A DNA stretch of 64,000 nucleotides from contig NZ_FNKI01000002.1 in assembly GCF_900102925.1 (NCBI RefSeq), positions 434,001-498,000 on the forward strand, read 5' to 3'. The notes under the pieces were generated by a model, which was not told the origin of the DNA, searched no databases, and was given only the letters and a program-made list of their open reading frames with translations. How positions within the stretch are numbered: position 1 is the stretch's first letter; every line of letters starts with the position of its first letter. A program made the translations under genes and the position numbers. Below are positions 1 through 64,000 of this stretch, one piece after another. The DNA comes from Flagellimonas zhangzhouensis. GTDB lineage: Bacteria > Bacteroidota > Bacteroidia > Flavobacteriales > Flavobacteriaceae.

Positions 1-20
1 TCAATTAAATACATCAAAAA

Positions 21-1463
21 ATGAACAGGAATCATCAGAAATTGTTTAGCGGTTTACTCCTTGTGCTGGTAGGATATGTCTGCCATGCACAGGAGAAATC
101 CAAAACATTCAAGGAAACGTACAACGTCAACAACGATACGGAGTTGAGCATCAACACCAGTTATGCCGACATCGAGTTTGAAACGTGGACGAAGGATCAA
201 GTCGAAATCACAGCTGTAATCGAGCTGGAAGGCGTAGACGATGAAGAGGCTAAATCTTATTTTGATAAGGATTTGGTAAAAATCATGGGAAATAGCAGGG
301 AAATTGAAGTGAGTACAGAAGGTTCAGGTCCTTTTACCTACGGTTATAGTAGCTACACGGTGGATGTGCCTGAAATTCCTTCAGTAGCAGAGATCATTGC
401 CAATGTGGATATTCCAGAAATCGTAATTCCAGAAATAGCGGTAATTCCATTTATGCCAAATATGCCACCGATGCCACCCATGCCTCCTATTGATTTTGAT
501 TACGATGCCTATAAAAAGGATGGTGACAAATACATGAAAAAATGGCAAGAGGAATTTTCAAAAACGTTTGACAAAGAATATAAAAAGCGTTTTGAGGAAT
601 GGGGCAAGGAAATGGAAGAAATGGCTGCAGAACGTGAGGAACAACGCGAGCAGATGAAAGAAGAAAGAGAAAAGCTTAGGGAAGAGCGTGAAAAGGTACG
701 TGAAGAAATGCACGAGCGTTTGCGAGAGCAAAGAGAGGAAGTGCGTGCCCAGCAGGCAGAGATCAGACAAATGCAAAGGGAAGCTGCGCGTACTATTCAA
801 GGCAGTTCCAATGTGTATTACTTTTCTTCTGATGGAAAGCATAAGGAATACAAAGTCAAAAAACGAATCATCATCAAAATGCCGAAGTACATCAAAGTCA
901 ATATGAACGTGAAGCATGGAGAAGTAAAATTGGCCGAAAATGCCAGGAACATTAATGCAAGCTTGTCTTACGCAAGCTTGCTTGCTTCTACCATCGATGG
1001 TAAGAACACCGATATTAGGGCTTCTTACTCTCCCGTGATTGTACAACAATGGAATTACGGCAACTTAAGTACCGATTATTCCGATGATGTAAACTTGAAA
1101 ACGGTAAAGGACCTAAACTTGAAAAGTGTGTCGTCCAATGTGGTAATTGGTGAGGTGGCCAGCAAGGCCTTGGTGAGAAGTAGTTTTGGTTCAGTTAATA
1201 TCAATTCGGTGGCAACTGGTTTTACCAACCTTGATATTTCTATGGAAAATGGGGAATTGGATTGTAAGTTGCCCAAAACACCTTTTGTGATTTCAGTGGA
1301 TGAAAGCAGTGCAGGTTCTGTTTTGCACTATCCAAAAAGCTTAAAATTGGTTTCTAGTAAGAGCATTTCTAGCAAAACCCACAAAGGGTATAACATCAGT
1401 AAAAATGATGGTAAGGCAATTACCATTAAATCAAAGTTTAGTGAAGTGGTTCTTAAGCAATAA
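21..1463 (+). CDS. Secreted DUF4097-like beta-repeat protein with coiled-coil insert
   Basis: A 480-residue protein with a clear N-terminal signal peptide (about residues 1-24, ending CHAQ), so it is probably exported. After a short beta-rich part (to about residue 135) comes a Met-Pro stretch near residues 144-158 (MPPMPPMPP). A very charged Glu/Arg/Lys helix follows at about 172-258, predicted by eye as a long coiled coil. The C-terminal 200 residues are short alternating beta strands of the DUF4097/putative adhesin kind. Family assignment is by pattern only, and I know of no reaction for it. Such proteins often sit behind sigma/anti-sigma genes in Flavobacteriaceae, but the upstream neighbour lies outside the window. 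The ATG is 20 bases from the window edge and is followed directly by the signal peptide, which supports this start. Confidence 0.75.
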   Translation: MNRNHQKLFSGLLLVLVGYVCHAQEKSKTFKETYNVNNDTELSINTSYADIEFETWTKDQVEITAVIELEGVDDEEAKSYFDKDLVKIMGNSREIEVSTEGSGPFTYGYSSYTVDVPEIPSVAEIIANVDIPEIVIPEIAVIPFMPNMPPMPPMPPIDFDYDAYKKDGDKYMKKWQEEFSKTFDKEYKKRFEEWGKEMEEMAAEREEQREQMKEEREKLREEREKVREEMHERLREQREEVRAQQAEIRQMQREAARTIQGSSNVYYFSSDGKHKEYKVKKRIIIKMPKYIKVNMNVKHGEVKLAENARNINASLSYASLLASTIDGKNTDIRASYSPVIVQQWNYGNLSTDYSDDVNLKTVKDLNLKSVSSNVVIGEVASKALVRSSFGSVNINSVATGFTNLDISMENGELDCKLPKTPFVISVDESSAGSVLHYPKSLKLVSSKSISSKTHKGYNISKNDGKAITIKSKFSEVVLKQ

Positions 1464-1505
1464 CTTCACAAAGTAATTAGTCCCAAGAACCACTTCTTAT
1501 CTTTT
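1443..1505 (+). terminator. Possible terminator: 12-bp inverted repeat at gene end
   Basis: GAAGTGGTTCTT at 1443-1454 (inside the last codons of the preceding gene) is matched perfectly by AAGAACCACTTC at 1485-1496, with a 30-base loop. A T-rich stretch (TTATCTTTTATT) follows. The loop is longer than in a typical intrinsic terminator, so the function is uncertain. It lies between convergent genes. Confidence 0.35.
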
Positions 1506-1545
1506 ATTGACTTTCCAACCTTCCCAAAGTCAAAACCTACATTTC

Positions 1546-2238
1546 CTAATGCACTTCTTCTTTTAGGAACGATTTAAAATTCTTTTTGAAACGATTCAAC
1601 CTAGGAATCGAAACATTTCTCACATAACTGTTGTTCGGATTCCTCCTTTCGTAGTCTTGATGATATTCCTCAGCTTTCCAGAATTTGTCAAATTGGGTCA
1701 CTTCGGTAACTATTGGGCTAGGGTATATGTTTTCAGTCTCCAACTTATCGATATAGCTTTCGATAATCTTTTTTTCTTCATCATTCTTATAAAAGGCAAT
1801 GGAACGGTATTGGGCACCACGATCTGGACCTTGTCGGTTTAACGTAGTGGGGTCGTGCGAACCAAAAAATACCTGAACCAATTGGGTAAATGAAATTACC
1901 TCGGGATCGTAAAAGACTTCTACCGCTTCTGCATGATGGGTTCTACCATAAGAAACCTCTTCGTAGGTCGGGTTGGGCTCCGTACCTCCAGAATAACCCG
2001 AATACACTTCTTTCACCCCCCTTACACTTTCAAAAATGGCTTCTACACACCAAAAGCATCCACTGGCAAAATAAGCGGTTTCATACTGTTGTAATTCTTC
2101 TGATGTCAATTTTGGAGTTTCAACAACCTCGGAGGAAGTTTCCTGTGCAGTTTCTTTTGTTTCAGATTTTACTTTCGATTGGCAACTGGTTGATGCAAAA
2201 AGCAGAAAAATTGCCAATGGGAATTTTATAAACTTCAT
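1546..2238 (-). CDS. msrA: Peptide-methionine (S)-S-oxide reductase MsrA, lipoprotein form
   Basis: MsrA repairs oxidised proteins by reducing methionine-S-sulfoxide with thiol electrons. The diagnostic GCFWC motif is present, with catalytic Cys61. Also present are GRTHHAEAVEVFYDP and the late EEYHQDYERRNP block. The protein has 230 residues, longer than the cytosolic ~170-200 form because of an N-terminal hydrophobic leader with a cysteine at residue 19 (FASTSCQSK) and a Thr/Glu-rich linker. That points to a membrane-anchored periplasmic lipoprotein, although the lipobox is loose. An in-frame start 41 codons upstream would bury the signal peptide, so I chose the ATG at 2238. The only cysteines after the leader are Cys61 and Cys64, so recycling probably uses these two or an external thiol. 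It is convergent with the gene before it. Confidence 0.93.
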   Translation of the reverse strand: MKFIKFPLAIFLLFASTSCQSKVKSETKETAQETSSEVVETPKLTSEELQQYETAYFASGCFWCVEAIFESVRGVKEVYSGYSGGTEPNPTYEEVSYGRTHHAEAVEVFYDPEVISFTQLVQVFFGSHDPTTLNRQGPDRGAQYRSIAFYKNDEEKKIIESYIDKLETENIYPSPIVTEVTQFDKFWKAEEYHQDYERRNPNNSYVRNVSIPRLNRFKKNFKSFLKEEVH

Positions 2239-2640
2239 GATGTTTTTATGCTTAGTTGCATGAAGATACCAAGTATTACAGGAATGGTCGTTAAAATTTG
2301 TTAATCGATGCTTCAAATTGTGCAATTTGAGAGAAAGAGGGTCAAACAGCAACTGAATCAAAATTCCTACAATTCTTACAATTTGTAATTGATATTATAA
2401 TCTTTTTCCTACAAATATATATTTGATAATCAAATACTTACAAAGCCCTACAAATTTTATGATCGATGAAATGCACATGCTTTCGGTAAGGTGAAAATAA
2501 CTTAAAAAACGTTCGTCGACGATAAAATGCACTTCAGCCAAGAAAAGTTTTTATAACGAAAAAAAGGGGTCGTTAAGCGACCTAAATCTTCCCTCGGGTG
2601 CCTTCGAAAGTAATTTTACTTCGTAATAAAAACCCAAATT
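2239..2640. other. 402-bp intergenic region with direct repeats and hairpin
   Basis: No credible gene is visible between divergent msrA and the small secreted protein gene. The region holds two near-identical 13-mers, CGATGAAATGCAC at 2464-2476 and CGATAAAATGCAC at 2520-2532. A 10-bp palindrome TCGTCGACGA lies at 2513-2522, and a hairpin GGTCG-TTAAG-CGACC at 2568-2582. The AT-rich part at 2395-2455 contains TTTGATAATCAAA. These look regulatory, but I cannot assign a factor. No perfect TAnnTTTG box was found close to either start. Confidence 0.4.
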
Positions 2641-2877
2641 ATGAAAGCAATTTTAACCATCATCGCAGTAACTTTTTTCGGAACCATGGCAATGGCTCAA
2701 GACTTGAACAAAGAAGTTAAAGTGGAAACTATCTCTGAAGGAGTTGAGTTGAACATCGATATGCAACAAAACGATATTAAGGATAGAAAGATGGTAAGAT
2801 TGTACAAGTTCAAAAACTCAAGGGTTAAAAAAGAACTTTCCTTTACTACTAAGAGAAACAAGGCAAAATTAGCGTAA
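2641..2877 (+). CDS. Small secreted basic protein, unknown function
   Basis: A 78-residue product with a clean signal peptide (MKAILTIIAVTFFGTMAMAQ, cleavage after the AQ). The mature part is about 58 residues and rich in Lys/Arg towards the end. I do not recognise a family. The ATG is preceded by a 400-base regulatory-looking region, so this gene probably begins a transcript. Its TAA stop overlaps the ATG of the next, tiny membrane-protein ORF (TAATGATG), which suggests translational coupling. A stem-loop terminator ends the pair at about 3040. The signal peptide and a start that fits it make a real gene likely despite the short length. Confidence 0.7.
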   Translation: MKAILTIIAVTFFGTMAMAQDLNKEVKVETISEGVELNIDMQQNDIKDRKMVRLYKFKNSRVKKELSFTTKRNKAKLA

Positions 2878-2984
2878 TGATGATTTTAGAGATTATGATA
2901 CCGTTTACGTTGTTTTTAAGTGTGGCATTTGTATTGGCCACTGCAGTATTCTCTTTGAGGGAAAGAAAATTTACAGAAAATTAA
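2877..2984 (+). CDS. 35-residue single-pass membrane miniprotein
   Basis: A short ORF whose first ATG overlaps the TAA of the preceding secreted-protein gene by one base; a second ATG follows at once. The product has 35 residues: a short N-terminus (MMILEIMIP), one hydrophobic helix of about 20 residues (FTLFLSVAFVLATAVFSL) and a charged tail RERKFTEN. This is the layout of a single-pass inner-membrane miniprotein with the positive end probably cytoplasmic. The stop-start overlap argues for coupled translation, and the terminator 25 bases downstream closes the unit. I do not recognise it as CydX, CcoS or KdpF. The call rests on architecture and context only. Confidence 0.5.
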   Translation: MMILEIMIPFTLFLSVAFVLATAVFSLRERKFTEN

Positions 2985-3006
2985 GTTGTTTCGGGATATT
3001 TGGTTA

Positions 3007-3040
3007 CAAAAAGGTCAGCATTAGCTGGCCTTTTCCTTTT
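3007..3040 (+). terminator. Rho-independent terminator after the small-protein pair
   Basis: AAAAGGTCAGC-(AT)TA-GCTGGCCTTTT forms an 11-bp stem with one G-T wobble and a tiny loop, followed by a pyrimidine-rich TTTTCCTTTTT tract. It sits between the convergent miniprotein ORF and the histidine kinase gene and could serve both strands. Confidence 0.75.
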
Positions 3041-3048
3041 TGAAAGGT

Positions 3049-4275
3049 TTAAGAATCCACAGAATTGAACTCCTCGATCACTTCTTCGAATTCAATGCGG
3101 TAGTAAGTGCCCTTTTTATCGTAATCCCTGCTTATGGTACCTCTAAGTTGGCGTGCAAGGTTATAAATAAGCTTTAATCCCAAAGAGTTGGTGGTTTTTG
3201 GATTGATGTCTTCTGAATAGCCAATTCCATTGTCGCCCAAACAAAGTTCGTATCGGTTATCGCCAATTTTGTGAACTGCCACATGGATTTCACCTTTGGA
3301 ATCCACAATACCGTATTTAAGGGCATTGGTAATGGTCTCGTTAATGATCAGTCCTAAAGGAATTACGGTATCGATACTTAGCTTATGTTCATCAATATCC
3401 AAATGCATTTTAATTTGACTGTCACTACCTTTTACAGAGCGGACCAAATAGTCACAAAGTTCTTGAACGTATGGCTTAAGCTCTATTTTAGAAAGATAAT
3501 CGTCACGCTTGTATAGCATTTCGTGTACCATTGCCATGGAAACCACACGGTTTTGACTGCTTTTAATAATGTTTGCAATCTTTTCATCGGCAATGGCCCT
3601 AGATTGTAGGCTCAATAAACTGGACACGGTCTGTAGGTTGTTCTTCACCCTATGGTGTACTTCTTTAAGTAGCGTTTCCTTCTCATTGATGCGCTCTTGG
3701 ATTTCATTTCGCGACTTGTACAATTTATGGTGTGCCCGAAGTAAGTTCCTTCCAAAAACACCGCCTAAAAGGTAAACAGCGAAAACAGCACTCAAATAAG
3801 CGAACCAATCACGGGATTCTACGGGTACTGAATTTTCGGTGATGCTGAATTCACCTGTATCATAAATAAACAATAAGGTAAGTACAGCTAAGTTGATTAT
3901 GAGGTATAATTGTCCAAAAACCTTTGTGGTCACATATCCTGCGAAGACAATAATGGCCAGAACGAATATGAAAGGACTCTCAATGCCACCACTAAAAATA
4001 GTAATGATGATGGCTCCATTCATGGACAGAATGGAAGTTAAATTATAAGTGAGAATAAGATTTTGATGCTTTGAGTAAAGTAAGGTGTTCAAAAGGTTTA
4101 CAAAAGCATAGGCCAAAAACGTATATGGAATAACACCCTCTATTTTTAGAAAGAAAAAGCATATCAATCCAAATATAGCAGCAAAAATGGATGAACTGTA
4201 GTTAACCTTGAGTATCAAATCAATTTTGTCTTGTATACGATATTTATCCTCAACAGGAATTTTCATATGCTGCAC
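3049..4275 (-). CDS. Membrane sensor histidine kinase, HisKA_2 type
   Basis: A 408-residue sensor kinase. Residues 26-180 carry about six hydrophobic segments with no large periplasmic loop, so it probably senses within or near the membrane. The phosphoacceptor motif is EVHHRVKNNLQTVSSLLSLQ at about 205-224, with the active histidine at 207/208. This is the HisKA_2 class, distinct from the common H-box. The ATP-binding domain shows LIINETITNALKYG (N box), LGDNGIG (G1) and LGLKLIYNLARQL (G2). No response regulator gene adjoins it, so it is an orphan here, and its signal and partner are unknown. An alternative ATG three codons in (4266) is also possible. A near-consensus -7 box TAACTTTT lies upstream. 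Confidence 0.88.
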   Translation of the reverse strand: MQHMKIPVEDKYRIQDKIDLILKVNYSSSIFAAIFGLICFFFLKIEGVIPYTFLAYAFVNLLNTLLYSKHQNLILTYNLTSILSMNGAIIITIFSGGIESPFIFVLAIIVFAGYVTTKVFGQLYLIINLAVLTLLFIYDTGEFSITENSVPVESRDWFAYLSAVFAVYLLGGVFGRNLLRAHHKLYKSRNEIQERINEKETLLKEVHHRVKNNLQTVSSLLSLQSRAIADEKIANIIKSSQNRVVSMAMVHEMLYKRDDYLSKIELKPYVQELCDYLVRSVKGSDSQIKMHLDIDEHKLSIDTVIPLGLIINETITNALKYGIVDSKGEIHVAVHKIGDNRYELCLGDNGIGYSEDINPKTTNSLGLKLIYNLARQLRGTISRDYDKKGTYYRIEFEEVIEEFNSVDS

Positions 4276-4377
4276 ATGAATATTGCTCTTACTTCCAAAA
4301 AGGTTGAAAAGTGCGGAGTAAAAGTTAGCGTTATGGGGCGTAATTAAGGCGTAAATCTACCTAAGTTTTTGGTATAA

Positions 4378-4411
4378 AAAAAGTGGCAGCTATAAATAAC
4401 TGCCACTTTTA
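4378..4411 (-). terminator. Rho-independent terminator downstream of secA
   Basis: AAAAGTGGCAG-(ten-base loop)-CTGCCACTTTT forms a perfect 11-bp stem. Read on the minus strand it ends in a run of T, just after the secA stop at 4431. Confidence 0.85.
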
Positions 4412-4430
4412 AGAGGTATTTTTAGTGGAA

Positions 4431-7400
4431 TTAGTCTTCGACCAATACCCACTCACCTTTATCTATTAAGGGTTCCGCTTGTTTGTACTTTACGGTCTTG
4501 CTTTCGCCAGACATTACATTTTTAATGGTAACCCTGTCATTTCTACCAATTTTCGGTTTTTCCCTGGTAATGGTCTCGGTAACCGAAGGTCTTTGCCCTT
4601 GCGTTTGTCCTGCAGCTCTGTTCTGAGCAGCCAACTCATCACTGTTTGGAATTTCCTCTTTAGAGGTCTGCAAATTCTCTTTGGGTCTGCGAACGTTACG
4701 AGCTTCTTGGATTTGAGCGGTGTTCTCAGTAGGTAATTCTCCTTTGAAAAGGAAAGAAATTACTTCTTTGTTCACCTTGTCGATCATTTCCTTGAATAGC
4801 TCAAAGGCCTCAAACTTATAAATAAGCAATGGATCCTTTTGCTCGTGCACGGCCAACTGAACGGATTGTTTCAATTCATCCATTTTGCGCAAGTGCGTTT
4901 TCCAAGCATCATCGATAATGGCAAGAGTGATATTCTTTTCAAAATCGGTAATCAATTGCTTACCGTTTGAATTATAGGCTTTTTCAAGGTTGGTAACCAC
5001 ATTCAACGATTTGATGCCATCTGTAAATGGAACCACAATACGTTCAAACTTGTTGGTCTCGTCCTCGTAAACTTTTTTGATTACTTGGAAAGCAACAGTA
5101 GCGCTGCGTTCCATTTTATCTTGATAGTAATCGTAAGAAGCCTTATAAATGGTGTTCGCAATTTCTTGGAAGCCCATTTTTTTGAATTCTTCTTCACTTA
5201 TCGGTGAGGTAATGGAGAAGTATTTGATCAATTCGAACTCAAAGTTCTTGAAATCATCTGCCATTTTGTTGGTCTCTGCAACAGCCTCACAGGTGTCGTA
5301 GATCATATTGGCGATGTCCACTTTTAAACGTTCTCCTTCCAAAGCGTGACGTCTTCTTTTGTAGACCACTTCACGCTGCGCGTTCATTACATCATCATAT
5401 TCCAACAAACGCTTACGGATTCCGAAGTTGTTTTCTTCGACTTTTTTTTGTGCACGTTCAATGGATTTGGTCATCATGGAGTGTTGAATAACTTCTCCTT
5501 CTTCCAAGCCCATGCGGTCCATCATCTTGGCCACTCGGTCAGAACCGAATAAACGCATTAGGTTATCTTCCAAAGACACATAGAATTGTGAGCTACCTGG
5601 GTCACCTTGACGTCCAGAACGACCTCTCAACTGTCTATCAACTCGTCGAGAATCGTGACGCTCTGTACCAATAATGGCCAAACCTCCAGCTTCTTTTACG
5701 GTTGGGGTCAATTTAATATCGGTACCCCTACCTGCCATGTTGGTGGCAATGGTTACAACGCCTGCATCACCTGCCTCAGCCACAATATCGGCCTCTTTTT
5801 TGTGAAGTTTCGCGTTCAAAACGTTGTGTGGTATTTTACGAACACTCAATAATTTTGAAAGTAATTCCGAAATCTCAACCGAAGTAGTACCAATCAAAAC
5901 TGGTCTGCCTGCGTTGGATAATTTTGTTACTTCCTCGATAATGGCGTTGTATTTTTCTCGCTTGGTCTTGTAGATCAAATCGTGACGGTCATCACGGGCA
6001 ATTGGTCTGTTGGTTGGAATTTCCATTACATCCAACTCGTAGATTTCCCAGAATTCACCAGCTTCGGTAACGGCAGTACCCGTCATCCCAGCTAGCTTGT
6101 TGTACATTCTAAAGTAATTCTGAAGCGTAACGGTGGCGAAAGTTTGGGTCATGGCCTCAATCTTCACATTTTCCTTGGCTTCGATAGCTTGATGCAATCC
6201 ATCGGAATATCGTCTACCATCCATGATACGACCAGTCTGTTCGTCGACAATCATTACTTTGTTGTCAATCACCACATACTCCACGTCTTTTTCGAATAGG
6301 GTATAGGCTTTCAACAATTGCGTCATGGTATGGATTCGCTCACTTTTTACAGCGAAATCCTTGAAAAGTTCTTCTTTGAGCTCAGCTTCTTGTTCTATTT
6401 CAAGATTTTGATTCTCAATCTTTGCAATTTCGCTACCAATATCTGGCATCACAAAGAAATCTTTATTCTGCTCGCCAGAAATATAATTGACCCCTTTATC
6501 GGTCAACTCAATCTGGTTGTTTTTTTCATCGATGACAAATAAAAGGTCTTCATCGATCTTTGGCATTTCACGGTTGTTGTCTTGCATGTAGAAGTTCTCA
6601 GTCTTCTGCAACAATTGTTTTACACCTTCTTCACTCAAAAATTTGATAAGTGCCTTGTTTTTTGGAAGTCCACGGTGCACACGTAGTAATAAGAATCCAC
6701 CTTCTTTGGTGTCACCTTCCTTGATCAATCTTTTTGCCTCGGCCAAAACTCCTGTCAAATGTTGACGTTGTTGTTGAACAATTTCGGAAACTTTAGGTTT
6801 TAGCTCATTAAATTCGTGACGGTCTCCTTCAGGTACAGGGCCAGAAATAATCAAAGGGGTACGGGCATCATCGATCAATACAGAATCCACCTCATCCACG
6901 ATAGCGTAGTGGTGCGGACGTTGTACCAAATCATCAGGCGTATGCGCCATGTTGTCCCTTAGGTAATCAAAACCAAATTCGTTGTTGGTTCCGTAGGTGA
7001 TGTCAGCATTATAGGCAGCACGTCTACCATCGGAATTTGGGCGGTGTTTGTCAATACAGTCAACGGAAAGGCCATGGAACTCAAATAGAGGAGCCATCCA
7101 TGCGCTATCCCTTTTTGCCAAATAGTCGTTCACGGTTACCAAGTGAGCACCTTTCCCCGCCAATGCATTGAGGTAGAGTGGGAGGGTGGCCACCAAGGTT
7201 TTACCTTCCCCAGTTTGCATCTCGGCAATTTTACCTTGATGTAATGCAATACCACCGATCAACTGCACATCGTAGTGGATCATGTCCCAGGTTACTTCTT
7301 TTCCAGCGGCATCCCATGAGTTTTTCCAGACGGCGCTGTCACCTTCCAAAGTCACATAGTCTTTGTCACCCGAAAGTTTACGGTCAAATTCGGATGCGGT

Positions 7401-7793
7401 TACCGAGATGGTTTCGTTATTGGCAAACCTTTTGGCAGTTTCTTTAACCACGGCAAAGGCTTCGGGAAGAATTTCTTCCAGTACTTTTTCCGAAATTTTA
7501 TACGCCTCTTCATTGAGTTTATCTATTTCGGAGTAGATTTCTTCGTTACGATCAATGTCGTTCGAATTTTCCACTTCTTCCTCAAGTGTGGCGATTTTGT
7601 CGTTTATATCTTTGCAGTTTTCAGCAATTTGGGCCTTAAAATCAGCTGTCTTCTGTCTAAGTTCGTCGTGGGAAAGTCCTTCCAGTTGTTGTTCAAAGGA
7701 CCGTATTTGTTTTACTAAGGGTTGCAAGGATTTTACATCTTTCTCCGATTTATCTCCTACAAAAACCTTTAGTACGGAATTTATTAAACTCAT
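4431..7793 (-). CDS. secA: Preprotein translocase ATPase SecA
   Basis: SecA drives preproteins through SecYEG by ATP hydrolysis at the inner membrane. The Walker A block EMQTGEGKTLVATLP is at about 191-205, the DEAD-like box is DEVDSVLIDDARTPLIISGP, and the second motor domain shows TNMAGRGTDIKL and QLRGRSGRQGDPG. At 1120 residues it is about 200 longer than E. coli SecA. Most of the excess is an insert after the first nucleotide-binding region (about 320-450), as known for Bacteroidota. The tail is odd: where SEC-C zinc cysteines normally follow GRND, this protein reads KIGRNDRVTIKNVMSGESKT and has no CxC motif. A -7 box lies at 7868-7875, and a terminator follows the stop. Confidence 0.97.
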   Translation of the reverse strand: MSLINSVLKVFVGDKSEKDVKSLQPLVKQIRSFEQQLEGLSHDELRQKTADFKAQIAENCKDINDKIATLEEEVENSNDIDRNEEIYSEIDKLNEEAYKISEKVLEEILPEAFAVVKETAKRFANNETISVTASEFDRKLSGDKDYVTLEGDSAVWKNSWDAAGKEVTWDMIHYDVQLIGGIALHQGKIAEMQTGEGKTLVATLPLYLNALAGKGAHLVTVNDYLAKRDSAWMAPLFEFHGLSVDCIDKHRPNSDGRRAAYNADITYGTNNEFGFDYLRDNMAHTPDDLVQRPHHYAIVDEVDSVLIDDARTPLIISGPVPEGDRHEFNELKPKVSEIVQQQRQHLTGVLAEAKRLIKEGDTKEGGFLLLRVHRGLPKNKALIKFLSEEGVKQLLQKTENFYMQDNNREMPKIDEDLLFVIDEKNNQIELTDKGVNYISGEQNKDFFVMPDIGSEIAKIENQNLEIEQEAELKEELFKDFAVKSERIHTMTQLLKAYTLFEKDVEYVVIDNKVMIVDEQTGRIMDGRRYSDGLHQAIEAKENVKIEAMTQTFATVTLQNYFRMYNKLAGMTGTAVTEAGEFWEIYELDVMEIPTNRPIARDDRHDLIYKTKREKYNAIIEEVTKLSNAGRPVLIGTTSVEISELLSKLLSVRKIPHNVLNAKLHKKEADIVAEAGDAGVVTIATNMAGRGTDIKLTPTVKEAGGLAIIGTERHDSRRVDRQLRGRSGRQGDPGSSQFYVSLEDNLMRLFGSDRVAKMMDRMGLEEGEVIQHSMMTKSIERAQKKVEENNFGIRKRLLEYDDVMNAQREVVYKRRRHALEGERLKVDIANMIYDTCEAVAETNKMADDFKNFEFELIKYFSITSPISEEEFKKMGFQEIANTIYKASYDYYQDKMERSATVAFQVIKKVYEDETNKFERIVVPFTDGIKSLNVVTNLEKAYNSNGKQLITDFEKNITLAIIDDAWKTHLRKMDELKQSVQLAVHEQKDPLLIYKFEAFELFKEMIDKVNKEVISFLFKGELPTENTAQIQEARNVRRPKENLQTSKEEIPNSDELAAQNRAAGQTQGQRPSVTETITREKPKIGRNDRVTIKNVMSGESKTVKYKQAEPLIDKGEWVLVED

Positions 7794-7867
7794 GAATAAA
7801 TTTTTCGTTAGAATGGCAAAAGCTGTTCCAATGATAAGATTTCAATGAAATTCTTTTGCTAGGCTGT

Positions 7868-7875
7868 CAAAATTA
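7868..7875 (-). promoter_or_regulatory. Putative -7 box for secA (TAATTTTG)
   Basis: The minus strand reads TAATTTTG, a perfect Bacteroidota -7 match (TAnnTTTG), 75 bases before the secA ATG. A TTTG lies 15 bases further upstream, somewhat closer than the usual -33 spacing. It touches the upstream gene's terminator. Confidence 0.45.
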
Positions 7876-7906
7876 CATAAAAAAAAGCCTCAAATGAGAC
7901 TTTTTA
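7874..7906 (-). terminator. Terminator after the DUF2795 gene
   Basis: On the minus strand AAAAAGTCTCA-TT-TGAGGCTTTTTTTT makes a stem with one G-U wobble and a T run. It begins about 20 bases after the DUF2795 stop, separating that gene from secA. Confidence 0.65.
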
Positions 7907-7928
7907 ACTTCGTTTGTGAATTCAGATT

Positions 7929-8153
7929 TTAATATTCGTCCTCGTTCCAGAGGTAATCTTCCTCTGTTGGATAATCGGGCCAGATTTCCTCAATGGACTC
8001 ATATATCTCCCCGCCTTCTTCTTCCATTGATTGTAGGTTTTCCACAACTTCCAACGGTGCTCCAGTACGGATTGCGTAATCTATCAGTTCGTCTTTGGTG
8101 GCTGGCCAAGGCGCATCACTTAAATATGAGGCTAGTTCTAAAGTCCAGTACAT
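7929..8153 (-). CDS. Small acidic DUF2795 protein
   Basis: A 74-residue, strongly acidic cytosolic protein. The central stretch APWPATKDELIDYAIRTGAP followed by LEVVENLQSM matches the DUF2795 pattern (helical, PATK-E-L core). The C-terminal half is a run of Glu/Asp with aromatic residues, ending WNEDEY. No enzymatic motif is visible and the family's role is not established to my knowledge. It is carried alone between cobalamin adenosyltransferase and secA, with a 125-base gap upstream and its own terminator downstream. The ATG is directly followed by the conserved core, leaving little doubt about the start. Confidence 0.8.
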   Translation of the reverse strand: MYWTLELASYLSDAPWPATKDELIDYAIRTGAPLEVVENLQSMEEEGGEIYESIEEIWPDYPTEEDYLWNEDEY

Positions 8154-8278
8154 AGTAACGGTTTGATTTTAAATTTTTTGCAAAAATAATTTTTAAACCC
8201 AATTAGTCAAGTAAAAACAGCATTATTTAAAAATTATTTTGTTGTTCTCAAAACAATTGGGCTAAAAAAGCGATTTTA

Positions 8279-8836
8279 TCAGTCCAACTTCTCGGGAACC
8301 CACTTAATTTCTTGGGCTTTTAGGTCTTTGGACAATTTACGTGCCAAGACAAACAAATAATCGGAAAGTCTGTTGACATAGGAAAGAACGGAATCGGGAA
8401 CGGGCTCATTTTCGTGTAAATAGGTGATCATACGCTCCGCGCGTCGACAAACAGTTCTGGCCACATGACAGTATGACACAGTGGTATGACCTCCAGGAAG
8501 TATAAAATGCGTCATTTCGGGTAAATCCTCGTTCATTGTATCCATTTCCTTTTCCAAAAGTTCAATATCCTCCTGACTGATTCTTGGAATTTTTAATCGG
8601 GAATCCTTTTCAGGTTCTGTTGCCAAAATGGAACCCACTGTGAACAGTTTCGTTTGGATGAGGGATAACATTTCTTTGGAATGGGCGTCAATTTCCTGAT
8701 CGCGCAATAACCCTAAATGGGAATTAAGTTCGTCAATGGTGCCGTAACTTTCTATTCGGATATGATGCTTTGGGACTCTTCGACCTGTAAATAGCGAAGT
8801 GGTTCCTTTATCTCCTGTCTTGGTGTATATCTTCAT
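8279..8836 (-). CDS. Cob(I)alamin adenosyltransferase, PduO type
   Basis: Transfers the 5'-deoxyadenosyl group from ATP to cob(I)alamin to make adenosylcobalamin. The N-terminal ATP loop MKIYTKTGDKGTTSLFTGRR is textbook PduO-type. So are the later YGTIDELNSHLGL, ARTVCRRAERMI and YVNRLSDYLFVLAR blocks. Length is 185 residues, usual for the single-domain form. A TTG three codons upstream (8845) would add only Met-Lys-Lys; the ATG at 8836 gives the family-typical start. The upstream region is occupied by 7-bp repeat units that begin seven bases before the ATG, an odd leader. It lies in the minus-strand series downstream of the ABC-F gene. No other cobalamin gene is in the window. Confidence 0.93.
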   Translation of the reverse strand: MKIYTKTGDKGTTSLFTGRRVPKHHIRIESYGTIDELNSHLGLLRDQEIDAHSKEMLSLIQTKLFTVGSILATEPEKDSRLKIPRISQEDIELLEKEMDTMNEDLPEMTHFILPGGHTTVSYCHVARTVCRRAERMITYLHENEPVPDSVLSYVNRLSDYLFVLARKLSKDLKAQEIKWVPEKLD

Positions 8837-8842
8837 TTTTTT

Positions 8843-8891
8843 CAATAATCAATGTGCAATAAACAATAAACAATAAACAATAATCAATGAA
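8843..8891. repeat. Seven consecutive 7-bp units related to CAATAAA
   Basis: Read on the plus strand, seven consecutive heptamers follow CAATAAT, CAATGTG, CAATAAA three times, CAATAAT, CAATGAA. Every unit begins CAAT. The array ends only seven bases before the adenosyltransferase ATG on the minus strand, so it would form most of that gene's leader. Confidence 0.8.
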
Positions 8892-8920
8892 CAGTTGTAT
8901 GGATGACTTAAATGTATTTT

Positions 8921-8978
8921 TGCTAATTGCTAATTGCTAATTGCTAATTGCTAATTGCTAATTGCTAATTGCTAATTG
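8921..8978. repeat. Heptanucleotide array TGCTAAT x 8.3
   Basis: Eight perfect tandem copies of TGCTAAT (8921-8976) plus TG. It lies 29 bases from the CAATAAA-type array. Perfect short repeats of this kind are prone to slipped-strand change. The TAG stop of the small membrane-protein gene on the minus strand (8972-8974) lies inside the last copy. Confidence 0.95.
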
Positions 8979-9127
8979 TTTCTATCATGTTGCCGTTTGC
9001 CATCCATAAACTTTCTGGATTTTCGGCTTTTGGTCGCTTTTTTATTTCGAAACAAAATAATGAGGTAAATAAGCCCCAAAACTCCAAGAACATACCAAAT
9101 TGTATTGTCTGATGCTACATTTTCCAT
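8972..9127 (-). CDS. 51-residue single-pass membrane protein
   Basis: A short ORF with an ATG 18 bases downstream of the methyltransferase-like gene. The product has 51 residues: a short acidic N-terminus MENVASDNT, one membrane helix (about residues 10-26, IWYVLGVLGLIYLIILF), and a strongly basic tail with KKATKSRKSRK and GKRQHDRNN. The basic tail after the helix predicts N-out/C-in topology. The stop codon TAG is supplied by the TGCTAAT array, so the repeat overlaps the last two codons. I do not recognise a named family. Position in a tight same-strand series supports a real gene. Confidence 0.6.
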   Translation of the reverse strand: MENVASDNTIWYVLGVLGLIYLIILFRNKKATKSRKSRKFMDGKRQHDRNN

Positions 9128-9144
9128 AACCTAAAATTACCGCT

Positions 9145-9645
9145 TTAAATTCGAATCGTGAAATGCTCCTTTACTTGTTCCTTTCTAAAAAACAGAACCC
9201 CGCAATGATGCATGTTGATGCTTACCGAAATCAACGGAGAATTGATTATGGCTTCCCATTGCACCAAAGTTTCTTTGTTAGCGTAAATGGAGTTGATCCA
9301 AATCATACTATCGTTGTGCAGTTTACCTTCGGAAATTTGATTTTCTAAAGTTGAAACCTCCAAGTTGTCCACTATAATCAAATCAAAAGGTGCGGTACCG
9401 AATTGAATCGTTGGGAACTGTTTTTGAATCAATTCATTTATGTTTTGAAGCTCTATTGACTCAACATTTTTAATGTTGAAATAAGAAATGCTTTTCAACA
9501 GTGCATTAATGCCTTTGTCACGGTTCAGCTTCTTTTTGGAGTAAAGACATTTGGTTACGTAGTTGAATACAAAAGGGGAGTGTACCCCATGTTCGTTGGT
9601 GGATTTGAAAAGGAATTTTAGATAGGAAATGAATTTAAACCACAT
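9145..9645 (-). CDS. Degenerate SAM-methyltransferase-like protein
   Basis: A 166-residue protein starting three bases after the ABC-F stop. The N-terminus (LKFLFKSTNEHGVHSPFVFN, then YVTKCLYSKKK) is the characteristic start of a Bacteroidota family of class I methyltransferases of about 240 residues. After it, the expected glycine-rich SAM motif is missing. The chain goes from SYFNIKNVESIEL straight to FDLIIVDNLE, then ends with a normal strand FDL..VD, WINSIYANKETLVQWEAI and a beta hairpin GVLFFRKEQ. So the fold's second half is present but the cofactor-binding core appears deleted. I infer a non-catalytic or altered protein. No frameshift is visible and the frame is open throughout. Confidence 0.6.
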   Translation of the reverse strand: MWFKFISYLKFLFKSTNEHGVHSPFVFNYVTKCLYSKKKLNRDKGINALLKSISYFNIKNVESIELQNINELIQKQFPTIQFGTAPFDLIIVDNLEVSTLENQISEGKLHNDSMIWINSIYANKETLVQWEAIINSPLISVSINMHHCGVLFFRKEQVKEHFTIRI

Positions 9646-9648
9646 TTT

Positions 9649-11520
9649 TTACCCCTCTAAAATTGCCGAAAGCTCGAACCAGCGTTCTGTTTTTGTTTCA
9701 ATGCCATCCTCAACTTCTTTAAGTTCAATGGATAATTTGGCAATAGCATCTCCATCTAAGTCTGGATTTACAAAATCATTCTGGATGGCGACTTTACGCT
9801 CCTCTAATTTTTGAATGTCTTTTTCCAGTTGTTTAAATTCTTTTTGCTCTTGGTAAGACAATTTTCCACCACTGGTATCCCTCCAATTATTTTCGGTTTT
9901 TTCGGAAGTGTTCGATTTGTTTTCCCGTTCCTCAATCACTTTGCTGCTTTCATACACGCGATAATCGGTATAGTTTCCTGGAAAATCTTCAATAACTCCC
10001 TTTCCTTTGAAAACAAATAGGTGGTCCACAATTTTGTCCATAAAATAACGGTCGTGCGAAACCACGATCAAACAGCCTGGGAAATCCAACAGAAAACTTT
10101 CCAAAACATTGAGGGTAACAATGTCCAAATCGTTGGTGGGCTCATCCAGAATTAAAAAATTCGGGTTTTGAATGAGTACAGTACATAAATACAGACGTTT
10201 TCGCTCACCACCACTCAATTTTTCAACAAAATCGTATTGCTTTTTACGGTCAAACAGGAATCGTTCCAATAATTGCTGGGCAGAGATTTGACGTCCTTTT
10301 TTTAAAGGAATGTAATCGCCGAACTCACGAATGACATCAATTACTTTTTGTCCTTCCTTGTCTTTGATACCTTTTTGGGTGTAGTAACCAAATTTTAGGG
10401 TGTCACCCACAACCACTTTACCGCCATCTACACTTTCTTGTTGGGTGATAATGTTCAAAAAAGTGGATTTGCCCGTACCGTTTTTTCCAATAATGCCGAC
10501 CCGTTCACCTTTGGTGAAGTTGTAATCGAACTTATTCAATATAGTTTTGTCGCCATAGGATTTGGAAATATTGTGAAGTTCCAAAATTTTGCTTCCCAAT
10601 CGCTCCATATTCAACTCCAGTTGAACTTCGTGTTCTATTCTTCTTTGGTGCGCCCGTTTTTTGATCTCGGTAAAATCATCAATTCGGGATTTCGATTTGG
10701 TGGTTCGAGCCTTTGGTTGTCTGCGCATCCATTCCAACTCTTTTTTATAGAGCATTTTGGATTTTTGCTGCTCAACAGCCTCACGTTCCATGCGGCTCTC
10801 CTTTTCACTCAAATAATAGGAATAATTGCCTTTGTAGGTGTATAATTGGTTGTTGTCTAGCTCAATAATTTCGTTGCATACCCGATCCAAGAAGTAACGG
10901 TCGTGAGTCACCATAAAAAGAGTGATGTTCTCCTTGGTGAAATAAGCTTCCAGCCATTCGATCATTTCAAGGTCCAAGTGGTTGGTGGGCTCGTCCAAAA
11001 TCAACAAATCAGGTTTGTTGAGCAAGGCATTGGCCAAGGCCAAACGTTTCTTTTGACCTCCAGACAAACTCCCCACCTTGGCATCGAGTTGGGTTAACTG
11101 CAGTTGAAAGAGAATCTGTTTGTACTGGGTTTCAAAATCCCAAGCATTGTGTCGTTCCATGGCCTCAAAAGCCTTTTGGTATTGCTCCGCGTTTTCAGGA
11201 TTCTCCACCGCTTTTTCGTAAGCAGCAATGATTTTTAAAATTTCGCTGTCTGTAGTGAAAATGGTTTCTTCAACAGTGAGATTGGGATTCAAATCGGGTT
11301 CCTGCTCCAAAAATGAGACCTTGATGCCCTTTCTTGTGGTTACCTGTCCTGTTTCCGAACTGTCCTTGCCAGACATAATATTCAAAATAGAAGTTTTTCC
11401 ACTCCCATTTTTGGCTATCAAAGCAATCTTTTGCCCTTGGTTGATTCCAAAGGAAATATCGGAGAAGAGTACGACTTCTCCATAGGATTTTGATATATTT
11501 TCTACCGTCAATAGGTTCAT
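9649..11520 (-). CDS. ABC-F family ATPase, Uup-like
   Basis: A 623-residue soluble protein with two ABC cassettes and no membrane domain, typical of ABC-F translation or ribosome-associated factors. Walker A sites are AKNGSGKTS (about 36-44) and GKNGTGKST. Signature motifs are LSGGQKKRLALANALL and LSGGERKRLYLC, and Walker B sites are LLILDEPTNHLDL and FLILDEPTNDLDI. The linker between cassettes carries the basic segment WMRRQPKARTTKSKSR. The C-terminus (about 545-620) is a charged coiled coil, as in Uup rather than EttA. The gene begins 23 bases after the DUF4105 gene and is followed at three bases by the methyltransferase-like gene, so it is probably co-transcribed. The exact ABC-F subfamily is inference. 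Confidence 0.92.
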   Translation of the reverse strand: MNLLTVENISKSYGEVVLFSDISFGINQGQKIALIAKNGSGKTSILNIMSGKDSSETGQVTTRKGIKVSFLEQEPDLNPNLTVEETIFTTDSEILKIIAAYEKAVENPENAEQYQKAFEAMERHNAWDFETQYKQILFQLQLTQLDAKVGSLSGGQKKRLALANALLNKPDLLILDEPTNHLDLEMIEWLEAYFTKENITLFMVTHDRYFLDRVCNEIIELDNNQLYTYKGNYSYYLSEKESRMEREAVEQQKSKMLYKKELEWMRRQPKARTTKSKSRIDDFTEIKKRAHQRRIEHEVQLELNMERLGSKILELHNISKSYGDKTILNKFDYNFTKGERVGIIGKNGTGKSTFLNIITQQESVDGGKVVVGDTLKFGYYTQKGIKDKEGQKVIDVIREFGDYIPLKKGRQISAQQLLERFLFDRKKQYDFVEKLSGGERKRLYLCTVLIQNPNFLILDEPTNDLDIVTLNVLESFLLDFPGCLIVVSHDRYFMDKIVDHLFVFKGKGVIEDFPGNYTDYRVYESSKVIEERENKSNTSEKTENNWRDTSGGKLSYQEQKEFKQLEKDIQKLEERKVAIQNDFVNPDLDGDAIAKLSIELKEVEDGIETKTERWFELSAILEG

Positions 11521-11543
11521 TGCAACAGTTTAAGGACCAATTT

Positions 11544-12713
11544 TTAAAGCTTGGCGAACCGAATTAGGTAAAGGTAGCGCAAAGCGAGGGTCAAAAGTAG
11601 TGGAATCAAAACTGGAGAAAAAATTTGAATCTTAAATATCCAAAGCACCAACAGTAAAACCATGAGGCCCAACGCGGTCCATAAATATTTAGAAATCCAA
11701 TCGGGCAATCTATCCTGAAAAGCGATAACAAATGCAACAAATGCATTGGCTGGAAATGCCCAAAGGATATTCATATTATATGGCGTTGATGTATGGTCTG
11801 TGGCCACCCAAAGCAAAAACAAAAACACTCCTGCCAAACCTGTGATCAAAAACAAAGAAAAATCCAACCAACGGCTCCGAGTTTTATGGGAGTAATCGAA
11901 ATAGGTAATGAATCCTGAAAAAACAAATAAAATAATAAACCAAAATAGAGGGGATAGGGGCAAAAAACTTTGGTTTCGATGTTCTTTGTAATCCAAAATG
12001 GTACGTTCCCTTTTTAAAAGGGGTTTTCCATCGAGGGTGGTATGGCGAAGTTGCTCCATGGTGTAATAGGGCAAAAACATATGTTCCTGTACCGTAGCTT
12101 TTCGGTCTACATTGGGACCCCATGCAACATCTATCCCAAACATTGACCATGTATTCACACTCATAAATTGACGTACCAATTGCCTGAAAGTGTATTGTTT
12201 GTCCAAATAGGCGCCATTAAATATGACGGCATCCCCAAATTGGTCTTTTAAAATATCCCCTGTTATGCTAGAACAATTGTTGAGTAAGGGGTCGTACAAA
12301 TAATCTCGATTCTCGGGCAGGTAATTTTCTTCAAAAAAGGACAATAGTTGATTGCGCTGCTCCAAGGTAAGGTCCAAAATTTGCTCCTTGACCCATCTTT
12401 TCTCCAATTCATAATCATATAAAAAGGCATCAAACCTTCTTCGGGAAAGGGAATAGATCATCTTTCCTTTGGTGAAATTCAAGTAAAAATTCGGTTGGTT
12501 GAAATCAAAAGTTCCGTAGTTGTACACCACATCAATCCCTAAAGCAGAATCCTGTACCCTAAAGGCCGTATGTCCAAAAGCATAATAGAGTTCATCACCT
12601 GCAGCACAGGTAAGAACACTGATTTTAGAACTTTCTGTAAGTTGCGGAACTTGGGAAAACATGAGTTTCCCGATGAACAGGAATGCGATGGTGAGAAGGA
12701 ATTTCTGTTTCAT
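11544..12713 (-). CDS. DUF4105 (Lnb N-terminal-like) membrane protein
   Basis: A 389-residue envelope protein. A signal peptide (about 1-20) is followed by a DUF4105/Lnb N-terminal-like domain at about 25-175. Recognisable blocks are LTCAAGDELYYAFGHTAFRV, VVYNYGTFDF, FTKGKMIYSL and DPLLNNCSSITGDIL. The histidine in FGHTA and cysteine in NNCSS fit the papain/NlpC-like catalytic pair proposed for this group. Residues after about 255 contain four to five membrane helices with short loops, so the domain probably faces the periplasm. The substrate is not known; a lipoprotein or peptidoglycan role is inference. It heads a run with the ABC-F gene and is divergent from pssA. Confidence 0.85.
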   Translation of the reverse strand: MKQKFLLTIAFLFIGKLMFSQVPQLTESSKISVLTCAAGDELYYAFGHTAFRVQDSALGIDVVYNYGTFDFNQPNFYLNFTKGKMIYSLSRRRFDAFLYDYELEKRWVKEQILDLTLEQRNQLLSFFEENYLPENRDYLYDPLLNNCSSITGDILKDQFGDAVIFNGAYLDKQYTFRQLVRQFMSVNTWSMFGIDVAWGPNVDRKATVQEHMFLPYYTMEQLRHTTLDGKPLLKRERTILDYKEHRNQSFLPLSPLFWFIILFVFSGFITYFDYSHKTRSRWLDFSLFLITGLAGVFLFLLWVATDHTSTPYNMNILWAFPANAFVAFVIAFQDRLPDWISKYLWTALGLMVLLLVLWIFKIQIFSPVLIPLLLTLALRYLYLIRFAKL

Positions 12714-12814
12714 TCGTTGAATTATCGAAGCAAATATCAGAATAAAAACGGCTCAGCCAATGATCTATCTGCTACAGTTTAATTTTTGCTGTATTTTTAC
12801 GGAAATCTAACCAT

Positions 12815-13546
12815 ATGAAGGCTTATATTCCTAACTTTTTAACACTACTTAATGTTTTAAGCGGTTGTATTGCAACGGTTTTTGCAGTACTCAACCATTT
12901 GGAATGGGCGGCACTTTTCGTGTTTATTGGTATTTTCTTTGATTTTTTTGATGGCTTGGCGGCTCGTGCCCTACATGTGCAAAGCGAAATAGGATTGCAA
13001 TTGGATTCTTTGGCAGATGTGATCACCAGTGGATTGGTGCCAGGAGTTGTAATGTTTCAATTGTTGAGCATGGCCGAAAGAGGAGGTTGGAATCTTGGGT
13101 TTATCGGTCATGATAATGATTTGACCGTTTTACCATTTTTTGGTTTTATCATCACTTTGGGTTCGGCATATCGCTTGGCGAAGTTTAATGTGGATGAAAA
13201 TCAGGTTGCTTCCTTTCGAGGACTTCCCACACCAGCCAATGCCTTGTTGATTCTTTCCCTGCCGATGATTTTATTATACCACAATAATGAAATCTTGAGC
13301 AGTGTGATCTTAAACCAATGGTTTTTGGTTGGTCTCACCATTTTAAGTGCCTATTTATTGAATTCCAATATTGAATTGTTCGCTTTAAAGTTCAAAAATT
13401 GGAGTTTTAAAGATAATGGGATACGATATCTCTTTTTGATCGGGAGTTTGGTGTTGTTGTTAACCCTACGCTTCTTGGCTATCCCTTGTATTATTATAGC
13501 CTATATTCTAATGTCCCTGATAGATGCTGGAAAAAAGACAGCATAA
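12815..13546 (+). CDS. pssA: CDP-diacylglycerol-serine O-phosphatidyltransferase
   Basis: Makes phosphatidylserine from CDP-diacylglycerol and serine, the first committed step to phosphatidylethanolamine. The CDP-alcohol phosphatidyltransferase signature is complete and visible from about residue 47: DGLAARALHVQSEIGLQLDS followed by LADVITSG, with the four aspartates in the DG..AR..G...D...D pattern. The 243 residues include about seven to eight membrane helices, usual for the PssA type II family. The ATG lies in a 100-base divergent region with a near-consensus -7 element TATTTTTA about 25 bases upstream. The 3' end overlaps the next gene by 23 bases. Confidence 0.92.
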   Translation: MKAYIPNFLTLLNVLSGCIATVFAVLNHLEWAALFVFIGIFFDFFDGLAARALHVQSEIGLQLDSLADVITSGLVPGVVMFQLLSMAERGGWNLGFIGHDNDLTVLPFFGFIITLGSAYRLAKFNVDENQVASFRGLPTPANALLILSLPMILLYHNNEILSSVILNQWFLVGLTILSAYLLNSNIELFALKFKNWSFKDNGIRYLFLIGSLVLLLTLRFLAIPCIIIAYILMSLIDAGKKTA

Positions 13547-13991
13547 TAATTTGAAGGAACATAATTCCCAAACAGTAGTATATCCAGCGAGGGTGGGTAT
13601 GGAATTGGTACTACCCGTTATTTTGATTTTTGGTTTTATAATCGTAAATACTTTTGAAAGTAGTAGCGTATTGGAACTGATTATTCAGTTTGCAATATTA
13701 TTCCTGATTGTTGGGCTTTTTTTCTCTATTTCTTATGAAATAAATGGAGATGTTTTGACGATAACCACGCTTTTCTTTTTTAAGAAAAATATTCTTGTCA
13801 CAGACATTACAAGAGTGGTGGAGTCATTTAATCCCCTTAGTTCACCTGCGCCATCACTGCGCCGCTTAGAAATATATTATGGTAAGTACAGCAGTACCCT
13901 GATTTCACCAAAAGATAAATTAAAATTTATTGGGCACTTAAAACAAATATCCCCAACGATTCAAGTTGAATTAAGGGAAAAGAAGAAATGA
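13524..13991 (+). CDS. PH-domain-like small membrane protein
   Basis: A 155-residue protein with two adjacent membrane helices (about residues 27-72) followed by a soluble beta-rich segment. ISYEINGDVLTITTLFFFKK, then NILVTDITRVVES and RRLEIYYGKYSSTLISPKDK, resemble the bacterial PH (bPH/YdbT-like) domain that follows paired helices. Function is unknown. The ATG at 13524 overlaps the end of pssA by 23 bases, implying co-expression. A TTG near 13550 is the other option; either leaves the conserved YPARVGMELVLP opening intact. The small gap to the convergent lptB gene contains no visible terminator. Confidence 0.65.
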   Translation: MLEKRQHNNLKEHNSQTVVYPARVGMELVLPVILIFGFIIVNTFESSSVLELIIQFAILFLIVGLFFSISYEINGDVLTITTLFFFKKNILVTDITRVVESFNPLSSPAPSLRRLEIYYGKYSSTLISPKDKLKFIGHLKQISPTIQVELREKKK

Positions 13992-13995
13992 AAAA

Positions 13996-14736
13996 CTAGA
14001 AATCCAGCTTCTTTTTACGCAGCTCAAAGTTTTGACCGAGATACACTTTTCTCACCATTTCATCCTGAGCCAATTCTTCGGGAACACCAGCCTTAAGAAT
14101 TCCACCCTCAAACATTAAGTAGGAACGTTCTGTAATGGCCAAGGTTTCTTGAACATTGTGGTCGGTAATCAAAATACCAATATTCTTGTTTTTCAACTGG
14201 GCTACAATACGCTGAATGTCCTCCACGGCAACGGGGTCAACCCCGGCAAAAGGCTCATCCAACAGAATAAATTTTGGGTCTGTGGCCAAGGCACGGGCAA
14301 TCTCGGTTCTACGGCGTTCCCCTCCAGAAAGCAAGTCTCCTCGGTTTTTGCGGATATGCCCCAAACCAAATTCATCGATTAAGGATTCCATTTTCATGTG
14401 TTGCTCTTTTTTACTCAACTTGGTAAGTTGCAGCACACTCAAAATGTTTTTCTCGATGCTCAATTTTCGGAATACCGAAGCTTCTTGCGCTAAATAGCCA
14501 ATACCATTTTGTGCCCTTTTGTACATGGGGAAAGCGGTAATGTCCATGTTGTCCAAGTAAATATTTCCACCATTGGGTTTGATCAACCCAACGATCATAT
14601 AGAACGAAGTGGTTTTTCCAGCTCCATTGGGACCCAGAAGTCCAACAATTTCACCCTGGTTAACCTCTAAGGAAATACCTTTTACAACTTTTCGGCCGCG
14701 ATAGGCCTTCATGATATTTTCTGCGCGTAGCTTCAT
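13996..14736 (-). CDS. lptB: LPS export ABC transporter ATPase LptB
   Basis: The cytosolic ATPase that powers lipopolysaccharide extraction from the inner membrane with LptFG. Walker A is GPNGAGKTT (about 35-43), the Q-loop region [13 protein letters not shown] is typical of LptB, the signature is [17 protein letters not shown], Walker B is [13 protein letters not shown], and the switch is TDHNVQET. At 246 residues it has the normal length. It ends the series kdsD-tatC-ahpD-like-lptB; kdsD also belongs to LPS (Kdo) synthesis, so grouping supports the call over the similar amino-acid transporter ATPases. LptFG and LptC are not in the window, but an OstA/LptA-like gene is at 37-39 kb. Confidence 0.95.
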
Positions 14737-14793
14737 AAGATGGAGCCAAAACTAAACATATTCTTTTTCTGTGGGGTGGTCTTTTGGATTTTT

Positions 14794-15147
14794 TTAAGCT
14801 TCGTTTTCTTCCAAGGCCTCCCAAAATTCATAGGCACGGCGTAAATGTGGAATTACGATAGTGCCTCCCACTAAAGTGGCGATACCCAAGGTTTCCATCA
14901 CCTCTTCTTTATTGGCGCCCGCTTTTTGGGAACTTTCCAAATGGTATTTTACGCAGTCGTCGCAACGAAGTACGGCCGAAGCAACAAGTCCCAACAATTC
15001 TTTGGTCTTTACATCCAATGCACCTTCCATATAGGCATTGGTGTCCAAATTGAAAATCCTTTTGATGAGCTTGTTGTTCTCAGCAAGGAGCTTATCGTTC
15101 ATCTTGGCGCGATACGCATTGAATTCTTCTACCTGTTTATTTGCCAT
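14794..15147 (-). CDS. Carboxymuconolactone decarboxylase / AhpD-like protein
   Basis: A 117-residue all-helical protein of the CMD/AhpD fold. The redox motif CDDCVKYH is at residues 62-69, matching the CxxC-x3-H signature of alkylhydroperoxidase-like members; true decarboxylases lack the cysteine pair. A peroxidase or thiol-redox role is therefore more likely, but the substrate is unknown. The upstream blocks KTKELLGLVASAVLR and the downstream GANKEEVMETLGIATLVGG are family-typical. The start overlaps the tatC end by 11 bases, so translation is probably coupled. No AhpC gene is nearby. Confidence 0.88.
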   Translation of the reverse strand: MANKQVEEFNAYRAKMNDKLLAENNKLIKRIFNLDTNAYMEGALDVKTKELLGLVASAVLRCDDCVKYHLESSQKAGANKEEVMETLGIATLVGGTIVIPHLRRAYEFWEALEENEA

Positions 15148-15994
15148 TTTTTACCGCTTTTTCTTTTGCTGCTTTTTCTTTTCTGGCATCGCTTTTAACT
15201 ACCATTCTAGAAATGAATATGCTCACCTGGTACAAAATCAGTACGGGGATACACACGATGATTTGACTTGTTACATCAGGTGGTGTAATGATTGCAGAAA
15301 GGATCAAAATAATTACCAATGCAATCTTTCTGTATTTCTTTAGTATTTCTGGAGTTACCAGTCCAACTTTAGTCAAAAAGTAAATCACAATGGGTAATTC
15401 AAACATGATTCCACATGCAATTACCGAAGCCCTTACGGTTCCTATGTAGGAGGCAAGGTCAATCTCGTTCAATACTTCTTTACTGACTTGGTACGAACCT
15501 AAAAAGTTAATGGATAAAGGGGCAACGATATAATATCCGAAAAGCACACCCAAGAAGAACAAACCCGAGGCGGTAATAATAAATCCTCTGGAATGTTTCC
15601 TTTCTTTTTCATACAATCCAGGACTGATGAATTTCCAAAGCTCCCACAAAATATAAGGGAAACCAAGAATAACCCCTGCCCAAATGGAAGTCCAAATGTG
15701 TGCGGAGAACTGTCCCGCCATCAATCTACTTTGAATGGTAAATGGAATGGTGTCCCCACAAAATTCGGAATCTACCCCGAAGAACTTACCAATATTGCAA
15801 AAGAACCTATAGGTTGGAAAGTCCATGTTTTTAGGTCCGAACAATATCGTGTCAAAAATGAAGCTTCTAAATACAAATGCGAGACAGGCAATGATCACTA
15901 CTGCCAATGTAGAGCGTACTAAATGCCAACGCAATTCTTCCAAATGGTCCAAAAAGGACATTTCATCTGGATTTGTTTTCTGTTTTTTTGCCAT
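15137..15994 (-). CDS. tatC: Twin-arginine translocase subunit TatC
   Basis: The receptor subunit of the Tat pathway, which binds twin-arginine signal peptides and exports folded proteins. The N-terminal MSFLDHLEELRWHLVRS is the diagnostic TatC opening, with the signal-binding glutamate pair in LEELR. Six membrane helices follow. The Bacteroidota-type extended first periplasmic loop lies between helix 1 and 2 (FDTILFGPKNMDFPTYRFF region), and conserved FELPIVIYFLTKVGLV and ILSAIITPPDVTSQ are present. Length is 285 residues. The ATG overlaps the kdsD stop by one base. TatA genes are not in the window. Confidence 0.96.
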   Translation of the reverse strand: MAKKQKTNPDEMSFLDHLEELRWHLVRSTLAVVIIACLAFVFRSFIFDTILFGPKNMDFPTYRFFCNIGKFFGVDSEFCGDTIPFTIQSRLMAGQFSAHIWTSIWAGVILGFPYILWELWKFISPGLYEKERKHSRGFIITASGLFFLGVLFGYYIVAPLSINFLGSYQVSKEVLNEIDLASYIGTVRASVIACGIMFELPIVIYFLTKVGLVTPEILKKYRKIALVIILILSAIITPPDVTSQIIVCIPVLILYQVSIFISRMVVKSDARKEKAAKEKAVKNGK

Positions 15995-16986
15995 TATAGG
16001 ATTCCCTCGTTTATAAGGTTATGGATGTGGACCACCCCAGCATAGGTTTCGCCATCAAAGGCCAACAATTGGGATATGTTTTTTTCCTGCAGCAATTTTA
16101 AGGCTTTTACCGCTAATGTGTCAACAGTTACCGTTTTTGGATTCAGGGTCATGATGTCCCTTGCCGTAAGTCCACTAATGTTATCGTATTTGCTCAACAT
16201 TCTTCGGATATCACCATCAGTAACAATGCCAACCACTTTATCACCTTCCATAATCGCAGTCACGCCCAACATTTTTTCGGAAATCTCAACAATCACCTCT
16301 TTCACATTGGCATCAATATTTACTTGAGGTTTTTGGTTGTTTTCCACAATATCGGCCACACGCAAGTACAATTTTTTGCCCAAGGTGCCTCCTGGGTGGT
16401 ATTTTGCAAAGTCTGAGCTACTAAAGCCTTTCAATTCCAATAATGAAATTGCAAGAGCATCACCCATGGCCATTTGTGCCGAAGTACTAGTGGTAGGCGC
16501 CAGATTATTGGGACAAGCTTCTTTTTCCACATAGGTGTTCAATACAAAATCGGCCTGTTTGGCCAAGCTTGACTCCATATTACCTGTGATGGCAATAAGC
16601 TTGTGTTTGGCAATTTTTAATAAAGGAAGCAAAGCTTTGATTTCGGGCGTATTTCCGCTTTTGGACAAACAAATCACCACATCGTTCTCTTGGATGGTAC
16701 CCAAATCACCATGAATGGCATCCGCGGCATGCATAAAAATAGCGGGCGTTCCCGTTGAGTTTAGCGTCGCTACTATTTTGGAAGCCACAATGGCACTTTT
16801 ACCAACTCCAGAAACAACAACCCGACCATTGCATTCCAAAATGAATTGGACTGCGAGGGCAAATTCTTCGTCCAGCAGATTGATTAGGTTGGCTACGGCC
16901 TTGCTCTCTATTTCGAGCGTCCGTTTCGCAATGGATAAAATGGATTGAATGTCGTTCAAAGTAATAAACCGATTATCTGATTGCAT
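15994..16986 (-). CDS. kdsD: D-arabinose 5-phosphate isomerase, KdsD/KpsF type
   Basis: Converts ribulose 5-phosphate to arabinose 5-phosphate for Kdo and LPS synthesis. It has an N-terminal SIS domain (about 40-180) with VVVSGVGKSAIVASKIVATL, the HAADAIHGDLG block and CLSKSGNTPEI. Two CBS domains follow at about 210-330, opened by YHPGGTLGKKLYLRV. The 330 residues match the family. It starts a four-gene operon-like run with one-base overlap to tatC. A -7 box sits at 17017-17024. RecQ is transcribed divergently. The single alternative is the GutQ paralogue, which catalyses the same reaction. Confidence 0.94.
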   Translation of the reverse strand: MQSDNRFITLNDIQSILSIAKRTLEIESKAVANLINLLDEEFALAVQFILECNGRVVVSGVGKSAIVASKIVATLNSTGTPAIFMHAADAIHGDLGTIQENDVVICLSKSGNTPEIKALLPLLKIAKHKLIAITGNMESSLAKQADFVLNTYVEKEACPNNLAPTTSTSAQMAMGDALAISLLELKGFSSSDFAKYHPGGTLGKKLYLRVADIVENNQKPQVNIDANVKEVIVEISEKMLGVTAIMEGDKVVGIVTDGDIRRMLSKYDNISGLTARDIMTLNPKTVTVDTLAVKALKLLQEKNISQLLAFDGETYAGVVHIHNLINEGIL

Positions 16987-17016
16987 TCCTAAAAGAATGT
17001 CTTATATTTAAGATTA

Positions 17017-17024
17017 CAAAACTA
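17017..17024 (-). promoter_or_regulatory. -7 box of the kdsD operon (TAGTTTTG)
   Basis: A perfect TAnnTTTG match on the minus strand, 30 bases before the kdsD ATG; it would give a leader of roughly 25-28 bases. No good -33 TTG at normal spacing. Confidence 0.5.
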
Positions 17025-17143
17025 ATCAAACTATCTTTTACAGACTATAATGATAGATAGATTACATTTTTCTAGAACCTGATCAATAAATAAAAGCATC
17101 AACGGCCTTTTAGGTTGCTTGTTATAAATTGAATAATGCGGAA

Positions 17144-19342
17144 ATGAGCCTAATGAACACCGATTTGCATTCTTCCCTCAAAAAATATTTTGGTTTCTCA
17201 AAATTTAAAGGTTTACAGGAAGGTGTTATTGAAAATATTCTAAACAATAATGACACCTTCGTTATCATGCCCACAGGGGGTGGAAAATCCCTTTGTTATC
17301 AGTTGCCAGCCTTAATGAAAGAAGGTACGGCCATTGTCGTTTCTCCATTGATTGCTTTAATGAAAAACCAGGTGGATGCCATTCGCGGTATATCCGAACA
17401 GAATGGGATTGCCCATGTGTTGAACTCTTCGTTGACCAAAACGGAGGTAAAACAAGTAAAGGAAGATATTACAAATGGTGTTACTAAATTGCTTTATGTA
17501 GCACCTGAATCCTTGACTAAGGAAGAAAATATTGAGTTTTTAAGAGGTGTACAGCTTTCTTTTGTTGCAGTGGACGAAGCACATTGTATTTCGGAATGGG
17601 GACACGACTTTAGACCAGAATACCGAAACTTGAAAGCGATTATCAGCCGTTTGGGGGATGATATTCCAATTATTGGGCTTACTGCAACGGCAACGCCAAA
17701 GGTGCAAGAAGATATTATCAAAAACTTGGGAATGAATGATGCTAAAGTATTTAAAGCTTCATTCAACCGTCCCAACTTGTTTTATGAAGTGCGTCCAAAG
17801 ACCAAGAATGTGGATGCCGATATTATTCGGTTTGTGAAACAGCATCAAGGTAAATCTGGAATTGTGTATTGTTTGAGCCGCAAACGAGTGGAAGAACTAG
17901 CGCAGGTACTTCAGGTAAATGGAGTGAGTGCTGTACCTTATCATGCAGGTTTCGATGCCAAGACCCGTTCCAGATATCAAGATATGTTTTTGATGGAGGA
18001 AGTGGATGTGGTTGTGGCTACTATCGCCTTCGGAATGGGAATCGACAAACCCGACGTGCGTTTTGTGATTCACCATGATATTCCAAAAAGTATAGAAAGT
18101 TACTACCAAGAAACTGGTAGAGCTGGTCGTGATGGGGGTGAAGGGCACTGTTTGGCCTATTATTCCTATAAAGATGTTGAAAAGCTCGAAAAATTTATGT
18201 CGGGTAAACCAGTGGCTGAACAAGAAATCGGGAATGCATTACTTCAAGAGATTGTGGCCTATGCAGAAACTTCCATGTCGCGAAGAAAATTTATACTCCA
18301 TTATTTCGGTGAAGAATTTGATGCGGAAAATGGGGAGGGAGCCGATATGGATGATAACACCCGTAATCCAAAACCTAAAGAAGAAGCTAAGGATGAAGTG
18401 GTCAAACTATTGACCGTGGTTCAGGACACCAATGAAAAATTTAAGACCAAGGAAATAGTTAGGATTTTGGTTGGGAAAACCAATGCCATGATTTCTTCCC
18501 ATAAAACAGACGAAAAACCGTTCTTCGGTATAGGAAAGGAAAAAGACAAAGCGTATTGGATGGCCTTGGTACGTCAAGTATTAGTGGCTGGATTACTTAA
18601 AAAGGAAATTGAGCGCTATGGAATCTTGCATATGACCAAAGAGGGAAAACAATTTTTGGAGCAGCCAGATTCCTTTATGATGACGAAAGACCATGTGTAT
18701 TCCGAAACCGCAGATGATAATGTGGTAACGGCTGCCAAAGGAAGTGGCGGAGCCGATGATAATTTGCTCAAGCTTTTAAAAGATCTTCGTAAAAAGGAGG
18801 CTCAAAAAAGAGATGTGCCACCTTTTGTGGTGTTCCAAGATCCATCATTGGAAGATATGTCCTTGAAATATCCGATTGACATGCAAGAATTACTCAATAT
18901 TCAAGGTGTTGGTGAGGGTAAGGCAAAAAAATATGGAAAACCATTCATAGATCTGATCGCAAAATATGTGGATGAAAATGAAATTGTTCGCCCAGATGAC
19001 CTTGTGGTTAAAAGTACAGGTGCCAATTCAGCCTTAAAATTATTTGTGATTCAAAGTGTCGATAGAAAATTATCGTTGGATGATATTGCTTCGGCCAAAG
19101 GTTTGGAACTCTCTGAATTGATCAAGGAAATGGAACAAATCGTGTTCAGTGGCACAAAACTGAACATTGGTTATTGGATAGATGAGATTCTTGATGAAGA
19201 CCAACAAGAAGAAATCCATGATTACTTTTTGGAGGCCGATACCGATTCCATTAAAGCTGCAATTGAAGAATTTGAAGGGGATTACGAAGATGAAGAACTC
19301 CGATTATATCGACTTAAATTTATAAGTGAAGTGGCGAATTAA
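17144..19342 (+). CDS. recQ: ATP-dependent DNA helicase RecQ
   Basis: A 3'-5' DNA helicase of recombination and repair. The helicase core has FKGLQEGVIENIL (Q-like motif), PTGGGKSLCYQLP (I), VDEAHCISEWGHDFRPEY (II), GLTATATP (III) and QETGRAGRDGGEG (VI). At about residue 376 the RQC domain begins SMSRRKFILHYFGEEFD, but the four cysteines that bind zinc in E. coli RecQ are all absent. The HRDC domain (about 560-640) shows IDMQELLNIQGVGEGKAKKY, and a winged-helix-like tail follows. The product has 732 residues. A TTG at 17129 is possible, but ATG 17144 (or ATG 17153) gives the usual NTDLHSSLKKYFGF opening. Confidence 0.95.
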   Translation: MSLMNTDLHSSLKKYFGFSKFKGLQEGVIENILNNNDTFVIMPTGGGKSLCYQLPALMKEGTAIVVSPLIALMKNQVDAIRGISEQNGIAHVLNSSLTKTEVKQVKEDITNGVTKLLYVAPESLTKEENIEFLRGVQLSFVAVDEAHCISEWGHDFRPEYRNLKAIISRLGDDIPIIGLTATATPKVQEDIIKNLGMNDAKVFKASFNRPNLFYEVRPKTKNVDADIIRFVKQHQGKSGIVYCLSRKRVEELAQVLQVNGVSAVPYHAGFDAKTRSRYQDMFLMEEVDVVVATIAFGMGIDKPDVRFVIHHDIPKSIESYYQETGRAGRDGGEGHCLAYYSYKDVEKLEKFMSGKPVAEQEIGNALLQEIVAYAETSMSRRKFILHYFGEEFDAENGEGADMDDNTRNPKPKEEAKDEVVKLLTVVQDTNEKFKTKEIVRILVGKTNAMISSHKTDEKPFFGIGKEKDKAYWMALVRQVLVAGLLKKEIERYGILHMTKEGKQFLEQPDSFMMTKDHVYSETADDNVVTAAKGSGGADDNLLKLLKDLRKKEAQKRDVPPFVVFQDPSLEDMSLKYPIDMQELLNIQGVGEGKAKKYGKPFIDLIAKYVDENEIVRPDDLVVKSTGANSALKLFVIQSVDRKLSLDDIASAKGLELSELIKEMEQIVFSGTKLNIGYWIDEILDEDQQEEIHDYFLEADTDSIKAAIEEFEGDYEDEELRLYRLKFISEVAN

Positions 19343-19353
19343 TATTCGCCACT
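19330..19353. terminator. Palindrome at convergent gene ends
   Basis: AGTGGCGAAT-TAAT-ATTCGCCACT is a perfect 10-bp stem with a four-base loop. The last codons and TAA stops of recQ (plus) and of the CCC-motif gene (minus) both lie inside it. There is no long T run after it on either strand, so it may act as a weak bidirectional terminator or 3' stabiliser. Confidence 0.6.
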
Positions 19354-19650
19354 AAATTCTCCTGCCGTTATCAAGGCAACTATTAATCCAAAATATAGAA
19401 TAAACAGCACTAGGTAAATTAAGGCAACGGCTATGCCGATATAGCTCAATATCTTGCCTGTTTTTACACTGCTGAAATCCGAATAGCTTTCTGGACTTTG
19501 TTCATACAGTTGTGTTACGGATTTAGCTTTTGTTAATCCGACGATACTAAAAATGGCACCAAATGGACCACAGCAAATCAGGGTGCCAACAATGGAGAGG
19601 ATCCCCATGGTTAGCACCGTGCTTGCCCCTGGTAAGGGTTGTTGGCTCAT
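19339..19650 (-). CDS. CCC-motif small membrane protein, copy 1
   Basis: A 103-residue protein with two or three membrane helices. The first helix contains ILSIVGTLICCGPFGAIFS, a paired-cysteine motif, and is followed by the cytosolic segment YEQSPESYSDFSSVKTGKIL. That segment closely parallels YAENPEMYEGVQSVKTGRIL in the next gene, so the two are paralogues. In Bacteroidota such proteins are annotated as CCC-motif membrane proteins of unknown function. The gene follows its paralogue by nine bases. The C-terminus is encoded inside the palindrome shared with recQ. Confidence 0.75.
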   Translation of the reverse strand: MSQQPLPGASTVLTMGILSIVGTLICCGPFGAIFSIVGLTKAKSVTQLYEQSPESYSDFSSVKTGKILSYIGIAVALIYLVLFILYFGLIVALITAGEFSGEY

Positions 19651-19659
19651 ATAAATTGT

Positions 19660-19986
19660 TTATTGATATTGCTCTAAAATTTCTTGCATTCTTTGTGGGT
19701 CTTGCAAGGTATCCCATCCGAAGAAAGAAATGGCCCAAATCATGTAGCCCATGGCCAAAACGTTTAATACGATACCGATGATGGCAAGAATTCTTCCTGT
19801 TTTTACCGATTGAACACCCTCATACATTTCTGGGTTTTCCGCATACAGTTTTAAGGCTTTATTGGCCAAAACCAGACCAATAATACCAAAAATAAGACCG
19901 ATAACCCCATAACAGCAACAAGTAATGATTGATATAATACCAAAGACCAAGATCAGGGTTGCGTTGGGTAATTTTTGTTGTTCCAT
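19660..19986 (-). CDS. CCC-motif small membrane protein, copy 2
   Basis: A 108-residue paralogue of the downstream gene. It carries GIISIITCCCYGVIGLIFG with three consecutive cysteines in the first helix. A cytosolic loop KLYAENPEMYEGVQSVKTGR follows, then a second helix (ILAIIGIVLNVLAMGYMIW) and a short polar tail. The cysteine cluster at the membrane face could bind metal or be acylated, but nothing here proves it. The gene lies 11 bases after the DUF2752 gene. Related families in this phylum co-occur with DUF2752, so a shared complex is a reasonable inference. Confidence 0.78.
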   Translation of the reverse strand: MEQQKLPNATLILVFGIISIITCCCYGVIGLIFGIIGLVLANKALKLYAENPEMYEGVQSVKTGRILAIIGIVLNVLAMGYMIWAISFFGWDTLQDPQRMQEILEQYQ

Positions 19987-19997
19987 ATTTTAAAGTT

Positions 19998-20318
19998 TTA
20001 ATTAAAAAGGTTGTTCATTTTTAAAACGTAACTCACAATGATGGTGCCTGCTGTAATCAACATTAAAACCAACTTGATCTGTTGGGCAAACTTAAATTTG
20101 ACAAAAAGGTTGGTGGTCAAAAAAAGTAGTAAAAAAATAATGGGATATACTGCAGGGTACATGTGAAAAGCATCAACAAACCTACCATGAAGCAAAAGGT
20201 CTACGGATCGTTGCATACCACAGCCAGGGCAATCCAGCCCAAACAATTTTTTGTTGAGACAGGGTAGCATGTAATCCTTCAAGCTGATAGCGAATATGGT
20301 TAGTTTTAGCTGCATCAT
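19998..20318 (-). CDS. DUF2752 membrane protein
   Basis: A small membrane protein with the DUF2752 hallmark MLPCLNKKLFGLDCPGCGMQ at about residues 17-36. The CPGCG cysteines sit at the membrane edge, and two helices follow (YPAVYPIIFLLLFLTTNLF and LVLMLITAGTIIVSYVL). Function is unknown. A TTG at 20405 would add 29 residues and overlap the divergent Smr gene, so I prefer the ATG-ATG pair at 20318/20315, giving about 106 residues. An ATG at 20270 is also possible and would still keep the motif. It heads the run DUF2752-CCC-CCC. Confidence 0.8.
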   Translation of the reverse strand: MMQLKLTIFAISLKDYMLPCLNKKLFGLDCPGCGMQRSVDLLLHGRFVDAFHMYPAVYPIIFLLLFLTTNLFVKFKFAQQIKLVLMLITAGTIIVSYVLKMNNLFN

Positions 20319-20398
20319 TGCCTGTATTGGCCGAAAAATACTATTATTTTTGTATTCGGGTTTAACTTTTACATCATTTTTTACGTCAGCAATGGAAT

Positions 20399-20941
20399 AT
20401 GGCAAAATTTAAAGCAGGAGATAGGGTTGAGGTATTGGATGAGGCCATTTCTGGTATTGTGGATGCTGTTATGGGTGATCAGGTTACTTTAATTACCGAT
20501 GAAGGTTTTCCGATGCGTTACAATGCTGCCGAATTGGTTAAAATTGAAGGAAGAATTGCCGTGTCCAACCATGAGGTTGCCAAGGTCAAAGGAGAAAAGG
20601 AGCTTCCGAAAAGGAGGAAAACTATCGCCGTAAAACCCAAAGAGCGAAGTGCTCCCAAAATGGAGGTGGACCTACATATTCATCAATTGGTAAAATCGAC
20701 CAGAGGGATGACCAAATTTGATATGCTCAATGTGCAAATGGATACCGCAAGACGGCAATTGGAGTTTGCCATTGATAAACGTATACAAAAAGTAGTGTTT
20801 ATCCATGGGGTGGGTGAGGGAGTACTCAAAGAAGAGCTACATTATCTTTTTGGTCGGTATGACAATGTAAAATACTACGATGCCGATTACCAAAAGTACG
20901 GTCTGGGCGCCACCGAGGTATATATTTATCAGAATCCTTAA
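20399..20941 (+). CDS. Smr-domain protein (DUF2027-like N-terminus)
   Basis: A 180-residue cytosolic protein. Residues 1-60 form an SH3-like domain (KFKAGDRVEVLDEAISGIV), then a basic linker KELPKRRKTIAVKPKERS follows. The Smr domain covers about 95-180, with the key blocks VDLHIHQLV, QLEFAIDKRIQKVVFIHGVG and a final VYIYQNP. The DLHIH and HGVGEGVLK motifs match the nuclease-like Smr domain of MutS2, but there is no MutS part. Nuclease or RNA-binding activity is inference. Divergent from the DUF2752 gene; the stop abuts a convergent lipoprotein gene. Confidence 0.85.
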   Translation: MAKFKAGDRVEVLDEAISGIVDAVMGDQVTLITDEGFPMRYNAAELVKIEGRIAVSNHEVAKVKGEKELPKRRKTIAVKPKERSAPKMEVDLHIHQLVKSTRGMTKFDMLNVQMDTARRQLEFAIDKRIQKVVFIHGVGEGVLKEELHYLFGRYDNVKYYDADYQKYGLGATEVYIYQNP

Positions 20942-21456
20942 GGGATTGCGGTGGTGACTTCCCCGAACTCACTAATCGTTAAATTGGTGATTCGTTCATC
21001 ACTTCCTGTGATAAAAGAGATGCCACTCAATTGAATAGTGTGCAAGAACTGGGTGCTGTCATCTGGATTCACAATAGTGGTAATGATTACGGATCCATCT
21101 TCGGCAACCACTTCATCGGTTACAACTGGGTCGGCGGGAGGAATGTTATCGCAAAAATAGCCGTCATCCACATCATCGTTAAAAATACGGTAAGTAACTT
21201 GTGATCTGCCAGGAACTGCACTTTCAGTAATTACCGTTTCACCAACCACACCATTGTTCAAAACGCCGCTTTGCAATTCTAGAATCAAGACCTGATCCTC
21301 ATTTATTTTAAATAAAAGGTTGGCAGTAGTTCGACTAGGTGCTGTGCAATAGTCTATCGCAATGCTGTCAAAATCTATGGTTTCTATACTCAAATCGCCA
21401 TCGCTACAAGAAACAATCGTTGCTACAGATAGCATTAAAAAGAAAAATTTCCTCAT
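20938..21456 (-). CDS. Hypothetical lipoprotein
   Basis: A 172-residue protein with a lipoprotein leader MRKFFFLMLSVATIVSCSDG (Cys17 followed by Ser-Asp, common in Bacteroidota lipoproteins). The mature chain is acidic and beta-rich, with two cysteines (IDYCTAP and YFCDNIPPADP) that could form a disulfide. I do not recognise a family. The TAA overlaps the Smr gene stop by four bases from the opposite strand. The -7 box at 21461-21468 ends only five bases before the ATG, so the mRNA may be leaderless or nearly so. Confidence 0.7.
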   Translation of the reverse strand: MRKFFFLMLSVATIVSCSDGDLSIETIDFDSIAIDYCTAPSRTTANLLFKINEDQVLILELQSGVLNNGVVGETVITESAVPGRSQVTYRIFNDDVDDGYFCDNIPPADPVVTDEVVAEDGSVIITTIVNPDDSTQFLHTIQLSGISFITGSDERITNLTISEFGEVTTAIP

Positions 21457-21460
21457 GCGT

Positions 21461-21468
21461 CAAATTTA
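21461..21468 (-). promoter_or_regulatory. -7 box of the lipoprotein gene (TAAATTTG)
   Basis: A perfect TAnnTTTG match on the minus strand immediately before the ATG at 21456, predicting a transcript start at or next to the start codon. Confidence 0.45.
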
Positions 21469-21533
21469 AAGTAATTCCAATGTAATACCCCAATCCTATG
21501 ACTTACTTTCTGAGAAATTAACTTTATTTCCTG

Positions 21534-21541
21534 TACTTTTG
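21534..21541 (+). promoter_or_regulatory. -7 box of the cysteine desulfurase gene (TACTTTTG)
   Basis: A perfect TAnnTTTG match 25 bases before the ATG at 21566. It contains the TTG that might be read as an upstream start, which argues against that start. Confidence 0.55.
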
Positions 21542-21565
21542 CATCGCAAAAAATTCAACTTGACC

Positions 21566-22714
21566 ATGCAAAAAGTGTATTTGGACAATGCGGCAACCAC
21601 GCAGGTAAGGGACGAAGTGATCAACAGAATGCAGGAGGCTCTTGCTACGTTTTATGGCAATCCTTCATCAACCCACAGTTTTGGTCGTTCGGCTAAGACC
21701 GCTGTGGAGAAAGCCCGTAAAACCATTGCCAAAACCTTGAATGCGCAACCATCGGAAATTATATTTACTTCTGGTGGAACCGAAGCGGACAATATGATTC
21801 TACGTTGTTCAGTTCGCGATTTGGGTGTTGAGACCATTATTACTTCCAAAATTGAGCATCATGCTGTTTTGCATACAGTGGAAGAGTTGGAAAAGGAATA
21901 CGGAATTCAAGTATTTTATGTGGACTTGGATGAGGTAGGTAATCCCAAATTGGACCATTTGGAGCAATTGCTAAAGCAAGATGATTCCAAAAAGTTGGTG
22001 AGCTTGATGCATGTAAACAACGAAATTGGAAATATTACGGATATCGCTGCTGTTGGAGCTCTTTGTAGAGAGAATGATGCGCTTTTTCATTCAGATACCG
22101 TGCAATCCATTGGACATTATGCTTGGGATTTACAAAACGTACCGATTGATTTTATGACTGCTGCGGCCCATAAATTTCATGGTCCAAAAGGAATCGGTTT
22201 TGCGTTTATCCGAAAGAATTCTGGTTTAAAGCCGTTGATTGTTGGAGGAGCCCAAGAAAGAGGTTTTAGAGCTGGCACAGAGCCTTTCCATAACATTGTT
22301 GGGTTGGAAGAAGCCTTTATTAAAGCTTACGAGCATTTGGATGAAGAGACCGAAACGGTTAAAGAGCTTAAGCAATACTTTCTAGATAAAATCAAAGAAG
22401 AAATTCCTGGAGTTATTTTCAATGGGCTATCTGCTGATTTGGAAAAAAGCACCTATACCTTGGCCAGTGTGCGTTTGCCCTTCGATAAACAAAAAGGGTT
22501 GATGTTGCTGTTCCATTTGGATATGAAAGGAATTGCATGCTCTAAAGGAAGTGCTTGCCAGTCTGGTAGTGATATGGGGTCGCACGTACTTTCCGAAATT
22601 ATGAGCGGAACTGAATTGGAAAAACCATCACTTCGTTTTTCATTCTCCATGTACAACACCAAAGAAGAATTGGATTATACCATTCAGGTGTTGAAGGAGT
22701 TTGCGGAGAATTAA
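21566..22714 (+). CDS. Cysteine desulfurase, NifS/IscS class
   Basis: A PLP enzyme that takes sulfur from cysteine for Fe-S clusters or tRNA thiolation. The N-terminus VYLDNAATTQVRDEV is classic. PLP-binding features are the histidine block SKIEHHAVLHTVE and lysine in AAAHKFHGPKGIG (about residue 200). The persulfide cysteine lies in SKGSACQSGSDMGSHVL (about 330), in the long flexible loop of the class I/IscS-like group. Length is 382 residues. I chose the ATG at 21566, since an upstream TTG lies in the promoter. No iscU or suf genes adjoin it, so the target pathway is not shown. It is convergent with the next gene, with stops overlapping. Confidence 0.95.
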   Translation: MQKVYLDNAATTQVRDEVINRMQEALATFYGNPSSTHSFGRSAKTAVEKARKTIAKTLNAQPSEIIFTSGGTEADNMILRCSVRDLGVETIITSKIEHHAVLHTVEELEKEYGIQVFYVDLDEVGNPKLDHLEQLLKQDDSKKLVSLMHVNNEIGNITDIAAVGALCRENDALFHSDTVQSIGHYAWDLQNVPIDFMTAAAHKFHGPKGIGFAFIRKNSGLKPLIVGGAQERGFRAGTEPFHNIVGLEEAFIKAYEHLDEETETVKELKQYFLDKIKEEIPGVIFNGLSADLEKSTYTLASVRLPFDKQKGLMLLFHLDMKGIACSKGSACQSGSDMGSHVLSEIMSGTELEKPSLRFSFSMYNTKEELDYTIQVLKEFAEN

Positions 22715-23358
22715 TTTCTATCTCTCTTTTTATCTTTATCGTAAGGAAATTTACGGGAAGCCGTTTTCATCATTTTATCGATGAGTTCGGTGGTGTTCTT
22801 ACCCGTTTTTTTGGTGATGGCATTTTCAAACTTCCAAAGGAGTTTTCCTGTATCACCATCACTCACCTTAACACCAATACGGCCGTAATTTGCATCTCCG
22901 CTGAAGTAATCCAAAATACTGAAATCTGTGGGCACGCCTTCTGAAAGTAAAATGTTTAGATTGAGATTGCCACTGATAATCCCGTCTACCTCCAAAATTT
23001 TACAAAGCTCTTGGGTGGTGTAAGTATCTATATTGTTGTAGTCAATATTGTTTTGGGACAAAATCGCATTGGTGTTCGTAATATTCTGAAAATCCACATT
23101 GAACTTTTTACGCTTTTTCCGTTTGGAAAAATAGGTTTCCAAAGCATTCTGTACCGCATAGCCCTCTTTTTCGGCCAACACTTTCAAATCGTTTTGATCT
23201 ACGGCTTCCTTAAGCTCTAAATGTGCAATAAAGGGTACAATTGCCAAAACCTCATGATCTTGTGAGAGCGCATCAAAACGAATATTCTCATAAATGTTCT
23301 TTTGGGCAGATGCACATGTAGTGATCAGTAAAGCAAAAAAGAAAACAATATTTTTCAT
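22711..23358 (-). CDS. Secreted protein of unknown function
   Basis: A 215-residue product with a signal peptide (MKNIVFFFALLITTCASAQ). An upstream ATG at 23382 would put nine residues ahead of it, so I start at 23358. The mature part holds FDALSQDHEVLAIVPF, a basic cluster FSKRKKRKKFNVDF and the segment TQELCKILEVDGIISGNLNL. A strand DGDTGKLLWKFENAITKKTG follows. The I-L-E-V-D-G-I-I-S-G style resembles periplasmic proteins that compute outer-membrane assembly parameters (CsgG/FlgO-like folds), but the similarity is too weak to name a family. A -7 box lies about 90 bases upstream, at 23451-23458. Confidence 0.65.
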   Translation of the reverse strand: MKNIVFFFALLITTCASAQKNIYENIRFDALSQDHEVLAIVPFIAHLELKEAVDQNDLKVLAEKEGYAVQNALETYFSKRKKRKKFNVDFQNITNTNAILSQNNIDYNNIDTYTTQELCKILEVDGIISGNLNLNILLSEGVPTDFSILDYFSGDANYGRIGVKVSDGDTGKLLWKFENAITKKTGKNTTELIDKMMKTASRKFPYDKDKKRDRN

Positions 23359-23450
23359 CAATAAATTTTTAGTTAAGCACATGAGGTTTTTGGGGTTGGC
23401 TTAAAAATAAATTCAAATACCAATCAGGTATGGAGTTTTAATTTCGGTTG

Positions 23451-23458
23451 CAAAAATA
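23451..23458 (-). promoter_or_regulatory. -7 box (TATTTTTG) of the 22.7-23.4 kb gene
   Basis: A perfect TAnnTTTG on the minus strand, immediately after the stop of the upstream M23 peptidase gene. It implies a leader of about 85 bases. Confidence 0.4.
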
Positions 23459-23461
23459 AGG

Positions 23462-25153
23462 CTATTTCCTGAAAAAAGTTGTGCTATAGGTAGTTGAGTT
23501 TCCTACATTGTCCGTTACGGTAACAATCAGCTCGTTTTCTGTTTCGTTGGAAATATTGTCCTCAAAGTTATAGGTGATGGTGTTGTTCTTTGGTTCGTAT
23601 TCCATCAAGATCCATTTACCGTTCAAAGTAGCTGAATAGGTATCAATTCCACTTAAATCATCAGTTATTCGAAGACTTAGATAGCTAAAATTGTTCAGCC
23701 ATTGTTTCGCCTTAAAGTTTTTTGGTTTGATGGTTGGAGCAACACTGTCTTTTACTAAAGTATATGTTCCCAAGGTTCGGGTTCTCGTGGTAAACGATCC
23801 ATCTCTTTTATAGGTCGTGGAATGGGAAGGACGACCATCAATATCTAAATGGGCAATAAATAATTGGTCCCTGTCTTCTTGGGCATACTTGGAAGGGTCA
23901 AAACTAATCGTGAAATTCCTATGTGCCGCAACACTGTTGTCGTGAATGGTAATGGTGTCGTTGCCTTTTTCTAGGTTGATGTAGAAATCTTCATAAAATG
24001 TGTTGGCAGGAAAATACACCTTGGCCGCTCCCAAATCATAATTATTGGGTTTGCTGGCAATCACATAATTTTCGGTAGTTCTATCCTTTCTGGGAATTTT
24101 TACAGCTTCACGTTTGCCTTCAATGGGCACTACAAGTTTGGTGGTGTTCCCTTCAATATCAGCAATTAAAAACTCTACATTGTACGACATACCTTCGGTG
24201 ATATCAATTTTGCCATTGTTATAAAGGGTGTTGTAAATGCTAAGGTGATTATATGGCTCTTTGAATATTTTTTGAATGCGTTGGCGATGATCATAAAAAT
24301 GCTCGTAATCAATTAGGGTATTGATGTAGCGCGTTTCACCAAATGAAAAAGTCTCAAAATCGAAGTTGGAATACTCTCTTCCATTAACGATTTGTTTTAT
24401 GGAGTAAATCCCATTTTTATTGGCTGCCAAATCCAAGCGATCAAAGGTATTGATGCCAAAACCTATAGTTCCGATCGCACTCACCTTATCTGCCAAGAAA
24501 GAGCCATCTGCCTGTTTGGTGTAGTTTAATTGTATTTTTTCTTGACTCTGGTTCACCATGGCATCATCGGACAAGGGATAACCGTACAGCCCCAAAAGGG
24601 TGGGGTCGGTGGCATCCCGCACATCATATCCGTAAAGTAGTGGGTTGGTCGGTTTGCTGTTCACGCTGTTCCGAATTTCAAAATGCAAGTGTGGACCTGC
24701 AGAACCACCCGTATTTCCAGAATAGGCGATAGTATTCCCTTTAGTGACTTTGACTTCGCCATAATCGGGAAAAATTTCGACTTCGTAAGATTGCTTTTGG
24801 TATTGTACCTTTTTAACATAGGCCTCAATCTCTGGTGAAAATTTTTGCAAATGCCCGTAAACAGAGGTGTACCCATTCGGGTGGGCTACATAAAGCGCCT
24901 TGCCATACCCCCAATGTTTCACCACAATTCGTGTAATAGTACCATCCGAAATTGCCAAAACAGGTAAACCTTCGCGTTGCTGGGTTTTAATGTCGATACC
25001 TGAATGAAAATGATTGGAGCGTAATTCCCCAAAAGTCCCCGCCAAAACCAAGGGTATTTCCAAAGGTGATTGAAAGGATTCTTTGGGATAATCCATTTGG
25101 GCAGAAAGATGAAACACAATCAAAAAAAGAATGGGGAAAAGGCTTTTTTGCAT
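23462..25153 (-). CDS. M23-family peptidoglycan endopeptidase
   Basis: A 563-residue secreted protein with a signal peptide (residues 1-19, ending LSAQ). The M23/LytM zinc domain covers about 30-175: NHFHSGIDIKTQQREGLPV (His50, Asp54), HPNGYTSVYGHLQKFSP and GPHLHFEIRN provide the H-x3-D and HxH ligands. All ligand residues are visible, so it is probably catalytically active. The long C-terminal part (about 200-563) is beta-rich, with an Ig-like end (LIVTVTDNVGNSTTYST). Roles for such proteins include peptidoglycan remodelling and cell separation. It stands before the divergent zapB-like/zapA genes. Confidence 0.9.
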   Translation of the reverse strand: MQKSLFPILFLIVFHLSAQMDYPKESFQSPLEIPLVLAGTFGELRSNHFHSGIDIKTQQREGLPVLAISDGTITRIVVKHWGYGKALYVAHPNGYTSVYGHLQKFSPEIEAYVKKVQYQKQSYEVEIFPDYGEVKVTKGNTIAYSGNTGGSAGPHLHFEIRNSVNSKPTNPLLYGYDVRDATDPTLLGLYGYPLSDDAMVNQSQEKIQLNYTKQADGSFLADKVSAIGTIGFGINTFDRLDLAANKNGIYSIKQIVNGREYSNFDFETFSFGETRYINTLIDYEHFYDHRQRIQKIFKEPYNHLSIYNTLYNNGKIDITEGMSYNVEFLIADIEGNTTKLVVPIEGKREAVKIPRKDRTTENYVIASKPNNYDLGAAKVYFPANTFYEDFYINLEKGNDTITIHDNSVAAHRNFTISFDPSKYAQEDRDQLFIAHLDIDGRPSHSTTYKRDGSFTTRTRTLGTYTLVKDSVAPTIKPKNFKAKQWLNNFSYLSLRITDDLSGIDTYSATLNGKWILMEYEPKNNTITYNFEDNISNETENELIVTVTDNVGNSTTYSTTFFRK

Positions 25154-25265
25154 AAAGGACTTTATAATAAGTTACGAAAATAACCAATGTTTTGATCTCA
25201 AAAAAAAGGAATTAAGTTAGCATTCTGCACCTCAAGCATAGCTTTAAGAATAAATCTAAAAAGTA

Positions 25266-25296
25266 TTGCGAGGTTGTCCGAGGTTGGTTAACTTTG
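25266..25296 (+). promoter_or_regulatory. -33/-7 promoter of the zapA operon
   Basis: TTG at 25266-25268, a 20-base spacer, then TAACTTTG at 25289-25296 (perfect TAnnTTTG). The first ATG follows 26 bases later at 25323. The TTG at 25266 would otherwise look like an alternative start codon. Confidence 0.6.
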
Positions 25297-25322
25297 TGTT
25301 ATACGCATTGTCGTTTGCATAT

Positions 25323-25613
25323 ATGAGCGAACTAGTTGGTATTGTGGATTCTTTGGAAAATAAGGTGAGCAAATTGCTGCACAAAATGGAGCTATTGCAC
25401 CAAGTAAACGCCAAATTGGAAAAAGAATTGGACCTCTTAAAAGATGAAAACAATGACAAACTACAAGCACTGGCGGATTGGGAAGAAAAATACAATTCGT
25501 TAAAAATGGCAAATACAATGCTGGGTAGTGATACGAGTAAAACAGAAGCTAAGCTCAAAATAAATACATTGATTCGCGAACTCGATGTTTGCATAGCCAA
25601 GTTGGCGGATTAA
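25323..25613 (+). CDS. Small coiled-coil protein, ZapB-like by context
   Basis: A 96-residue, almost wholly helical charged protein. Leucine-rich heptads run from ELVGIVDSLENKVSKLLHKM through VNAKLEKELDLLKDENNDKL, with no membrane helix. It sits 14 bases upstream of zapA. In many bacteria a short coiled-coil partner of ZapA (ZapB-like) is placed similarly, so a divisome accessory role is inferred. Sequence similarity alone would not identify it. The promoter with a good -33/-7 pair lies at 25266-25296, and the TTG at 25266 is part of that promoter rather than the start codon. Confidence 0.7.
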   Translation: MSELVGIVDSLENKVSKLLHKMELLHQVNAKLEKELDLLKDENNDKLQALADWEEKYNSLKMANTMLGSDTSKTEAKLKINTLIRELDVCIAKLAD

Positions 25614-25627
25614 TTTGTACTGATATT

Positions 25628-25921
25628 ATGGACGAAAAGCTCAAAATAAAGCTTTCCATTGCCGATAGGGTGTATCCCCTGACAATCGACCCAAGGCAAG
25701 AAGAAGGTTTGCGAAAAGCCGCCAAGAACATTGAGAACTTGGTGAAAAAATTTGAGCAAAACTATGCCGTTAGGGATAAGCAAGATGTATTGGCCATGTG
25801 TGCCCTGCAGTTTGCATCCAAAATTGAGCAAGGAGGTATCGACCAATCTGAAAATGCCGAAGCTGCCATGCAGCGCTTAAAGGCCTTGGATGAGTTGCTG
25901 CACTCCAAATTAGGGGAATAA
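25628..25921 (+). CDS. zapA: Cell division protein ZapA
   Basis: A 97-residue protein that binds and bundles FtsZ filaments at the Z ring. It begins MDEKLKIKLSIADRVYPLTI, the standard ZapA opening with beta strands. The helix EEGLRKAAKNIENLVKKFEQ leads into the C-terminal coiled coil used for dimers and tetramers. The core segment DVLAMCALQFASKIEQ is also typical. A TTG at 25589 would place its start inside the previous gene, so I take the ATG at 25628. Order is coiled-coil gene, zapA, 6S-type RNA, rny, the arrangement expected of Flavobacteriaceae. Confidence 0.9.
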   Translation: MDEKLKIKLSIADRVYPLTIDPRQEEGLRKAAKNIENLVKKFEQNYAVRDKQDVLAMCALQFASKIEQGGIDQSENAEAAMQRLKALDELLHSKLGE

Positions 25922-25947
25922 GTTCTTTTAAATAAAATATTGTTACT

Positions 25948-26119
25948 GCCCACATTGGTATTAATTTTTTGACAAACTCAACACTATTACAAATAGAAAG
26001 GGTGAGTTTAGTCTGTAAAAGCAGGCCCTACTCGTATAGGGATCCTTGATCAGGCTGTTAGCCCTAAACCTGTTATTAGGAGTTTGTACAAAACTTCGGT
26101 CAATGTGGGCTTTTTTTTT
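25948..26119 (+). ncRNA. ssrS: 6S-type regulatory RNA (6S-Flavo-like)
   Basis: A 172-base intergenic unit between zapA and rny. Its ends GCCCACATTG (25948-25957) and CAATGTGGGC (26101-26110) pair perfectly over ten bases, followed by nine T, so it is a closed transcript with its own terminator. Inside, ACAAACTC (25972-25979) pairs with GAGTTTGT (26080-26087), leaving a large internal loop, the shape of 6S RNA. Apical hairpins include CCCTA-CTCG-TATAGGG and GATCC-TT-GATC. The zapA-adjacent locus is also that of ssrS in E. coli, and a 6S-Flavo RNA has been described in this family. 6S RNA binds RNA polymerase holoenzyme and tunes stationary-phase transcription. Identity rests on locus and fold; no covariance search was run. 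Confidence 0.8.
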
Positions 26120-26136
26120 AACTAAACATAGCCAAA

Positions 26137-27708
26137 ATGGATAATATCATAGTAATAGCCGCTGCAGCCGTTGTAGGGTTGGCGATCGGTTTTTCAATAG
26201 CAAAAATGATGGAGAAAGGCAAGGCCTCCAAGACCATTGCCAATGCAAAGAAAGAAGCTGCAGATATCTTAAAAGAAGCCAATAAGGAAGGTGAGGGCAT
26301 CAAAAAGGATAAAATATTTCAGGCCAAGGAAAAGTTTTTGGAATTAAAGGCCGAGCACGAAAAGGTCATTATAAATAAAGACAAGAAAATTGCCGAAGCC
26401 GAAAAGCGTACTCGAGATAAGGAGTCGCAGGTGAGCAGTGAACTTGCCAAGAATAAAAAATTAAACGATCAACTTCAGGAGAAAATCAAAGAGGTTGATT
26501 ATAAGGGCGAAATCTTCGAAAAGAAGCACGCCGAACTGGAGAAATTGCACAAAAGCCAAGTGCAGCAACTTGAGGTAATCTCTGGATTATCTGCCGAAGA
26601 TGCCAAGTCGCAGTTATTGGAATCGTTGAAAGAAACAGCGAAGACCGATGCCATGGCCTATCTTCAAAACACCTTGGAAGAAGCGAAACTTACCGCACAG
26701 CAAGAAGCCAGAAAAATTGTTATCAACACCATTCAGCGAATTGGAACCGAAGAAGCAGTTGAAAACTGTGTATCTGTGTTCAATTTGGAGTCAGATGATG
26801 TGAAAGGACGAATTATTGGACGTGAAGGTAGAAACATTCGTGCGCTGGAAGCAGCAACGGGTGTGGAAATCATTGTGGACGATACTCCTGAAGCCATTAT
26901 TCTTTCTTGTTTTGATTCTGTACGAAGAGAAGTGGCACGTTTATCATTACACCGATTGGTGACCGATGGTAGAATTCACCCAGCTCGTATCGAGGAAGTG
27001 GTGAAAAAGACAGAGAAGCAAATCAATGAGGAAATCGCAGAAATCGGAAAACGTACCGTAATCGATTTGGGTATCCATGGATTGCACCCAGAATTAATCA
27101 AGGCAGTTGGACGTATGAAGTACCGTTCTTCTTACGGTCAAAACTTATTGCAACACTCTAGGGAGGTGGCCAAACTTTGTGGTGTAATGGCCGCTGAATT
27201 GGGTCTGAATCCAAAAATTGCCAAACGAGCAGGATTACTTCACGATATAGGAAAGGTGCCAATGGCCGAAGTAGAAGTGGAAACTCCACACGCGATTTTG
27301 GGTATGCAATGGGCCCAAAAATATGGTGAAAAGAAAGAAGTGTGCAACGCAATCGGTGCTCACCACGACGAAATAGAAATGACCACGCTTATATCTCCAA
27401 TTGTACAGGTTTGTGATGCCATTAGTGGTGCAAGACCTGGAGCAAGACGTCAAGTTTTGGATTCTTACATCCAAAGATTGAAAGATCTTGAAGATATCGC
27501 TTTTGGTTTCAATGGGGTACAAAAAGCCTATGCCATTCAAGCAGGTAGAGAACTACGTGTAATTGTTGAAAGCGAAAAAGTAAACGACGACAAAGCCGCT
27601 GAACTTTCCTTTGAGATTTCACAAAAGATACAAACCGATATGACCTATCCAGGACAGGTTAAGGTGACTGTTATTCGAGAAACACGTTCCGTAAACGTTG
27701 CTAAATAA
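26137..27708 (+). CDS. rny: Ribonuclease Y
   Basis: A membrane-anchored endoribonuclease that begins mRNA decay. Residues 1-20 form the N-terminal anchor ([19 protein letters not shown]). A long coiled coil covers about 25-200. The KH domain begins [19 protein letters not shown] (about 228-246). The HD domain has [14 protein letters not shown] and, later, GAHHDEIEM; these provide the metal ligands. The length of 523 residues is normal. The ATG lies 17 bases after the 6S RNA T tract, so rny may be transcribed from read-through or a promoter within that region. Confidence 0.96.
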
Positions 27709-27719
27709 TTAGGTTTTAC

Positions 27720-28997
27720 TTAGTACTCAGTTCCTGAAGCTTTCTCAAGAATCTTGTCGATAGGTATTTCGGTTAATCCCGTAAAAGAGGTGTTGAAACG
27801 AATGTTGGGCGTGTCAGACATGGCTATGAACCATTGACCATTCCCATAAGCAATGGAAGTGATTTTGTAATCTTCCCCTGCCTTTTCGCGAATCCAATCT
27901 ATGGGGTAGTCCTCTGAGGTTTTCCAAGTTTGTCGACCTAAATTGGCATTCTTGCTCATACTGAAGGCCCAAACACCACCACCATAGGTAGCAGAAGTTA
28001 TGGAAAAGCCTTCATTCCAATTGTCGCTAATCCAGCTTTTTGGAAATTCGTAACTGGTTTTCCAACGTTGGGTGCTTAATCCAGTATTTTTTGTCATGGC
28101 CAAGTACCAATTTCCTGCGCCATAGGTAATGGAGGTAATGTGGTGTGAATCATCCCATTTTTCTTTTATCCAATCTTTGGGGAAAGTATCCGATTTTTTC
28201 CATGATTGTGGTCCACTTAGGTTGGGGCCTTTACTCATAACAACCAAAAATCGACCCATGAAAGAGTCATAAGATAAATCGGTTATAAAATAACCTTCAC
28301 CCCATTGCTGTTTGATCCAATCATTAGGATATGTGTCAGATTGTTTAATGATTTGCTTGGTGTATGCCGAAGCCCCAAAATCACTCATCGCAATTACCCA
28401 CTCGCCTTTGTCATAAGGAGGATTATAATGGCTTATTCCATGTCCTACTGCAGCAATAGCAGTATCTGTGGTTTTAAATTCGGCTTGACCATTTCCTAAA
28501 AACGATAATAATTGATAAATGATATCCTCACTGTCCAAATAATCATCCAAATATCTTGTAGTGACTGCCTCTTTTTGTAGGCTTATCCAATATAAAGTGG
28601 GTTTCATATACTGGGTAAAATCTCCACCATTAAAACCTTTATCATCTGCGGTAAAGGCCTCATATTTTCCATTCCCCAAGGATTTAATGTAGAAATTATC
28701 GGCATTATAGTTGGCACCAGCCGCTCCGCGTTTCATTGTGGCACCAAAGCCATCCCAATATTCATCGGTTTCTCCATTTGATTTCGTAAAAGTTTTAAGT
28801 TGACTCTCATACAAAGCGACTCTTTCAGATCCGTTCATGAAGTATTTTACACAAACGAAGGCGTCTTTGTCGGTATGTTGAACAAAAAATGCCGTGTATT
28901 TTACATCATTGCTGATCCAACTAGTTTCAAAAAATGATTGGGAAAAGGAAAATTGACTGCAAAGAAAGAACAGCCCTAGAATAAAAAGGTTTTTCAT
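27720..28997 (-). CDS. Secreted tryptophan-rich repeat protein
   Basis: A 425-residue product with a signal peptide (MKNLFILGLFFLCSQFSFSQ). Residues about 20-140 form a globular domain (FFETSWISNDVKYTAFFVQH). From about 195 to 410 come four full and one partial copies of a ~45-residue repeat, with a core like W-K-x-S-x-x-F-P-K-x-W-I, then I-T-S-x-x-Y-G, then G-x-W-x-x-A-M-S-K. Examples are QRWKTSYEFPKSWISDNW and QTWKTSEDYPIDWIREK. The regular repeats suggest a beta-propeller or solenoid. I cannot name the family with confidence, although DUF7477-type repeats look similar. No catalytic motif is visible. Confidence 0.7.
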   Translation of the reverse strand: MKNLFILGLFFLCSQFSFSQSFFETSWISNDVKYTAFFVQHTDKDAFVCVKYFMNGSERVALYESQLKTFTKSNGETDEYWDGFGATMKRGAAGANYNADNFYIKSLGNGKYEAFTADDKGFNGGDFTQYMKPTLYWISLQKEAVTTRYLDDYLDSEDIIYQLLSFLGNGQAEFKTTDTAIAAVGHGISHYNPPYDKGEWVIAMSDFGASAYTKQIIKQSDTYPNDWIKQQWGEGYFITDLSYDSFMGRFLVVMSKGPNLSGPQSWKKSDTFPKDWIKEKWDDSHHITSITYGAGNWYLAMTKNTGLSTQRWKTSYEFPKSWISDNWNEGFSITSATYGGGVWAFSMSKNANLGRQTWKTSEDYPIDWIREKAGEDYKITSIAYGNGQWFIAMSDTPNIRFNTSFTGLTEIPIDKILEKASGTEY

Positions 28998-29178
28998 GGT
29001 TCGGAGGTTTGGTATTCTAAAAGTGTAAAGGTTTTAATTCTTGTAATTTTTCACAAGAAAAAGGGGTGAATTGCGCAAAAATGTAAGTAAACATTCAGTT
29101 TGTGTTCATTTCACAAGGTTTTGCGGGCCGCAAAATAAATGACAGGCTGATAATTGTCATACTTTCCCAAGCGGGATA

Positions 29179-29640
29179 ATGCTAACTTCATTCAAGGAAT
29201 TTTTAATACTCGGAAAGATGAAAACTGGTATTCCTGTCTCGAAAATTATGACCAAAAAGTTGGTCACCCTAAGCCCAAAAGATGATTTGGTTACTGCTGA
29301 AAAGCTATTCAAAAAACATCACATTCGGCATATTCCCGTAGTAGAAGGAAAAATAATCAAAGGTATGTTGAGCTATACCGATTTACTTCGAATTAGTTTT
29401 GCCGATGCCGTGGACGAACATGAAGAATTTGTGGACACCATTGTCTACAATATGTTCACCATTCCGCAAGTTATGGTCAACGATGTGGTTTGTGTAACTT
29501 CGGATACTACCATTCGGGAAGTTGCAGAAACGTTGTCGAAAAGGGAGTTCCATGCAATGCCTGTGGTGGATGATGGAAAAATTAAGGGAATTGTAACCAC
29601 AACCGACCTTATCAAATACTTTTTAAAGGCTATTGAGTGA
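29179..29640 (+). CDS. Stand-alone CBS-domain pair protein
   Basis: A 153-residue protein made of two CBS domains and little else. CBS1 has the typical VSKIMTKKLVTLSPKDDLVT, HHIRHIPVVEGKIIKGMLSY. CBS2 has PQVMVNDVVCVTSDTTIREV, REFHAMPVVDDGKIKGIVTT. Such Bateman pairs bind adenosyl nucleotides (AMP, ATP, NAD or SAM) and regulate partners; the partner here is unknown. An internal ATG at 29218 (MKTGIPVSKIM) is a plausible alternative start since it removes an extra N-terminal tail. It is convergent with the DUF349 gene. Confidence 0.85.
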   Translation: MLTSFKEFLILGKMKTGIPVSKIMTKKLVTLSPKDDLVTAEKLFKKHHIRHIPVVEGKIIKGMLSYTDLLRISFADAVDEHEEFVDTIVYNMFTIPQVMVNDVVCVTSDTTIREVAETLSKREFHAMPVVDDGKIKGIVTTTDLIKYFLKAIE

Positions 29641-29661
29641 ACGTAAAAGTGTGATGGGAAT

Positions 29662-31713
29662 TTATTCTTCTTCTCCAGCGTTGTCCTCTTCCTCCTCGGC
29701 TTCTTTATTGAGCTTATGCTCCAATATGTTCAAGTTTTTCAACTTTTCTTTCCAAGTTTGAAGGGCATCTTTTTGTTTGTTCAGGTTGTTTACGACCTGT
29801 TTCACCAAAGGATTGTCTTCGGAATCGCCAGAGAAAAACTGCAAGTTGTTTTCCAATTGACGAATGTCAGCTTTGATTTCGTTGACTTTACGCTTAATAA
29901 ATACACGTTCGTTGCCAATGGCCTGGTTGTCTTCTGTTTTGGCCAATTCCTGTACTTTGTTGCCGTAGCGCAGTAAATCGGATTCTTGTCGACTGATGCC
30001 CATTTTTTTGAAAAGGGCCTCCATGATTTTATTAAACTTGCTGTTGATGTGTTTTTTGTTGTATGGAATTCGACCATATTGTTTCCATTCGGCAAGGAAT
30101 CCTTTTAATTCCTCCAAGTCTTTTTTCTTGTCGCCGCTCAGTTGGAATTTCTTCAAACGCTCTAAACAGGCATTTTTATGTTTGAAGTTTTCGAACTCTT
30201 CCTTGTGTGCCTCGTTTTGCTCAGAATGCAGCCTGTCAAAGTAATGGTTACAAGCATTTTTAAACTCGTTCCAGATTTTATCAGAATACTTTCTGGGTAC
30301 ATGTCCAATTTTCTTCCATTCGCTCTGAATGCGTTTCATTTCTGGAGTGGTGGAAGCGTAGTCATCGTTGTCCTTTAATGAAATTGCTAATTCCAGCAGC
30401 TCTTTTTTGCGCTCGAGATTTTGTTGCTGATCCTTCTTTTGGTTTTTATAAAAGGAGTTTTTACTGCGATTAAACTGTCGTACGGCTTCTTTAAACTGAC
30501 TCCAAGTTTCCTCGTTTACCTTTTGAGGTACTTTTCCAGCATTAAAAAAGGATTCACGAAGTTCTTCTACCTCTTTAATTTGTTTTTGGATACCTCTATG
30601 GTTGTCTGCTACGTTTTCGGCAATCTTGGCAATTGAGGCTATAATTTCCTGCTTTTTCACCAAATTGACTTCGTAACCCTTCTCCAGTTCCATGAAATGC
30701 TCTTGTCTACGCTGGTGCATAGCTTTGGTAGCACTACTAAAACGGTCCCAAATTTCTTCTCGATTTTCTTTGGCAACGGGTCCAATATCTTCCTTCCAAA
30801 TTTTGTGAAGGGTCTGTAGTTCCCTAAAAGCTTTTCCGAGGTCTGGTTCCTTGGCCAAAGCTTCGGCGCGTTCCACCAACTTTTGTTTTTCCTCTAGATT
30901 GTGTTTAAAATCCAGATCACGTAACTCGCGGTTCAAGTGCAGGAAATCGTAGAAGATTTCCATGTGGTGATGGTAGGTGCGCCAAACATCGTTGTAATTG
31001 GTGCGGGGAATCGGTCCTGCATTTTTCCAGCGGTGTTGCAGGTCTTTAAAGTTATTATAGGTAGTGTTGATGTCTTCTTCGATATCGATAAGGCCTTTAA
31101 GCTCTTCGATAATTTCCAGTCTTTTTTGCAAATTGTCCTTTAAGGACTGCTCCAATTGTTTGTAGTAGTGGTCACGTTTTTCACGGTATTCGGAGTAGAC
31201 CTCGTTGAACTGTCTTTTAGATACCGAATTGTACCGAAAATCGATTTCGTTACCACCCTTGGAAACAAACTCCTCTTTTTTGTGCTCTAAAAACTCCTGA
31301 AACTTTTGGTCGAACTCATATTTTATGGAGCTCACATGCTTGCCGATGGCTTGCACCTTTTCGTTCTTTACCAAGCGTTGTAATTCTCCTACCAAATTTT
31401 CCATGGACATGGAATGGTAATCCAAAATCGGAATATAATGGCGCTTTTCGTTGTCTGAATCTTCGGCATCTTCAGCGTTGGACTCGTCTATTTCATCTAA
31501 ATGATTGTCGGAATCTTCTTGAGCTTCAGTTGTTTTAGGTGCTTCAGCACTCTCTTGTTCAACTTTGGTTTCCTCTTCACTTTCGGATGTTGTTACTTCA
31601 GACGCAGCGGGTTCAGCTTGTGTGCTTTCCTCCACTTGTCCAGTGTTGTTTTCCGAAATTTGTTCTGTTCCACCTTCAGCTTCCTGCTGAAGTTTACGCT
31701 CATTTTCCTGCAT
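29662..31713 (-). CDS. DUF349 coiled-coil protein
   Basis: A 683-residue soluble protein with an acidic, low-complexity N-terminus (Glu/Ser/Thr, about 1-90). It continues as long helical repeats of the DUF349 type. Recurrent W-K blocks appear, for example RWKNAGPIPRTNYNDVW, IWKEDIGPVAKENREEIWDR, SEWKKIGHVPRKYSDKIWNE and EWKQYGRIPYNKKHINSKFN. At least four such units are visible. It ends in a charged coiled coil and acidic tail. Proteins of this family are abundant in Bacteroidota and have no agreed function. A very good -33/-7 promoter lies upstream at 31780-31807. Confidence 0.85.
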   Translation of the reverse strand: MQENERKLQQEAEGGTEQISENNTGQVEESTQAEPAASEVTTSESEEETKVEQESAEAPKTTEAQEDSDNHLDEIDESNAEDAEDSDNEKRHYIPILDYHSMSMENLVGELQRLVKNEKVQAIGKHVSSIKYEFDQKFQEFLEHKKEEFVSKGGNEIDFRYNSVSKRQFNEVYSEYREKRDHYYKQLEQSLKDNLQKRLEIIEELKGLIDIEEDINTTYNNFKDLQHRWKNAGPIPRTNYNDVWRTYHHHMEIFYDFLHLNRELRDLDFKHNLEEKQKLVERAEALAKEPDLGKAFRELQTLHKIWKEDIGPVAKENREEIWDRFSSATKAMHQRRQEHFMELEKGYEVNLVKKQEIIASIAKIAENVADNHRGIQKQIKEVEELRESFFNAGKVPQKVNEETWSQFKEAVRQFNRSKNSFYKNQKKDQQQNLERKKELLELAISLKDNDDYASTTPEMKRIQSEWKKIGHVPRKYSDKIWNEFKNACNHYFDRLHSEQNEAHKEEFENFKHKNACLERLKKFQLSGDKKKDLEELKGFLAEWKQYGRIPYNKKHINSKFNKIMEALFKKMGISRQESDLLRYGNKVQELAKTEDNQAIGNERVFIKRKVNEIKADIRQLENNLQFFSGDSEDNPLVKQVVNNLNKQKDALQTWKEKLKNLNILEHKLNKEAEEEEDNAGEEE

Positions 31714-31779
31714 TAGAAGTCTCTTTTGCTACTGATTGATGATAATTATAGCCAATTTAACAACTAAATTGCCCATTAG

Positions 31780-31807
31780 CAAAAGTATTGATTCTTCTTT
31801 TGAACAA
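31780..31807 (-). promoter_or_regulatory. -33/-7 promoter of the DUF349 gene
   Basis: On the minus strand TTG (31807-31805), a 17-base spacer, then TACTTTTG (31787-31780): a full match to the Bacteroidota TTG/TAnnTTTG promoter. The ATG lies 66 bases downstream. Confidence 0.7.
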
Positions 31808-31855
31808 GTTTTGAGATGTGTAGAATGGAATATTCCTATTATGGATTACAAAAAT

Positions 31856-32605
31856 CTAGGAGTTGTTCCAGATTTCCCATGCCTTTTCAGCCTGCCCTTT
31901 GAGCATATCCAGACCATTGCATATGGCAGCACCTCGTTTTTCACCTTGTTTCAGAAAGGCAGTTTTCTCTGGATTATAGATCAAATCGTACAACAAATGT
32001 TGGCTGCCAACAAAGGTATAGGGTAGTATAGGTTTATCTTCAATATTAGGAAAAGTACCTAAGGGCGTACAGTTTACGATCAAGGTATTCTGTTCCATTA
32101 TTTCTTGATCTAATTGGTCGTAGGTCAATTGCCCTTCTTTTGGGCCTCTTGAAACATAGGTGGTTTTTATGGCCATTTCCTCCAGTACAAATTTTACTGC
32201 TTTTGATGCGCCTCCTGTTCCCAAAATCAAAGCATGGGTATGGTGTGGTTTTAAAAAAGGTTGAAGTGAAATTTCAAAACCGTAAGCATCGGTATTGAAT
32301 CCTTTAAGGCCATTTTGGGTAAATTGAATGGTATTAACGGCGCCAATTTTGGCTGCTTTGGAATCTAATTCATCCAAATAAGGGATAACTTCTTGTTTGT
32401 AGGGAATGGTGACATTGAGCCCTTTTAAATTTTCTTGTTTGAGCACTTGCGGAAATTCCTCGATAGATTGCATATCGAAGTTTTCATAGGAATGGTTTTC
32501 TAGTCCTAAATCTTTGAATTTTTGGGTGAAATACCCCTGTGAAAAGGAGTAAGAGATATTTCTACCGAGCAGCCCGAACCTGTTTGTCTTTCCTGTTGTT
32601 GCCAT
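31856..32605 (-). CDS. aroE: Shikimate 5-dehydrogenase AroE
   Basis: Reduces 3-dehydroshikimate to shikimate with NADPH in aromatic amino acid synthesis. Visible are the substrate-binding SYSFSQGYF, the catalytic-lysine block NVTIPYKQEVIPYLDEL (about Lys68), GFNTDAYGFE (Asp) and the nucleotide-binding LGTGGASKAVKFVLEEM. Length is 249 residues, on the short side but complete (family about 250-290). The ATG overlaps the upstream DUF368 gene by 44 bases, an unusually long overlap, and no better internal start exists since the conserved FGLLGRNISYS follows within ten residues. Cofactor preference is inferred from the family. Confidence 0.94.
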   Translation of the reverse strand: MATTGKTNRFGLLGRNISYSFSQGYFTQKFKDLGLENHSYENFDMQSIEEFPQVLKQENLKGLNVTIPYKQEVIPYLDELDSKAAKIGAVNTIQFTQNGLKGFNTDAYGFEISLQPFLKPHHTHALILGTGGASKAVKFVLEEMAIKTTYVSRGPKEGQLTYDQLDQEIMEQNTLIVNCTPLGTFPNIEDKPILPYTFVGSQHLLYDLIYNPEKTAFLKQGEKRGAAICNGLDMLKGQAEKAWEIWNNS

Positions 32606-33599
32606 ACCATTCCAAAATCAATAATAACAAAATCCCCATCACAATAAATAAAATGGCCCACCAAGTTTCAGCTTGGGCCATTTGGGGTAGGTGTCGTGTG
32701 TAATTTAAAATTATTTTATCGCCGTTTGAATCCAATAATGGATTACCAGCGCCATCCAATTTAAAAACTGTTTTTTTCCAAGGCCAAAGCACCCCGAGTG
32801 ATCCAGTTATGAAACCAATGAGGACGGCTGTTGTTAGGTGCTTGTAATGCTTTAGTACGTAACTGAGCAAATGGGAAAATGTTACCAAACCTGTGGCGGA
32901 ACCCAAGGTGAACACGGCCAATATTTTTAATATTTGAATACGCTCTGCATTCTGCATAAAGCTAAAATCCCCTTGAAATATTTCTGAAAAGGTGTCGTAA
33001 AGGGCGTTAACAGAATCGACCAGAAGCAACACATAGTTGCCCAGTAAAATCAAAATAAAAGATCCTGATAGTCCTGGAAGGGTCATCCCTGAAACACTGA
33101 TAATTCCACAGAAAAAAATGAAAAAGAGGTTGTCGTTTTCCTTTGCAGGGTTCAAAAAACTGATGGAAATTCCGATGACAAGACCGATAAATGCAGCAGG
33201 AACGGTTTTCTTGTTCCAATGTGCAAAATCTTTTCCAATGTAGTAAATCGAGCCCATAACCATTCCGAAAAATGTGGCCCATACAAAAAGCTCATTGTGC
33301 TCCAGAAAATAATCCAAAATTCGGGATACGCTGAAATAACTTACCAGCATTCCAAAAATCAAAAGCCCTAAAAAGCGCGCATTGGTGTATTGATAAAAGC
33401 TTTTGAAACGCCCATTGAACAATAACTTTACGGCTTTGGAATTGAGTTTTTGAAGGGAATAGATGAATTCTTCGTAAAAACCGCCCACAAAGGCCACAAT
33501 TCCACCTGAAACCCCAGGAACTTTATTGGCCGCACCCATGCATAGTCCTTTAATGACCAAGAAAATATTGTCCAGCAATGTTCTAGGTTGTTGTGGCAT
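32562..33599 (-). CDS. DUF368 membrane transporter, PopT-like (copy A)
   Basis: A 345-residue protein with about eight to nine membrane helices, opening with MGAANKVPGVSGGIVAFVGG, the hallmark DUF368 loop. A matching second repeat block reads MTLPGLSGSFILILLGNYV. DUF368 members (PopT) have been reported as translocases that recycle undecaprenyl phosphate to the cytosolic face; transport here is inferred from family. The gene follows the paralogous copy B by 18 bases, and aroE overlaps its end. It has 40 residues more than copy B, chiefly in the loop before the last helix and in the tail. Confidence 0.88.
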   Translation of the reverse strand: MPQQPRTLLDNIFLVIKGLCMGAANKVPGVSGGIVAFVGGFYEEFIYSLQKLNSKAVKLLFNGRFKSFYQYTNARFLGLLIFGMLVSYFSVSRILDYFLEHNELFVWATFFGMVMGSIYYIGKDFAHWNKKTVPAAFIGLVIGISISFLNPAKENDNLFFIFFCGIISVSGMTLPGLSGSFILILLGNYVLLLVDSVNALYDTFSEIFQGDFSFMQNAERIQILKILAVFTLGSATGLVTFSHLLSYVLKHYKHLTTAVLIGFITGSLGVLWPWKKTVFKLDGAGNPLLDSNGDKIILNYTRHLPQMAQAETWWAILFIVMGILLLLILEWYGNNRKDKQVRAAR

Positions 33600-33617
33600 G
33601 GCCGATTTTTGAGTTCC

Positions 33618-34535
33618 TTATTTTTTGGAAGCTGCTTTTTCCAGGATAAAAATAAGTGAAAAACCGATGATGGCGAGAACTATAGCGAGCATTAATCTGT
33701 TGTCGCCCTCAAATGCCCATGGTAATACGTTCATATCGTCCACAACCATGGTTTTGTCTCCAAAAGTTTTGGTTTCCAAAACCTTTTTCCATGGCCAAAT
33801 TTTGTTCAATGAGCCTAGAATAAAACCCGTAAGTAGAGCTAGTGTAATGTTTTTATAGTGATTGAACATCCATTTGAGCAATCGAGCAAAGCTCAATAGG
33901 CCAAATACGGCTCCAAGTCCTACGGTCAAGATTATTTTAATATCTCTTTCGTGTACGGCATCCAAAATAGTTTTGTACGACCCCAAAAGCACTAGAATAA
34001 AGGCTCCTGAAATCCCTGGTAAAATCATGGCACAAATGGCCAATGCCCCAGACATAAACAAATAAGGGAGGCTGTCGGTGTTTTCACTAACAGGCAGTTG
34101 AGTTATAAAAAAGGCCAATGCAGCCCCTATAATAAAAACCACAACGGTTCCCAAGCTCCATTTGGTGATTTCCTTCCCTACGAAGAAAATACTGGCTAAA
34201 ACCAACCCGAAGAAAAAGCTCCAGAGTAAAATAGGTTCGTTTTCCAACAGGTAACTTAAAAACTTGGCCAAAGACAGCACGCTGATAAAAATTCCCAAGA
34301 AAAGGGCCAGTAAGAAGTTGCCATTCACTTTGTTCCAAACGGCCTTAATACCATCCTTTTTTAAAATGGATATCAGGGAAAAATCAATATTATTGATGGA
34401 TGTGATAAGTTCCTCGTAAATCCCCGAAATAAAGGCGATGGTTCCTCCAGAAACTCCTGGAACAACATCTGCGGCCCCCATGGCCATTCCTTTTAGGGTA
34501 ACAAAGACATAGTCCAGTATGCGACGTGGCTTCAT
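33618..34535 (-). CDS. DUF368 membrane transporter, PopT-like (copy B)
   Basis: A 305-residue paralogue of the adjacent gene, with GAADVVPGVSGGTIAFISG and the second repeat MILPGISGAFILVLLGSYKT, both close to copy A. About eight membrane helices are visible. Undecaprenyl phosphate flipping is the probable role from family knowledge. A tandem pair could be a heterodimer or two transporters used under different conditions; the sequence cannot tell. The upstream TPR gene ends 24 bases before the ATG, so the run TPR-DUF368-DUF368-aroE may be one transcript. Confidence 0.9.
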   Translation of the reverse strand: MKPRRILDYVFVTLKGMAMGAADVVPGVSGGTIAFISGIYEELITSINNIDFSLISILKKDGIKAVWNKVNGNFLLALFLGIFISVLSLAKFLSYLLENEPILLWSFFFGLVLASIFFVGKEITKWSLGTVVVFIIGAALAFFITQLPVSENTDSLPYLFMSGALAICAMILPGISGAFILVLLGSYKTILDAVHERDIKIILTVGLGAVFGLLSFARLLKWMFNHYKNITLALLTGFILGSLNKIWPWKKVLETKTFGDKTMVVDDMNVLPWAFEGDNRLMLAIVLAIIGFSLIFILEKAASKK

Positions 34536-34559
34536 AGATTTTGGATAAAAAAAGTGGCC

Positions 34560-35960
34560 TTATTTGGCGGTATTCCCAATTTTGGAAACCAATGCCTTGA
34601 CCCAATCAATTTCACTGAATTCAGGAAACTGTTCATCAAAAGCCTGCAATTTATCAAAATCTATTTTCATGGCCTTGGACAAAGTAAGCTTTGCTTCGGC
34701 CAAATCGTTATTTTTTAAATGTGTGCCTGCCAATTTGTACAATAGGTTGGCATTATCTGGGTAAAATTCAAGCCCTTGCAGCAATACTTGAATGGAAGAA
34801 TGGAAATCGCCAATTTTTCGAAGTACATCTGCCCAGTTTTTCCAAGTTGCAAATTCATAATTGCCTAAATCCACTGTTTGTTTGTAGGCAAAATCAGCTT
34901 CATCCAAATTTTCCAATGCGGAATATATTTTGGCAGCTTTTTTCCAATACTGTGGGTTTTCCCCATCAATATTTATGGCTTTATTGATGTAGTAAAGTGC
35001 TTTGTCGTAGTTTTTTTGTCCGTAATGGAAATCCGTAATGGCCAACCAACCTTTGTCCAAAAGTGGGTCTTCATGAACGGTGTGGTAGTAATAGTATTTC
35101 GCCAAATCGAAGTTGCCCAACTTTTCATGACATTTTCCTAAACGGAGAAATGCGTATGAGGTAGGGTCTTCCAAGGTAATTGTGGATTCGTAGTTCTCGA
35201 TGGCCTCGTTGTATCTTCCCAATTTTTCCAACACCTTACCTTTTTCAAAGTAAGCGCCAATAAAAGTGTCATCGGAAATCACAGCAAAATCAAAAGCAGT
35301 GAGTGCCTCTGGGAACATGTCCATTGAATAGTACATTTTACCCAATTGGTGCCATGCTACATCACAATACGGATTGCGTTCCAAATAGTCGTTGAGGTAA
35401 AGAATGGCCCCGTCAAAATCTTCCAAAAATTCGAAACAATACACCACATTGTAAAGCGAAGAGTAGTCGCTATCATCAATTTCCACACATTTCATAAAAC
35501 TGTGCTTGGCCTCCAAATAGTTGTCCATAAAAAGGTACTCCATCCCCAATAAGGAATGTATGTCGAAAGCTTCAGTGGTAAGGTGAAGCGCTTCTAAAAG
35601 TAAGTTTACCGCTTCTTGGTGTTTGTCTTGTTTGGAACGGATATTTGCCCTTTGAATGTAGATTTCTTCATTCTGGGAATTGATGTTCTCAATCTCATCC
35701 AAAAGTAATTCTGCGGCTTCAAATTTATCCTCAAAAGCCAAGATTTCAACCTGCAACAATTTTAACTCTAAAGAGTTTGGATGCTGTTCCAGACCAATTT
35801 GAATAGCTTTCTTTCCGAGGGATATTTTGCCGTTGTTGAGGTAGTGATGGACAATTTCCTCAAAGTCCTCCGCATCAAAAAAATAGACGTCGTCCGTCTT
35901 GAGCATAGACTCAAATTTATTGATGGATTTGTCAGGATATTCGTTAGATTCTAACGCCAT
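34560..35960 (-). CDS. Tetratricopeptide repeat protein
   Basis: A 466-residue soluble protein without signal peptide, composed almost wholly of TPR-type helical hairpins. Repeated units include VKLLEALHLTT-like pairs, FDIHSLLGMEYLFMDNYLEA, VAWHQLGKMYYSMDMFPEAL, GAYFEKGKVLEKLGRYNEAI and YAFLRLGKCHEKLGNFDLAK; I count at least nine. Such proteins are scaffolds; the partner is unknown. It begins the run containing the two DUF368 genes and aroE. The region before its ATG contains a near-consensus -7 element (TAATTTTA). Confidence 0.88.
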   Translation of the reverse strand: MALESNEYPDKSINKFESMLKTDDVYFFDAEDFEEIVHHYLNNGKISLGKKAIQIGLEQHPNSLELKLLQVEILAFEDKFEAAELLLDEIENINSQNEEIYIQRANIRSKQDKHQEAVNLLLEALHLTTEAFDIHSLLGMEYLFMDNYLEAKHSFMKCVEIDDSDYSSLYNVVYCFEFLEDFDGAILYLNDYLERNPYCDVAWHQLGKMYYSMDMFPEALTAFDFAVISDDTFIGAYFEKGKVLEKLGRYNEAIENYESTITLEDPTSYAFLRLGKCHEKLGNFDLAKYYYYHTVHEDPLLDKGWLAITDFHYGQKNYDKALYYINKAINIDGENPQYWKKAAKIYSALENLDEADFAYKQTVDLGNYEFATWKNWADVLRKIGDFHSSIQVLLQGLEFYPDNANLLYKLAGTHLKNNDLAEAKLTLSKAMKIDFDKLQAFDEQFPEFSEIDWVKALVSKIGNTAK

Positions 35961-36046
35961 AGGAACTTTTTTGGTTAGACTATGGACTTAAAATTAGCCT
36001 TTATCGTTTCTAATTTCGTCCAGATTTAGGGTATGTTATCAACAAA

Positions 36047-37243
36047 TTAGTTAACAGCGGTCGATTTTAGTTGGTTTAAAATGGCAATGATTTGTTTACA
36101 ACCTACTTCAATTTCTTCCATTGAAATGGTAAGCGGAGGCGATATTCTCACCGCTCTTGGTTCGAACAATAACCAGAAAAGAATTAGTCCATTTTTTGCG
36201 GCTTCCATTACAACTTGATCGGCAATTTCTTTGCTTTTCATGATCGGGGCCAACATCAATCCTTTGCCTCTAACTTCTTCAATTAAAGGGTGAACCAACA
36301 ATCTTAGGAATAGTTTTTCCTTTTCCAATGTCTGTTGGATGAGATCGGTTTCCGTAAGCTCTTTTAAGGTGGCCAAACTTGCCGCTGCAATTACTGGATT
36401 ACCTCCAAAAGTGGTGATGTGACCAAATTTTGGATGGTCCTGAAGGTCGCTCATAATTTCCTTGGAAGCTACAAAAGCACCAACAGGCATTCCAGAAGCC
36501 ATTCCTTTCCCAATAACTAAAATATCGGGTGAGCAATTGAAGTGTTCGAAAGCAAAAAGTTTACCCGTTCGCCCAAATCCAGGTTGAATTTCATCTAAAA
36601 TAAGCATGGCGCCCATTTCAGTGCATCTTGCTCTCACTTTTTCGAGATAGCCTTCCTTCGGAAGAATAAATCCAGCGCCCCCCTGAATGGTTTCCAATAC
36701 AACAGCTGCCGTTTTCTCTGTGATTTTATCCAAATCACTTTCCAAGTTAAATTCGATATGTCGAATATCTGGAATCAAGGGCCTGAAAGCACTTTTACGC
36801 TCCTCCAGCCCCAAAAGACTTAAACTGCCCATGGTATTCCCGTGATAGGCATGCTTGGCAGCTATTATTTGAGATCGCCCTGTATGTCTACGTGCCAATT
36901 TAACGGCTCCTTCCATAGCTTCCGTGCCTGAGTTCACCAAATAGGTGGTTTCTAGGTTTGCTGGTAGATGGGAGGCCAATAATTTACTAAACTCGACTGC
37001 GGGGGATTGAATGTATTCGCCATACACCATTACGTGCATGTACTTGTCCACCTGGTTTTTTATGGCTTCCACCACTCTAGGGTGACAATGCCCCAGTCCA
37101 CATGCTGAAACCCCTGCTACAAAGTCTAAATGCGCGTTACCGTCTTGGTCGTAAATGTAACTTCCTCGGGCATGCGATACCTCCAGGCCTAAAGGGTGGG
37201 GAGAGGTTTGGGCTTGATATGTATAAAAATCGTTGTTGGACAT
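36047..37243 (-). CDS. Class III PLP aminotransferase (ArgD/GabT type)
   Basis: A 398-residue PLP-dependent transaminase of the acetylornithine/ornithine aminotransferase group. Blocks are YLVNSGTEAMEGAVKLARRH, the aspartate in LILDEIQPGFGRTG, the PLP lysine in VIGKGMASGMPVGAF, and FGGNPVIAAASLATL. The substrate cannot be told from sequence: acetylornithine, ornithine, lysine or beta-alanine are all possible, and no arginine-biosynthesis gene is nearby. The ATG overlaps the stop of the OstA-like gene by one base (TAATG), which indicates coupled translation. That partnership is a positional fact and need not mean a shared pathway. Confidence 0.88.
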   Translation of the reverse strand: MSNNDFYTYQAQTSPHPLGLEVSHARGSYIYDQDGNAHLDFVAGVSACGLGHCHPRVVEAIKNQVDKYMHVMVYGEYIQSPAVEFSKLLASHLPANLETTYLVNSGTEAMEGAVKLARRHTGRSQIIAAKHAYHGNTMGSLSLLGLEERKSAFRPLIPDIRHIEFNLESDLDKITEKTAAVVLETIQGGAGFILPKEGYLEKVRARCTEMGAMLILDEIQPGFGRTGKLFAFEHFNCSPDILVIGKGMASGMPVGAFVASKEIMSDLQDHPKFGHITTFGGNPVIAAASLATLKELTETDLIQQTLEKEKLFLRLLVHPLIEEVRGKGLMLAPIMKSKEIADQVVMEAAKNGLILFWLLFEPRAVRISPPLTISMEEIEVGCKQIIAILNQLKSTAVN

Positions 37244-38943
37244 TAAGGGGTCTGTGCTTTCTTTTTTACGGCAGGTTGTTTGGGTTTTATGCCTTGGGTA
37301 TTTCGTGCATTAATGGGGTCGTTCTCGTTGTTTTGACGTTCATTTTCTTCGGCATCAATGTCAATCGGATTATCGATGCCCCGAATTTTTGCCAGTTCGA
37401 TGTTATTGTCGTCCTCGTCAAAGATTTCTTCTTTGGACATGATTCGTTCATCACCACGCCAAACAAAACCTTTTAGTTTTCTACTCTCAATAGGTAAATC
37501 CGATTCAGGGAAAATATCCCCATCTGGATCCACAAAAAAGGTAATGTCCTCAATATCATTATTGGCCATCAACAAACGAATTTTACTGCAGATCGTCTTA
37601 TCGATACCGACCAGTTCTTCATCATCGTTGTACACGTAATAAATCACTTCGGTGTTCTGCACCAAATCGATGATTTTGAGTTCGTTTTCTATGAATTTCC
37701 CATATAGGTTGATTCCTTTTGCTTGATTGTATCCCGTTCCACTAATAGTGTCCAATGAAATGATGAAGGCATTTTCAATCACTTTGAGTGAGTCCAATTT
37801 ATCCGTTTCCATATCGGAAATTAAATGGATGCTATCTCCCGTGATTTGATTGTCCACATTCCAAAGGACAGGGTCTTTTATCAATTGGGTGATTCCTGTA
37901 GCTTCATCAAAATGAATGGAATCGCATTTGCCACTAAGGTCGGTTTTGTAAAACTTGGCATTTCTGAAAGCACGTAAAACGCGTTCTTCTTCCTTACCTG
38001 TCACCATTAAGGTATCCCCATGCATGTAAAGCGAATCCTTTTGCACCAAGCTGATGGAAACGGCTCTTTTGGTGGCGAAAACTGAATCTTTAGCTTTGTG
38101 CACTTCCGCATAATGAGCCCTGATTACCCCATTATTAATGGTGTCGGTAATCTTAATGTTATTGGTGGCTGAAGCAAATTCACTTGCCTTATCAAAATAT
38201 AGACTGTCTCCCTCAATAATTTTTTGGTCGTAGTCTATGCGTGTATTTTTAATACCGTAGCCCTGCTCAATGGTAGTGTCGTAAAATCCACGTTCGCAAT
38301 AGATTTTATATTCTTCACCAGTAATCGTGGATGGACCATACATATAAGCGTTCTTCGATTCGGTGTAATAATCCAATTGTTCAGAATCAATGGTATAATC
38401 GGGATTGTCGATATGTACTTTTTTCTGAAACTGATATTTTTTGGGTTCCATAAAATAGGTGCCAATTATACTGGTAAGTACATTGGCCGAATCCACTACT
38501 TTACCACCTGATCTATAATACGCTTTCTGATTTTCCCTATCAAAGTAGAGGGTGTCAGTGGTCAAGGTCATTTGTCCATTGGTCAAATCGACGGATTCCC
38601 AAGCCTTGGCCAGCTTGGTGTTCCCATCATAATCCATTTTACCACTGTTCATTTCAATGGAGTCGCCTTGTTGCATGCGAATATTTCCAATGGCTTTCAA
38701 ACGGTTTTCTTCCGCATAAAAAATGGCAATATCGCACCAAAGGTCTGCGCCTTGGTGTTCAAACTGTACTTGACGCTCGTCGTCTTTACTGAAAATGGAT
38801 GCGCCTGGAAACTGGGCTTCGTCCTTGGTAAAGTTTGCTCCATACACAATATTAATCTGCCTGCCGCCTTGCGGTTGCTGCTGCGCAAATACATTGAGTA
38901 CGGACAATAATAGAATGAAAAATGAAATGTGCTTCAAATTCAT
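37243..38943 (-). CDS. OstA-like periplasmic LPS-transport protein
   Basis: A 566-residue protein with a signal peptide (MNLKHISFFILLLSVLNVFA, then QQQ). Many tandem strands of the OstA/LptA type are seen, with units such as LKAIGNIRMQQGDSIEMNSG, GQMTLTTDTLYFDRENQKAY and KIIEGDSLYFDKASEFA. In Bacteroidota this family is thought to belong to LPS transport to the outer membrane, although a full Lpt set is not here. A GTG at 38988 would extend it by 15 residues, but it lies upstream of the -7 box at 38955-38962, so the ATG at 38943 is right. Its leader would be only about ten bases. Confidence 0.85.
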   Translation of the reverse strand: MNLKHISFFILLLSVLNVFAQQQPQGGRQINIVYGANFTKDEAQFPGASIFSKDDERQVQFEHQGADLWCDIAIFYAEENRLKAIGNIRMQQGDSIEMNSGKMDYDGNTKLAKAWESVDLTNGQMTLTTDTLYFDRENQKAYYRSGGKVVDSANVLTSIIGTYFMEPKKYQFQKKVHIDNPDYTIDSEQLDYYTESKNAYMYGPSTITGEEYKIYCERGFYDTTIEQGYGIKNTRIDYDQKIIEGDSLYFDKASEFASATNNIKITDTINNGVIRAHYAEVHKAKDSVFATKRAVSISLVQKDSLYMHGDTLMVTGKEEERVLRAFRNAKFYKTDLSGKCDSIHFDEATGITQLIKDPVLWNVDNQITGDSIHLISDMETDKLDSLKVIENAFIISLDTISGTGYNQAKGINLYGKFIENELKIIDLVQNTEVIYYVYNDDEELVGIDKTICSKIRLLMANNDIEDITFFVDPDGDIFPESDLPIESRKLKGFVWRGDERIMSKEEIFDEDDNNIELAKIRGIDNPIDIDAEENERQNNENDPINARNTQGIKPKQPAVKKKAQTP

Positions 38944-38954
38944 AGAATTTTGCC

Positions 38955-38962
38955 CAAAAGTA
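38955..38962 (-). promoter_or_regulatory. -7 box of the OstA-like gene (TACTTTTG)
   Basis: A perfect TAnnTTTG match on the minus strand 11 bases before the ATG at 38943. It excludes the more upstream GTG start. No TTG at the ideal -33 spacing. Confidence 0.5.
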
Positions 38963-39023
38963 GGATTTTTAGCGGAAGTGGCATACACCCTTTAGAAAGC
39001 TTTGGGATTTCTTTGTTCCTGCC

Positions 39024-39470
39024 TCACATTTGTTTACCTCGCTTGAGTGTCAAGGTAATTTGACCACAATGGTAGGTATTGTGATATAAGATGTGACCCA
39101 ACAACTTGGCCCTGGAAATTTGACCGAAAAATGGAGTTTCAATTTGTTCTGCCCATTCTTCTTCTGACAGAGATTCTAAAAGACCATATAATTTTTGATA
39201 GCCTTCGTCCACCAATATCTTACTTCCTTCCCGATTATACACTTCACCGTTATCGGTCTGCCCCATTGTGGTGTTTTGTACTTCGGTGGGAACACCCAAA
39301 AATTGAAGCAATAGATGCATAATTTCACCAAGGTGCCTAAAAATGAAACCAATGGAAGCAGTATCCTCGTTTAATTTAAGGGTGCTGTTTTCTTGGGTTA
39401 TGGCATTATAGGTAAAGTCGCAAGTGGTCCTATTTTGTTCAATAAGGTCTTTTAGAATGTCTTTGGTCAT
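39024..39470 (-). CDS. DinB-family protein
   Basis: A 148-residue four-helix protein of the DinB/YfiT-like metal-binding fold. The histidines in FRHLGEIMHLLLQFL and in GHILYHNTYHCGQI are the likely metal ligands. Some family members act as bacillithiol- or thiol-dependent transferases; the activity here is unknown. It begins five bases after the dps stop, and no promoter lies between, so it is likely co-expressed with dps. The OstA-like gene has its own -7 box downstream. Confidence 0.8.
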   Translation of the reverse strand: MTKDILKDLIEQNRTTCDFTYNAITQENSTLKLNEDTASIGFIFRHLGEIMHLLLQFLGVPTEVQNTTMGQTDNGEVYNREGSKILVDEGYQKLYGLLESLSEEEWAEQIETPFFGQISRAKLLGHILYHNTYHCGQITLTLKRGKQM

Positions 39471-39475
39471 CTAGA

Positions 39476-39955
39476 TTATTGGTTTAAGTAGGCCGAATAC
39501 ATCCAAATGAGTTTTTCCTGTTCGCGGATATAATCACTCATCAATGCATTTGTACCTTCGTCGTTGGAGTCTCCGGACATTTCTAGAAGCTCTCTTTCCA
39601 AAGGTAGCAGAACTTCGTAACCTTTTAAAATTTCCTGAATGGCATTTGTGCCGCTAGATACGTTTTTAGCGCTTTGGATTTTGGAAAGCGCAGAATAGTC
39701 TCCATAAGTATGTAATGGGGTGAAACCCAATGTCAGGATACGCTCTGCTATTTCATCTATTTTTATAAGGGAATCATTATAGAGTTCTTCAAATTTGAGG
39801 TGAAGCTCAAAAAACTTTTCTCCTTTAATATTCCAATGAAAACCACGGGCGTTCATGTAGAAGATTTGGTAGTTGGCCAAAAGTTCGTTCAGCTTGTCTG
39901 CAAGTTCGCTGGAGGCTTTTTTATCCAGTCCAATGTGATTGAGATTACTTGTCAT
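39476..39955 (-). CDS. dps: Dps-family ferritin-like DNA-protection protein
   Basis: A 159-residue Dps-type miniferritin that oxidises and stores iron and guards DNA in stress. The ferroxidase-type residues are seen in ARGFHWNIKGEKFFELHLKF and EELYNDSLIKIDEIAERI, with the His-Asp-Glu spacing of the family. The end holds DYIREQEKLIWMYSAYLNQ. The N-terminus is short and not lysine-rich, so direct DNA binding is uncertain. It has a perfect -7 box at 39978-39985 and a CRP/FNR-like palindrome just upstream, suggesting global regulation. It is upstream of the DinB gene by five bases. Confidence 0.94.
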   Translation of the reverse strand: MTSNLNHIGLDKKASSELADKLNELLANYQIFYMNARGFHWNIKGEKFFELHLKFEELYNDSLIKIDEIAERILTLGFTPLHTYGDYSALSKIQSAKNVSSGTNAIQEILKGYEVLLPLERELLEMSGDSNDEGTNALMSDYIREQEKLIWMYSAYLNQ

Positions 39956-39977
39956 ATCAGTTGTTTTTGAATTGAAT

Positions 39978-39985
39978 CAAAGGTA
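39978..39985 (-). promoter_or_regulatory. -7 box of dps (TACCTTTG)
   Basis: A perfect TAnnTTTG match on the minus strand 23 bases before the dps ATG. No TTG at the usual -33 place, in keeping with an activator-dependent promoter. Confidence 0.55.
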
Positions 39986-40006
39986 GTTGATGTGACGTGC
40001 GCCCAC

Positions 40007-40022
40007 AGTGATATAAGTCACA
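40007..40022. promoter_or_regulatory. CRP/FNR-like palindrome upstream of dps
   Basis: AGTGA-TATAAG-TCACA, one base from the TGTGA-N6-TCACA consensus of the CRP family. Its centre lies about 40-45 bases upstream of the start of transcription predicted from the -7 box. That is the class II activator position, covering the place where a -33 element should be. Confidence 0.5.
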
Positions 40023-40062
40023 CAAGTGCAACTTAACTAAGCTGGATAAATTCTTATGATGT

Positions 40063-41331
40063 TTATCTATGAATGGTCTGCAACCTGTCTGGACCTACAG
40101 AAACAATCTTGATTGGCACTTCCAATTGCTCTTCCAAAAATGCGATGTAATCGTTCAAAGCTGGTGGCAATTCCTCTGCTTTTGTAAGTTTGGTAAGGTC
40201 TTTTGCCCAGCCCTTCATTTCGGTGTAAACAGGAGTTACATACTCTTCCTCAATATTGTAAGGTAAGTGTTGAATTTTCTCGCCTTTGTATTTGTAGGCT
40301 GTACAAACTTTGATGGTTTCAAAACCGCTCAAAACATCGGCTTTCATCATCATCAATTCGGTTACTCCATTGATTTGAACAGCATATTTTAAAGCTACAA
40401 GGTCTAACCAACCACATCGTCTAGGTCTACCTGTTGTAGCACCAAATTCATTACCTACGCGACCCATGGTTGCTCCATCTTCGTCAAAAAGTTCAGTAGG
40501 GAAGGGGCCACTACCTACACGAGTGGTGTACGCCTTAAAAATTCCGAATACTCTTTTTATTTTGTTAGGAGCTACACCCAATCCAGTGCAGGCACCTGCC
40601 GCAGTTGTGTTGGATGAGGTTACAAAGGGATAGGTTCCAAAATCAATGTCCAATAGTGAACCTTGAGCACCTTCTGCCAATATTTTTTTGTTCTCCGCTT
40701 GTGCATTGAACATGTATTCTTCGCTATCGATGAAAGTCAATTTCTTCAACATTTCAACACCTTCACAGAACTCAGCTTCCAACTCGGCCAAATTGTATTG
40801 GATTTCCACATTGTAGAAATCAATCATGGCTTCATGCTTATCGGCCAATGCTCGGTATTTGGTTTTCCAATCATCAAATTCCAAATCACCCACACGCATA
40901 CCGTTTCTTCCTGTTTTATCCATGTAAGTTGGACCTATACCCTTTAGGGTAGAACCGATTTTTGCCTTTCCTTTGGAAGCTTCTGAAGCGGCATCCAACA
41001 AACGGTGAGTTGGTAAAATCAAGTGTGCTTTTCTGGAAATAAAAAGTTTGGAAACAATATCAATATCGAACTGCTCCAAATTCTCCAATTCTTTTTTGAA
41101 GATAACAGGGTCGATTACAACTCCGTTTCCAACTATATTGATAGCATTTTTATGAAAAATCCCAGAGGGAATCGTATGTAGAACGTGTTTTATACCGTCA
41201 AACTCCAAAGTGTGACCTGCGTTTGGGCCACCTTGAAAACGTGCTATTATATCGTATTCCTTGGTGAGTACATCAACAATTTTTCCTTTTCCTTCGTCTC
41301 CCCATTGGAGTCCAAGCAATAAATCTACCAT
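40063..41331 (-). CDS. purA: Adenylosuccinate synthetase PurA
   Basis: Joins IMP and aspartate with GTP to make adenylosuccinate on the way to AMP. The N-terminus LLLGLQWGDEGKGKIVDVLT holds the phosphate-binding loop GDEGKGK. The next blocks are FQGGPNAGHTLEFDG, IGSTLKGIGPTYMDKTGRNG and EGAQGSLLDIDFGTYPFVTS. Length is 422 residues, as usual. It is the last gene of the run spoT-fur-purA; the fur stop lies 12 bases upstream of its ATG. That order is a recurrent Bacteroidota arrangement. Confidence 0.97.
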   Translation of the reverse strand: MVDLLLGLQWGDEGKGKIVDVLTKEYDIIARFQGGPNAGHTLEFDGIKHVLHTIPSGIFHKNAINIVGNGVVIDPVIFKKELENLEQFDIDIVSKLFISRKAHLILPTHRLLDAASEASKGKAKIGSTLKGIGPTYMDKTGRNGMRVGDLEFDDWKTKYRALADKHEAMIDFYNVEIQYNLAELEAEFCEGVEMLKKLTFIDSEEYMFNAQAENKKILAEGAQGSLLDIDFGTYPFVTSSNTTAAGACTGLGVAPNKIKRVFGIFKAYTTRVGSGPFPTELFDEDGATMGRVGNEFGATTGRPRRCGWLDLVALKYAVQINGVTELMMMKADVLSGFETIKVCTAYKYKGEKIQHLPYNIEEEYVTPVYTEMKGWAKDLTKLTKAEELPPALNDYIAFLEEQLEVPIKIVSVGPDRLQTIHR

Positions 41332-41343
41332 GTAATGTTCGGG

Positions 41344-41802
41344 TTATTCAGTTAGGTTTCCTTCTTCTTTGTTTCGGGTTCCGTAGAAATATAAAGAGTG
41401 GTTGCTGATTTTGATATCAAAAACCTCTTCTATCGTTTTTTTAATGGATTGGATGCGTGGGTCGCAAAACTCCACAACTTCGCCAGTATCGGTCAAGATT
41501 ACGTGGTCGTGCTGACGGTCGAAATATGATTTTTCATATTGCGCCTGATTTTTTCCAAATTGGTGTTTACGTACCAACTTGCACTCCAACAAAAGTTCAA
41601 TGGTATTGTAGAGTGTGGCACGGCTCACCCTGTAGTTCTTGGTCTTCATTTTAATGTAAAGGGATTCTACATCAAAATGGTCGTCACTATCGTAAATTTC
41701 TTGTAAAATGGCGTAGCGTTCAGGTGTTTTTCTATGTCCATTTTCCTCTAAGAAAGTGGTGAACACGTTTTTTACAATTTCCTGATTTTTATTGTTGTCC
41801 AT
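41344..41802 (-). CDS. Fur-family transcriptional regulator
   Basis: A 152-residue Fur-like metalloregulator with a winged helix ([40 protein letters not shown]) and a dimerisation domain with [16 protein letters not shown]. The CxxC pair that binds structural zinc in E. coli Fur (CLDCG) is replaced here by LTDTG, and no second CxxC is seen; only one cysteine (EFCDPR) follows. Whether it senses iron, peroxide or zinc cannot be told. A TTG at 41829 falls inside the -7 box, so the ATG at 41802 is the start. A palindrome overlaps the -7 box and may be its own operator. Confidence 0.9.
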
Positions 41803-41822
41803 AAGCTCAATAGCTCTGCTAA

Positions 41823-41836
41823 TGTACAAAGGTACA
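41823..41836 (-). promoter_or_regulatory. fur -7 box overlapped by a TGTAC palindrome
   Basis: The minus strand has TACCTTTG (41834-41827), a perfect -7 box 24 bases before the fur ATG. Around it the DNA reads TGTAC-AAAG-GTACA, an inverted repeat, so a bound dimer would cover the promoter. Confidence 0.5.
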
Positions 41837-41844
41837 GCTAAAAA

Positions 41845-44049
41845 TTAAATTCTGGTTACTTTGTGGATACCTTCGACCTGCTTTAAATTCTCAATAAGCT
41901 TTTTAAGTATGGTATTGTTTTTTACCACAAGTGTAATCTTGCCTTTGAACGTGCCTCCATCCGCATTAAAATTCAGATTTCTCATGTTCACGTGCATGTT
42001 TTCGGATATAATTTTGGTAATATCCTTCACCAATCCCATGTTGTCGATACCCATCAATTGAATATCCACAGAAAATTCCTCTTGGGTGGAATCGATCCAT
42101 TTGGCGCTAATAATTCGGTAGGCGTAATTGGATTGCAATGAAATGGCATTTGGACAGTTCTTCTTGTGCACTTTGATCCCATCGTTCACGCTCACAAAAC
42201 CAAATACATCATCCCCAGGAATAGGGTTGCAGCATTGTGATAATTTATAACTGAGACGTTCTTCCTCCTTACCAAAAACAAGCAAGTCGTATTTAACGGT
42301 AATCTCATTTTTATCAATATCCTTTGGAACAGGGGTTTTGCGCATCCTGTTTTTAAAGAAATTGATAAAAGCATTATGGTAAGAAGATGAAAAATCCTTC
42401 AGCTTGTCATTGTCAATAACACCGATGCCAACACGATAGAAAAGGTCTAGACTGGTTTTTAATTTGAAATAGTTGACCAGTTTGTTGACTGAATCCTCGT
42501 TCAGATTGATCTTTTGAGCCTTTAATTTTCTTCGCAGGATTTCCTTGCCTTCTGCTGCCACCTCTTTCTTTTCTTCCATTAAGGAAGATTTGATTTTGGC
42601 ACGTGCGCGGGCCGTTTGTGCATAATCCAACCAACTTTGGGTTGGTTTTGCACTATCGGATGTTATGATTTCAACTTGGTCGCCACTTCGCAAAACCGTT
42701 CCTAAAGGAACCAGTTTTCCGTTCACCTTGGCACCTCGAGTGTGCATTCCCACTTCCGTATGGATATTGAATGCAAAATCTAAGGCCGTGGCACCTTTTG
42801 GCATGGATTTTAGGTCACCCTTGGGAGTGAACACAAATATTTCTTTGGCGTAAAGGTTCAGTTTAAACTCCTCGACAAAATCAACTGCATTACCATTCGA
42901 TGTTTCCAACGCCTCCTGCAGTTTATTGAGCCATTCCTCAATCCCTTGCTCTTTTTGGTTTCCATGCTTGTATTTAAAGTGGGCCGCATAGCCTTTTTCG
43001 GCAATTTCGTGCATGCGCTCACTACGTATCTGAACTTCGACCCATTTTCCCTTTGGTCCCATTACGGTAATGTGGAGTGCCTCGTATCCAGTAGATTTTG
43101 GAGAGGTAATCCAATCACGAAGTCGAATGGGGTTGGGGGTAAAGTGATCCGTTACAATGGAGTATATCTTCCAAGCCAAGAACTTTTCATTCTTACGGTC
43201 GGATTTGTATATAATTCGGATAGCAAATTTGTCATAAACCTCTTCAAAAGTTACGTTTTGGGCCTTCATCTTTCTTCGGATGGAGAAAATGGATTTCATC
43301 CGTCCTTTGATGAAATAATTGAGCCCTTCGCGATCTAATGAATTTCGAATTACATCAGAAAACGATTCGATGTAGGCCAAATTCTCCTCTTCGGTATCCT
43401 CAATTTTACCTAAAATATCATAGTAGACCTCAGGCTCGGTATACTTCAAAGAAAGATCTTCAAGCGCATTTTTTATATTATAAAGCCCGATTCTGTGCGC
43501 TAAAGGGGCGTAGATGTATAGCGTTTCTGATGCAATCTTTACCTGCTTGTGCTCGGGCATGGAATCCATGGTGAGCATATTGTGGTATCGGTCCGCAATT
43601 TTGATAATGATCACCCGAACATCGTCATGGAGTGTCAGCAACATTTTTCTAAAGTTCTCTGCCTGCTGACTTATATCCTTATCTTTTTTAAGGTGGGCTA
43701 TTTTGGTAAGACCGTCAACGATACGCGCCACGGTTTCCCCAAACATGCGCTCAATATCATCCAAAGTGTAAGGAGTGTCCTCAACGACATCGTGGAGTAG
43801 GGCAGAGGCAATGGAAACGGCATCCAATCCAATTTCAGAAGCTACAATTTTAGCAACGGCAATGGGGTGGAAAATATAAGCTTCTCCAGATTTACGCCTT
43901 TGTTCTTTGTGGGCATCAACGGCCACATCAAAGGCGGAGCGTATCAACTTCTTGTCCTCATCGGTCAGAGTTTGATAGCTGATGCGAAGCAATTCCTTGT
44001 ATTGCTTTGCAATTTGTTTATTCTCTTTTTCTATAGCAGCCTCCGTCAT
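41845..44049 (-). CDS. Bifunctional (p)ppGpp synthetase/hydrolase, RelA/SpoT
   Basis: A 734-residue long RSH enzyme that makes and breaks (p)ppGpp in the stringent response. The hydrolase HD domain has YIFHPIAVAKIV and ASALLHDVVEDTPYT, with the HD pair intact, so hydrolase activity is likely. The synthetase domain (about 240-390) has GRMKSIFSIRRKMKAQ, YDKFAIRIIYKSD and GKWVEVQIRSERMHEIAEKG, with the catalytic glutamate. TGS (about 410-470, IFVFTPKGDLKSMPKGATAL) and a C-terminal ACT-type region follow. It is thus bifunctional (Rel/SpoT-like) and not a synthetase-only RelA. It heads the spoT-fur-purA run. Confidence 0.96.
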   Translation of the reverse strand: MTEAAIEKENKQIAKQYKELLRISYQTLTDEDKKLIRSAFDVAVDAHKEQRRKSGEAYIFHPIAVAKIVASEIGLDAVSIASALLHDVVEDTPYTLDDIERMFGETVARIVDGLTKIAHLKKDKDISQQAENFRKMLLTLHDDVRVIIIKIADRYHNMLTMDSMPEHKQVKIASETLYIYAPLAHRIGLYNIKNALEDLSLKYTEPEVYYDILGKIEDTEEENLAYIESFSDVIRNSLDREGLNYFIKGRMKSIFSIRRKMKAQNVTFEEVYDKFAIRIIYKSDRKNEKFLAWKIYSIVTDHFTPNPIRLRDWITSPKSTGYEALHITVMGPKGKWVEVQIRSERMHEIAEKGYAAHFKYKHGNQKEQGIEEWLNKLQEALETSNGNAVDFVEEFKLNLYAKEIFVFTPKGDLKSMPKGATALDFAFNIHTEVGMHTRGAKVNGKLVPLGTVLRSGDQVEIITSDSAKPTQSWLDYAQTARARAKIKSSLMEEKKEVAAEGKEILRRKLKAQKINLNEDSVNKLVNYFKLKTSLDLFYRVGIGVIDNDKLKDFSSSYHNAFINFFKNRMRKTPVPKDIDKNEITVKYDLLVFGKEEERLSYKLSQCCNPIPGDDVFGFVSVNDGIKVHKKNCPNAISLQSNYAYRIISAKWIDSTQEEFSVDIQLMGIDNMGLVKDITKIISENMHVNMRNLNFNADGGTFKGKITLVVKNNTILKKLIENLKQVEGIHKVTRI

Positions 44050-44093
44050 AGTCTATTAAAATTACTACAATCTTATTACCTAAACAACAAAAA

Positions 44094-45326
44094 CTATGCC
44101 CGTAGGTTTCTAATACGCTCCACTAAAGGTGGATGGGAATAGTGCACAAATACGTAGGCTGGGTGGGGAGTAAGGTTGCTCAAACTCTTTTTGGATAGTT
44201 TTTTTAAGGATGTGACCAGTGGTGTTGCCGCAAAGGTTGACTTTGCATAATCATCGGCCTGAAACTCAAATTTTCGTGATAAATAATTCATCGCCAATCC
44301 TGTGATTTCGGAAATGGGGCTGTACAAAAGAGTAAATCCAATTAAAGCTGCATGAAAACTAGGAGTACTCACGCCAATAGCTTGTGATATTTCTGGATGG
44401 TTGATGAACAAAGACAAAATGAACAACGTAAATCCTATCGTCAATAAAGAAACGATCAGGTTGAAAATGATGTGGTTTCGTTTGTAATGACCAACCTCGT
44501 GAGCCAACACGGCTACAATTTCATCCTCATCCAAATCATTGATCAAGGTGTCAAAAAGCGTAATGCGTTTTTCTTTTCCAAAACCTGAAAAATAAGCATT
44601 GGCCTTTGTGGAGCGTTTAGATCCATCAATAACAAAAATATTTTTAAGCTCAAAACCGACCTTTTGTGCATAGGCTTCAATGGCAGTTTTTAAACTCCCG
44701 TCGCTCAAGGGGGTTTGTTTGTTGAACAATGGCACAATCAATCTGCTGTAAAATAGATTGATAAAGAGCATAAAAGCCCCAATCATGGCCCAGGCATATA
44801 GCCAAAAATTAGGTCCTGTTGCTTGGTAAAACCAAATAAAGAGTGATAGCAATCCACCTCCCAAAACCGCAGCTAATAATCCTCCTTTCAACTTATCCGA
44901 AAAGAAAAGGCTTTTGGTGGTTTTATTGAAACCGTATTTTTCCTCGATTACAAAGGTGCGGTAATAAGAAAATGGAAGTCCAATAATGGCACTGCCAATG
45001 GTAATTATTCCAAAGAACACCAATGCCATTGGAATGGTGTTTTCGGTAAAGGAGCGGGTGATTTTATCGACCCATTCAAAGCCCCCAAACCATAAAAAAC
45101 AAAGGGTGAGTAACAATGAAAATCCATCGGAAATCAATCCAAATTTGTAGTTGGTCTGTTTGTATTCTTGGGCTGTTTTGTATTCAGATTCGTTGTAAAC
45201 ATCTGAAAGTTCAGCGGGTACAGTCGATTTAAATCGTTTGGCATTCAAGTATTCCAATACCTGTTCAATCAAGAATTGGACTACCAGTATCACCAGTATC
45301 ACATAAAAGAGCACATTTTTTTCCAT
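44094..45326 (-). CDS. M48 zinc metalloprotease, Ste24-like
   Basis: A 410-residue membrane protease with about seven helices. The zinc motif HEVGH is in AVLAHEVGHYKRNHI (about residue 270). The third ligand glutamate lies in the SRKFEFQADDYAK block, and the start FRTFVIEEKYGFNKTT is CAAX protease-like. The role in bacteria, which have no CAAX proteins, is quality control or processing of membrane proteins; the substrate here is unknown. The gene directly follows the SpoU methyltransferase gene on the same strand with a three-base gap. Confidence 0.9.
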   Translation of the reverse strand: MEKNVLFYVILVILVVQFLIEQVLEYLNAKRFKSTVPAELSDVYNESEYKTAQEYKQTNYKFGLISDGFSLLLTLCFLWFGGFEWVDKITRSFTENTIPMALVFFGIITIGSAIIGLPFSYYRTFVIEEKYGFNKTTKSLFFSDKLKGGLLAAVLGGGLLSLFIWFYQATGPNFWLYAWAMIGAFMLFINLFYSRLIVPLFNKQTPLSDGSLKTAIEAYAQKVGFELKNIFVIDGSKRSTKANAYFSGFGKEKRITLFDTLINDLDEDEIVAVLAHEVGHYKRNHIIFNLIVSLLTIGFTLFILSLFINHPEISQAIGVSTPSFHAALIGFTLLYSPISEITGLAMNYLSRKFEFQADDYAKSTFAATPLVTSLKKLSKKSLSNLTPHPAYVFVHYSHPPLVERIRNLRA

Positions 45327-45329
45327 AGC

Positions 45330-46130
45330 TTAAAATCCGCGCTGCCGTTTCGCTTCAAATATAAGTATTGCGGCCGATACGGAGACATTCATGGAGTCAA
45401 TCTCGCCCTGCATCGGAATAATTATATTTTGGTCGGAGTTTTGAAGCCAATCTTCGGTCAATCCAGTGGCTTCGGTTCCCATTACCATTGCGGTTGCGCA
45501 TGTAAAGTCACATTCCACATAGTTTTTGGAAGCTGTTAATGCAGCACAGTAAATTTTTATTTGGTTGGTTTTTAAAAAATCGATGATCTGTTCTGTGGTG
45601 CCCATGGCAATCTGTTTGGTAAACACACAGCCAACACTGGAACGGATAATGTTCGGGTTATATAGGTCTGATTTGGGATTTGCAATAAGAACCGCATCAA
45701 CAGCAGCGGCATCAGCGGTGCGTAGAAGCGCACCGATATTTCCTGGTTTCTCGGGTGCTTCGGCCACCAACACCAAAGGTGTTGAAGTTGAAAAAGAAAT
45801 GTCATCCAAGGTATGCGATTTGCTATCTACCAATGCAATAACACCTTCTGTGGTTCCTCGATGGGCTAATTTTTCATAAACTGCTTTGGTGATGGCAATC
45901 AATTCAACATTAGCAAGTTCGAATTCTTTTTCAATTTGGTCGATGGATATAATTTCTTCGCAAAACAGTAGCGTTTTTATTTGATAACCACCTTTTTGAG
46001 CCAATTGTATCTCGCGTCTACCTTCTAAAACAAATATGCCTGACCTTTTGCGTTCACGGGATTTTTCCTTCAGTTGGAGGATTTTTTTAACCAACGGGTT
46101 TTGGACACTACTGATCAATTTGGTTTCCAT
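45330..46130 (-). CDS. TrmH/SpoU-family RNA 2'-O-methyltransferase
   Basis: A 266-residue knotted-fold methyltransferase. The N-terminal RNA-binding substrate domain starts ISSVQNPLVKKILQLKEKSR. The SpoU core has LVAEAPEKPGNIGALLRTAD (motif 1), NPNIIRSSVGCVF, ATAMVMGTEATGLTEDW (motif 2) and IIIPMQGEIDSMNVSVSAAI (motif 3), so the knot and SAM site appear intact. The rRNA or tRNA target cannot be told. A TTG at 46166 would add 12 residues that are not conserved in the family; the ATG at 46130 gives the usual start. Divergent from the DUF6503-like gene. Confidence 0.92.
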   Translation of the reverse strand: METKLISSVQNPLVKKILQLKEKSRERKRSGIFVLEGRREIQLAQKGGYQIKTLLFCEEIISIDQIEKEFELANVELIAITKAVYEKLAHRGTTEGVIALVDSKSHTLDDISFSTSTPLVLVAEAPEKPGNIGALLRTADAAAVDAVLIANPKSDLYNPNIIRSSVGCVFTKQIAMGTTEQIIDFLKTNQIKIYCAALTASKNYVECDFTCATAMVMGTEATGLTEDWLQNSDQNIIIPMQGEIDSMNVSVSAAILIFEAKRQRGF

Positions 46131-46199
46131 CACAAAGTAAAAATAGGATTTCTTGTAATTTATCAAAGGGGTTTTCGACCAAGGGACAAAATATATTTC

Positions 46200-47003
46200 A
46201 TGAAAAAAATAACCATCCTACTTACCACTTTGTCCATTTTGGCCTGCAAAGAAACTCCAAAAAAAGAAGAAATCAACACAACAGAACCAAAAGAAATTGA
46301 AGTTGAAAAATCCGAATATCCAGAGGCAATGACCCAAATTTTTGATGCCCATGGCGGAGTCAAAGCTTGGAAAAGTCAACGAACCTTATCTTTTGTATTG
46401 CCCAAACCAGAATTGCCCGAAACCCATACAGTTGACCTATGGTCACGAATGGATAGGGTCGATACCGAACAATTTTCCATGGGATTTGATGGAAATGAAG
46501 TTTGGTTGCTCGATACCAATGAAAACTACAAAGGGGATGCTGCCTTTTACCATAATCTGATGTTTTATTTCTATGCCATGCCCTTTGTTTTAGCTGATGA
46601 TGGCATTAGGTATTCAGAAACAGAGGCTTTGGAATTTGATGGGAAGTCATACCCTGGAATGAAAATAGCTTACCAAAGTGGGGTAGGTGCTTCATCCAAG
46701 GATGAATATTATATTCATTTTGATCCTGAAACCCACCAAATGGCTTGGTTGGGGTATACCGTAACCTATAGATCAGGTGAAAGTTCTGATAATGTAAGAT
46801 GGATTCGTTACCATGATTGGCAAAACCTAAATGGTGTAGTATTGCCGAAATCCATTTCTTGGTTCAGCTACGAGGGACGAGAATTAAAAGAACCTGTGAG
46901 TACAGTTACTTTTGAAAATGTGATGTTGAGCAAAGAGCCACAATCCAAAAGTTTTTATGCTATTCCTGAAGGTGCAAAAACAGTTCCTGTAAAGGTGAAT
47001 TAA
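46200..47003 (+). CDS. DUF6503-like lipoprotein
   Basis: A 267-residue lipoprotein with leader MKKITILLTTLSILACKETP (Cys17). The mature part begins with an acidic linker, then IFDAHGGVKAWKSQRTLSFV, VDLWSRMDRVDTEQFSMGFD, GNEVWLLDTNENYKGDA and a late AWLGYTVTYRSGESSDNVRW. The AHGG-x3-W opening is typical of the DUF6503 group. It looks like a lipocalin/beta-sandwich binding protein, but the ligand is unknown. An ORF in the same frame reaches back to 46074 inside the divergent gene, but the lipoprotein leader fixes the start at 46200. A strong terminator follows. Confidence 0.75.
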   Translation: MKKITILLTTLSILACKETPKKEEINTTEPKEIEVEKSEYPEAMTQIFDAHGGVKAWKSQRTLSFVLPKPELPETHTVDLWSRMDRVDTEQFSMGFDGNEVWLLDTNENYKGDAAFYHNLMFYFYAMPFVLADDGIRYSETEALEFDGKSYPGMKIAYQSGVGASSKDEYYIHFDPETHQMAWLGYTVTYRSGESSDNVRWIRYHDWQNLNGVVLPKSISWFSYEGRELKEPVSTVTFENVMLSKEPQSKSFYAIPEGAKTVPVKVN

Positions 47004-47021
47004 TCAAAAAACGAACAACAA

Positions 47022-47053
47022 AAAAGCGGCGTTCCATCGAACGCCGCTTTCAT
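47022..47053. terminator. Bidirectional terminator
   Basis: AAAGCGGCGTTC-CATC-GAACGCCGCTTT: a perfect 12-bp stem with a four-base loop, with A tracts on the left and TTTCATTTT on the right. It lies between convergent genes and suits both. Confidence 0.9.
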
Positions 47054-47073
47054 TTTATACTATGTTGAAAGAA

Positions 47074-48366
47074 TTATTTTCCTTCTCTTTCGTATTTACC
47101 CATATATCTTTTCCAAAGTTCAGTTTGGTGTGTTTCCAAAGAAACATCCCTACCGTCGATGTAGGCTTTGGTCAATTGGTTGGTGCGCATATCCATGGCA
47201 TCACCTTCCGAAATAAATAGAGTGGCACTTTTACCAACTTCCAAGGTTCCGTACATATCGTCGATACCTAGAATCTTGGCGGTGTTACCAGTCAACATTT
47301 TAATTCCAGTTTCCTTGTCAAGACCTTGGGCAACAGCTTGTCCAGCATAAAAGCCCATGTTTCTGGCTTGGAAATTCCCCATTTCCTCATTTTGAATGCC
47401 TACCAATAGACCTGCATCTACCAGTAGTTTTGGTAATTTATAAGGTAGGTCGTAATCGTCATCCTCCATTTTTGGAAGCGAGTGGGTTACATTGACCAAT
47501 ACAGGGATATTGTTTTCCTTAAGGAAATCGGCAATTCTATAGGCTCTGTATCCTCCAACAATCACGATTTTTTCAACTCCAGCAGCTTTGGCAAAAGTTA
47601 CCGCATCGGTAATCTCTTTTTCACCGTGGGCATGGATGTACAATCTTTTTGAACCATCAAAAAGTCCCTCCATGGCAGCAAAAGGCAAGTTTTTCTCTTT
47701 TTCTTCTGCTTTGCTGTAGGCGTCCGAGTTTTCAAAGAACATTTTGATGTCGTCCATTTCTTTGCCATAGTTTTCGTTGGGTCTGAAACCTCTTGGCTCA
47801 CCTGCCCACCATCTTCCTCTTCTAAAAAAAGCTGGCCAGTTCATGTGGATGCCATCATCGGTTTTGATAGCGGCATCTTCCCAGTTCCAAGCATCAAACT
47901 GAACAATGCTTGATGTTCCAGAAATAGTACCTCCTTGTGGAGTAACTTGACCAATCAACACACCATTTGGACGCATACTTTCCACAACTTTGGATTCTGC
48001 GTTGTAGGCGATGATAGATCTTACGTGAGGAATCATTTCACCGATTTCATCTTGATCGTCACTTGCTCTTACCGCATCAACTTCCACCAATCCCAATGGT
48101 TTGGATGGAGCGATGAAACCTGGATATACGTGTTTGCCTTCGGCATTGATCATGGTTCCAACGGTCGGAGCCATAAGATCGACACCAATAGCAGTAATTT
48201 TTCCATCTTTAAAAATGATGGTTCCATTTTCTATCACCTCACCGTTTCCAACGTGTACTGTGGCACCAATGATGGCGATTTGCTCCGATTGCGGTGGAGC
48301 TGGGGTTTGTTGTGCGTTCAATGAAACCCCAAATACAATAGCTATGATTAAAAATAATTTTTTCAT
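47074..48366 (-). CDS. Amidohydrolase-family protein lacking the metal HxH
   Basis: A 430-residue protein with a signal peptide (MKKLFLIIAIVFGVSLNA, start chosen at 48366). Its N-terminal strand GNGEVIENGTIIFKDGKITA and C-terminal TGNTAKILGIDDMYGTLEVG, KSATLFISEGDAMDM are classic for the imidazolonepropionase-like amidohydrolases. Where the metal-binding HxH should be, the sequence reads VYPGFIAPSKPLGL. Later, AHGEKEI and VTHSLP histidines remain. Loss of the HxH suggests no hydrolytic activity or an altered one. The next upstream gene is a double-length relative; the gap is ten bases. Function is unknown; secreted peptide or scaffold roles are inference. Confidence 0.82.
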   Translation of the reverse strand: MKKLFLIIAIVFGVSLNAQQTPAPPQSEQIAIIGATVHVGNGEVIENGTIIFKDGKITAIGVDLMAPTVGTMINAEGKHVYPGFIAPSKPLGLVEVDAVRASDDQDEIGEMIPHVRSIIAYNAESKVVESMRPNGVLIGQVTPQGGTISGTSSIVQFDAWNWEDAAIKTDDGIHMNWPAFFRRGRWWAGEPRGFRPNENYGKEMDDIKMFFENSDAYSKAEEKEKNLPFAAMEGLFDGSKRLYIHAHGEKEITDAVTFAKAAGVEKIVIVGGYRAYRIADFLKENNIPVLVNVTHSLPKMEDDDYDLPYKLPKLLVDAGLLVGIQNEEMGNFQARNMGFYAGQAVAQGLDKETGIKMLTGNTAKILGIDDMYGTLEVGKSATLFISEGDAMDMRTNQLTKAYIDGRDVSLETHQTELWKRYMGKYEREGK

Positions 48367-48376
48367 GATGTAATTA

Positions 48377-51322
48377 TTAAAGGGTTTCACATTCAAAGGT
48401 TTGTTTTTGATTTTGAACAGGAGTACGTGTTGGTCCTCCTTTTTTACCTTCGTTCAGCATCATTCCAATAAGCTGATTACGCTCTTTCTTAATCGCTTCA
48501 CGCATCGCTTTGTCTTTTTCCAAGTCAAAGTATACTTTACCTTCAATCAAGGTTTTTTCAGCTTTGGCGTAGATGGAAAGTGGATGGTCGGTCCAAAGTA
48601 CCACATCGGCATCTTTACCTTCTTCAATACTTCCTACACGGTCATCCAAATGCAACAACTTAGCAGGGTTTAGGGTCACCATTTTCCAAGCTTCGATTTC
48701 TGAAACACCACCGTATTTTACAATTTTACCAGCTTCTTGGTTCAATCTTCTAGACATTTCGGCATCATCACTGTTAATGGCAACGGTTACCCCTTGGCTG
48801 TGCATGATGGCAGCATTGTAAGGGATTGCATCGTTAACTTCATATTTGTATGCCCACCAGTCACTGAAAGTTCCACCTCCAACACCGTGCTCGGCCATTT
48901 TATCGGCAACTTTGTACCCTTCCAAAATGTGGGTGAATGTATTCACTCGGAAATCAAACTTCTCTGCAACTTTCATCATCATGTTGATTTCACTTTGTAC
49001 ATAAGAGTGACAAGAAATGAAACGCTCACCATTCAATATTTCGGCCAAAGTTTCCATTTCCTCATCGTAACGGAAAGGCTCTCCGCTTTTCTTTTTGGCG
49101 TCGTATTCTTTAGCACGTTGGAAGTAATCCGTGTACACTTGTTCAACACCCATACGAGTTTGTGGAAATCTTGAGAAACTACCCCAGTTGGATTGTTTTA
49201 CGTTTTCACCTAAAGCAAACTTGATAAACTTAGGTGCGTTATCGAACAAAAGGCCATCTGCACTTTCACCCCACTTTAAACGTAGAATTGCAGATTGTCC
49301 GCCGATTGGGTTGGCCGAACCGTGCAATAATTGTGCAGCGGTAACACCACCTGCAAGATTACGGTAAATTCCAGGGTGTGTTGGGTCAACTACATCTGCC
49401 ATGCGAACTTCCGCGGAAGAGTTGTGTCCACCTTCGTTCACAGAAAGTGCCGCAATATGCGTGTGTTCATCGATAATACCTGCTGTCAAGTGTTTTCCTG
49501 TTGCATCTACCACGGTGGCTCCACCTGCACGTAGGTCTTTTCCAACTTTAGAGATTTTACCACCTTTTACCAAAACATCGGTATTTTCCAAAATACTTTC
49601 TCCAGTCCAAACTGTAGCATTCTTAAATAGAATGGTCTCTTGTTTTGGTTTGGAAGCGTATCCGTAACCCGTATTTGGGTAGGTAAGCGACATCAATTGA
49701 GGTGCTTCGGATGCGGTTTCTTTTTCTTCTTTTTCCTCGAAAGCTTTGGTGCGGGTCAAAGTAGCGGTTGATTCATCTCCATTTGGAGCAACTGCTTTTC
49801 CTTTGATGGTCCCAGAGTTGTCCATTACGTGGGCAACCATTCTATAGGAACCGATTTTATCCTCTGTGAAAGAAAGGTTCAACCAGTCAGCGGAATAATC
49901 AATTTTGGAATCCAATTTTTCGTCTCCTTTTTTGATTTCAGCCTTTGGCTTATCAATAGAACCTGTCAAAGAAACTGTGTAGGTGCTTCCACCTAGCGCA
50001 AGGTTGTAATCACCTCTAACATCTTTGATGTCCTTGTTCTGGATGATGTCTTTGGTGCCTTGTACCCAGTTTTCATAAAGAATGGTGCCTTTGTCAAAAA
50101 TGTCACCAGAAGTAATCAAGAAATTAGCTTGACTACCAGCTTGTAGGGAACCAATTTCACCAGTTTTGCCTAAAATTTCGGCAGGAACTGTGGTAAGTGC
50201 TTCCAATGCTTTGGTTTTTGAAAGTCCATAAGAAATGGCTTTCATCAATTTATCCTTAAGGTCTTTTGGTGACTTCAGGCCGTGAAGTGTTATAGTGAAC
50301 TCAACTCCATTTTCGGCCAATATTTTTGGATTGGATGGAGCCATGTTCCAATGTCTCATATCCTTCAATTCAATATATTCTGCCTCGTAAGGATTGGAAA
50401 CATCGTAAGCATCAGGGAAGTTGATAGGTAGGATCAACTTGGCATTGGTTGCTTTAACATCGTCAATGTATTGGTATTCATCACCACCACCCAAAATAGT
50501 GTACTGTACACCAAATTGGTCACCGATTTTATCAGCACGTAAAACGTTTCCGTTGTCACCAGCGGCATAGATTTGAGTCAAACTTTTGTTGGCGATCAAG
50601 GCCTCTAAAGAGCGGTCTTTGGTATCCACATTGCCTTTGCTGTACCAGTCCATATCGTAGTACAATTGTCTCATCAAAGCCATGGCACCCATTAAGGATC
50701 CAGGATAGGATTGAGGCGATGTAACACTTTTGGAAAAACTGAAATATTGAGCCGATTTATCGGAAAGGATACGCTGAGCTTCGCTGGCATCATCATTCAA
50801 CGCCACCAAAACTCCAGTTCCTCTTGCAATTCCATCCTCGATGTGTGCATTAACGGTACCGAATCCAGCTTTTCTAAGGTCGCTGGCTTTTTTGGAATCG
50901 TACTTAAAACTACCGATGGCATTATTTTCTGGCATAATGTGATCGTTCCAATAAAACCCTTCTCTTGTAGGTTCATATTGTGCGGATCTTCCGCCTCCAG
51001 GAGCACGCTTTGGTTTTTCTACTCCAAATCCAGAGAATACATCAATGAAGGATGGATAAATGGATTTTCCATCCAAATCCTCGACCACTGCATTTTTAGG
51101 AATGCTCACGGATTTACCAACCTGAACCACTTTTCCGTTTTTGATCAGAAGTGTTCCATTGTTGATGACTTGAGTAGGAGTTACATAGATCTTGGCATTG
51201 GTAAATGCCGCATAATTGTTGTTTTTCTTTGCCTTTACGCCGTCGTTTATCGGGAAGTAATCTTGCGCAAACAAAGAAACACTGCCCATGAATAGGAACA
51301 GCGCTAAAAGTTTAAGTTTCAT
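48377..51322 (-). CDS. Double-length secreted amidohydrolase-family protein
   Basis: A 981-residue secreted protein with a signal peptide (MKLKLLALFLFMGSVSLFAQ). It carries two amidohydrolase modules. The first (about 40-420) has the family shell (AKIYVTPTQVINNGTLLIKN; NPKILAENGVEFTITLHGLK; KTGEIGSLQAGSQANFLITS) but no HxH, reading YPSFIDVFSGFG. The middle contains a beta-rich linker. The second module (about 565-960) is complete: GIIDEHTHIAAL, LLHGSANPIGGQ, FTHILEGYKVADKM and the aspartate in INSDDAEMSRR. So only the C-terminal half seems able to bind metals. It is the first gene of a pair with the smaller relative downstream; a joint role in secreted peptide or amide metabolism is inference. 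Confidence 0.87.
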   Translation of the reverse strand: MKLKLLALFLFMGSVSLFAQDYFPINDGVKAKKNNNYAAFTNAKIYVTPTQVINNGTLLIKNGKVVQVGKSVSIPKNAVVEDLDGKSIYPSFIDVFSGFGVEKPKRAPGGGRSAQYEPTREGFYWNDHIMPENNAIGSFKYDSKKASDLRKAGFGTVNAHIEDGIARGTGVLVALNDDASEAQRILSDKSAQYFSFSKSVTSPQSYPGSLMGAMALMRQLYYDMDWYSKGNVDTKDRSLEALIANKSLTQIYAAGDNGNVLRADKIGDQFGVQYTILGGGDEYQYIDDVKATNAKLILPINFPDAYDVSNPYEAEYIELKDMRHWNMAPSNPKILAENGVEFTITLHGLKSPKDLKDKLMKAISYGLSKTKALEALTTVPAEILGKTGEIGSLQAGSQANFLITSGDIFDKGTILYENWVQGTKDIIQNKDIKDVRGDYNLALGGSTYTVSLTGSIDKPKAEIKKGDEKLDSKIDYSADWLNLSFTEDKIGSYRMVAHVMDNSGTIKGKAVAPNGDESTATLTRTKAFEEKEEKETASEAPQLMSLTYPNTGYGYASKPKQETILFKNATVWTGESILENTDVLVKGGKISKVGKDLRAGGATVVDATGKHLTAGIIDEHTHIAALSVNEGGHNSSAEVRMADVVDPTHPGIYRNLAGGVTAAQLLHGSANPIGGQSAILRLKWGESADGLLFDNAPKFIKFALGENVKQSNWGSFSRFPQTRMGVEQVYTDYFQRAKEYDAKKKSGEPFRYDEEMETLAEILNGERFISCHSYVQSEINMMMKVAEKFDFRVNTFTHILEGYKVADKMAEHGVGGGTFSDWWAYKYEVNDAIPYNAAIMHSQGVTVAINSDDAEMSRRLNQEAGKIVKYGGVSEIEAWKMVTLNPAKLLHLDDRVGSIEEGKDADVVLWTDHPLSIYAKAEKTLIEGKVYFDLEKDKAMREAIKKERNQLIGMMLNEGKKGGPTRTPVQNQKQTFECETL

Positions 51323-51381
51323 ACGCTTTTAATTGAATTAGTTGGCTTAAAGATAGGTTTTGTGATAGTACTTCACAAGTT

Positions 51382-52455
51382 TCAAAAGTGCTCTGGATGG
51401 GCTTTTCGGTAGTTGATCATAAGCCCTACCATGGAGTTGTAACTTTTGATGCCTTCCTTTTGGTTGTTCGCCTTTAAAAATGTGTTGAACACAGATTTAA
51501 AAACAGGCTCCAATGGGTTTTCATAGCTTTCCCAAAATTCTCTTAATTCTTGAAAATTTTTCAACACACCAGGGTGTAGTGATACCAAAACCGCTTGGTA
51601 CTTTTTTTCATCCCTATAATAAAGGTCGGAAAGGCAATAGCCCAATGCATGTTGATAGGCTGAATATTTAAAGTAAGGGTCGTTGCTTTGCAAGGTGACC
51701 AAAGTCCCGATAAAATTGGTGGCATCTTCCGCGGAATACCCCAATTGATGCCCCACTTCATGACCACTAACTACGGGCAGCCTAAAACGTGGGGTAACTC
51801 CATTTACCTGTGCTTCGTTGGTAAAAGGATTCAGATAACCACCATACCCCATATAGGTCAAGGGAATACTATAAATGGACGATTTCAGACTCTTGCTTTT
51901 ATATTCAAAATCAGGGTAGATGTTCCCCAAGAAATCATAGGCAGTTTTGGTTTGTGTGAAAACTTGTTTTCTGGAATTGGTTAGATGCACTGGCGATATG
52001 GTATCACCAGTAATTTGTTGCTGATATTCATTGGTTTTTTCAACTAGATATTGGGTGAAATCCAAAAGTTCTTCGTCCATATATTCTCGTTCAATATTCA
52101 GTTTCCAAGTAATGGGTTGTCGGTGATAATTCATTCCCCACAAAAAGTGAAAGGCAAAGAAAACAATGGAGAGCACTACCAATACATCTTTTAAAAAGTA
52201 GAGGGGTTTGGAAATGATTTTTTTCCAATGTTTATAAATGTATCGAATCACTAAAATTGTACCCGCAGTATATAAAAGGTCGCCAAATGAGAAAGGGAGC
52301 CAACCAAACAATGTTCTCAGTACTCTTGAAATTATTGGGTAAATGCCGTTGCTGTAATAATCTTCAACAAAGTTGGGGTAGTCAGCAATCCATTGCACCA
52401 AAAGAATTTGAATGGGCAGCGCAATTACAATGATGGTTTTGACTTTTTGACGCAT
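51382..52455 (-). CDS. DUF3810 membrane protein with HExxH motif
   Basis: A 357-residue protein with three N-terminal membrane segments (about 5-24, 50-75, 90-110). A soluble domain follows, containing VVSGHEVGHQLGYSAEDATN (about residue 237), a zincin-like HExxH motif. DUF3810 fits the pattern. Metallopeptidase activity is likely from the motif, but the substrate is not known. A TTG at 52458 precedes the ATG at 52455 by one codon; I use ATG. It lies alone between the amidohydrolase and PPIase genes, with a terminator upstream that isolates it. Confidence 0.82.
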   Translation of the reverse strand: MRQKVKTIIVIALPIQILLVQWIADYPNFVEDYYSNGIYPIISRVLRTLFGWLPFSFGDLLYTAGTILVIRYIYKHWKKIISKPLYFLKDVLVVLSIVFFAFHFLWGMNYHRQPITWKLNIEREYMDEELLDFTQYLVEKTNEYQQQITGDTISPVHLTNSRKQVFTQTKTAYDFLGNIYPDFEYKSKSLKSSIYSIPLTYMGYGGYLNPFTNEAQVNGVTPRFRLPVVSGHEVGHQLGYSAEDATNFIGTLVTLQSNDPYFKYSAYQHALGYCLSDLYYRDEKKYQAVLVSLHPGVLKNFQELREFWESYENPLEPVFKSVFNTFLKANNQKEGIKSYNSMVGLMINYRKAHPEHF

Positions 52456-52493
52456 CAAAAAAATAAAAAGGGGTTTGTTCGGCTTGCGGCATA

Positions 52494-52524
52494 AAAAAAC
52501 CGCACTGAAAAGTACGGCTTTTTA
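52494..52524 (-). terminator. Terminator after the PPIase gene
   Basis: AAAACCGCACT-GAAA-AGTACGGCTTTTT forms a stem with one mismatch; on the minus strand it ends in a T run and follows the stop at 52547 by 23 bases. Confidence 0.7.
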
Positions 52525-52546
52525 TGTTTTAAAATGAGCATTTTAA

Positions 52547-53650
52547 TTATTGCACTCCTACAATTTCCAAATCAAACACTAAAGTGGAACCTCCAGGAAT
52601 TGGCCCATAATCATTATCGCCATATCCCAAATGTGGTGGAACGAATATTCGGATTTTATCTCCAATTTTCATGGTCAACAAACCTTCACGGAAGCCCGCT
52701 GCCAATTGTGCATCTGGGCTGTAAGACATTGGGAAAGGGGTGTAACCTCCTTGATCTCTTCGGCCTGGATTCAATTGGTTGAATTTTGCGGCAATTTCTT
52801 CAATATTACTATCAAAAAGGTCCCCGTTGAACAACCAACCAGCATAGTTTACCAATGCCATTTGTCCAATATTTGGTTGTTCGCCTTCACCTTCTTTTAA
52901 TTTAAGAATTCTCAATCCAGATGGCGTTTCTTCAGCTTGAGCCATTTGCTCGGTGAATTCAGCAACCAAATCCTCTTTCATCTTTTGAAATTCGGCTTCT
53001 ACCAATTTCTCCTCTTCAAAATAATCGGACATGATTTGAACTGCATCGAATTTTTTGGCCTCTTTTCCATTGCGAACAATTTCTACGTGGTTCATCACCA
53101 CATCAACCTCGGGCTTATCCCTTGCGATTGTTTTTACATTGGCAATAGTATCCACAACATCCATTCCACTAACTACTTCACCAAAAACGGTGTGCTTTCC
53201 GTTTAACCATGGAGTTTCTTTGTGGGTGATAAAAAATTGGCTGCTATTGGTTTTTGGACCTCTGTTGGCCATGGACAAAATTCCTTTTTTGGAGTGCAAC
53301 AATGAATCGTTGAATTCATCTTTAAAAGTGTAGCCGATATTCCCACTTCCTGTGCCTGTTGGGTCACCTCCTTGAAGCATGAAATCCTTGATAACTCTAT
53401 GGAAAATAATCCCATCATAGAATTTTTTGTCTTTGTATTCATCATTTACAAAAGGGTTGTTCCCTTCGGCCAAGGATACAAAGTTGGCTACGGTCACTGG
53501 AGTTTTTTTGTACTCCAATTTAATAATGATGTCTCCTTTGGTAGTCTGGATATCGGCAAAAATACCGTCTCCCAAATCGGCATATTTGCTCGATTTGCAA
53601 CCCAATAATACCAAAGTAAAAGCGGTTATTAGAAAAAGTGATTTTTTCAT
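52547..53650 (-). CDS. Lipoprotein peptidyl-prolyl isomerase: cyclophilin-FKBP fusion
   Basis: A 367-residue lipoprotein (leader ends LLGCKSSK, Cys18) carrying two different isomerase domains. The cyclophilin part (about 35-200) has FHRVIKDFMLQGGDPTGTGS, GILSMANRGPKTNSSQFFIT and KHTVFGEVVSGMDVVD. The FKBP part (about 255-367) has GQMALVNYAGWLFNGDLFDS, GFREGLLTMKIGDKIRIFVP and LGYGDNDYGPIPGGSTLVFD. Both active sites look complete. Such fusions are rare outside Bacteroidota. It probably helps fold envelope proteins and lies 15 bases after gldI, so co-expression with the gliding machinery is likely. Confidence 0.93.
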   Translation of the reverse strand: MKKSLFLITAFTLVLLGCKSSKYADLGDGIFADIQTTKGDIIIKLEYKKTPVTVANFVSLAEGNNPFVNDEYKDKKFYDGIIFHRVIKDFMLQGGDPTGTGSGNIGYTFKDEFNDSLLHSKKGILSMANRGPKTNSSQFFITHKETPWLNGKHTVFGEVVSGMDVVDTIANVKTIARDKPEVDVVMNHVEIVRNGKEAKKFDAVQIMSDYFEEEKLVEAEFQKMKEDLVAEFTEQMAQAEETPSGLRILKLKEGEGEQPNIGQMALVNYAGWLFNGDLFDSNIEEIAAKFNQLNPGRRDQGGYTPFPMSYSPDAQLAAGFREGLLTMKIGDKIRIFVPPHLGYGDNDYGPIPGGSTLVFDLEIVGVQ

Positions 53651-53665
53651 GTTGATTGTAAAGAT

Positions 53666-54214
53666 TTAGTTTAAACTGTCGTTATCAATTATGATCGTGT
53701 GTAATTCCACGGATGATTTTAATGGGGTTTTAGGCTCAATTTTGTTGTTGTCGCCTTGGTAGCCATAAGCTTGGGGCGATGGGAATAAAAAGGAAGCCTT
53801 TTCGGAAATCTTGAGCAACTTAATCGCATTTTGAATTCCTGGGAACAATTGCTGTTTGTCAATTACATACGAAGTTGTTCCAATTTCCTCAGCGGTATAA
53901 ATAGTGTCGTTGTCCAGTGTCATTAAATTGTACGAAAACAACACTTGGTCGCCCGTTTGTGGTAAATAGGTCGCCGTATCGTTTTTGGTTTCAAAATAGT
54001 ACCAAAATCCGTTTGGACTGGACAAATATTCGTTTGCGGTATCTTTTTGGATGATTTCTTGAATCAATTTCTCCTCAACAGCCAATAATTCTTTGTTGCG
54101 TTCAATGGACTCCTTGTAATAACTCCCTGATTTCACTTCAACGGGTCGTCTAGGTTCAGGTCCGTCACAATTGACAAGCAAAATGGCCAAAAGAAAAACT
54201 AAAACAAGTCTCAT
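53666..54214 (-). CDS. gldI: Gliding motility lipoprotein GldI (FKBP-type PPIase)
   Basis: A 182-residue lipoprotein (leader ends LLVNCDGPE, Cys16) with an FKBP domain covering about 85-182. Blocks are QTGDQVLFSYNLMTLDNDTI, LFPGIQNAIKLLKISEKASF, FPSPQAYGYQGDNNKI and a final SSVELHTIIID. In Flavobacterium GldI is required for gliding and is grouped with the Gld proteins; the family is also tied to type IX secretion. The ATG overlaps the end of the DHH phosphoesterase gene by four bases (ATGA). It belongs to the run DHH-gldI-PPIase. Confidence 0.93.
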   Translation of the reverse strand: MRLVLVFLLAILLVNCDGPEPRRPVEVKSGSYYKESIERNKELLAVEEKLIQEIIQKDTANEYLSSPNGFWYYFETKNDTATYLPQTGDQVLFSYNLMTLDNDTIYTAEEIGTTSYVIDKQQLFPGIQNAIKLLKISEKASFLFPSPQAYGYQGDNNKIEPKTPLKSSVELHTIIIDNDSLN

Positions 54215-55227
54215 GAATGTAATTTGCTTTTATAGGTTTTTAATATCTCGTTGAATTGGGCAACGGTTTCTTCCATGCTGAGGTCACTTCTTCCTCCTGC
54301 AGCATTATCATGTCCGCCACCATTAAAATGTTCCCGTGCAAATGCATTTACTGAGAAATCTCCGATGGAACGCAAAGATATTTTTATGATGCTCTCTTCT
54401 TTGTTTTCGATAAAAATAAGAGCAAAAATAATACCCTCAAGGGTAAGACCATAGTTTACAAAGCCCTCCGTATCTCCTTTTTTGAAGCCATGCTCGTCCA
54501 ATTCCTCTTGGGTGAGGGTAATGTATGCCGTTTTGTATTCAGGTAAAATGACCATATTGCTCAAGGCTACGCCCAATAAATGTAATCTAGATGGGGAGTT
54601 GGTGTCAAAAATCTGTCTATGGATTTCCATATTTTCGGCACCCTTGTCTATCAATTCAGCAACTACACGATGTGTTTTACTGGATGTGGATTTATATTTA
54701 AAGGAACCCGTATCTGTCATAATCCCAGTGTATAGATTAGTGGCAATTGCTTTGGTAATGCTTTCGGTGGCACCTAGGAAATCGATAAAATTATAGACCA
54801 TTTCACAAGTGGAGCTCATAGTCACATCAGAATAGGTTACCTTGGCATAATCACTGGGTTGTTGATGGTGGTCGATCATAATAAAATCGACCGTAGACTC
54901 TTCCAAAACGGTTTGCAATTGACCAACACGGGAAAGGTCGTTAAAATCCAAGGTGAATATCAGCGTAGCTTCCTCCAAAAATGACTTTGATTGACGGTTT
55001 TCTTTCTCAAAATTGAGCACCGAATCGTTGCCAGGCATCCATTTTAAGAATTTTGGGTAATCGTTGGGTGCAATAACCTGAGTAGTATGCCCCATCCCTT
55101 TTAAAAAAGCATCTAGGGCCAAACAAGAGCCCATGGCATCTCCATCTGGATTCTTATGAGGGATTATGGCAATCTTTTGAGGTTGGGAAAGTATCGACTT
55201 TACTGTCGTGATGTCCGCTGAATTCAT
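54211..55227 (-). CDS. DHH phosphoesterase, NrnA-like
   Basis: A 338-residue bifunctional-type oligoribonuclease/pAp-phosphatase. The metal motifs are IIPHKNPDGDAMGSCLALDA (motif I), TLDFNDLSRVGQL (II), FIMIDHHQQPSDYAK (III, DHH) and the fourth aspartate MTDTGSFKYK. The C-terminal DHHA1 domain ends FNGGGHDNAAGGRSDLSME. NrnA degrades nanoRNAs and dephosphorylates pAp. The -7 box at 55233-55240 ends six bases before the ATG, so the mRNA may be leaderless. It heads the DHH-gldI-PPIase run and is divergent from the PhoD-like gene. Confidence 0.92.
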   Translation of the reverse strand: MNSADITTVKSILSQPQKIAIIPHKNPDGDAMGSCLALDAFLKGMGHTTQVIAPNDYPKFLKWMPGNDSVLNFEKENRQSKSFLEEATLIFTLDFNDLSRVGQLQTVLEESTVDFIMIDHHQQPSDYAKVTYSDVTMSSTCEMVYNFIDFLGATESITKAIATNLYTGIMTDTGSFKYKSTSSKTHRVVAELIDKGAENMEIHRQIFDTNSPSRLHLLGVALSNMVILPEYKTAYITLTQEELDEHGFKKGDTEGFVNYGLTLEGIIFALIFIENKEESIIKISLRSIGDFSVNAFAREHFNGGGHDNAAGGRSDLSMEETVAQFNEILKTYKSKLHS

Positions 55228-55232
55228 GCGCC

Positions 55233-55240
55233 CAAATATA
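55233..55240 (-). promoter_or_regulatory. -7 box of the DHH-gldI run (TATATTTG)
   Basis: A perfect TAnnTTTG match on the minus strand immediately before the ATG at 55227; predicts a very short or absent leader. Confidence 0.5.
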
Positions 55241-55275
55241 CAATAATATAATATAGAGGTAACTTGCTTTATCCT

Positions 55276-55283
55276 TATTTTTG
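55276..55283 (+). promoter_or_regulatory. -7 box of the PhoD-like gene (TATTTTTG)
   Basis: A perfect TAnnTTTG match 19 bases before the ATG at 55303. The -33 element is not clear. Confidence 0.45.
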
Positions 55284-55302
55284 ATTCTGAAAAACCTAAT
55301 CA

Positions 55303-56338
55303 ATGAAGCAATTTTCTGCATTATTTATTGCTATTGCCCTTTTAAACGGGTGCAAAAAGAAAGAAGAAAAACCAACTTTTGAAACCCCTGAACCCTCTAC
55401 CGATTTTGTGGTTGCTTTTGGGTCTTGTAATATGCCCCAAGAACCCAACCCATTTTGGGATGATGTTTTGGCAGAAGAACCTGATGTTTGGATTTGGGGG
55501 GGGTGATATTGTCTACGCCGATACGGATGATGTGGACAGACTTCGTGCCATTTATGCCATGCAAGATAGCGTGGTGGAGTATTCAAAATTAAAAGCAGAA
55601 GTTCCTATTATTGGTACTTGGGATGATCACGATTTTGGACTTAATGATGGGGGTGCTGATTTTTCTATTAAAAAAGAAAGCCAACAAGTGTTTTTGGATT
55701 TTATGGGGGTGCCAACTGATAGTGAACGAAGAATGAGAGAGGGTGTTTATGCCTCCCACGAATACAAAACGCCAAAAGGGAAAATTAAAGTGATTGTCTT
55801 AGACACGCGTTATTTCCGAAGTGATTTGGTAAAGGATGAAGACCCAAATAGAAGATATCAGGCCAATTTTGATAAAAATGCCACTGTTTTAGGTGATGCC
55901 CAGTGGGAATGGCTTCAAAAAGAACTGACAGGCTCAGACGCGGATTTCAATTTGATCATGTCTAGTATTCAATTTCTTTCCGCAGAACATGGATTTGAAA
56001 CTTGGGGCAATTTTCCCACAGAGGTTGAGAAATTGGAACAAATGATTGCCGAATCCAAAGCCAATGGGGTCATCATTCTTTCAGGAGACCGACATATTTC
56101 AGAGTTTTCCAAAACCGAGGTAGAGGGATTGAATTATCCTTTGATTGATTTCACAAGCAGTGGACTTACGCATTCCTATTCAAGTTTCGAGGGTGAGCCC
56201 AACCAGTTTCGAGTAGGAGAAGTGGTTTCAGATAAAAGTTACGGTATCATTGATTTTAATTTTGAGGATAAAGAGGTGGTTTTTAAAATGATGGGAGACA
56301 ACGGCACTGTGCTTCAGGAATTAAAACAAACTTATTAG
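55303..56338 (+). pseudogene. PhoD-like metallophosphatase lipoprotein, frameshifted at a G8 tract
   Basis: The gene begins with a lipoprotein leader (ALLNGCKKKEEK, Cys17) and the PhoD opening VVAFGSCNMPQEPNPFW. It reads WIWGG and then hits TGA at 55504. Right there is a run of eight G (55496-55503). With seven G the reading would be WGGDIVYADTDD, joining the second frame. That frame then carries all other PhoD-type motifs: GTWDDHDFGLNDGG, VIVLDTRYFRSD and ILSGDRHISEFS, to the TAA at 56338. The repaired protein has 344 residues. So one extra G breaks it: a sequencing error, a recent mutation or a phase-variable switch. The downstream frame shows no decay, which speaks against an old pseudogene. 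Confidence 0.9.
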
Positions 56339-56341
56339 ACC

Positions 56342-56371
56342 TTGTGCGTTGATTGAAAAACCGTACTTTTG
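56342..56371 (+). promoter_or_regulatory. -33/-7 promoter of ndk
   Basis: TTG at 56342-56344, a 19-base spacer, then TACTTTTG at 56364-56371 (perfect TAnnTTTG). The ndk ATG is 18 bases further on. Confidence 0.7.
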
Positions 56372-56389
56372 CGCAAAATTCTATAAAAA

Positions 56390-56809
56390 ATGACTGGAAA
56401 TAGAACATTTACCATGATCAAACCAGATGCTGTTGAAAACGGATACATCGGTGCCATCTTGGAAAAAATAACGGCTGCTGGATTCAAAATCGTAGCCATG
56501 AAGTACACTCAATTGAGTCAAAGAGATGCTGAGGAGTTTTATGGCATTCACAGAGAGCGTCCATTTTTTGGAGAGTTGGTTGAGTTTATGACCAGAGGTC
56601 CTATTGTTGCTGCCATCTTGGAAAAAGACAATGCTGTTGATGATTTTCGTGCATTGATCGGCGCTACCAATCCTGCTGATGCGGCAGAGGGTACCATCCG
56701 TAAATTGTATGCTGCCAGTATTGGTGAAAATGCTGTTCACGGTTCTGATAGCGATGAGAATGCTGCCATTGAAGGTGCATTCCATTTTTCAGGTCGCGAA
56801 ATTTTCTAA
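56390..56809 (+). CDS. ndk: Nucleoside diphosphate kinase
   Basis: Balances nucleoside triphosphate pools by moving the gamma-phosphate through a phosphohistidine. The chain starts [20 protein letters not shown]. The active histidine is in [12 protein letters not shown] (about residue 117). The rest ([18 protein letters not shown] and [18 protein letters not shown]) is canonical. Length 139 residues is normal. It has a good -33/-7 promoter and a terminator, so it is a single-gene unit, divergent from the DHH-gldI run via the PhoD-like gene. Confidence 0.97.
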
Positions 56810-56827
56810 AAGCAAGCTGATAAAAAT

Positions 56828-56860
56828 TTGAAAGCCACTCTTTTTGGGTGGCTTTTTTTA
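56828..56860 (+). terminator. Rho-independent terminator of ndk
   Basis: AAAGCCACTC-TTTTT-GGGTGGCTTTTTTT forms a stem of about ten pairs with one mismatch-like wobble, followed by a T run, about 20 bases after the stop. Confidence 0.8.
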
Positions 56861-56942
56861 TTCCGCACTTGTTGCGGAATCTCTTCAACCGTTTATTCAG
56901 GTTAACGTTGGATTACTCGTCGCTCTGCTCTGTTGAAATGAC
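56860..56942. repeat. Possible dispersed intergenic repeat element
   Basis: ATTCCGC-ACTTGTT-GCGGAAT is a 7-bp inverted repeat, followed by CTCTTCAACC and, after about 40 bases, a tail CTCTGTTGAAATGAC. This layout resembles short dispersed elements scattered through Flavobacteriaceae intergenic DNA. Only one copy exists in the window, so it is an inference. No gene lies within it. Confidence 0.35.
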
Positions 56943-56949
56943 TACATTT

Positions 56950-57246
56950 TTAACGCAACACCAATTTCTTGACCAATTCCCGTCCCAGCTCCTCATTCAC
57001 CATTGAAATAATTTTGGATTTTCCCAAGCTTAGTTCTTCTCGTAAAACAGATGATGAGAGAGAAATAAAAAGCGTTTCATTCTTAAGCTCTACGCCAGTA
57101 GTGTAGTTGTTCACCCCATTCCCCATTAATGTTGCCCATGCCTCACGAACATCAACCTTATCCATACCTTTTTGGAGCTTATTTTCTTTAATGAACTCGT
57201 TCAAGGCTTCACTCAACGGCAAATTTGTATTGTGTCTTTTGGCCAT
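56950..57246 (-). CDS. DUF721 protein (DciA-like)
   Basis: A 98-residue protein of the DUF721 family. The helical start TNLPLSEALNEFIKENKLQK precedes VDVREAWATLMGNGVNNYTT, followed by LFISLSSSVLREELSLGKSK. In other bacteria DciA of this family loads the DnaB helicase; the Bacteroidota form is shorter and its role is inferred. The ATG overlaps the stop of the lipocalin-like gene by one base (TAATG), indicating coupling. It is the end of the recF-lipocalin-DUF721 run; recF also belongs to replication and repair. Confidence 0.85.
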   Translation of the reverse strand: MAKRHNTNLPLSEALNEFIKENKLQKGMDKVDVREAWATLMGNGVNNYTTGVELKNETLFISLSSSVLREELSLGKSKIISMVNEELGRELVKKLVLR

Positions 57247-57674
57247 TATTGTGGGATTTTAATGGGTTCGAAACGTTTGTAGTTATAAGTAACCCCCTCA
57301 TTGTTCACTACTGAAAATGAAAAGGAATCGAGATGCACCAATTTTTCTTGCCATTGACTGAATTCATTATCATAGCTCATAATAAATATGTCGTTGGAGG
57401 GGCTTACGGTCAATTGCTCCACATCATGGTTCGAAGTGTCATAAGTACCACCCAAATTGGCCTGAAGTTTTTTCCGAAACCCTTTGCCATCTTCCAATTG
57501 AATAAAGTCGATGTTGGAGTTGAGCCCATACTCTTTCAAACTGCCATCGGGGAATTCCACTTCCGAAATTTCCCAATACCCATTTAAATAATGTAGGTCT
57601 GATTCAGCTACGGAGGGGGAGTCTTGACAGGCAAAAATGAACAGTAAAAAAAGAAATGGGACGATTTTTTTCAT
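57246..57674 (-). CDS. Lipocalin-like lipoprotein
   Basis: A 142-residue lipoprotein (leader MKKIVPFLFLLFIFACQDSP, Cys16). The mature part begins LNGYWEISEVEFPDGSLKEY and has about seven beta strands, with W-x-I at the first strand and NYKRFEPI at the last, as in lipocalin-like families of Bacteroidota. The ligand is unknown. It lies four bases after recF and its stop overlaps the DUF721 start, so the three genes seem to form one unit. Confidence 0.78.
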   Translation of the reverse strand: MKKIVPFLFLLFIFACQDSPSVAESDLHYLNGYWEISEVEFPDGSLKEYGLNSNIDFIQLEDGKGFRKKLQANLGGTYDTSNHDVEQLTVSPSNDIFIMSYDNEFSQWQEKLVHLDSFSFSVVNNEGVTYNYKRFEPIKIPQ

Positions 57675-57678
57675 GATA

Positions 57679-58758
57679 CTACAAGGTAAAGATTTTATAG
57701 CTTTGATGGATGTTTTTAACTACATTTTCGGTTCGCTCTGGGTGGGTGTCACTGATGAAAATCTGTCCGAAATTGTCGTTTTTCACCAAGCCAACGATTT
57801 GTGAAACCCGATGCTCATCCAACTTATCAAAAATATCATCCAACAACAAAATCGGGGTAGTGTTGGCCAACTCTTTTATAAAGTGGAATTGTGCCAATTT
57901 TAAAGCAATCAAAAAGGATTTTTGTTGTCCCTGGCTGCCAAATTTTTTAATGGGATGCCCTGCAATGGTAAAGCCCAGGTCATCTTTATGAATGCCCACC
58001 GAAGTATATTGCAAAGCTCGGTCTTTTTCAAGATTGGATTCCAATAATTCCAAAAGCGGACGTTCCGAAAGTTGACTTTCATAAGAAAGCAAAATTTGCT
58101 CATCCTTTTCGGAAATATGTTGATACTGCTCCTGGAAAATAGGAATGAAAGACTCGATGAACTCCACCCGTTTTTTATGGATTTCCGTTCCTAAACCATG
58201 CAATTGTTCATTATATATGGCCAAAGTGTTAGGGTCGAACGTATGGTTGGCCACAAAATATTTCAGCAAGGAATTCCGTTGCGAGATTACCTTATTGTAT
58301 TTGATGAGGTTCTGCAGATAGCTTTTATCCGATTGGGAAATTACCTCGTCCATAAACTTTCTACGGGTTTCACTACCCTCCAATATCAAATCGCGATCGG
58401 CAGGTGAAATCATCACCAAGGGCAAAAAACCAATGTGTTCGGAGAACTTTTCATAGGGTTTTCCATTGCGCTTGATTACTTTTTTGGTTCCCTTTTTAAA
58501 GGAGCAAATGATTTTTTCGGTGCGATTTTCCTTTTCAAACTCCCCCTCGACCACAAAAAATTCGGTGCCATGTTTAATATTCTGTGTAGATACAGGATTA
58601 AAGTAACTTTTTCCGAAACTGAGGTGATAAATGGCATCCAAAACATTGGTCTTTCCTACGCCGTTGTCTCCCACAAGACAGTTGATTACAGGGTCGAACT
58701 CCAAGGTCTTGGAATCAAAATTCTTGTAATTGACTAAAGATAAATGTCTTAAAAACAT
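57679..58758 (-). CDS. recF: DNA replication and repair protein RecF
   Basis: A 359-residue SMC-like ATPase that helps load RecA on gapped DNA with RecOR. The opening [14 protein letters not shown] leads into Walker [20 protein letters not shown] (about residues 30-45). Near the end come [20 protein letters not shown] and [20 protein letters not shown] (Walker B plus D loop). The signature region is [17 protein letters not shown]. The TTG at 58776 is not needed; the ATG at 58758 is the family-typical start. It is divergent from the TPR-ribH genes by 127 bases. Confidence 0.96.
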
Positions 58759-58857
58759 ATGGGAAATGAGAAACAAAGTGGGTTTTACAATCTACCTATC
58801 CAAAACAGGGTTCCAAAAATAACGAATAATTTACCTTTTGTTTTTGGATAAAAACTT

Positions 58858-58865
58858 TATTTTTG
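58858..58865 (+). promoter_or_regulatory. -7 box of the TPR-ribH run (TATTTTTG)
   Basis: A perfect TAnnTTTG match 20 bases before the ATG at 58886. TTTG at 58837-58840 is 17 bases upstream and may serve as the -33 element. Confidence 0.6.
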
Positions 58866-58885
58866 CGCGACCAATTTAATGACGG

Positions 58886-59647
58886 ATGGCAACATACAAG
58901 AAGAGAGGCTTTAAGCCAAAGAATAAGGCGGAAGAAGCTCAGATAGAAGAACACGACAGTACAACGGCAGAGGTTTTCAACACCTTGGACGAAAGCGCTT
59001 CCAAGACCGAAGAGTGGGTTCAGAAGAACCAAAACTACATTTTGGGGGTAATCGGAGCCATTGCTGTTGGGGTATTGGCTTACTTGGGATACCACCAATT
59101 TATCCAAAATCCGAAGGAAGCTTCTGCGGCCAACGAATTATTTTATCCACAACAATATTTTGATCAGGCTTTGGCCAGTGAAACTGAAAGAGATTCTTTG
59201 TTTACTATGGCATTGAACGGTGCTCAAGGTAAATATGGTTTCTTGGATATTATCGAGGAGTATAGTGGAACAAAAGCCGCTAACTTGGCTAAGTATTCTG
59301 CTGGAATGACCTATTTGAACTTGAAACAATACGATCAGGCTATTTCTCATTTGGAAAGTTTCTCTTCGGATGACGATATTATGGGAGCTATGGCCAAAGG
59401 TGGTATTGGAGATGCTTTTTCCCAATTGAATCAGCAAGAGGATGCTTTGGATTATTACGAAAAAGCCATCGCTCATAGCGACAACGAATTCACTGCACCA
59501 AGATTTTTGTACAAGGCAGGTGTAATTGCTATGGAATTGGGTCAGAAAGACAAAGCACTTGGATACTTTGAGCGTATCAAAGAAGAATATCCAGGTTCAC
59601 AAGAAGGAAATGGTGTAGAGGCCTTGATTGGAATGGCCCAAAACTAA
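58886..59647 (+). CDS. TPR-containing membrane-anchored protein
   Basis: A 253-residue protein. The N-terminal basic-acidic part (about 1-50, ATYKKRGFKPKNKAEEAQIE) is followed by one membrane helix (NYILGVIGAIAVGVLAYLGY, about 50-70) and TPR hairpins such as AGMTYLNLKQYDQAISHLES, EDALDYYEKAIAHSDNEF and GQKDKALGYFERIKEEYPGS. The layout resembles the YfgM-type tetratricopeptide proteins, with the TPR domain outside the cytosol. YfgM interacts with SecYEG-linked chaperones; the role here is not shown. It is followed by ribH at three bases and probably co-transcribed from the -7 box at 58858. Confidence 0.87.
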   Translation: MATYKKRGFKPKNKAEEAQIEEHDSTTAEVFNTLDESASKTEEWVQKNQNYILGVIGAIAVGVLAYLGYHQFIQNPKEASAANELFYPQQYFDQALASETERDSLFTMALNGAQGKYGFLDIIEEYSGTKAANLAKYSAGMTYLNLKQYDQAISHLESFSSDDDIMGAMAKGGIGDAFSQLNQQEDALDYYEKAIAHSDNEFTAPRFLYKAGVIAMELGQKDKALGYFERIKEEYPGSQEGNGVEALIGMAQN

Positions 59648-59650
59648 AAC

Positions 59651-60133
59651 ATGGCCACAGAGAACAAAAACTTATCAGTTTACGATATAAATAAAATCCC
59701 AAACGCGAAGGATCTTCGGTTTGGGATTGTTGTTTCTGAATGGAACGACGAAATTACTGAAGCCCTTTATCAAGGTGCTGAAGAAGCACTATTGGATTGT
59801 GGGGCCACCTCCGAAAATATTTTACGTTGGAATGTTCCTGGAAGTTTTGAGCTTACTTTCGGATGCAAAAAAATGATTCAGACCCAAGAAGTGGATGCTA
59901 TTATTGCTATCGGTAGCGTGATTCGTGGGGAAACCAGTCATTTTGATTTTGTGTGCAGTGCCACTGCAGAGGGTATCAAGGATTTGAACGTAGCTTACGA
60001 TGTGCCCGTAATTTTCTGTGTATTGACCGACGACAACATTGAACAGTCAAGAGCCAGAAGTGGAGGAAAACATGGAAACAAAGGAACCGAAGCTGCAATT
60101 GTTGCCATTCAAATGGCGGTATTGGGGAAATAG
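59651..60133 (+). CDS. ribH: 6,7-dimethyl-8-ribityllumazine synthase
   Basis: Forms the lumazine precursor of riboflavin from 5-amino-6-ribitylaminouracil and 3,4-dihydroxy-2-butanone 4-phosphate. Typical blocks are FGIVVSEWNDEITEALYQGA, WNVPGSFELTFGCKKM, GSVIRGETSHFDFVCSATAE and VIFCVLTDDNIEQSRARSGG. The catalytic histidine lies in SHFDF (about residue 98). Length is 160 residues, normal. It follows the TPR gene by three bases. The other rib genes are not in the window. The long 370-base gap behind it holds degenerate repeats and ends the unit. Confidence 0.96.
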   Translation: MATENKNLSVYDINKIPNAKDLRFGIVVSEWNDEITEALYQGAEEALLDCGATSENILRWNVPGSFELTFGCKKMIQTQEVDAIIAIGSVIRGETSHFDFVCSATAEGIKDLNVAYDVPVIFCVLTDDNIEQSRARSGGKHGNKGTEAAIVAIQMAVLGK

Positions 60134-60504
60134 ATGGAGGTTTAAGCTCAAACACAAACTCAAGTTCAAGTTCAGGATTTTCTAAAAATCCAACAATCCA
60201 ATAATCCAGCAATCAGAGTCAAACTCAAGTTTCAAGTTCATGTTCAAACTTTTCTGGTATTCTAATATCCAGCTGTCCAATAATCCAAATATCTAATAAT
60301 CCAGCAATCAGATTCAAACTCAAGTTACAAGTATTAGTTCAAGTTTCAAGATCAAGATTTTCTAGAAATCCAACAATCCAGTATTCCAATCCTCTAAAAA
60401 TCCAACCATCTAATAATCCACCCACTGTTAACATTTTTTGGGAGAACCGTCCAACCCCTTTTTCCTATTTTAAGTACCTTTGAGGTTACACGGATACAAA
60501 TGCC
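60134..60504. repeat. 370-bp intergenic region of degenerate repeats
   Basis: No gene is visible. The region is made of recurring motifs: AAATCCAACAATCCA (60186-60200 and 60366-60380), CCAGCAATCAGA followed by TTCAAACTCAAGTT or GTCAAACTCAAGTT (from 60206 and 60301), and many CAAGTTCAAG and TAATCC units. The pair beginning GATTTTCTA at 60176 and 60356 is spaced 180 bases and matches over 25 bases with one difference. A -7 box for the next gene lies at the right end (60475-60482). Confidence 0.75.
60475..60482 (+). promoter_or_regulatory. -7 box upstream of the small membrane gene and mutL (TACCTTTG)
   Basis: A perfect TAnnTTTG match 22 bases before the ATG at 60505, at the end of the repeat region. 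No convincing -33 element. Confidence 0.5.
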
Positions 60505-60789
60505 ATGCGAAACCCTTTAAAACTTAGGAAAAATAAAAATTTTGATTACTCCCCACGATACTACAAGGGACAGGGCAATCCGTATAAAATAGAACACAAA
60601 CTAGATCAGTTTCGAAGCACAGCGCATACAAATAGAGGCCTTAAAAATAAGTTTACCTCTGCCATGGATGATCTGCAAACGGAGGGGGACAGGAACCTTA
60701 AAATTCGTTTTTGGATCATTGTGGCCGTTTTGATATTGCTGTTTCTCTTCATCATAGACTTTGATCTTTCTATATTCTGGAATCCATAA
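60505..60789 (+). CDS. Small membrane protein upstream of mutL
   Basis: A 94-residue protein with a basic N-terminal half (PLKLRKNKNFDYSPRYYKGQ) and one C-terminal membrane helix (WIIVAVLILLFLFIIDF, about 70-88). Such proteins are sometimes labelled riboflavin synthase beta subunit, but this one shows no lumazine-synthase motif; that label seems a transfer from neighbouring ribH. Function is unknown. Its TAA shares a base with the mutL ATG (TAATGG), so it is probably translated with mutL. The ATG stands 22 bases downstream of the -7 box. Confidence 0.75.
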   Translation: MRNPLKLRKNKNFDYSPRYYKGQGNPYKIEHKLDQFRSTAHTNRGLKNKFTSAMDDLQTEGDRNLKIRFWIIVAVLILLFLFIIDFDLSIFWNP

Positions 60790-62639
60790 TGGCGGACATT
60801 ATTAAGCTTTTACCAGACCATGTCGCCAACCAAATAGCCGCAGGGGAGGTGGTGCAACGCCCAGCTTCTGTAGTTAAGGAGCTTATGGAAAATGCCATTG
60901 ATGCTGGAGCCGAATCCATCAAATTGATTATTAAGGATGGGGGTAAAACCCTAATTCAAGTTGTGGATGATGGATTGGGAATGAGTGAAACAGATGCTCG
61001 ATTGTCATTTGAGCGTCATGCTACCTCCAAAATATCATCTGCACAGGATCTATTCAATTTAAATACCAAGGGGTTTAGAGGTGAGGCTTTAGCTTCCATT
61101 GCCGCGATTGCGCATGTGGATATGCAAACCCGAACCGCGTCGAATGATGTTGGCACCCACCTTAAAATAGAGGGGAGTAAAATTGTTTCCCAAGAGGTGG
61201 TGGCAACCCCAAAAGGGACTTCCATTTTGGTAAAAAATCTTTTTTTTAATATTCCCGCACGACGCAATTTTTTAAAATCGAACCAAGTGGAACTTCGTCA
61301 TATCACTGACGAGTTTCATCGTGTTGCCTTGGTGCACCCGAATATTGAGTTTCATTTTTACAATAATGGCTCGGAGATTTTTAATCTTCCCAAGACCAAA
61401 CACCGTCAACGCATTGCGCATATTTTCGGGAGCCGAATGGAAACTAGATTGGTTCCTGTAAACGAGGAAACCGAAGTATTAAAGGTTTCAGGATTTATTT
61501 GTAAACCTGAATTTGCCAAAAAGAGCAGGGGAGAGCAGTTTTTCTTTGCCAATAACCGATACATTAAAAGTCCGTATTTGCATCATGCTGTTTCAGCTGC
61601 ATTTGAGGGTTTGATCAAATCGGAAATGTTCCCTGGGTATTTTTTGTATTTGGAAGTGGATCCAGGTTCCATTGATATCAACATTCACCCCACTAAAACA
61701 GAGGTGAAGTTTGATGATGAGAATACCCTCTATGCCATTCTTCGTTCCACCATTAAGCATAGCTTGGGGCAATTCAACGTTGCTCCCGTACTCGATTTTG
61801 AGCACGACCCTAATCTGGACACTCCATATAATTACAAAGAAAAAGGGGCCGTTTTGCCCAAGGTGACGGTGGATTCAAACTTTAATCCATTTCAGGAAGT
61901 TCCAAAGAGCAAAAGTTCTGGGGGAGGTACATTTCAAAAACAAAGTACCAAGGGATGGGAAAATCTGTATGAGGGATTGGAACAAGAAGTGGATGTGGAA
62001 CAGTTCAGTAGTTTGGTGATTGAATCTGAAAGTGATGAACAGGGAACGCTCTATGACAGTGAACAGGCTGAAGAACACATGGCTTCTACTTTTCAATTAC
62101 GCAGAAAATATGTGGTGAGTACGGTAAAGTCGGGAATGTTGGTGATTCATCAAAAACGAGCCCACGAGCGTATTCTTTTTGAAAAGTTCCTAAAGGAAAT
62201 CACAGTAAAGGAAGGGGTGAGTCAGCAATTGTTGTTCCCACTAGAATTAAGTTTCAACAAACAAGAATTAGGCATTTTGAACGATATTAGTGAAAGCTTG
62301 ACCAATATTGGGTTTGCCTTTGAAAGTTTAGAACATGAAACGGTAAAAGTGACAGGCGTGCCCTTATTGGTACCCGAATCTGGAATTGGTACGGTTTTAG
62401 ATCGTTTGATAGCGGATTATAGAGAGGGTTATGGAGATGGTTCTATTTCCCAAGCAGAGATGTTGGCCGAAGTTTTGTCCAGAAATCTCGCCGTAAAAAC
62501 GGGAGAAGTACTAGATCAAGAATCGCAAATGGCCTTGGTGAACAATTTGTTTGCTTGTAAAGAACCGACATTAAGTCCCTCACAAAAAATAACATACACC
62601 ATTATCTCCGAAGGGGATATCGATAAAAAATTCAGCTAA
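60789..62639 (+). CDS. mutL: DNA mismatch repair protein MutL
   Basis: A 616-residue ATPase linking MutS to repair. The GHKL ATPase domain is intact: QIAAGEVVQRPASVVKELME, then DAGAESIKLIIKDGG, DDGLGMSETDARLSFERHAT, TKGFRGEALASIAAIAHVD. The C-terminal domain (about 425-616) has the dimerisation fold, but the endonuclease motif DQHA-x2-E-x4-E reads HQKRAHERILFE, and the final CPHGRP block is replaced by KEPTLSPSQKITYTI. So it should lack the nicking activity of most MutL proteins outside the MutH lineage. It is followed by the first rhomboid gene, whose ATG begins directly after its TAA. Confidence 0.96.
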   Translation: MADIIKLLPDHVANQIAAGEVVQRPASVVKELMENAIDAGAESIKLIIKDGGKTLIQVVDDGLGMSETDARLSFERHATSKISSAQDLFNLNTKGFRGEALASIAAIAHVDMQTRTASNDVGTHLKIEGSKIVSQEVVATPKGTSILVKNLFFNIPARRNFLKSNQVELRHITDEFHRVALVHPNIEFHFYNNGSEIFNLPKTKHRQRIAHIFGSRMETRLVPVNEETEVLKVSGFICKPEFAKKSRGEQFFFANNRYIKSPYLHHAVSAAFEGLIKSEMFPGYFLYLEVDPGSIDINIHPTKTEVKFDDENTLYAILRSTIKHSLGQFNVAPVLDFEHDPNLDTPYNYKEKGAVLPKVTVDSNFNPFQEVPKSKSSGGGTFQKQSTKGWENLYEGLEQEVDVEQFSSLVIESESDEQGTLYDSEQAEEHMASTFQLRRKYVVSTVKSGMLVIHQKRAHERILFEKFLKEITVKEGVSQQLLFPLELSFNKQELGILNDISESLTNIGFAFESLEHETVKVTGVPLLVPESGIGTVLDRLIADYREGYGDGSISQAEMLAEVLSRNLAVKTGEVLDQESQMALVNNLFACKEPTLSPSQKITYTIISEGDIDKKFS

Positions 62640-63374
62640 ATGGGTAGATTGACAGAGGCAGTAAAACACATTTTGATCGTTAACGTGATCATGTTTTTTG
62701 CCACACAACTATATGGAGACCAAATGTTCCAATGGATGTCACTTTGGTTTCCCAAGAATCCCAATTTTGAATGGTGGCAGATTATTAGCCACATGTTCAT
62801 GCACGGTAATTTAATGCACATTGTGTTCAATATGTATGCACTTTGGGCTTTTGGAACGCCTTTGGAGCGTATTTGGGGCAGAAATAAGTTTTTGTTCTTC
62901 TATTTTTCTGCTGGATTAGGTTCGGCTGCATTGCATAGTGGAGTTAATTTTTTCCTTTTCAACGAGGGAATCAGTGCATTGGAGGGTGCGGGCATTGCCA
63001 GAACACAGATAATGGATATTTTGGCAAACGGTCAATATAGTCCAGGGTGGTACAATATCGCATCCAAAGTTACCATTGATAATATGCTGTCGGCTTACAA
63101 CACGCCCGCGGTTGGTGCGTCAGGTGCCATTTATGGTATTTTGGTGGCTTTTGCTTTTATGTATTCGGAGGCTAAATTGATGCTTATATTTTTACCTGTA
63201 CCCATTAAGGCCAAATATTTTGTGCCCATTTTAATTGCTGTGGATTTAATTTTCGGTATCGGAAATGTCAACACAGGAGTGGCTCACTTTGCGCATATTG
63301 GTGGGGCTTTAATAGGATTTGTAATGATGTGGTACTGGAAAAAGAATCAGTTTAACGATAATCGGTGGAATTAG
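62640..63374 (+). CDS. Rhomboid-family intramembrane serine protease (first)
   Basis: A 244-residue membrane protein with about six helices. The rhomboid catalytic serine lies in VGASGAIYGILVAF (about residue 163), and the histidine in VAHFAHIGGALIGFVMMWYW (about 220). The conserved HMFMHGNLMHIVFNMYALW loop lies near the N-terminal third. The Ser-His dyad is complete, so activity is likely. Substrate unknown. The ATG begins one base after the mutL stop, so it is probably part of that transcript. The next gene is a second rhomboid. Confidence 0.93.
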   Translation: MGRLTEAVKHILIVNVIMFFATQLYGDQMFQWMSLWFPKNPNFEWWQIISHMFMHGNLMHIVFNMYALWAFGTPLERIWGRNKFLFFYFSAGLGSAALHSGVNFFLFNEGISALEGAGIARTQIMDILANGQYSPGWYNIASKVTIDNMLSAYNTPAVGASGAIYGILVAFAFMYSEAKLMLIFLPVPIKAKYFVPILIAVDLIFGIGNVNTGVAHFAHIGGALIGFVMMWYWKKNQFNDNRWN

Positions 63375-63377
63375 TAT

Positions 63378-64000
63378 ATGGGAAGTGGAGGACTACAATA
63401 CCAATTTGCTCGGCTTAGCATAGCCGAAAAGCTCATTGCTGTAAATGTTCTGATTTTTCTTTTGGATGGATTGTCCAAAGCTCTTTTCGGGTTTTCTTTT
63501 GCCAATTGGTTTCAACTACCTAAAGATTTTTTGGAATTTATAGGTCAGCCATGGTCTTTGTTTACTTATTCTTTTTTACATGCTGGTTTGGGTCATATTT
63601 TTTGGAATATGATCATACTTTATTTTGCCAGCAGGATCTTCTTGAATTTGTTTGATGGGCAACGCTTTATCAATGTATATTTCTTAGGTGTTATATTTGG
63701 TGGGGCTATGTTCCTTTTGGGGTATAATGTGTTCCCAACTTTAGTAAATGCCAATACGGCGCTGATTGGTGCTTCGGCAGGAGTAAACGCAGTATTGATT
63801 TTTGTTTGTGCTTATATTCCAAATCAAGAAGTCCGTGTATTCTTTTTCAATATTAAATTATGGTACATCGGTGCCGCTTTGGTCATCAAAGATCTGGTGC
63901 TTATTGGAATGGGTGATAACATCGGTGGTGGATTGGCCCACTTGGGAGGAGCTTTGTTGGGGTATGTTTATGCTCGACAGTTGTTTCAAGGAAACGACAT
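63378..64000 (+). CDS. Second rhomboid-family protease, cut by window end
   Basis: Starts three bases after the first rhomboid and stays open to the window edge (207 codons, no stop). It contains SLFTYSFLHAGLGHIFWNMI, the loop ahead of the catalytic region, then LIGASAGVNAVLIF with the likely serine (GASAG) and GGLAHLGGALLGYVYA with the histidine. It differs from its neighbour (different N-terminal half, FWNM instead of VFNM). Both dyad residues are present, so it seems an active protease. The C-terminus lies outside the window; more cytosolic sequence may follow. Tandem rhomboids downstream of mutL suggest one transcript. Confidence 0.9.
   Translation, partial: MGSGGLQYQFARLSIAEKLIAVNVLIFLLDGLSKALFGFSFANWFQLPKDFLEFIGQPWSLFTYSFLHAGLGHIFWNMIILYFASRIFLNLFDGQRFINVYFLGVIFGGAMFLLGYNVFPTLVNANTALIGASAGVNAVLIFVCAYIPNQEVRVFFFNIKLWYIGAALVIKDLVLIGMGDNIGGGLAHLGGALLGYVYARQLFQGND

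Follow-up and report, generated by a model that had tools for sequence, protein, structure and literature searches.

A gene for a predicted PhoD-like lipoprotein phosphatase is broken at a run of eight G residues in the 64-kb window, by which we mean the whole stretch of DNA that was analysed, and the question that this locus raises is what kind of event the break records. The initial annotation had offered a phase switch or a sequencing or assembly error, and passed over the simplest possibility, that a gene the cell can do without has recently suffered an ordinary null mutation.

The divided gene and its product

From the ATG at 55303 the frame reads ...GAT GTT TGG ATT TGG GGG GGG TGA, with 67 codons translated before the premature TGA at 55504-55506, and a different frame stays open through the other 277 codons, up to a stop codon at 56336-56338 (Table 1). 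A direct reading of the sequence bears out the initial annotation in that the frame shifts at exactly eight consecutive G, and its unbroken lipoprotein of 344 residues has a counterpart of that length and the same layout in the intact orthologue of the nearest relative, 'Muricauda sp. NBRC 101325' (87% DNA identity, hereafter the sister). The first residues of the gene are MKQFSALFIAIALLNGC..., a signal with an LLNGC lipobox that is followed by FGSCN. Beyond the break there are zero internal stops, the motifs DIVYAD, GTWDDHDF, LDTRYFR and SGDRHISEF are found, and identity to the orthologues of 62 congeners is 60-90%, such that the description of the rest of the gene as a conserved PhoD-like lipoprotein also stands.

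Table 1. Features of the locus and a further gene of the window, in window coordinates.
Feature	Position	Strand	Basis and remarks
5' part of PhoD-like lipoprotein gene	55303..55506	+	Aligned with N-termini of intact orthologues; signal peptide, lipobox LLNGC (Cys17), FGSCN first motif; 67-aa product
G8 homopolymer, codons of conserved Trp-Gly-Gly-Asp motif	55496..55503	+	Read directly from the sequence; relatives read TGGGGNGGN
3' part, PhoD-like phosphatase body, shifted frame	55505..56335	+	PF09423 E=2e-19
NrnA-like DHH-family phosphoesterase, divergent upstream neighbour	54211..55227	-	ORF list; name presumed from sequence
Nucleoside diphosphate kinase ndk, intact downstream neighbour	56390..56809	+	ORF list; name presumed from sequence
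MutL	60789-62639		Named from its sequence

Sequence profiles and a structure model together indicate that the product of the intact gene would be a short PhoD-like metallophosphatase lipoprotein. Residues 13-204 of the phosphatase body match Pfam PF09423 with 70.4 bits (gathering score 27), a profile built from 20 intact orthologues matches PhoD 2yeq, and an AlphaFold2 model of the sister protein (mean pLDDT 80.6, pTM 0.83) has 2yeq_A as its best Foldseek match (E 7.8e-12, TMq 0.65), with purple acid phosphatases next. FGSC, WDDHD and SGDRH are invariant in the 20 orthologues and aligned to 2yeq, and the PhoD-like motifs are all present in the window sequence, though divided between two frames. 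The protein thus shares with the PhoD family (PF09423, 2YEQ) the metallophosphatase fold and, aligned wholly or partly, the motifs FGSC, GDxxYAD, WDDHD and SGDxH. In contrast to PhoD 2YEQ, which has 522-527 aa, the gene here encodes about 344 aa, has a lipoprotein signal and carries a frameshift, and with 48.9 bits it falls far under the 1000-bit cut-off of the NCBIfam PhoD equivalog NF058638. The 67-aa stub gave only sub-threshold matches to Pfam and NCBIfam. No second PhoD-family gene that could act as a back-up was found in the genome, where the locus is the sole PF09423 match.

Both neighbours hold their positions among relatives, the NrnA-like gene lying beside the locus even in those that lack the phosphatase. 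A TACTTTTG box is located 5' of ndk (56340-56389). As this box fits the Bacteroidetes -7 consensus TAnnTTTG and is identical in the sister, ndk probably has its own promoter, independent of read-through from the broken gene.

The tract site, the gene in relatives and the age of the break

The named records of its orthologues place the genome, that of a marine flavobacterium, in the Flagellimonas/Muricauda/Allomuricauda group. Of the genomes of 72 further species in the genus, 62 have the gene, with an uninterrupted frame in every one, which leaves the copy in the window as the only broken one among the 63 congeneric genomes that carry the gene. At the tract site the sister and all 37 close orthologues read the sequence given in Table 1, and their longest G run is 4. 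The first Gly codon of the motif is GGG in 2 of 71 orthologues, both of them distant and both forming an in-frame G7, and the second is GGG in 26 of 71. In the genome and its sister GGG is about half as frequent for Gly after Trp or before Gly as it is for Gly overall, which amounts to a mild and general avoidance of G runs. Since a long G run is missing from the 37 close orthologues, the G8 tract is likely to be private to this lineage and recently acquired, and no conserved switch. A conserved contingency tract, as a candidate explanation, was rejected for the same absence.

A protein search found no orthologue in 10 of the 72 congeners. In the four of these that were inspected (G036, G023, G008 and G024) it is cleanly missing from between the two flanking genes, so the phosphatase gene is dispensable and its loss is tolerated.

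The window copy is disrupted relative to intact orthologues, as a recent pseudogene would be, and no relaxation of constraint is seen, an absence that is to be expected if the lesion is very young. Relative to the sister, dN/dS is 0.077 before the tract and 0.080 after it; on this measure the gene ranks at about the 90th percentile among nearby genes, and its value falls inside the range seen for other pairs of orthologues of the same gene (0.034-0.168). Amino-acid changes that could be assigned by outgroups number 14 on the branch of the window and 12 on that of the sister, and all 132 residues that are invariant among 37 orthologues are retained. By these three measures no decay 3' of the break was found, and a gene so undecayed points to a break that is either very young or not real. 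The initial annotation had likewise called the defect recent, and the conserved residues, low dN/dS and balanced branches are in agreement with this.

Homopolymers and the quality of the assembly

The G8 tract is the only G/C run of at least 7 in the window. By dinucleotide shuffles the window should contain about 6 G7 matches, and it contains 2, which overlap; if anything, long G runs are scarcer than expected, and as a DNA string the G8 is no excess. The genome as a whole has 27 G/C tracts of at least 7, nine of them of at least 8, and inspection of all 27 placed most in long open frames, with a few intergenic or ambiguous. Four other ORFs of the same genome contain G8 or G9 tracts in frame, and among the 27 tracts no other coding run visibly breaks a frame. 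What goes beyond chance is that this G8, alone among the coding tracts, marks the very point at which a gene conserved in all other respects is broken.

A frameshift screen, in which 404 kb around the locus were aligned with the sister and 254 sister ORFs (272 kb) compared, identified a mid-gene frameshift in one ORF, that of the PhoD-like locus. The other flagged ORFs, as read from the list, differ in start site or C-terminal end or by stop-codon substitutions. The ORFs of the 404-kb stretch contain about 166 A/T runs of 7-9, none of which breaks a frame. A single frameshift in 254 ORFs, together with unbroken A/T and G/C runs, makes homopolymer-prone sequencing seem unlikely; an assembly prone to homopolymer errors was as such rejected as a candidate, there being no sign of one over the aligned part of the 404 kb.

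Exact 95-base overlaps occur at two pairs of contig ends and suggest a k-mer-graph assembly of short reads, which lowers the chance of an error and does not remove it. In assemblies of this type single-base errors at homopolymers of 8 nt are rare. The end of contig C4, both ends of C5 and the start of C7 share some 590-820 bases that are 99.3-99.9% identical, and this near-identical sequence at four contig ends is a repeated element at which the assembly breaks.

Competing explanations and other candidate sites

We consider it probable, with moderate confidence, that the break is a recent, lineage-private slippage frameshift, and hence a null allele of a dispensable phosphatase gene. Silent changes in the lineage would have closed the gaps between the G runs in the Trp-Gly-Gly codons and so formed a single continuous tract, which replication slippage would then have put out of frame, and the cell would have been left with a 67-residue lipoprotein stub and without its PhoD-like phosphatase, in an allele too young for the rest of the gene to have decayed. 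We infer that the DNA of the strain truly has a tract of this length, that slippage produced it and that it is not kept as a switch. Should the G8 be genuine, the strain is without the only PF09423-type phosphatase of its genome, and this trait varies across the genus. Against this null allele, the full lack of decay also fits an error or a reversible allele, and a survey that covers older genomes leads one to expect a sequencing error more often than a true indel behind a singleton frameshift whose homologues are intact (PMC3711429). The locus fits the class of singleton frameshift pseudogenes and sequencing errors in that classification, in that one broken copy stands among intact orthologues, the site is not conserved and there is no recoding signal, and no difference from the class is apparent. 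A residual sequencing or assembly error, with an intact 344-aa gene in the strain and a wrong base count in the deposited sequence, is the rival to be taken most seriously, even if we regard it as unlikely. The absence of any decay, the intact state of all 62 other congeneric copies, the nature of a coding G8 as the hardest kind of position to call and the expectation from PMC3711429 all speak for it. On the other side, an error-prone assembly should show an excess of homopolymer frameshifts, and the comparison of 254 ORFs found this one and no further mid-gene case; the nearby coding A/T runs break no frame, the genome's remaining G8-G9 tracts in coding sequence are in frame, and the contig-end overlaps suggest short-read k-mer assembly. 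The error named in the initial annotation thus keeps a place among the explanations and is made less likely by the lack of other homopolymer frameshifts where the assembly was compared.

In other bacteria G tracts this long serve phase variation, and slipped-strand mispairing at this one could reversibly turn a surface phosphatase on or off, in which case the assembly would record the off state. Such a switch would be consistent with the position of the tract within the coding region of a lipoprotein gene that is otherwise under purifying selection, and the locus resembles the contingency genes of Neisseria and Campylobacter in having a G homopolymer inside the frame of a surface protein that is out of frame in the sequenced clone. 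It differs from them in that the tract is not conserved in any close relative, whereas a maintained contingency locus would retain it, and in that mismatch-repair genes, MutS and MutL, are present. The codon that would create a long run is mostly avoided at the site, a rarity that matches the general avoidance of GGG in the genome, and the other G8-G9 coding tracts are in frame. Comparison with close relatives, which the initial annotation had itself proposed, went against the phase switch that it had offered, as did these further points, and we judge a switch improbable. In the literature that was searched, no relevant paper on phase variation in Bacteroidetes or Flagellimonas/Muricauda was found. 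A nascent contingency locus, with a slippage-prone tract newly evolved since the split from the 87%-identical sister, is a shade less probable again; if true, it would illustrate, at a young stage, the way in which loci of this kind arise. One gene broken at a homopolymer in one assembly is, by itself, no evidence of a switch. Leaky recoding, by a forward ribosome shift at GGG-UGA or by RNA polymerase slippage, might restore some full-length product, and a forward shift on the last GGG would yield exactly the W-G-G-D of the orthologues, with the UGA that follows immediately being itself a slow codon, as in prfB, and with no decay of the gene. We nevertheless find it very improbable: a programmed site would be conserved in orthologues, all congeneric orthologues are one open frame and none uses such a site, so that recoding here would be accidental, and transcriptional slippage insertions, where measured, fell in A/T runs alone, from which the authors concluded that G/C runs are not prone to them (PMC5574713). 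Least credible, to the point of being negligible, is an alternative product of 319 aa initiated at the TTG at 55379 in the frame of the body, which is open from there to 56338. Its N-terminus, ILWLLLGLVIC, resembles another lipoprotein signal by chance, and the protein would be without the invariant FGSC motif and would depend on an unsupported TTG start. The alternative frame is open by chance in many relatives and cut by stops in others, and this product was rejected, as neither a conserved start nor a signal-like peptide was found in relatives.

Several other sites in the genome merit mention. The longest G/C run found, of 13 bases (C9:1460200-1464300, 2061-2073), falls within the final codons of a membrane-protein-like, 160-aa stop-to-stop frame (...LRGGGGGKG), where changes in its length would alter the tail only; it is a better slippage candidate than the G8. 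A G10 tract (C5:140200-144300, 2082-2091) has no ORF of at least 90 codons across it and is possibly a promoter- or leader-spacing repeat. On the minus strand, a G8 (C8:296400-300500, 2011-2018) stands right at the beginning of a truncated-haemoglobin-like ORF whose conserved part is preceded by no ATG; this ORF probably starts at a TTG beside the tract, and the tract could affect initiation. A sulfatase-like gene (C5:63300-67400) is cut near 2522-2524 by an in-frame TAA (...YPKSKEF*EKYGPRG...), is open in the same frame 3' of this stop and is followed by a second, similar sulfatase-like frame, and from its sequence appears to be a nonsense-mutated sulfatase.
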